This document shows, piece by piece, positions 1-37,832 of a stretch of DNA of 37,832 nt; the first letter of the stretch is position 1, and every line of letters starts with the position of its first letter. Source of the DNA: Salpingoeca rosetta (taxonomy: Eukaryota > Opisthokonta > Choanoflagellata > Craspedida > Salpingoecidae). The notes beneath the pieces are model-generated. The model worked only from the letters and a program-made list of their open reading frames with translations, was not told where the DNA came from and searched no databases. A program made the position numbers and the translations under genes. The stretch is taken from assembly GCF_000188695.1 (NCBI RefSeq), contig NW_004754930.1, forward strand, positions 705,528 through 743,359, given 5' to 3'.

Positions 1-160
<160 letters not shown>

Positions 161-171
161 ACAACGCCAAC

Positions 172-258
172 CTGGCCGAGGGCAGGGCCAAGCGGCGGTG
201 CCGGCGCTGCAGCTGCAGCCGGGATGTACATGGAGAACCTGCTCACAATCTTCGCCAT
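172..258 (-). CDS. MRPL11: Mitochondrial ribosomal protein L11, first coding exon (partial, runs off left edge)
   Basis: Reading the minus strand from the ATG at 258-256 gives 29 codons starting MAKIVSRF and ending in PPLGPALGQ. This is followed at once by a splice donor (GTTGGC, complement of 171-166) and then the (TG)n face of the edge microsatellite. The segment A..A-P-x-P-P-L-G-P-A-L-G-Q is the hallmark N-terminus of bacterial and mitochondrial uL11, where the Pro-rich loop contacts the GTPase-associated centre of the large subunit. The exon ends exactly where the family continues with a Gly residue. The remaining exons lie left of the window. The start lies 912 bp from the TPP1 start on the opposite strand, so the two genes are divergent. 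Alanine enrichment is unusual but compatible. The call rests on one short motif, so it is good but not certain. Confidence 0.82.
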
Positions 259-1170
259 CGTGTCGTGTGGTCGGTCTGTCGGTGCTGTCCTGAACACCAA
301 AATTAGTAGTCACATATGCGATGGCCTGTTTTTTTGTTGTTTGCGCTCACACATTTCCTCTCTCGCCTGCACAGCAGCAGACATGTGAGTGGTAGTGCCT
401 GCTTGCTGCACCCCCTGCTTGCTGTGCTGCTTCCTTCCTGTCCATGCCAGGAGTGGCGTTTGAATAGGTTCTGGAGACAGTGTTCGTTGGTTGGCTGGTG
501 GTTGTGCAGACAAGAGGGATCAGTGTTCCCTCCCTCTCGTCTGCACTGATCCTCCTCCAGTTTTCCCCCCACGCCACCCGTCTCATGTCAAACGCACACA
601 TTCTGTTTGGTTTCCTCCAGAAAAACAGAACAACATCCCAGCATCCATCCATCTCCTCCAACTTTTCCACCCTACTTTTCGATCCAACTCACGTTTGCCC
701 ACCACCCACACACCCCAACCTCCCCACATCACTCTGGCATCAATCGGAATCAGTTGCATTCTCCTTGGTAATAACAACACCCCCAGGCTTCACTGAACAC
801 ACCCTTCTCCTCCAGAACCTTGCTTCTGCGATCGCACAAGGTGAGAATGCCATAACAGTGCGTCTCTGATCTCTCACCCCTTCTTCTTCCCTGTTCACTG
901 GCTGCTCCGTGCACGTGGACTCTCCTTGTTCGCTCAGGTGTTTGTGCAGCTTGGCGTGTTTTTTCTTGCAGTTAGTCCGACAGTTGCCAGTGAACCGCTT
1001 GTTGTGTCTGGTTCATTTATCCAACGCATCCACTACGCTCAAGCCACCAACCAACCACCCAGTTCACGCACCAACTACGCCCTTGTTCAACCTTGTCTGC
1101 TCCTCTTTGCCCGTCTTCGCCAACAACTCGTCGCACCACTCTCATTCCCTGTGGATCGCATTGCAGGACC
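259..1170. promoter_or_regulatory. Divergent intergenic region MRPL11/TPP1 with probable TPP1 5' UTR intron
   Basis: This holds no convincing coding region: overlapping short reading frames lack conserved motifs. It must contain the promoters of both flanking genes. A consensus donor (ACAAG|GTGAGA) at 841 and an acceptor (ATTGCAG) ending at 1166 suggest a 326-nt intron in the TPP1 5' UTR. The coding exon would then begin four bases before the ATG at 1171. Pyrimidine-rich stretches are abundant. I see no TATA box I would trust. Confidence 0.5.
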
Positions 1171-1282
1171 ATGAAGATCTCCGCAGCCCTCGCGCTGGTG
1201 GCCACGCTTGCCGTCGCCGCCTCCGCAGCCCCCGCGTACTCAACCGACTCCGGTGAGCACAACGTGTGTGTGTGTGTGTGTG

Positions 1283-1316
<34 letters not shown>

Positions 1317-1830
1317 GTGTGTGCGTGTGTGTGTGTGTGTGTGCGTGTGTGTGAATATGCACGTATCCACGTGTGTTGCGCGTTGTTTGAGTTTTCAGCT
1401 TTGGTCGTGACTTGCCCACCCCTCTCCATCGACTCTCACACCTGATCGTCCCATCTCTCTCGCTTTCTCCCCCTTTCTCTCTCGCTCTGCGGGTTGCAGG
1501 TTGGAAGGTTGTCGGTGACGCCGCTGGCACCGTCAAGTTCCACATCGCCCTGGCGCACGCCAACCCGACCGCCATTGTCAACAAGCTGTATGAGGTGTCC
1601 GACCCTGCCTCCCCGGAGTACGGCAACCACTGGACCCGCGAAGAGCTCAAGCAGCACTCCAAGCCCGTCGATGGCGCCGTCAAGCGCGTCACCACCTGGC
1701 TCAGCGACGCCGGCATCACAGGTGCTGTGACGCGCGCGCGCGTGTGTACGCGTGTGTACGCGTGTGTTTGCGCATGTTCGTATGCTTCAGATGATCTGAC
1801 ATGGTTACTGAAACCATGCCATCACAACTG

Positions 1831-1868
<38 letters not shown>

Positions 1869-3485
1869 TATACACTTCCTCTCATCCCTGTCACGATCTT
1901 GATCATCATCGTTGTCGCGCCTTGTTTGACAGCTGTGACGCCCAACTGGTGCGGCGATATCCTGACTGTGCGTGCATCTGCCGCTGCTGTTGAGTCGCTC
2001 CTCTCCCTCGACCTCCAGACCTTCTTCCACACCGACGCAAACTTTACCATCGTCCGTGCAACAGAGCCCTGGTCCCTCCCCGCACACATCGCCGCCGATG
2101 TCGACACCATCTTTGGTCTGCATGCCTTCCCCGTCACCCGCGCACACGTGTCGCACGTGGGCAGCAACGGCATGGCACCCCAGGCTGGCAAGGTCACCCC
2201 ATCCGTCCTCCGCTCCCTCTACGGTGAGTCATGGCATGAAACAGGAATTGCGCCGCTGGTGCATGACGCGCGTGTGCTTGTGTGTGCGTGTGTGCGTGTG
2301 TATTTGCATCTGTATGCATGTGCGCGTGTGTATGCATGTGTGCGTGTGTGCGTGTGTGTTTGTATGTGTGTGTGTGCGCGCGTGTATCCGTGCACAAACA
2401 CGCCAAGTTTCCATATTGCTGTTGTTCGATGTATTTTTTTCTGGCTACTGCTGTTCTTGCTCAAGTTGCATGGCCGTGCCTCTCACGTGTGCTCGCTTCC
2501 AACCCATGCTAACTGGGCGTGCGTGCATGCAGGCATCAACGAGCAGTACTCTGGCAGCTCCAGCAGCTCTCAGGGTCTGGCCGAGTTCCAGCACCAGGGT
2601 TACAGCGTCAGCGACCTCGCAAAGTTCATCCAAGAGTTCAACCTCCCCAAGCAGGTGCTGAACAATGGCAGGGGAATAATATGATGCATGGCATTGGCGT
2701 GCTTTCTCCAACGTTGCACACATTGGTGTTGCAACACACACACATGTCCCACTCTCACAACCACACACAAACACACACAAACACGCACGCACGCACACAC
2801 ACACTTGCCACAAACTTACATCGACATTGCAACACACGTGTATGCGTTCAGACTGTGCGCAACATCACTGGGGATGGGCAGACGGTGATTGGGCACACTG
2901 AGGCCAACCTTGACGTGCAGTACATCATGGTCACAGGCTCCCTCATCCCAACAGGTCTGCACGGCCACTGTCACTTGTTGTGGTCTTATCGTTGCTGTTG
3001 TTGTTTTTATTGTCGTCCTGTTACACCATACTCATACACACGTGCTCACGCGCAACAAGCTCTGTGTATCGTAGAATGAATTGCACGTTTCTCCCTCAAA
3101 CACATTCAACCCCCCCCCAAACTGAATGTTTCTCTCTATGTGCACTTGCCACGCCACCACCAATGACATCAACCACACGAACTACAACATCAACCACCAC
3201 CAACCACAGACTTCTTTGTGCAGAAGGGCAACGAGTTTGACCTGCTTGCGTGGAGCCAGGATGTTGCCGCGGACCCGTACTCTGCGATGGTGTGGTCTGT
3301 CAGCTACGGCGAGGACATTGAGACCATTGTCAGCTCCTTTGACGACTCGTACCCGACCCGCTTCAACACGGAGGTGGCCAAGCTCGGCACGCTCGGCAAG
3401 AGCATCCTCTTTGCCTCTGGCGACTCTGGCGTCTACTCCCGCCAATGTATGTTCACACGTGCACACGCGCACATTGTGATGTGTG

Positions 3486-3562
<77 letters not shown>

Positions 3563-4337
3563 TTTGTCTGCACATGTGTGCGTTTGTGAATTTCCTCGCC
3601 TCCCCTCATTGCGCGTCATCACCACGCCACCATCACCACCACCATCACCACCAGCCGTCGACCGCGAGTTCCGCCCCGACTTCCCCGCATCCCTCCCCGC
3701 AATCACGGGCGTTGGCGCCACCCAGCTCAACTTCGATGGATCGTGCGTTCTTGCATACGCTTGTGCTCGCATGTGTGTATGTTCGTAGGTGGTCTAGTGC
3801 CACCTTTCGCCACCCCGCCAGCGTTGTGGACTCACGTGTATTTTGCGCGGTGCATTGATGAACGGCCAGGGAGGACACCGGCACCTCCTTCAGCGGCGGC
3901 GGCTTCTGCCTCTCCAAGTACTTCACCCGCTCCCAGGAGTAAGTCAGCTGTCGCCACATGGTCATGCGTCAATGTGTTTGGCAGTCAAGATTGCATCCTT
4001 GGTTGCGTGCACGTTTGTGTATGCATGCATGGTCGTCCTTGACTGAGTTGCATGACTGACTTGTGTTGATTGTTTGTGAATGTTGGTGGCTGTTTGTGCA
4101 TGCAGCTGCACCTACCAGAACACGGCTGTGTCCAACTTCTTCAGCAAGAGCTCCAACCTTCCTCCCAGCCACCTCTACGACAATGCCGTACGTTTATTCG
4201 CTTGCAGCGTCACGCCACGTTTTATTTGCACGCAGCGCTCGTCAGGGCTGATATCACTGTTCCTCGAGCACGCTTGTGACCTTGTACTATCACGATACAC
4301 CCACTCACCCACCCACTCACACACACACACACACTCA

Positions 4338-4380
<43 letters not shown>

Positions 4381-4943
4381 TCACTCACGTGCCCTCACAC
4401 TCACTCATGTACCCACACACGCCGATGCACATTCTCCTTCCTTCTCACTTGCTTGTGTGTACACAGGGCTGCGGCTACCCTGATGTGTCTGCGCAAGGCG
4501 TCAACTTCCAGGTTGTCGTGAACGGCATCACACAGGGCGTGTCCGGCACCTCCGCCTCGTGCCCAACCGTTGCCGGTGTCGTCGCCCTCCTCAACGACGT
4601 GGTATGCCCCTATCTATCTTTGCTTGGTTTTGGCCGTTCGTTTTGTTGTTTGTTTGTGAGTGTGTGAACTTGTGCGCGCATGCGTGTGTGCGTGTGCGTG
4701 TGCGTGTGCGTGTGCGTGTGCGTGTGCGTGTGCGTGTTTGCTTGCACGTGATAATGCAATGATGCATTGGTGGTATTCTCACTGATTTTGCTGGCGCGTG
4801 TCTGGATGTGGCGTTTTGTGTACATGAAACAGCGCCTGACCCAGGGCAAGTCTCCGCTCGGCTGGCTCAACCCACTCTTCTACGCCCACCCCGAGGTCTT
4901 CAACGACATGACCAAGGGCACCAACCGCGGTGAGTTGCGCCGC

Positions 4944-4993
<50 letters not shown>

Positions 4994-5388
4994 TGGTGTG
5001 GCTCCACATGACAACTGGATCGCCGCGTGACCTCCATTCCACTGGTCCATTGATTGGTCCATTCCATCCATCCATTCTGCTCGTCCATTCATTGAATTCG
5101 TTCGTTGCGTTCTTTTTGGACCACTTGTGTGTGCGTACGCAGGCTCGGGCATCTACGGTTTCACCGCCATTGAGGGCTGGGATCCCGTCACAGGTGTGCC
5201 CGCGTGCGACACGTGCTGGTGTCTTGATGTTGTTTCGTGTTGCTGTTCCTTGCTCGTGTCGCAGTTGTGCTTGCCAACAGCGCTGTTCTCACGCACCCCC
5301 ACCCATTGTTTGTGTGTATGTCCCGTCCACCACAGGCCTTGGCACGCCGAACTACCCCAAGCTGAAGCAGCTTGTGCTCAGCCTCTAA
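1171..5388 (+). CDS. TPP1: Tripeptidyl-peptidase 1 (sedolisin family S53, CLN2-like), 13 exons
   Basis: Exons: 1171-1252, 1500-1721, 1933-2223, 2533-2654, 2852-2954, 3210-3446, 3655-3742, 3870-3938, 4106-4187, 4467-4601, 4833-4929, 5143-5193 and 5336-5388. They join in frame to 543 residues (human TPP1 has 563). Residues 1-19 form a signal peptide (MKISAALALVATLAVAASA). An activation prodomain follows, then the serine-carboxyl protease domain. The sedolisin catalytic set is complete: Glu256 and Asp260 in TEANLDVQY, oxyanion Asp345 in FASGDSG, and nucleophile Ser461 in SGTSAS. The C-terminal calcium-binding motif GWDPVTGLGTPN is split across the last two exons. The family removes tripeptides from protein N-termini in acidic lysosomes, so a lysosomal or food-vacuole role is expected. 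Nearly every intron carries a CA/TG microsatellite. The Glu/Asp spacing and the oxyanion Asp fit S53 and exclude subtilisin. Confidence 0.95.
1264..1352. repeat. (TG)n microsatellite, TPP1 intron 1
   Basis: TG dinucleotides with occasional TGCG interruptions start about ten bases after the intron 1 donor. Confidence 0.95.
3481..3561. repeat. (TG)n microsatellite, TPP1 intron 6
   Basis: A nearly pure TG tract about 30 bases downstream of the exon 6 donor. A (CAC/CAT) triplet-rich stretch follows before the exon 7 acceptor at 3654. Confidence 0.95.
4313..4389. repeat. (CA)n with CACT interruptions, TPP1 intron 9
   Basis: CA dinucleotides mixed with CACT units between exons 9 and 10. Confidence 0.9.
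4681..4738. repeat. (GTGTGC)n hexanucleotide tract, TPP1 intron 10
   Basis: About nine copies of a six-base GTGTGC/GCGTGT unit, more regular than the surrounding TG-rich intron. Confidence 0.9.
4944..4990. repeat. (CA)n microsatellite, TPP1 intron 11
   Basis: A pure CA tract about 15 bases after the exon 11 donor. Confidence 0.95.
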
Positions 5389-5794
5389 GCGCTCACAAGC
5401 CCAGCCTTGCCTTGCCTTGCTTTTGCATCGCTGCATGGCTGCTCGTGTCAATGCGTGTTTTGCTTTCCTCTCTTTCCTCCCTTTCTTTCAGTCCCTTTTG
5501 TCTCATTGCTGCTCTTTATGTTTCGTTCAACCTTCTTTCCTGCTCGCATACTCGATCGCATTCGTCGACTTGCTTGATTGTTCCTCTCCAATACACACAC
5601 CGACACGCGAGCAAAGTCACCAGCTGTCACGCACGACACGATCCCATCTTCAATTCAATCCTTCCACCTAACACGTGTCAGCAAAGAAGAAGGAAGTAGG
5701 CGCGAGAAATAAATCTCGCAGTTCCACTGACACACACACACACCAACCACTCCACACACCACTGAACACCACTGAACACCACCTGCACACCACC
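5389..5794. other. TPP1 3' flank and GST upstream region
   Basis: No coding region is visible. The first part is pyrimidine-rich 3' UTR-like sequence with runs such as CCTTGCCTTGCC. The only AATAAA hexamer lies at 5708. From about 5730 there are CACC/CACACACC repeats (ACCACTGAACACCACTGAAC) leading up to the GST ATG at 5795. They probably form the 5' UTR of that gene. Confidence 0.6.
5702..5719 (+). terminator. Candidate TPP1 poly(A) signal AATAAA inside a perfect hairpin
   Basis: GCGAGA-AATAAA-TCTCGC is a perfect six-base inverted repeat whose six-base loop is exactly the canonical polyadenylation hexamer. It lies 320 bases after the TPP1 stop and 76 bases before the next ATG. Use as the poly(A) signal is inferred from position and sequence only. 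Confidence 0.45.
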
Positions 5795-5907
5795 ATGCCA
5801 CGCTTTACGATGGGATACTGGGGCATCCGCGGCCTTGGCGCCAGCCCACGTATGATGCTCTGGGCCTGCGGCGAGAAGGACTTTGAGAACATCGAGGTAC
5901 GCATGCG

Positions 5908-6027
<120 letters not shown>

Positions 6028-6118
6028 ACATGGCGTTTGTTTGCCTGCTTTCAATGAGACCAGTCGCCATGCTCGAAACCTCAAACACACATATTCATTC
6101 ACACACACACACATTCAT

Positions 6119-6186
6119 GCACACAACACAACACAACACAACACAACACAACACAACACAACACAACACAACGCAACACAACACGC
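6119..6186. repeat. (ACACA)n pentanucleotide tandem repeat
   Basis: About twelve near-identical ACACA/CACAA units directly upstream of the last GST exon. This unit type is not seen elsewhere in the window. Confidence 0.92.
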
Positions 6187-6331
6187 ATGCACAGGCTGCA
6201 CGGGCAAGTTCCCCAACCTGCACGCGTACCTGCAGGCGTTCCTCGAGCACGAGGAAGTCAAGTCCTTCCGGGAGTCGGCCTACTACCGCGTCTCCCCGAT
6301 CAACGCCCCCATGGCGCGCGTCAACAACTGA

Positions 6332-6800
6332 GCGCTGGCACCGTCCCCTCCCTCTGCTTTGTTTTTGCTTCGAGCACGGCCCCAGTGCTGCTTGCATTGC
6401 ACGTGTGCCGTTCTTTTGTTGCACTCAACCACACAGCCAACAGCGCTTCATTCCTGATAAACACCACAGCACATACGAGTCTGTATGGCTCATGGACAAC
6501 GGAAAGAAGATGCACTGACACTCACACCCACGCAACACCCACTCTCCACCACAGAATACAAACAGCAACCAGCCACGAGTGTTGATGAACGGCAAAAGAC
6601 GAAAGAAAAGCAAAAAATGACACGTGAAGAAGAGGAGGCTTCAAATATCATACACAAGCACACGAAACAGAGAGGTTACATTACAACAACACGTGCAGGA
6701 GTACGACACATTGAGGAGAATTCAACACGCACACAAGCATAAACAACACACAAAGACGCAGGCAGACACCCACCCACACACACGCACACACAACACAAAC

Positions 6801-6835
<35 letters not shown>

Positions 6836-6849
6836 CAAACACGCACTGA
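6332..6849. other. Convergent 3' flanks of GST and vWA genes
   Basis: No gene is visible. The region contains A-rich sequence (6590-6660) and mixed CA/ACAA microsatellites at 6740-6845, next to the stop of the minus-strand vWA gene. No AATAAA is present on either strand that I could find. Confidence 0.6.
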
Positions 6850-9800
6850 TTAAAGGTCCTCAAAGCACTCTGGCGCGATGGTGTCGGCAAGGGTGGATAG
6901 AGCATCAGCTGCTCCACGCGCCTGCTGCTCTCTGGTCATAAGGGACGTGGCCTGGAACTCGTGCTGTGAAGCAAGGGCAAGCTGCTCTGCCGTGTTGCTC
7001 GCAAGGGCATCCAGTTGCGAGGACAGCGTGCCTGCAAGCTCGATGGAGGCGGATGCCGCTTCGCTGTTCACGGCATTCAGTGCCTGGCGAAGGTTGGACC
7101 CCGTTGCCTGCGTGTTGCTGATGATCGTGCTCGCTGCGTCGTAGCATTCAACTGCCGCATCCGTTACATCTGTGTGTTTGTGTGTGTGCATGCACAAGGA
7201 AAAAAAAAAAAAAAGAAAAGAGGGGGAGGGGAGGCAAACGATGGACGCTGGTTAATGTATCACAGTATTGTAACGCCAAGCAAATCAAGTGCAGACGAAC
7301 GGTGTCACATACACGCGCACACACACACATACACGCACACACACACACACACACATGCAACACACGCACACACACATGCAACACACACACACACATGCAA
7401 CACACACACACACAGACACACACACACGCACGCACACACAAACACGAACACAACATGCAGTCAAGCATGTTCCTCCCCCCCCCGCGCCTTCAAAGGTCCC
7501 CGTGTACCTGAGGCGGAGGACGCAACGGACTGTGTGCTGGCAATATCGAGTTCAAGCTGCGATGTTAGCTCCGCTGCATCGGCGTGGCGTGCTGTCACCG
7601 CTGCCTGCCGGGACGTCAGCTCGGATGTGGTGGTGGACATGACTTGGACGCCAGAGGTTTCCTCGGCCAAGCGTCCCTCGATGGAAGCAGCCGCATCTGC
7701 CTCACTCGACAGCCCGCTCTGCACGCTGTCCAGCTCAGACGACAGCTGCGAATACAACGACGTGTCCGCGGAAACGGCGGCCTCAAGCGAGTTTGCAACC
7801 CGCACCTGTTGCGAGTGCTCTGCCACCAACTCGTTCGCCTCCAAGCTCAGTTCCTGGCGCAGGTCCACCTTGGTGGTGAGGCACTCGCGCAGCTGGGACA
7901 CGCGCCTCCGAAACTCGCCCACACTCACGGGGAGGCTGTATTCCAGGGCTGCAGACACGGCGGCCTCGAGCGAGCTGTGCTGGGTCACCAGCTGAGAGGC
8001 AAGCTCCTCGTTCATCACAGACAGCTGGCCATCAAGCGAGACCACCGTTTGCTGCAGGGAAGAGGCGAGCGAGAGCTGAGAGTTGGCGCTGTTCACGGCG
8101 GCTGTTGCCTCCGACTGCTTGGCCAGAACTTGCGTCAAGAGCAGGCTTGCGTCAATGTCAATGCCGGTCAAGCCCGTGAGCGCCTCGCGCAGGCGGGACA
8201 GCGTCGTGTCCATCATATCTGCCGCTGTTTCTGCAGCGGAAGCCTCCTGGGTGGCGGTGGCCTCCAAAGCGGAGGCCAGGGTGGACAGCGCATCCGTCTC
8301 CGCGCTGTGGCGCGAAATTTGCGAGGACACCGCGTCCACGGCGTCGCTGTAGTCCATGGAGGCGATGTAGGCCGAGTACGCGTCGATGCGCGCCGATGCA
8401 GACTGTGCACGCGACACGGCGGCCGTGAGCCAGTCACCAATGGACGAGATGCGATCACTCGCAGCGCGGGCCTCGTCAAGCAGCGCAGCCTTCACGCGCT
8501 CATTCTCGGCCACAACAAACGTCTGCACGTCCGGCAGCAGCGCAGAGTGCGCCACGTAGTCTGCGCAGCCGAGCTGGGTGCAGTTGTTGATGGCCACCTG
8601 CTCAAACAGTGCCAGGCGCGGGATGGTGGTGACGCAAATGTCCTCGATGAAGTCGCGGTTGACGTTCACCAGGCCGGCCTCGTCGCCGACAATCTGCACG
8701 TTTGCCTCAATGCCGCCTGCGATGTCGAGCAGCGTGGGCATGTTGATGCTGGAGCCGATGCCCAGGGCGATGGTGACGACGCCAAGCTGCTGCAGCGCCT
8801 CGATGCCCACGGGCACGTTGACGACGTCGTCGGCGGTGGTGCGGCCGTCTGTCAGGACGAGGAGGAGGCGGTTGGAGCCCTGCGAGTTCATGCTAAACTC
8901 CTCCGCCGTGCGGCGCAGCGCGGTGCCAATGTAGGAGAGGCCCGCCTGCTGCTGGTAGTTGGCGTCAAAGTTGGCAAAGAGGGTGGCGTTGTCGGCAGTG
9001 AACGGGCTGATGAGGCTGAAGCTGCCTGGGCCCGCAAACTGGGCCAGGGCCACGCGCGCGTTGAGCGCAGTGGAGGAGAGGAGCGGGCTGATGGACTTGG
9101 CCAGAAACGAGCGCAGGGTGGAGGGCGAGTTGGTGGGCAGCGAGGTTGACGTGTCCAGGAGCACAAACACGTCCGAGATTGTGCGGCTGCACTCGGCGTC
9201 CGAGGTGGAGGAGGTGGAGGCGCGGCCCTTCTGCACGATGAGCACGCCGTCAATGCTGATGGTGCGGATGCATGCGCTGGCAGATGGGAGGGGCTGCCCG
9301 CGGATCACAATGGGGCTCGGGGTGCCCACATGCACGATGCCCGGGACATTGAGGCGGCAGCTGGGCACGGCGGTGGACGTTGCAGTACCATCGATGCGGA
9401 GCAGGATGCCCGCCTCATCGCGCACCACGTGGATGGTGTGCAGGACGGAGGCGTTTGCCTGAAAAGCCGTGGCGACCTCCGTTGTTGTGCCGTCACATGT
9501 GAGGCGGAAGAGGACTTGGTCATCGGTCGCGGCGAGCACGAAGCCGTCCTGGGGCGGGGTTGTGGGCGCGACGCTGGAGCTTGTGGCCAGCATGATACCC
9601 AGCGTGTCTCCCTCTTGCACCTGAAAGGTGATGAGCATGTCGTTCTGGAGAGCGCCGGTTTCCATCTGGAAGGAGCCGTACCCGCCGGCAGCGGCGTCAA
9701 TGTCGCCGGAGAAGTGGTAGTTGTCTGCTGGCGGCAGGTTGGTCGGGCAGAGGCCGGCCGTGTTGGCGCTGACGTCGGCAGAGGTGGAGGAGAAGAGGGT

Positions 9801-10289
9801 GTTGAGACCCGTGAGCTGGGAACTGGTTGAGGAGACGGTGGTGGAGAGCTCTGATGCTGCGGCCTCCAGGGACGCAGCGGCAACAGAGACGTCTGTGTGG
9901 GTGGAGACTGCGGCTTGCGTGGAGGCTGCGAGGGCGTCCGCGTCAAGGGCGCCCAGGGTGGTGGATGTCTGTGACTGGAGGGTGCTTGCCTCTGCGCTGA
10001 CCTGGGATGCCTGGCTTTGGAACGCGCTTGCATCCGTGGTTCCGCCAGACAGGCTGAGCAGGTGCTGCGCGGGCTGTTCGATGGAGGCCTGCGTTGTTTC
10101 GATGCTGCTGAGGGCGCCCTGGTACGCTTCATCACAGGTGGAAGCTGGGTCATCCGTGCACGCTGGTTCCGTGCATGGATGCATGAGTTGCTGCGCGTGC
10201 ACGCCGCAGCCGAGGACGGACGCCACAACAACAAGCACAGCCACAGCAGCGGTGGCTGCCACAACGACGCTGCGTTGCCTTCCGACCAT
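6850..10289 (-). CDS. Secreted LamG/von Willebrand A coiled-coil matrix protein, 2 exons
   Basis: Exons 10289-7508 and 7169-6850 join in phase 1 to 1,033 residues. I chose the ATG at 10289 because it opens a signal peptide (Arg near the start, then an Ala/Val-rich core ending at about residue 33, VHAQ). An in-frame ATG at 10391 would add 34 residues of intron-like CA-encoded sequence. The order is: Ser/Thr/Ala-rich coiled coil (about 40-165), LamG-like beta sandwich (about 190-365, ending CIRTISIDGVL), and vWA domain (about 368-560). The vWA has an intact MIDAS: DTSTS 379-383, Thr456 in IGTAL and Asp481 in LTDGR. A long coiled coil (about 590-1025) follows, with single Cys residues and a last Cys in PECFEDL at the end. 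There is no membrane anchor, so it is secreted. MIDAS implies metal-dependent ligand binding. The gene is head to head with the laminin-like gene, 521 bp apart, suggesting matrix partners. Confidence 0.88.
7196..7455. repeat. A-tract and mixed CA/ACATGCA repeats in vWA gene intron
   Basis: A 15-base A run (7200) with purine-rich flank is followed by CA dinucleotides broken by regular ATGCAACA units at 7354-7404. All lie in the single intron of the minus-strand vWA gene. Confidence 0.9.
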
Positions 10290-10810
10290 GACGATCGACG
10301 AACGTGTGTGTGTGTGTGTGTGGTTTTGAACAGAAAGAACAGAAAGCAAGAACAGGAACAAAGACACAAGCAAGCAGGGGCTCACGCACACAATCTAAGG
10401 AAAGGAAAGCAGATGGGCGAGGAGTGCAGTCGTGTATGATGTTGTGTTGTTGATGTGACTGACACAAAGCCTTGCTTGCTTGCTTGCTTGTCGAAATGGG
10501 AGGAGGCGGTGGGTTGGTTGGATGGGGTGCGGTTCAGTGGGTGTGAGGGGTGTCGTGTGTGTTGTGTTGTGCTTGCAAGCAACCAATGCAAGGAACATTC
10601 CATGGAAATATTGCCAACTTTCCACAAAATAACAAAAAGTGAAGAAGCAGCAGCAGCGCGCAAAAAGAGATATCAGTGAACGGCAGAGGAAAGCGCACTT
10701 CCCCACCCTCCTCAGCTTCCCATCCACGTCCATCCACGCATCCACGTCCATCCACGCATCCACGTCCATCCACGCATCCACGCATCCGTCTGACCTGCTT
10801 GCTGGCTGTC
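10290..10810. promoter_or_regulatory. 521-bp bidirectional promoter region of the two matrix genes
   Basis: This is the only space between the start codons of the minus-strand vWA protein (10289) and the plus-strand laminin-like protein (10811). It contains a short (TG)n (10303-10321), a (CTTG)n run (10472-10490) and an 18-bp tandem repeat (10721-10788). An in-frame upstream ATG at 10676 would extend the laminin-like protein by 45 low-complexity residues encoded partly by that repeat. I treat it as 5' UTR because the downstream ATG opens a proper signal peptide. Confidence 0.6.
10721..10788. repeat. 18-bp tandem repeat in the bidirectional promoter
   Basis: Three exact copies of CATCCACGTCCATCCACG (10721-10774) followed by a partial copy. 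The unit is itself built from CATCCACG/TCCATCCACG half-units. It ends 22 bases before the laminin-like ATG. Confidence 0.9.
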
Positions 10811-10948
10811 ATGATGAGGATGGCGGCACGCTCACGCGTGCTACCGTGGCACCTTGTGATGAGTTCCATGCTCCTCGTGCTGTTGTCGACCCAGAACACT
10901 GCCCATGCCACCATCTGCATCGACCCCATCCCGGAACAACGTGTGTGT

Positions 10949-11032
<84 letters not shown>

Positions 11033-11773
11033 TTGTCGTGTTTGCGTGTGTGTGTGTGTGTGTGATTGTCGTGTTTGCGTGAATGTGTGTGTGTGTGTGA
11101 TTGTCGTGTTTGCGTGAATGTGTTCATCTGAGCACTTTTTGTGCGCGTGAGCACTTTTTGTGTGCCCCCCTGTCCACACGACATGCAGCACGCGTGCCTC
11201 TTCCAAACCTCACGCACCACCTCCCTTTCAATTACCTCACGTCATGTCATCTCATGGCTACAATCTCTTGTCCAGATCACTGCGTTGACCTCACTGCCGA
11301 GGTCAACAGCACTTGCACTGGCAATGACTTTCTCTGCACCGCACAAGGTAAATCGTGCACCAAGATGTCAATCGTGCTCGCTCATTTCCCAAAGCACCAC
11401 CACCATGGCATCAGTGAGCGCCAGCCAACCTTATGTCGACTACCTCGAGTTTACCTGCAGCGTGCCTGCATGCATGTCGAACACCCCCCTGCTGCGAGTT
11501 ATCACTGTTTCTTATCGTCCGGTCTTCCACACCACCACTGCCCAACTCGCTTTGCTTGCTTGCTTTGCCAGGTGGCCGTGTCGCGATGAGCACGTTCAGC
11601 TGCGACGTCGTTCGTTGCGAGGAAGTGACGTTGCAAGAGTCCCTTGAAGACCCCAATGACGACATCACCTCGGCCTGGTGGTCCGAGCCGGGCGACCAAT
11701 TTGTCACCATCGACGTGAACCTCGACCCAACTTGCGACGTACGCCTGCACATGCGTGTGTGTATATGTGATGG

Positions 11774-11809
<36 letters not shown>

Positions 11810-12420
11810 CGTGCGTGCGTGCGTGCGTGTGTGTGTGTGTGTGTGTGTGTGCGTGTGTGTGGTTTTGTCATCACGACGCTTGTCACATTGTGCTTGTGTT
11901 TGTTGCATCCTGGTGGTTGTACCGTGCCCGTGAGCTCTTGAACTTTGCGTATTCCCCACAGCTTCGCCAGTTTGTCCATGCGACCGTTCACAGCCTCACT
12001 CAGCTCACTCACCCACAACCTGTGCTTCCGTTCCCCTTTCTTTCACAATGGCAGGGCACGGCTTCGAGCGAGGATCGGTTCAAGTGGCTTGGAGGGTATT
12101 TCTCCGTCACGTTTGCCTCGCGCGTTCCCCGCACCATGGTCATTGAGCGTTCTGTCGACAACGGCAACACCTTCACGCCATGGCAGTACTACGCAGAGGA
12201 CTGCAGCACTGGTATGATTGAACGCAAATCGCTCAGTTGCACCTCTCCCCTGATGCAACAACTTGGGTCACAGCTGTTGTCCATTCGTTTACGCTTTCAC
12301 ACCGCTTCTGCGCTTCTGGTTGCGTTACACATGCCTGCTAGCTTGCCTTGTGTGTCTTTCAAAACAAAAATCACACACACACACGCTCACAACCTCCTTC
12401 TTCTCCACCACTCCTCCCCC

Positions 12421-12513
<93 letters not shown>

Positions 12514-12838
12514 ACGTCGTCGTCGTCGTNNNNNNNNNNNNNNNNNNNNNNNNNNNNNNNNNNNNNNNNNNNNNNNNNNNNNNNNNNNNNNNNNNNNNNN
12601 NNNNNNNNNNNNNNNNNNNNNNNNNNNNNNNNNNNNNNNNNNNNNNNNNNNNNNNNNNNNNNNNNNNNNNNNNNNNNNNNNNNNNNNNNNNNNNNNNNNN
12701 NNNNNNNNNNNNNNNNNNNNNNNNNNNNNNNNNNNNNNNNNNNNNNNNNNNNNNNNNNNNNNNNNNNNNNNNNNNNNNNNNNNNNNNNNNNNNNNNNNNN
12801 NNNNNNNNNNNNNNNNNNNNNNNNNNNNNNNNCCACCA

Positions 12839-12921
<83 letters not shown>

Positions 12922-15900
12922 ACACACAGTGCCTGACGCGTTCTTGGACTGTGTGGACATGCCAAACGAGGAAGTGCCCTTCCGCGTGGTGGTGAACCTC
13001 GTGTCGTACCCATTTGTGCCGTTTGTGCTGGACCCCTTTGCCAACGCCTCGGTCGCAGACAACGTGCGCGTGGACAGCGTGCGCCTGCGCCTGCAGCAGC
13101 ACAACATCCTCGCCTCCGACGGCGTTGCCGCAGACGAGCACGTGTACGGCATTGCTGCCATGGACATGGTGGCCTTGTGCGACTGCAACCAGCACGCAGA
13201 CACCTGCGTGCAGCAAAGCTGCCCTAGCGTTGCTCAGACCTACTGCGAGTGCCGCAACAACACCGCCGGCCGCAACTGCGAGTACTGCGCGCAGGGATAT
13301 CAGGCCACCGCCTGGCAGCAAGGCCCCGACTACGAATGCAGCGAGTGCCAGTGCCTCCCTGTCGCCACGTCGCCTGTCGCAGACCCGCTGTCCCCAACAG
13401 CAACATGCGTCGACGACGCAGGCCAGTGCCCGTGCGTGCATGCAACCATCGCGGGCACACACTGCGACTCACCCGTCAGCGCACACTTTGCCGCCCTCTA
13501 CGACTACGTGGATACGCAGCTCGAGGACATGTTCCTTGCCCAATACTCCATTGGCGTCGTTGTGGACGACACCCAGGACAGGTGGTACACGGGCCGCGGA
13601 TACGTTCGCCTCATCGCAGGCCAGAGCATCGCCTTCCAGGCGCCACTCGACACGCAGAGCCTGTTTGTTGATGCCATCGGCCCAGCCAGCCTGAGCCACT
13701 TTGTCGAGTACCGCGCGCTGGCTGAGGCCACCGTGACCACAACGGTCGGCGGCAGCGAAATCGTTCTGCAACCAACCTCGTTTGCTCGCCTGGAGGTGCC
13801 GCAAGATGCCGAGCTTGTGCTGGTCAGCGGTGGCCCTCTCCTTGTCGACCGCGTGCTGACCGTGCCAGCTGCATTTGTGGCCACGCCAAAGCTGCCGCCA
13901 TCCCTTTACCCGGATTTCCCGCGCGCAACAGATTTGGCGGGCCTGTACCCCGGCACGTGTGACGAATTCAACAGCAACCGCGACGCACCTGCCGCCTGCG
14001 CCGACATCGCCTTTGCCGAATCCGTTCGCACGTACGGCCAGGCCTTCCCTTGCGACTGCGATCCACGAGGGACAGAGGCGGGTACGGAGTGCGACCCATA
14101 TGGCGGGCAATGCGTGTGCCGCGCCAACGCCGTTGGTCGCAGCTGCGACGCGTGCGAGCTTGGCTTCTACCTCACCGAGACGGATGGCTGTGTTCCCTGT
14201 GGCTGCGCTGCGACCGACGACAACATTGCTCAGTGCCACTGCACTTCCTTTGGCTCCGTTGACGGCTTGTGCGCCACCAACGGCACCTGCGTGTGAGTAC
14301 TTGATCGAGTGCTTGAATGCGGCCGTGTACACGCATCTTGCTCTCGCGCGTTTGCTCTCGCGCGTTTGCTGGCTTCGTTGAGTTATCAATGCACGTCCTA
14401 CGTGTCAATTGCGTGTGTACGCGCTTTCTGTGTTTGTGTCCTCTGTATGCATGCATCATACGCTCTGCAGACGTGTGCGCTCTATGCACTTTCGCCCTTG
14501 CCTCACCACATTCTCTCATATGACGTGGTTACCCAACCCACCCCCCCCCCTCTCCCACGCCCTCGTTCGTTTCCTCCGTTTGTCACCCGCACGCAGGTGC
14601 CGGCCATACTTCACGGGCCCAACATGCTCCGAGTGCGTGGAAACAGCCGTCTTCGACCCAGCCACGCAAGAATGCATCCCGTGCCCAGATTGCGTGCAGC
14701 GGCTGAAGGAGCGCGTGGCCTGCGATGCCGACTACACAGCCATGCAGCTCGCCCTCGTGCCCTGGCACGGTGACATCCTGCAAGCGCTCGTTGCCATTGA
14801 TCAAGTCCTCAGCACCACCTCCCTGGCTGTGCTTGAGCGCCAGATGTTCTACGACTCCCAGAACGAAACCATCATGGACCTTGCGTTGCAGATTGCAACC
14901 ACCATCTCCGAGTTTGACGAACAGTTCATTGTGGACGTTGACGCTGCCCAGGCCCAGCTCAACACCGCGCTGTCCCTGGTGGAGGCCAGCCTGTCCGCGC
15001 TTGTGCTGCGCGTGCGTCAGTACGAACAGGCCGTGCTTGTCTTCTTTGCCTCGTGGCAGACGGTGCTGGAGACCGTGGCTGCCACCTACGATCCGGAGAC
15101 AGGCGACGAGTACGCCGCTGTTCTGGCGGGACTTCTGGACCGCGCGTCCACCTTCGAGGACAGCTTGCTTGAGGTGCAAGCAGCCTGTGCCGAAACCGCA
15201 ACGCTGGTCGGCACCCTCGTTGGGGAGCTGAACAACATCGCAGCCCTCAACGCATCCTTCAACGCAATCCCGCTGTCTGCCACCATCACCCACCTGCAAG
15301 CTGTCACGGCACAGGCAGATGCCCTGCGCACATCGCTTGACCTCCTCGCCGCAAGCATTCAGAACGGCAACAGCCTGCAGGCCAGCATCGCCAGCATGCG
15401 CGCATCCATCGCCACCACGCTTGGCCAGGCCGAGACAGCATCTGCCACCACCGCCTCCCTGCTCGCGCAGCTGGAGCAAACCAGCACTGATTACGACGAC
15501 GTTGTCGCGGATGTCAACGCAATTATTGCTGCTTGGACTGCGGACACGGGCAGCTTGACGGGTCTGCGCCAGGTTGCCATTTCCTCCGTGCTGCTGCAGA
15601 CGCGCGCTGCCGCCAATGCGTCGGTGATTGCCCTGCGCACCACCAACATGCAGGAGGCCGCAGACGAGATGGCCCGCATCTACGCCAACGCCATCAACGA
15701 CCCAGACATTCCGCAGGTGGTCCAGGACCTGATTGCGACCATGTCCCGCGTCATGAACATCATCGGCACCACCCCGGCCGTATTTCAGCGCGCAGACAAC
15801 GCCACTACCACGCTGCTTGGCCTCGACGTTGTGGCCCTGCATCTGGGCTTTGACGGTGCGGAGCAGTGGACGGCCATGCTGCAGGGACAAATCGCCGGCC

Positions 15901-18900
15901 TCCAGCCTGACCTCGTCTCACTGCACGAGCTGCTCGCACAGCTCTCGTCCGCACTGGACCCGGCCAACTTCCCCGAGCTTGATGTCAGTGGCATGGATGC
16001 GTCGCTGGCCAACACCGCCAGTGCTGCTGCTGATGTGGCAACGAGCGTGGCCGCACAGGATTCCGCCCTCACACCGCGCGAGGCCACCAACCTGCAGCCC
16101 ACACTGGACATGCTTGCCGCACGTGCTGCAGCCATGACCAATGAGACCTCAAACGGCGCTGCCCTGGCCACCAGCGTGCAGCAGCAGGCCCAGGCCCAGG
16201 CCGCAGATGTGGCTGACACCGTGCAGACGGCTCTGAGCGACGTCCAGCAGCAGGCGCAGGGCACGGCGGATGCCCTGTCCGCGATTGAGAGCAACGTTGA
16301 CGCAACCTCAACCCTGCTGGACGCACTGGAGGCGCGGCTGGCTCGCATTTCCGTGAGCGCCGAGTTTGTGGCTGCGCGCGCGCCGGTGCTTGAGCCGCGC
16401 ATCGCGGGCTCGGGCTTCTTCTCCTCCCCAGTGGACCTCGCTGTCACAAACGAGGGCCAGAACAGGTCCGGATACACGCTGGTGGGCAGCGTGTTTGGCG
16501 ACGCCATCGGGCCCCTGCCTCCTCTCAACAGCGCCAACGGCACCACACCTGCGCCCATGCCGTTCACAGGCATTGATCTGCAGATTGGCGGCGTGCCGCT
16601 GCCCATGAAGCGTGATCTTGGCTTTGCCAGCGTCTCGCTGCCATTCAGCTCCCACCGCCTGGCCGTGGAACCTGGCCCAGCCTCGTCGTTGTCGGCGTGG
16701 CGGCTGGCTGCCACCGCAGATGACAGCCTGTTGTTTGCCAGCGAGGGCTCCCTGCGCGTGCTGCTCCGCGCGGTGGACGGCTCCAACCAGCCCGTCGTTG
16801 CCGGTGTGCCGCTGTTTGCTCAGGCCGATGTCGGTGGCAACACCTTGCCCACGCTCAGTGGCTGGTGTGCCACGGCACACAACGGCACGTGCGTGGTGTG
16901 GATGGAGCTGCCACACGCGTGGCGCCGCTCCAACGTCTCCTTCACCATTCGCATGCGCGCGGGGCTGTCCGCAAGCGAAGCCGCGTCTGCAGCCGCCTTT
17001 GACACGCTGGCCTTTGTGCCCACGCCCGCCGTGTTGGATCTAGCTGAGACGGACAAGGAGCAGCTTGTGCTCGACGTGCCGCTGCACACCGTCACGGAAA
17101 CAGAGTGGTTTGCCGTGCACCTGCGCAGCCTGTACGATCGCGCCGTGCGCTCGTTTGTGGTGCGCATCACGCTGCCGCTTGGCGTTGTGTTCTCCAGTGC
17201 CAGCCCGACCGAGGCGTTCAACGTCGCCGTGTTGCACCAGTCCACCAACGCAGAGGGGCGCCAGGTCCTCGTCATCACCGGCATTCGCGAGACCGTGAGC
17301 GTCCCGGCCGCCGCGCCGCTTGACTCGGAAGTCCTGGCCATCCTTCGCTTCCAGTACACGGGCCTCGCTGGCCTTGTTGTGCAGGAAGGCACGGCAGCGT
17401 GGGGCCTGGAGATGCGCGAGGTTGTGTACGTGACTGGCCGTCGCGTCAGCGGCGTGCCACGCGCAGGCTCCATCGCCACCCGCTACAACGGCTACCAGGA
17501 GGCGCCACAGCCGTTCTCGTCGGCGTCCAACGGCGCAGTTGTGCTGGTGTCCAACCCGCTGCATCCGCGCCTGACAGACCTTCGCCCCGTTGCTCCCGAT
17601 GCCGCCAGCACCCGCCTCAACATCGTTGGCGTGTCTGCGCTGGGCGTGGCCGTGGACTCCACCGCCAGCCTGCAGTGCATTGCGCCTGGGAGCTCCGGCC
17701 TTGTGTTTGCGTCGGGGTCTGCCACCGCTGTTGGCAACGACTGCAACACGGTGACGCTGGAGGGTCGCCCGGCAGGCGTGGTGCCGTCCGCAGACATGTT
17801 GTTCCTGTCCAACGACGACCAGGGCTCCCGCGCGTCCACGCGCGTGTCGCTGCTGCTGCGGCGCGTGCAATCACTGGCCATTGACACGGATGTAGACTGC
17901 ATCAGTGCCGTGCAGGTGCCATCGTGCACGGGCGTCGTGCTCTCCGAGCGCATCCGTGTGGGCGTGCGCGCCGTCCTCAGCGACGGCATCGCCATCGACA
18001 TTACCCACGTTGCCGTGCGCGAGGCTGCGCTCGCATCCGCAAACGGCAACTTTGTCTTCACAGACAACGGGTACCTGGAACTGTGGGCGCCAGACCGCCC
18101 AACGGCGCAGCTGCCGCCCAGTGACACCATCACGCTTGCGCGCGCCTTGCCGAGCGGCGTGAGCTTCACCCCACGCGAGATCCGCATCGACCCGCCATCG
18201 CAGCCGGTCGGGCTTCGTGTTGACGCCTTCAACCCGGAGGACGTGTCCATTGACGCGAGCACGCTTGGTTCCATCGGTGCGTCCGGCGACATCACCGCTG
18301 TCCGCAGCACAGACGTGCTTGTGCTGATGGTGAGCCACCCCGATCGCCCCACGCTGCGTGTGGGCGGCGGGTCTCTTGCTGCCGTGCACGCGCGCCTGCT
18401 GCTGAGTGACGGTCGGCCCGTGGCGGTGGATCCACAGCACCTCGTCCTGACATCGCCAGCGTCCGGCTTTGCATTTGACGTGAGCGGCGACGGCAGCGCG
18501 GTTCTCACCCGCACCAACGCCAGCATTGGTGCAGCCCAGGCCCTAACGTTCGCATGGGCGCCCGGTTGTGCCGAGGGTGGGGACACGCAGGTGCTGACGG
18601 GCCAGCTGTTTGTGGATGTGGTTGCGCTGGACGGCGTCCTGCTGACAGACAGCAGCGTGACCATGTCCCTGTACGGAGACGCTGCCGTTGCTGCTGGCGT
18701 GCTGCGTGACTATCGTCCACAAGTAACCCTGCGCTACAACACGTATGTTGCCGACAGGTTCATCTACACGGACCTGACGGGCGCGTTGACGACTGCAAGC
18801 GTCACGCCCGCGGACAGCGACTACGTGGTTGTGACGGCGACAGCCAGTGGCCGCCCCGTTGTGAGCGGCGTGCGTACGGGGCAAACCAACCTCACCATCT

Positions 18901-20419
18901 CCTACACCACGCTCAGCGCTGTTGTTGACCTGACCATCATCCGCGCGCAGGGCATCACTGCATCGTACATTCCGTACCCACACCCGTCGGCCACGGCCGA
19001 AGCAAACCTGGACGACCTGTGGTCGCTGGCGTTGGCGGATCCACGCTTCTGCCGCGTTCCCTCCAGCCGCTCCTCGTCTCGCTTCCTGCAAGGCCAGGTG
19101 GTGGCCTTTATCACGCTCACCAACGGCACGCGCATCGCCGTGTCGCCCGGATCACCGGCTCAAGGTCAGAGAACAGCAAGTCATCGTGTGTGTGTGTCGT
19201 GCGCTGTGTCTGTGTTTTGTTTTGTATGTGTGTATTCATGTGTTGCGGGTTCATGTGTATTCATGTGTTTTTATGTGTATATGTGTTTGTGTGTGTTTGC
19301 GCCCAGTTATGGGTCGTTCCGAGTGAGTGCTGATATCTACTCGTGTAGTCGTGTGTTGTGATGCCTGTGCTGTGATGCTACAATTTGCCGCACAGCCACT
19401 TCTCATCATCACTGCCCACCCCACACCCCCCACTCACATATGTGTGTACCTGTTGTTTTGTCTTACCTCCTCCTTTGTATTTGTTGCTTACAGATTTGGC
19501 GTTCCAGCTGCTCGGCGCCCGGGTGATGGACGTTGCATTTGTGCCCTCCGCCACTGGCGGCAAGCACGTGACGCTGCCTTCCACGAGCGGGAGCTCTGCC
19601 ATTGGCGTTCGCTTTGCGTCCAGTGTCACCGCCATTCTGTCGCGTGTTGCAACCAGCACCGCCACCGTCAGCGGCCTTGAATGCGGGCTGAGCAGTCCTG
19701 CCGAGGCCTCGGCTGATTCTGCGTCGCTTGTTCGCTGCAGCATCATGTTTGCGTGCGGGTCTCAGTCCGTGTTTACCTACGCTGCCCATGCCCTGCAGTA
19801 TCTCGAGCCCGCGGATGTGCCACGGCTTCGCACGCAGCTGGCATTTGAGGACTACATTGCCCTCTCTGTGCAGGATCCAGAATACTCGTCCTCCTTCTCC
19901 TTCAACACTGCCACCGGCGCTGTCACCGTGCACCGCAACACGCCGACGCCCATCAACATTGTTGCCAGCAGTCCCTTCAACGCCGCGGCCTGGGCCACTG
20001 TGCCCATCGCTGGTGCGTGCGTGTGTGTGTGCGTGTGTGTGTGTGTGTGTGTGCCCACGCGCTGGGATGAACTGCTTTCTCAACTTTTGTACCTCGTCCC
20101 CGACACAAAACGACAAACCACCGTATTCTGTATTGTGTTGTTCTGCCTGCAGGCAATCTGAAGGCTGGATTCCTCGATGTCGATGTTGGCGGTGACGAGG
20201 ACGTGGCCATTGCCCCACTCGCCGCTGGCGAGGTATGTTTGACTTCGATGCTCGAGGTAGAAGAGTGCCGTTTGTGTTGCCCATCCAGAGCAGTGCCCTT
20301 AGCAGACTCGCGCTTATCCTTTTCGCGCCTTCATGCACTCACAGACATTCACACACGTCAGCACTACCTCTACTTGTGCTGGTCTGCTCACGCCCACCCC
20401 CCTTGCTCACTCACCGCCT

Positions 20420-20492
<73 letters not shown>

Positions 20493-23400
20493 ACCTCTGC
20501 ATGTGCTCGTTGCTGTGTGACTGGCTTCTCAGGAGGTGGATGTGCCCGTCTGGGTGAACACGGAAGGCGTGGAGTTGGGTGCATTTGATGTGGAGATTAC
20601 TGTGATGGGCGACGTTGTGATTTCCGGCTTCATGCGGGCACCAGGGCTGCTCATGTCACAGGTCGTGCAAGCAGACAGCACGACGATTCGCGTGGCCGGT
20701 TTTGCTGCCGCCGCCGACCCCGTGCTCCTCACCCTCAGCCTGCAAGGCACCAGCCCTGGCGCCCAAGCCAACGCCACGTCTGTTGCGCGCATCACGCCGT
20801 TCATCAACGTGCTGGCCACCGAAGACTTCTCGGCCGTTGTGGAAGACACGCCCGCAACAGCCGGTGACGTCCCCGTCTTGATTACCAACGCAGACACCAG
20901 TACCAACACCACGCTTCGTCGCCGCCGCCGTAGCGGCCACAGCAGCGCCGCCAGCGATGAGGCTGTTGCAGTCGCACCCGTGTCCACAGCAACAACGATG
21001 ACGACCAAGCGTGCGCGGCGCAACTTGGATCCACTCTTCATTGACTGCACCTTCTTTGAGTTTTACATCACGGGCGAATGCCCTGACCCTGTTGCTTGCG
21101 ATGTGGATGTTCCCGGCGATGTTGATGGGGACTGCCGCGTGACTGCAATCGACGTTGCCATCATCTTCACGTACATCCAGGAGCGCGCCGTTGACTTCAC
21201 CACCGCGCGTGGCCGCCGGCTGCAGCAGCTGTCGCAGGCAGTGGATCTGATGCTGCGTGCCGATGTGGATCACTCTGGCCTGGTGAACACGGACGACGCC
21301 GCCCTGCTGCTCTCTGCGCTTCTCGGCAACGCACGTCTCATGGCCTTTGAGGCGGACGCAGCCGGTCCTTGGTTCTCCTCCCAGGTCACAACGTACGGGG
21401 AGCGGCCACCGCTGGACGACATTCGCGTGTACGCGCTCGTTGCCTCAACATGCCCGCGCCTGCTGTCTGCTTCCTTTGGGTCTCCCGCCGGTGCCGCCAC
21501 CCCCATTTCCGCGTCTGCGGCCCTGGAAACGAACGGCAAGGACCCCGTGCAGCCGCTCTATGCGCAGTTTGTGCCCATGCCCGCCGTCAACGCCACGACG
21601 CTGGCGCTGCACACGTCGCAGCCTGCGTTTGAGGATGTGTCGTCGCTCGGCGTGTCCTATGTGCAGGTGACGCGCGCCGGCTGGCAGGTGCTGTTTGACA
21701 GCGACACGGACGCGACAACAGAGTTTCCGCAGCGCATCTCTGCTCGCGTGACGCCGTTTGCTGGCGGCCCGCTTGTCGGCCTGTTTGTTGACGGCCACAC
21801 GCCAGCCATCAGCGTGCAGCTGGACACGGCGCTGTCCATGGAGGGCGCCTACCCGGACTCTATGCCCAACTTTGTGTTCCGGCGGTACTCATACGTGGCC
21901 ACGGCGGCGACGGTGCTGATGAGCAGGCGTGTGCGTGGTTCGTTTGACTGCATGGCATACGAGTGCGCGCATCGCTGTGTGCAGGCTGGCGACGCGTGCC
22001 GTGGCTTCTCCATTGTGGTGGACATCGTGCCGCGCGCAACGTGCCTGCTCTTCCGCCAGCTGCAGGTGAGCACGACAGAAGAGCTTGGTGCGCACGACGC
22101 ATCCTACGCTCGCACAGTGGATGTGGACGTTCCCCCGATTCCAGGCAACTACGATCCTGTGTTCCAGGGCAACACGCCAGGCAACGCCGGCTCGCCGCTG
22201 CGCTTTGCCACCGCCTTTTCCGCCGACGCCATCATCTCCATTCTGAACGGGGTGACCGAGGTGCAGTGTGCGGAGGCATGCGATGCACAGGCAGCGTGCC
22301 TGGGCGTGTTCCACTGGCTCAGGGGCCAAACACCAGAGTGCCGCCTCCTCAACAACATTGGCGACTTTGCTGGTCTTCCAACCACAAGCGTGTCCATGTC
22401 CTTTGCCAAACAGGTATCGTTGTGCGTGTGTATGTGTGATTGTGTTTGTGTGATTGTGATTGTGCTTGTGACCTTGAGATCGTGTGTGTGTGTGTGATTG
22501 TGATTGTGTATGTGTGATTGTGTTTGTGTGTGTGTGTGTGATTGTGTTTGTGTGTGTGTGCGATTGTGTGATTGTATGTAACCTTGAGATAGTGTGTGTG
22601 TGAGTGTGTGTGTGTGTGATGTCAGAGCATCGCGTGTCGATGGTTGATGACCCCCCCACCCCCCCCCATGGTTGAATGCACCTTTCTAAACATGCATCGT
22701 GTTCGCTGTGGCTTTTGCTCTTAGGTCTCCGATGTGATTCCAGATGGCTTTTCGTTGGCGCACATTGGGTTGACTGCGTTTGCCGCGAGCAGCACTGCGA
22801 CGCCACGCCGGTTCTCCACCGGCTTCAGTGCCTCTGCCATCATTTCCCGCACCTCGACAACGCTTGATGTGTGCGCGCAAATGTGTGAGGACGCTGTGCT
22901 CTGCCAGGGCTTCTTCTTCACCATGGAGAACGCCGAGCTTGCTTGCCGCTTGCTCTCGGACATTGGTACCACAGAAGGCACGCCAACCACGTCCTCGTCC
23001 ATCAGCGTGCGCAAGCAGGTTCGTCCTTGATTCGAGTGATGGTGGTGGTGGTGGTGGTGGTGGTGGTGACGATGATGATGGGTGATGGTGGTATCGGTTG
23101 GTGGTGGGCATTCAGTGCTAGCCTGCGTGTGTATGTTGCGAAAGATCAACACTCAACACCTGCACGTCCCCTCACGATACTCACACGCACACAACAACAA
23201 CAAACCCCACTTCCATGCACATGCTGCAGGCACTTGTGAGCGAGCCTAATGGGTACACGCTCGCTGCCACGGGCGCGTTCAGCGGTGTTGTGTCGCCCCT
23301 GCGTTTCGCCTCTGGCTTCACGCCATCGGCGTTCCTGTCGGAGGTGGACGTGCCATCACCGGCAGCGTGCGCTGCTGTGTGTGACAGCGAAGCCGCGTGC

Positions 23401-25485
23401 GTTGGCTTCTTCCTCTGGGTGCGCAGCTCGACCCGCGTTGTGTGCCGCACCCTGTCGGAGCGTGGCCCACTTGTTGCCACGTCGTCGTCCTCGTTCTCCT
23501 TCCGGCGCAATATGGTGCAGTCGCCGGTTGTTGCTGGCTACGAGCTGCAGTACGAGGGTGCGACGCCAAGCAACCCCGCAGGGCCCGCACTGCGCTACAG
23601 CACCGCCTTTGACGCTGCCAGCCAGATCTCCGTGTCCACTGTGGGTTCGTTGGACGAGTGCGCTGCGCTGTGCAGCAGCCAGACCCAGCAGCCAAACTTC
23701 TGCCGCGGCTTTTTCGCCTATCGCCAATCCACGCTTCGCTGCATCACCCTCCGCTCTCTCGGCACCGCTGTTGCCACAAGCACAAACTCCTACTCCTTCA
23801 GTGACGAGGTACGGGCTTGCCATGCTGCCACTGCTTGTATGTCATGTGGTGGTTGTGTGGTGTTGGTGGTGTTTGGTCTGTGGTTCTGTAACGCAAGACT
23901 GCTGATGTTGTTGATGATGATGATTGCGAGCTGACTCCTTGAACATTTCTCTCACCCTGACTTGGTGTCCATCATTGGCACGTGTGTGCATGTGTGCGTG
24001 TGTGTGTGCGTGTGTGTGTGCGTGTGTGTGCGTGTGTGTGCGTGTGCGTGTGTACATGTGGGTGTGTTGGCGACTGCGCGTTAGGCTCCCTTGGTGAAGC
24101 TGGGCTTTGCTGGCGTGTTTACGGGCGTGTCGCGTCGCTTCTCCACAGCGTTTTCTGCCGATGCACTCCTTCGCTCGTTTGTTGTCGGCACTGACCTGGA
24201 CCAAACGTCGCTGACGTGCGGTCTTGCGTGTGATGAAGACGCCGCGTGCGAGGGTTTCTTTACCTATGTGACACCCAACGGAGGCATTCAGTGCCGTCTG
24301 CTGTCTGACCTGGGAACATCCCAGGGTGTGGCCACCACGCTCATCTCCAATTCATATGCCAAGGTGGTCGTGCCAACCACTACCACAACTTCAACAACAA
24401 CCACCACCACATCAACAACAACAACGACATCGACGACGACAACCACCACATCAACAACCACAACTACAACGACAACCACTACCACAACAACAACCACCAC
24501 CACTTCGACAACGACAACAACAACCACCACATCAACAACAACAACCACATCGACGACGACAACCACCACATCAACAACGACAACGACCACATCAACAACA
24601 ACAACCACCACCACAACCACCACCACTACAACCACTACCACATCGACAACCACAACCACTTCGACCACCACGACGACGACGACAACCACATCAACGACAA
24701 CCACTACCACAACTACAACCACTACCACAACTACAACCACAACTTCAACCACAACCACAACCACAACCACCACAACGACGACTACCACATCGACAACCAC
24801 AACCACTTCGACCACCACAACCACAACCACGACAACGACCACTTCGACCACCACGAGCACCTCGACGACTACCACAGATGTGCTCGCGGCTTTCGCGCTT
24901 GATTTCGAAGGCGCCAACCCAGGCTCCACTGGCCCAGCTCGGTCAGTTCGGCCCCAGCACCTTTGTTCCTTGCCTGTCTTGTTTCATCTCCCCCCTGCAT
25001 TGTGACGCTTTGGCTCACACATGCACTTCCTTGGTTGCTTTGGCGTGTTGGTGGTCATGCAGGCGGTACTCCACTGCGTTTGATGCCAACGCGCTGGTTG
25101 TGCAGCGCGTGGTTGGCTTGAGCGCCTGTGCCTCTGCATGCACCTCGGAGCCCCTCTGCCGCGGGTTCTTCTGGTACAGCATCAACCCAGGTAAGGGCTA
25201 CACCTGTGTGCTCGTAAATGTACGTGCATGTGTTTGTGTGTTTGTGTGCGTACATGTGTGCTTGAATGCGTGTGTGTGTGTGTGTGTGTGTGCTTGTATG
25301 CGTGTGTTGCTGTGACAAGCAACCTGTGTCAAGCACCCGGCGTGGATGTTGCATGTTTCTCACCCGCACGCCCACATATGCATATGTGCCTGGCAGCTGA
25401 GCCTCGCTGCCGCCTGCTGTCGGATCTTGGCACAGCCGCGGGCGTGACCACCTCCCTCGAGAGCTACAGCTATCGCCAGCTCTGA
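10811..25485 (+). CDS. Giant secreted laminin-beta/TMEM132/cohesin/dockerin/PAN mosaic matrix protein, 14 exons
   Basis: Exons: 10811-10940, 11276-11347, 11572-11738, 12055-12211, 12930-14292, 14597-19164, 19494-20012, 20153-20232, 20533-22413, 22725-23018, 23230-23808, 24085-24941, 25063-25190 and 25397-25485. They join to 3,627 residues. Order: signal peptide 1-33; laminin N-terminal domain (about 34-258, with the VDNGNTFTPWQYYA block); two laminin-EGF modules (259-358); beta-type laminin IV domain (to about 548); laminin-EGF modules (CDCDPRG, 549-660); coiled coil (660-1225); TMEM132-type ectodomain (about 1225-2150, marked by C-x(n)-CVVWMELPHAW, a cohesin-fold segment, IDITHVA, and Ig-like repeats); further beta domains; cohesin-like domain (about 2326-2450); polybasic sites RRRRR 2481 and KRARR 2511; dockerin 2542-2620; and seven Cys-rich PAN/Apple-like repeats (2802-3627) with a Thr tract at 3368-3534. 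There is no transmembrane segment. Exons 4 and 5 join in phase across the N gap. The exon 4 acceptor could instead be at 11960. Confidence 0.9.
10939..11032. repeat. (GT)n tract beginning at the splice donor of laminin-like intron 1
   Basis: The donor GT at 10941 is itself the first unit of a GTGTGTGTGC..(TG)n run. Three further TG blocks follow, separated by ATTGTCGTGTTTGCGTG units repeated at 11031-11119. Confidence 0.92.
11774..11860. repeat. (AT)n plus (TG)n/(CGTG)n compound microsatellite
   Basis: TATATA (11774-11797) runs into TGTG and CGTG units in intron 3 of the laminin-like gene. It is the only AT dinucleotide repeat in the window. Confidence 0.93.
12424..12928. other. Assembly gap (N, 12530-12832) flanked by two (CA)n tracts
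   Basis: A 303-base N run lies inside intron 4 of the laminin-like gene. The left side is (CA)n 12424-12511 ending in CGTACGTCGTCGTCGTCGT. The right side is CCACCACC then (CA)n to 12920. Exon 4 ends in phase 1 and exon 5 (12930) begins with the two bases that complete the codon. No exon need be missing, although one of length divisible by three could hide here. Confidence 0.95.
20424..20491. repeat. (CA)n microsatellite, laminin-like intron 8
   Basis: A pure CA tract about 40 bases before the acceptor of exon 9. Confidence 0.95.
22425..22619. repeat. (TG)n/(TGATTG)n compound repeat, laminin-like intron 9
   Basis: TG dinucleotides interleaved with GATTGTG units. ACCTTGAGAT occurs twice (22469 and 22580), indicating a local duplication of about 110 bases. 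Confidence 0.85.
23039..23068. repeat. (GGT)n trinucleotide repeat in intron 10
   Basis: Ten GGT/TGG units just downstream of the exon 10 donor, followed by GATGATGATG. Confidence 0.9.
23983..24056. repeat. (TG)n with CGTG interruptions, laminin-like intron 11
   Basis: TG-rich tract ending about 30 bases before the exon 12 acceptor (TTAG). Confidence 0.9.
24376..24876 (+). repeat. Thr/Ser mucin-like tract (167 residues)
   Basis: Residues 3368-3534 are almost only Thr with a Ser every five to eight positions. All four ACN codons are used, so this is an old, degenerate tract rather than a young triplet expansion. It lies between PAN-like repeats 6 and 7. Dense O-glycosylation and a stiff extended linker are expected by analogy with mucins. 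The valine-rich reading frame on the other strand is an artefact of this composition. Confidence 0.93.
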
Positions 25486-25740
25486 TCACAGCGACGTCAT
25501 GCCTTGCTTGCTTACTTGCTTGCTTGTGATTGCTAGCCCTGCTTGCTTTCTTGCCTTGCAAGGCTGCTCTCAAATGATGAGTCATCAATTCCATTTTTGT
25601 CACCAATGATGACACCACCACCAATACACTGAACAACGCCACAACAGCGGGCAAGGAGCGAGACGACACACACACACACGACACAAGCATCGTCATCAAC
25701 CACAATCACCACCCCATCCCCATCACCGCCAACGACAACA
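25486..25740. promoter_or_regulatory. Tandem intergenic region upstream of the GTPase gene
   Basis: 255 bases between the laminin-like stop and the GTPase ATG. It contains a (CTTG)n run at 25504-25527 and CACC/CAACAACG-rich DNA before the ATG. No coding region is seen. No AATAAA is present, so the laminin-like gene's poly(A) site is not identified. Confidence 0.5.
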
Positions 25741-26147
25741 ATGAGCGCACAGGAAGAAGACCCAAACAAGGGAGAGGACCGGGCGCTCCCAATCAAAGTG
25801 CTTTTGCTCGGCGAGCCAGCTTGTGAGTCTTGCTGCCCTCCAAGGCGCACCGCACCACCTATGCGCCACGCTTTGTTCTGTTGCTCTGTTCTTGTTGTGA
25901 AAGATCACACACACACACACACACGCACGCACACACATACACACACATACACACATACCACACACGTATACACATTCACGCACACACGTGTGTGTGTGTG
26001 TACATTACACACTCAAGGTGGAAAGACGGCGCTGATGAAGGCGTTTGTGCACGGCCGCCATGTTGTGGACACGTACCGTCCAACACCTGGGCTGGACTTT
26101 GCCTCAAAGACCGTGTTTCTCCCCGACGCACAGGTGCGTTCGCTCAT

Positions 26148-26190
<43 letters not shown>

Positions 26191-27091
26191 TGTGTGTATG
26201 TGTGTGTGCGCAAGTTGAGGGGGGAAGCTGCTTGATAGAAGCGAATGCAAAGCCAATGATAGTGCATCAACATCGCACGCATGCATGCTCACACACGCTC
26301 CCCGCATCATCTTCCTCCCTGTCCTTGTTTTCTGTCATTGTCGACGTGTGCAGGTGTACATGCACGTGTGGGACTTTGCGGGTGCGAGGCAATTCCAAAG
26401 CCTGTTGAGGCCATATGCTCGAACCTGCTTCGCAGTGCTTCTCGTCTACGATGTCACAGGTATGTGGCGAACATGATCGGTTACAAACCCTTCCTTTTCC
26501 TTCATTGCGCTGCTGTGCTTCCTGCGCCCCTGCATTGGTGCTAACCGCTTGGTAATCACAAGATCACACATCAAGTCATCACGCGACAACAACCACCTGG
26601 TTGCTTGCTTGTGTGGCTGTGTGTGTGTGTGTGTGGGGGGGGGGGGCAGATGAAGCGTCATTCGATGCGCTCGACCACTGGGCAGCGCTGGCACAGGAAG
26701 ACCCAGGCACGCGGCCCCAGCTTGCGCTAGTGGGCATGAAGAGCGACCTCGCAGACAAGCGCCAAGTGACGCGGGAGGCAGCAAAGCTGAAGGCCCTGTG
26801 TTTGGGTGCAGAGCTCTTTGAGGTGAGCGTCCACAATCCAAACAAGGTTCGCCTGCCTTTCCACCACCTGGCACACGCTGCTTGTCAACAGCAGTTGGAA
26901 ACCGAGCCAACAGCCACCGGCCATCAAGACGACGCTCACGGTGAGTGAACCATCACATGCGACGAATACAACTCACATGTCGGTGCTCATGCATGACGAG
27001 CGTGGGCATGACCAGGCTGGGGCGTGTTGTGATGGGGCATGTTGTGGTGGCGTTTCTTCTCACGTTCACACATACACACCCACACACCCAC

Positions 27092-27169
<78 letters not shown>

Positions 27170-27538
27170 CCCCCCCCCCCCCCACACACACACACACACA
27201 CGGCACCCACATCAGCAGCCGCTCGTCCTGGAAGCACAAGCGAAGAGGATGAAGGTGCTGTTGGTTGGATTTCCTGGTTGTACACCGGTGTGGTTGGCAG
27301 CATCAAGGCTGTCGCTGTCACCATGTCAAACTGCGTGTCTCCTTGGGTCTGTTCGGCGCCACAATCCCACGACGACAGTGCAGATGACAGTCCTTATCAG
27401 CACCACAATAAGAGGGAGACAACTCGGGCCAACGACGGCAGCAGCAGTCGCAGCAGCAGCCGCAACCGCAGCACAGAGCATACACGACGTCAACACCTGC
27501 AGCCTGCTGCGATGGAGTTGAAGGCTGTGACTAGCTAA
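25741..27538 (+). CDS. Rab-like small GTPase with altered catalytic motifs, 5 exons
   Basis: Exons 25741-25822, 26018-26133, 26354-26459, 26650-26940 and 27216-27538 join to 305 residues. The G domain (about 18-190) has a sound P-loop GEPACGKT (24-31), split by intron 1, and switch I Thr50 in YRPTPGLDF. Switch II reads WDFAGARQF, so Ala77 replaces the catalytic Gln of WDTAGQE. The base-recognition motif reads MKSD (131-134) instead of NKxD, and the SAK motif reads SVH. GTP may therefore be bound but hydrolysed slowly, or guanine specificity may be relaxed. That is inference. The tail of about 110 residues contains a hydrophobic stretch (VGWISWLYTGVV) and a Ser/Arg-rich segment. It ends KAVTS without a prenylation Cys, unlike normal Rabs. 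The exact subfamily is not recognised. Confidence 0.85.
25908..26003. repeat. (CA)n then (TG)n inverted microsatellite in GTPase intron 1
   Basis: A CA tract with CATACA interruptions (25908-25986) is followed directly by a TG tract (25987-26001), forming an imperfect inverted repeat capable of hairpin formation in RNA. Confidence 0.88.
26147..26210. repeat. (TG)n microsatellite, GTPase intron 2
   Basis: TG dinucleotides with two ATG interruptions, about 18 bases past the donor. Confidence 0.93.
27066..27202. repeat. (CA)n - C-tract - (CA)n in GTPase intron 4
   Basis: CA dinucleotides (27066-27169), a run of about 13 C, and CA again to about 27200. Intron 3 of the same gene ends in a G11 run (26635-26646) directly before its CAG acceptor, so homopolymer runs of both types sit close to splice sites here. 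Confidence 0.92.
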
Positions 27539-27960
27539 TGAGTGTATGGCAGAGGGATTAGTGGGCTTTGGCTTGTTCGTAGGAGGACGTTGTTGGCGCG
27601 CTGTACAAAGACCACCACCCATGCCAGCTGCATTCTGTCTTGGTGTGACTATCATGCTGCTCAAGTGGAGGAATGCAATGAACGAAACTGTGTACTCATC
27701 ATCCTCAATGACCAACAAACAGCGCACAAGCAAGCAAACGAGCAAACAATTTGCAATGGGAACAACATGCACGAGAGAGAACGTTGAGGGAAGGGGGGTA
27801 GCAGCTCAAACATCCACTTCGCAGTCACCACACCGCGTCACATTATGACGGGGGAGGCGGGCGAAGAAGAGCCAAAGACATACAGTCAGAGTGCTGTTGC
27901 TGGCGTGCAGGGATGAGAGTGGGGAGACGACGAGGACACACGGGCGACGAACGATGGGAG
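27539..27960. other. Convergent 3' flanks of GTPase and PCCB genes
   Basis: No coding region with recognisable motifs is seen between the two stop codons. The sequence is of mixed composition without microsatellites, unusual for this window. No AATAAA hexamer was found on either strand. Confidence 0.55.
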
Positions 27961-32522
<4,562 letters not shown>

Positions 32523-32828
32523 CTTGTTGCTTGCTTGCTTGCTTCGCTCTGGCTTTGTTGCTGCCTGCTTTGCAGTGCGTGAACGGAGTGCAAGAAAAGT
32601 GCAGCTCACGAGATCGACAAGTCGCAACATCTTCCAAAACAATTCTACAACCACACCAATACGCACAACCGACAACAGGAACGAAGACAACAACCAGCAA
32701 CAAGCAAAAGACAACCATAGCAAAGACCACAGTAACGGGCCCCAACCGGATCGCACAACCAAGTCAAGCAAGCAACCAAGTCAAGCAAGACAAAGCGAGT
32801 GCTGACTTGAATCAACGGACTGCCAGGG
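32523..32828. promoter_or_regulatory. Divergent promoter region PCCB / Aven-like
   Basis: 306 bases separate the minus-strand PCCB ATG (32522) from the plus-strand Aven-like ATG (32829). It begins with (CTTG)-type units (32527-32544) and continues as A/C-rich DNA with CAACAACC and AAGCAAGC words. It has no coding potential I trust. The same CTTG/CAAG words occur upstream of other genes here. Confidence 0.5.
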
Positions 32829-33365
32829 ATGCCTGCGCCGTGGAGAAGAGAACGTGGGGGCCGTGGTGGAAGAGGAGGAGGAGGAGGAGGCGGCAGAGGG
32901 GGACATCGAGGGCGCGGGCGTGGGAGCAGGGGCGGCGGAGGCAACCAACGAGCACCCAAGCACGTGGCGCCACAGCCTGAGCCTGAACTACAGCAGGCAG
33001 GTGACCCAACGCGCGCGGGGCTGGAAGGGAGAGAACACAGCATCGCGTTTGAGGATGTCGTTCAGGACAGCGCCAGTGTCCGCTTTGCACCTGAACAGGC
33101 ACTGTCCAGCCAGGCAGATGACGAGGCCGGGTTCAAGCAGCTGTTGGATCACCCGCTCTTGCGCGTGGAGCCTGCAGACTTTTCCAACATTTCAACAGTG
33201 GGGTTTGAGGACATTGCGCGAATCGACACCGAATTCTTGGATCCACAACTCCTCAAATCACTCCACGCAAGTGCCACAGGTGGCAAGAAACAGCAACCAG
33301 CCACAATCAACACACGTGCAGACCCTGCACACACCACGGCGTCGGCGCCACCTTCTGTTTCAGCA

Positions 33366-33434
<69 letters not shown>

Positions 33435-33512
33435 CCAGAGGCTGCAGTGGCTGCAGATGAAGGCGAGGAAGACGAAGAAGACTTGGAAGAGTGGCTTGAT
33501 TCCGTATTGTGA
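32829..33512 (+). CDS. AVEN: Aven-like RGG-box protein with polyglutamine tract, single exon
   Basis: 227 residues. The N-terminus (about 6-40) is an RGG/GRG box, expected to bind G-rich RNA and be methylated on Arg. A middle segment with FEDVVQD, FAPEQ and acidic/hydrophobic motifs follows, then 22 consecutive Gln (181-202, pure CAA, 33369-33434), an acidic stretch and the terminus EEDLEEWLDSVL. Animal Aven, a regulator of apoptosis and of translation of G-quadruplex mRNAs, has the same plan: an RGG-rich start and a closing acidic ...LE[DE]WLDS motif. The match is in architecture and end motif, and the middle is too divergent to be sure, so the assignment is moderate. The gene is unspliced, unlike its neighbours. 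It is divergent from PCCB and convergent with the WD40-like gene. Confidence 0.6.
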
Positions 33513-37600
<4,088 letters not shown>

Positions 37601-37832
37601 CTGGTCAGCGCATGTATTCGCCACTCTTGTGAGCTCTTGCCAGTATAGCAGCAAAAATCATAGGGTCCATGACACGCTCCGAGCAGCAAACACGCATCAG
37701 AACAAACACGCACACACACAACATCCACACACAGTATGCCAGACACATGTATCGCACCCACCCACACCCACACCAACACACATGCACACACACACACACA
37801 CACACACACACAATACAAGACACCGTACCAGC
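37601..37832. other. Right edge: probable intron of the WD40-like gene with CA repeats
   Basis: In minus-strand sense this reads from a donor-like GTACGG (complement of 37828-37823) through CA/TG repeats (37779-37812) to a CAG acceptor ending at 37601. If this is real, the gene continues to the right of the window. No independent gene is seen. Confidence 0.4.

Follow-up and report, generated by a model that had tools for sequence, protein, structure and literature searches.

Introduction

The five domains of the TMEM132 family occur, all in order, in three families of choanoflagellate and sponge cadherins, the lefftyrins, coherins and hedglings, and the coherins contain cohesins as well (PMC6030884). 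The TMEM132 proteins of animals are single-pass membrane proteins with cytoplasmic motifs, while bacterial cellulosomes are the home of cohesins and dockerins (PMC6030884). A laminin N-terminal (LN) domain was also considered for the lefftyrins; PMC12221298 states EGF and LamG domains for them.

The origin of the laminins is described in conflicting ways. Beta-laminin appears among the metazoan-specific clusters in the genome paper of Salpingoeca rosetta (PMC4054682), and laminin gamma among the core animal-specific families in PMC6040629. According to PMC4582122, laminins are a metazoan innovation and secreted laminins are not found in choanoflagellates, whereas PMC5395295, citing Fahey and Degnan (2012), refers to laminin architecture in choanoflagellates.

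The present analysis concerns a stretch of 37,832 nucleotides of the S. rosetta genome (C4:705528-743359), here called the window. It carries a gene which, on its sequence, very probably encodes a predicted secreted modular protein, with a laminin-type head, a rod, a TMEM132 block, a cohesin, a dockerin and PAN-like modules in one frame. No paper on a laminin-TMEM132-dockerin protein was found in open-licence PMC. That adhesion proteins of premetazoans contain TMEM132 and cohesin domains has already been published; what appears to be new is the combination of these domains with a laminin-type head and a dockerin.

Results

The gene was rebuilt by hand and extends from 10811 to 25485 on the plus strand, the span that the first-pass annotation had given, in 14 exons; all 13 introns are GT-AG and the single open frame encodes 3,627 amino acids. 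The modules follow in the order Laminin_N, laminin-EGF modules around a candidate LF domain, about 560 helix-rich residues, a TMEM132-type block, cohesin, dockerin and seven PAN-like modules, all on the plus strand. A signal peptide (10811..10909, aa 1-33) was predicted by inspection from a hydrophobic stretch ahead of the first domain cysteine. In a hydropathy scan of the protein no transmembrane helix was seen, no 19-residue window exceeding a mean Kyte-Doolittle hydropathy of 1.68, and the C-terminus is formed by a PAN-like module, unlike that of a single-pass membrane protein with cytoplasmic motifs. One frame and the domain matches bear out the earlier proposal of a single predicted secreted protein with laminin, TMEM132, cohesin, dockerin and PAN modules.

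Exon 6 (14597-19164, 4,568 nt) starts within one of the laminin-EGF modules, crosses the rod, contains all of the matched TMEM132 block and ends past it. Since the end of the head, the rod and the block all lie in this exon, the laminin-TMEM132 fusion is independent of splicing. A stop within exon 6, which had been named beforehand as speaking against one gene, is absent, the frame being open throughout. The gene model was made without a transcript, and a run of 303 N (12530-12832), either an assembly gap or withheld letters, lies inside intron 4, where it may conceal a small LN exon; both points could be taken to favour an artefact of assembly or gene modelling in which two genes were fused. 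Such an artefact is highly improbable, because the uninterrupted frame of exon 6 reaches from the laminin-EGF module to past the TMEM132 block, the exon 5/6 intron (14293-14596) interrupts EGF module 4 in frame, and the N run falls inside the LN domain, the portions of which before and after the run complement each other.

The LN domain (10913..13177, exons 1-5, about aa 35-258) was recognised by Pfam Laminin_N with E 7.5e-13 over aa 51-175, above the Pfam cut-off; taken alone, its closest PDB match is netrin-G2. It is followed by laminin EGF-like module 1 and a truncated module 2 (13178..13474, aa 259-357) and, after the candidate LF domain, by modules 3 and 4 (14051..14690, aa 550-661). EGF_laminin matched three stretches in exon 5 above the Pfam cut-off (E 2.8e-15). 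Scanned by itself, the truncated module 2 was slightly below it (E 5.7e-4, 20.4 bits against 21), module 3 gave E 3e-8, and module 4 was identified by eye across the exon 5/6 splice. A protein search with the first 2,152 aa returned 19 matches, 17 of them laminin or laminin-like, one usherin and one unnamed protein with laminin domains; for the head, the top two were the alpha chain of a laminin and epi-1, a laminin-like protein.

The candidate LF (laminin IV B) domain (13475..14044, aa 358-547) was placed by a laminin beta-2 match at its edges. In a phmmer search of exon 5 against the PDB the best match was 5lf2_A, laminin beta-2 (LE5-LF-LE6), with E 1.8e-18; the score comes mostly from the flanking EGF modules, and two pieces match at both LF edges, in register. 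When the LF core was shuffled, one version in 300 reached the native 64.2 bits. The Pfam LF model had no match in exon 5 or in the genome, and none in the control genomes either. A profile made from five animal beta LF domains (Neff 1.7) scored 16.6 in hhalign, against up to 16.7 for shuffles and 20.0 for another stretch of the same protein; being no better than its controls, this narrow profile gives no support to the LF assignment, and neither does AlphaFold with exon 5 aligned with five laminin beta chains (pLDDT 29.9). The LF identity, read from sequence, is suggestive, and the "beta" chain type is unproven. The LN and EGF modules of the beta-type head proposed in the first-pass annotation were recovered, whereas "beta" and LF did not stand equally well, given the netrin-G2, alpha-chain and epi-1 matches and the results with Pfam, AlphaFold and the narrow profile.

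The rod (14691..16367, aa 662-1220, about 560 residues) has Ala, Leu and Thr in abundance, and a count over 566 residues gave 12 Pro and 18 Gly. Coiled-coil scoring with Lupas weights placed 39 of these 566 residues above P 0.5 and 216 above 0.1, whereas the same scoring of two fish laminin beta chains over their whole length gave 316 and 286 residues above 0.5. Weak matches to helical or coiled-coil families were obtained, all below cut-off. On these figures the rod is read as helical and weakly coiled-coil, and the coiled coil described earlier is less certain than it was stated there. Compared with an animal laminin beta chain, the protein has the same order of LN, laminin EGF, candidate LF, laminin EGF and rod, and differs in having fewer EGF modules (about four), the weak coiled coil and some 2,400 residues past the rod. 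A laminin beta chain ends with its coiled coil, whereas here TMEM132, cohesin, dockerin and PAN-like modules come after the rod.

The TMEM132-type block (16668..18701, aa 1321-1998, all in exon 6) is composed of an Ig-like domain, a cohesin-fold domain (17052..17531, aa 1449-1608) and further Ig/BIG-like domains. None of the Pfam TMEM132 models passed its cut-off in the window, where TMEM132_3rd alone was listed (E 0.12, 12.4 bits against 27), and PF16070, the fourth TMEM132 domain, has 17 matches in the genome, none of them in the window. A profile was built of 12 own-genome blocks, taken from 12 of the 17 PF16070 matches; the five left out comprise two truncated frames, one match lying at the edge of a locus, one that spans two loci and one not retrieved. 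PF16070 is present in 12/12 of these blocks and cadherin, in the stretch aligned, in 2/12; two blocks are near copies (668/693 positions identical). Aligned with this profile by hhalign, aa 1320-1998 gave a probability of 97.9%, E 4.8e-13 and a score of 111.3, collinear over 606 columns; the controls reached at most 22.7 (eight shuffles), 19.7 (reversed sequence), 16.4 (head), 13.5 (rod) and 31.8 (C-terminal piece).

A first HMM of the block, built with its flanks, gave up to 86.7 bits for tiles of locus L036 (93 tiles scored, window included), which is cadherin throughout, with 27 cadherin stretches in 3,300 aa; this HMM was rejected and rebuilt without flanks. With the flank-free HMM every L036 tile listed had at most 1.8 bits, and the window had 63.2 bits over HMM positions 15-638 of 692. 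Other tiles scored 19 to 195 bits, covering one end of the profile or the cohesin-like part, and were taken as overlap with TMEM132 blocks or cohesins. Three profile tests with controls support the block, as does a match to the cohesin fold; in Foldseek, the predicted model came closest to an S-layer protein and to complement C3 and not to cohesins. The TMEM132 domains are in order, as the first-pass annotation had read them, with clean controls, although the Pfam models stay below cut-off. Its further suggestion of a new hint on the pre-animal role of TMEM132 could not be upheld as new, since all five domains are already placed, in order, in lefftyrins, coherins and hedglings (PMC6030884); PF16070 is matched at 17 places in this genome.

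The protein searches detect only relatives sharing short exact words; they gave no homologue for aa 1310-2600, nor did a search with the alignment to the 12 blocks return one, so that conservation of the architecture is without support from them. Eight pieces of the protein were scanned, and none matched cadherin with an E of 1 or less. The block shares the order of Ig-like, cohesin-fold and BIG-like domains with animal TMEM132 A-E, which span the membrane, whereas no membrane helix was seen here. The likeness to lefftyrins, coherins and hedglings lies in the TMEM132 domain order and, for the coherins, in the cohesin; unlike them, the window protein has no cadherin match found and no transmembrane helix seen, and it carries a laminin-type head and a rod.

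Between the TMEM132 block and the cohesin lies a stretch (18702..20154, aa 1999-2326, exons 6-8) with no Pfam match over cut-off and with pLDDT < 50 in its modelled part. The cohesin domain proper (20164..20826, about aa 2330-2450, exons 8-9) was found by hhalign against a profile of 10 of the 16 cohesin matches of the genome, with a probability of 95.5%, E 1.5e-8 and a score of 52.3, controls reaching at most 16.8; the match spans 50 columns at the domain start (aa 2330-2379) of the 151 residues given, and the Pfam Cohesin model has no match for aa 2327-2475. The type I dockerin (21112..21312, aa 2546-2612) gave Dockerin_1 E 3.7e-8 and 33.9 bits for the piece alone (cut-off 22.9) and E 9.3e-7 for the exon. 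Its two calcium loops, of 12 residues each, are intact at aa 2548 and 2596, as judged by the loop pattern. Cohesin and dockerin together in one protein resemble the bacterial cellulosomal scaffoldins; unlike these, the protein surrounds them with eukaryotic adhesion modules, and no carbohydrate-active domain was over cut-off in the pieces scanned.

The seven PAN-like modules align with one another, and two of the seven exceed the PAN_1 cut-off when scanned one at a time. The exon that holds modules 1 and 2 (21862..22413) scored 18.2 bits with PAN_1 as a whole; module 2 by itself scored 13.9 and module 1 by itself had no match, and both were placed by alignment. Module 3 (22725..23018, exon 10) reached 20.7 bits against the cut-off of 21.4. 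For modules 4 and 5 (23230..23808), exon 11 as a whole reached 26.6 bits with PAN_1; taken singly, module 5 is above cut-off (24.4), and module 4 has PAN_4 19.1 against 27. Module 6 (24085..24366, exon 12), likewise identified by alignment, is below cut-off with PAN_4 (16.2 bits, E 0.011); it is separated by a Thr/Ser-rich linker of about 170 residues (24367..24876) from module 7, which with the stop occupies 24889..25485 (exons 12-14) and passes the PAN_1 cut-off of 21.4 with 22.1 bits. The separate cohesin, dockerin and seven Cys modules named earlier are all accounted for by these matches and the alignment. In the Pfam check which the first-pass annotation had proposed, Laminin_N, EGF_laminin, Dockerin_1 and PAN_1 (two modules) were over cut-off, but the LF, TMEM132 and Cohesin models were not.

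A census of the genome (54.4 Mb, 49 contigs) showed Laminin_N at three loci, the present gene included. The locus on C5 has LamG, laminin EGF, VWA and FN3 matches nearby, and that on C12 laminin EGF and growth-factor-receptor Cys-rich matches; neither has a TMEM132 block, the TMEM132 HMM giving at most 4.5 bits in frames of at least 60 aa over about 30 kb each. The 16 cohesin matches all lie outside the window. For 11 of the 16, a PF16070 match precedes the cohesin on the same strand at a distance of 570-650 aa, and TMEM132-cohesin is therefore regarded as a recurrent cassette; the corresponding gap in the window gene is about 614 aa.

These data bear on lineage-specific domain shuffling, by which a laminin-type head would have been joined through exon shuffling to a common TMEM132-cohesin cassette, with no special link to a basement membrane. 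The many copies of the cassette, the two other, differing settings of LN and the lack of a homologue of the whole architecture in the protein searches are in its favour, but the succession LN, EGF, candidate LF, EGF and rod is that of a laminin chain and is not favoured by chance shuffling, and we consider this explanation somewhat unlikely.

Dockerin matches in the genome are two among 17 candidates scored, one of them in the laminin-headed gene. The other is at C23:524463-539250, where the open frame holds a TMEM132 block of 171.9 bits, then a cohesin, the dockerin and EGF repeats, and also TNFR-like repeats (by eye), poly-Thr and Thr linkers and PAN_4 at 16.4 bits, below cut-off. Just downstream, in a different frame, lies a tyrosine phosphatase exon (E 3e-73), in which this gene probably ends; its product is a putative receptor. 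The two genes have in common the order TMEM132-cohesin-dockerin, a PAN-like stretch and Thr linkers, and differ in that the C23 gene has no Laminin_N match and is followed by the phosphatase exon.

Upstream of the laminin-headed gene a divergent neighbour occupies 6850..10289 on the minus strand (exons 7508-10289 and 6850-7169, GT-AG, 1,033 aa, a single terminal stop), the two start codons being 522 bases apart. It consists of a signal-like N-terminus, a helical-looking stretch, a possible LamG-like domain (Laminin_G_1 only 14.2 bits against a cut-off of 24), a VWA domain (E 9.3e-13) and a second helical-looking stretch ending in ECFEDL. It is possible that this gene is a co-regulated partner.

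Discussion

Taken as a whole, the architecture is best explained, with about even confidence, by a secreted cross-linker of matrix and adhesion proteins. Through its head and rod the protein would assemble with itself or with a second rod protein, possibly that of the divergent neighbour, whose role as a partner chain is a guess. The dockerin, with calcium, would plug into the cohesin of a cell-surface protein, for which a TMEM132-cohesin adhesion protein or the product of the C23 gene are candidates, and the protein's own cohesin would receive another dockerin. Docking by the dockerin, together with the own cohesin, would let the protein tie a laminin-like matrix to adhesion receptors. The docking mechanism itself is held more tentatively, at somewhat less than even confidence; the partner of the dockerin is guessed, and might also be the protein's own cohesin or a bacterial one.

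PAN domains frequently bind proteins or glycans, and choanoflagellates feed on bacteria. Together with the typical place of cohesins and dockerins in the bacterial cellulosomes, this could speak for the capture of food bacteria or surface polysaccharides, with cohesin, dockerin and PAN modules binding bacterial or glycan ligands and not the organism's own matrix. Such a function appears quite improbable, the laminin head and the TMEM132 block being adhesion modules and the 16 cohesin matches of the genome offering partners of its own.

It is tempting to speculate further, within the cross-linker reading, on a pre-animal laminin-beta-like chain (LN, EGF, LF, EGF, rod) engaged in a matrix-to-receptor linkage through cohesin and dockerin, in which this chain and a receptor tyrosine phosphatase would hold the only two dockerins of the genome, the TMEM132-cohesin proteins would be the sockets and the rod/VWA gene would supply the partner chain. 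In this full form the proposal is unlikely to be correct.

The architecture suggests that, outside animals, matrix proteins of laminin-like type were being combined with adhesion modules. A secreted choanoflagellate protein with a laminin-type head, an EGF array and a rod would bear directly on the disagreement about the origin of laminins, and docking of a dockerin in a cohesin would connect matrix and adhesion receptors in a eukaryote in a concrete way that can be tested.

Genes flanking the main gene

A two-exon gene on the minus strand (6850-10289; 1,033 amino acids) is transcribed divergently from the main gene (10811-25485, plus strand), the two start codons being separated by 522 bases. 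Its product comprises, from the N- to the C-terminus, a signal-like start, a helical-looking stretch, a weak LamG-like signal, a VWA domain and a long helical-looking stretch; a cysteine lies near the C-terminus, in ECFEDL. The window also contains, on the plus strand, a Pro-kumamolisin activation domain (1391-1831, E 1.1e-15), the predicted beginning of a sedolisin-type peptidase gene, and a Ras-family GTPase exon (26556-26948, E 2e-8), together with exons of a carboxyl transferase gene on the minus strand (29237-31930, best E 1.8e-45).

Related loci in the genome

The sole dockerin match of the genome (G000) besides that of the main gene was found on contig C23 (524463-539250; loci L043 and L027), in an open frame that holds TNFR-like repeats, a weak PAN match, a TMEM132 block, cohesin, dockerin and EGFs, and followed by a tyrosine phosphatase exon. 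Two TMEM132 blocks 5 kb apart on C8 (207000-216900; L019) are identical at 668 of 693 aligned residues, and the cohesin scores on C3 and C16 are equal, the sequence there being almost the same. These near-identical copies represent either recent duplications or assembly duplicates.

Domain matches placed Laminin_N, laminin EGF and a growth-factor-receptor Cys-rich (furin-like) domain consecutively on C12 (356000-365900; L032). On C5 (730000-749800; L030 and L031), the matches on unspliced DNA follow the order LamG, Laminin_N, laminin EGF, VWA and FN3, a row that resembles the plan of usherin.
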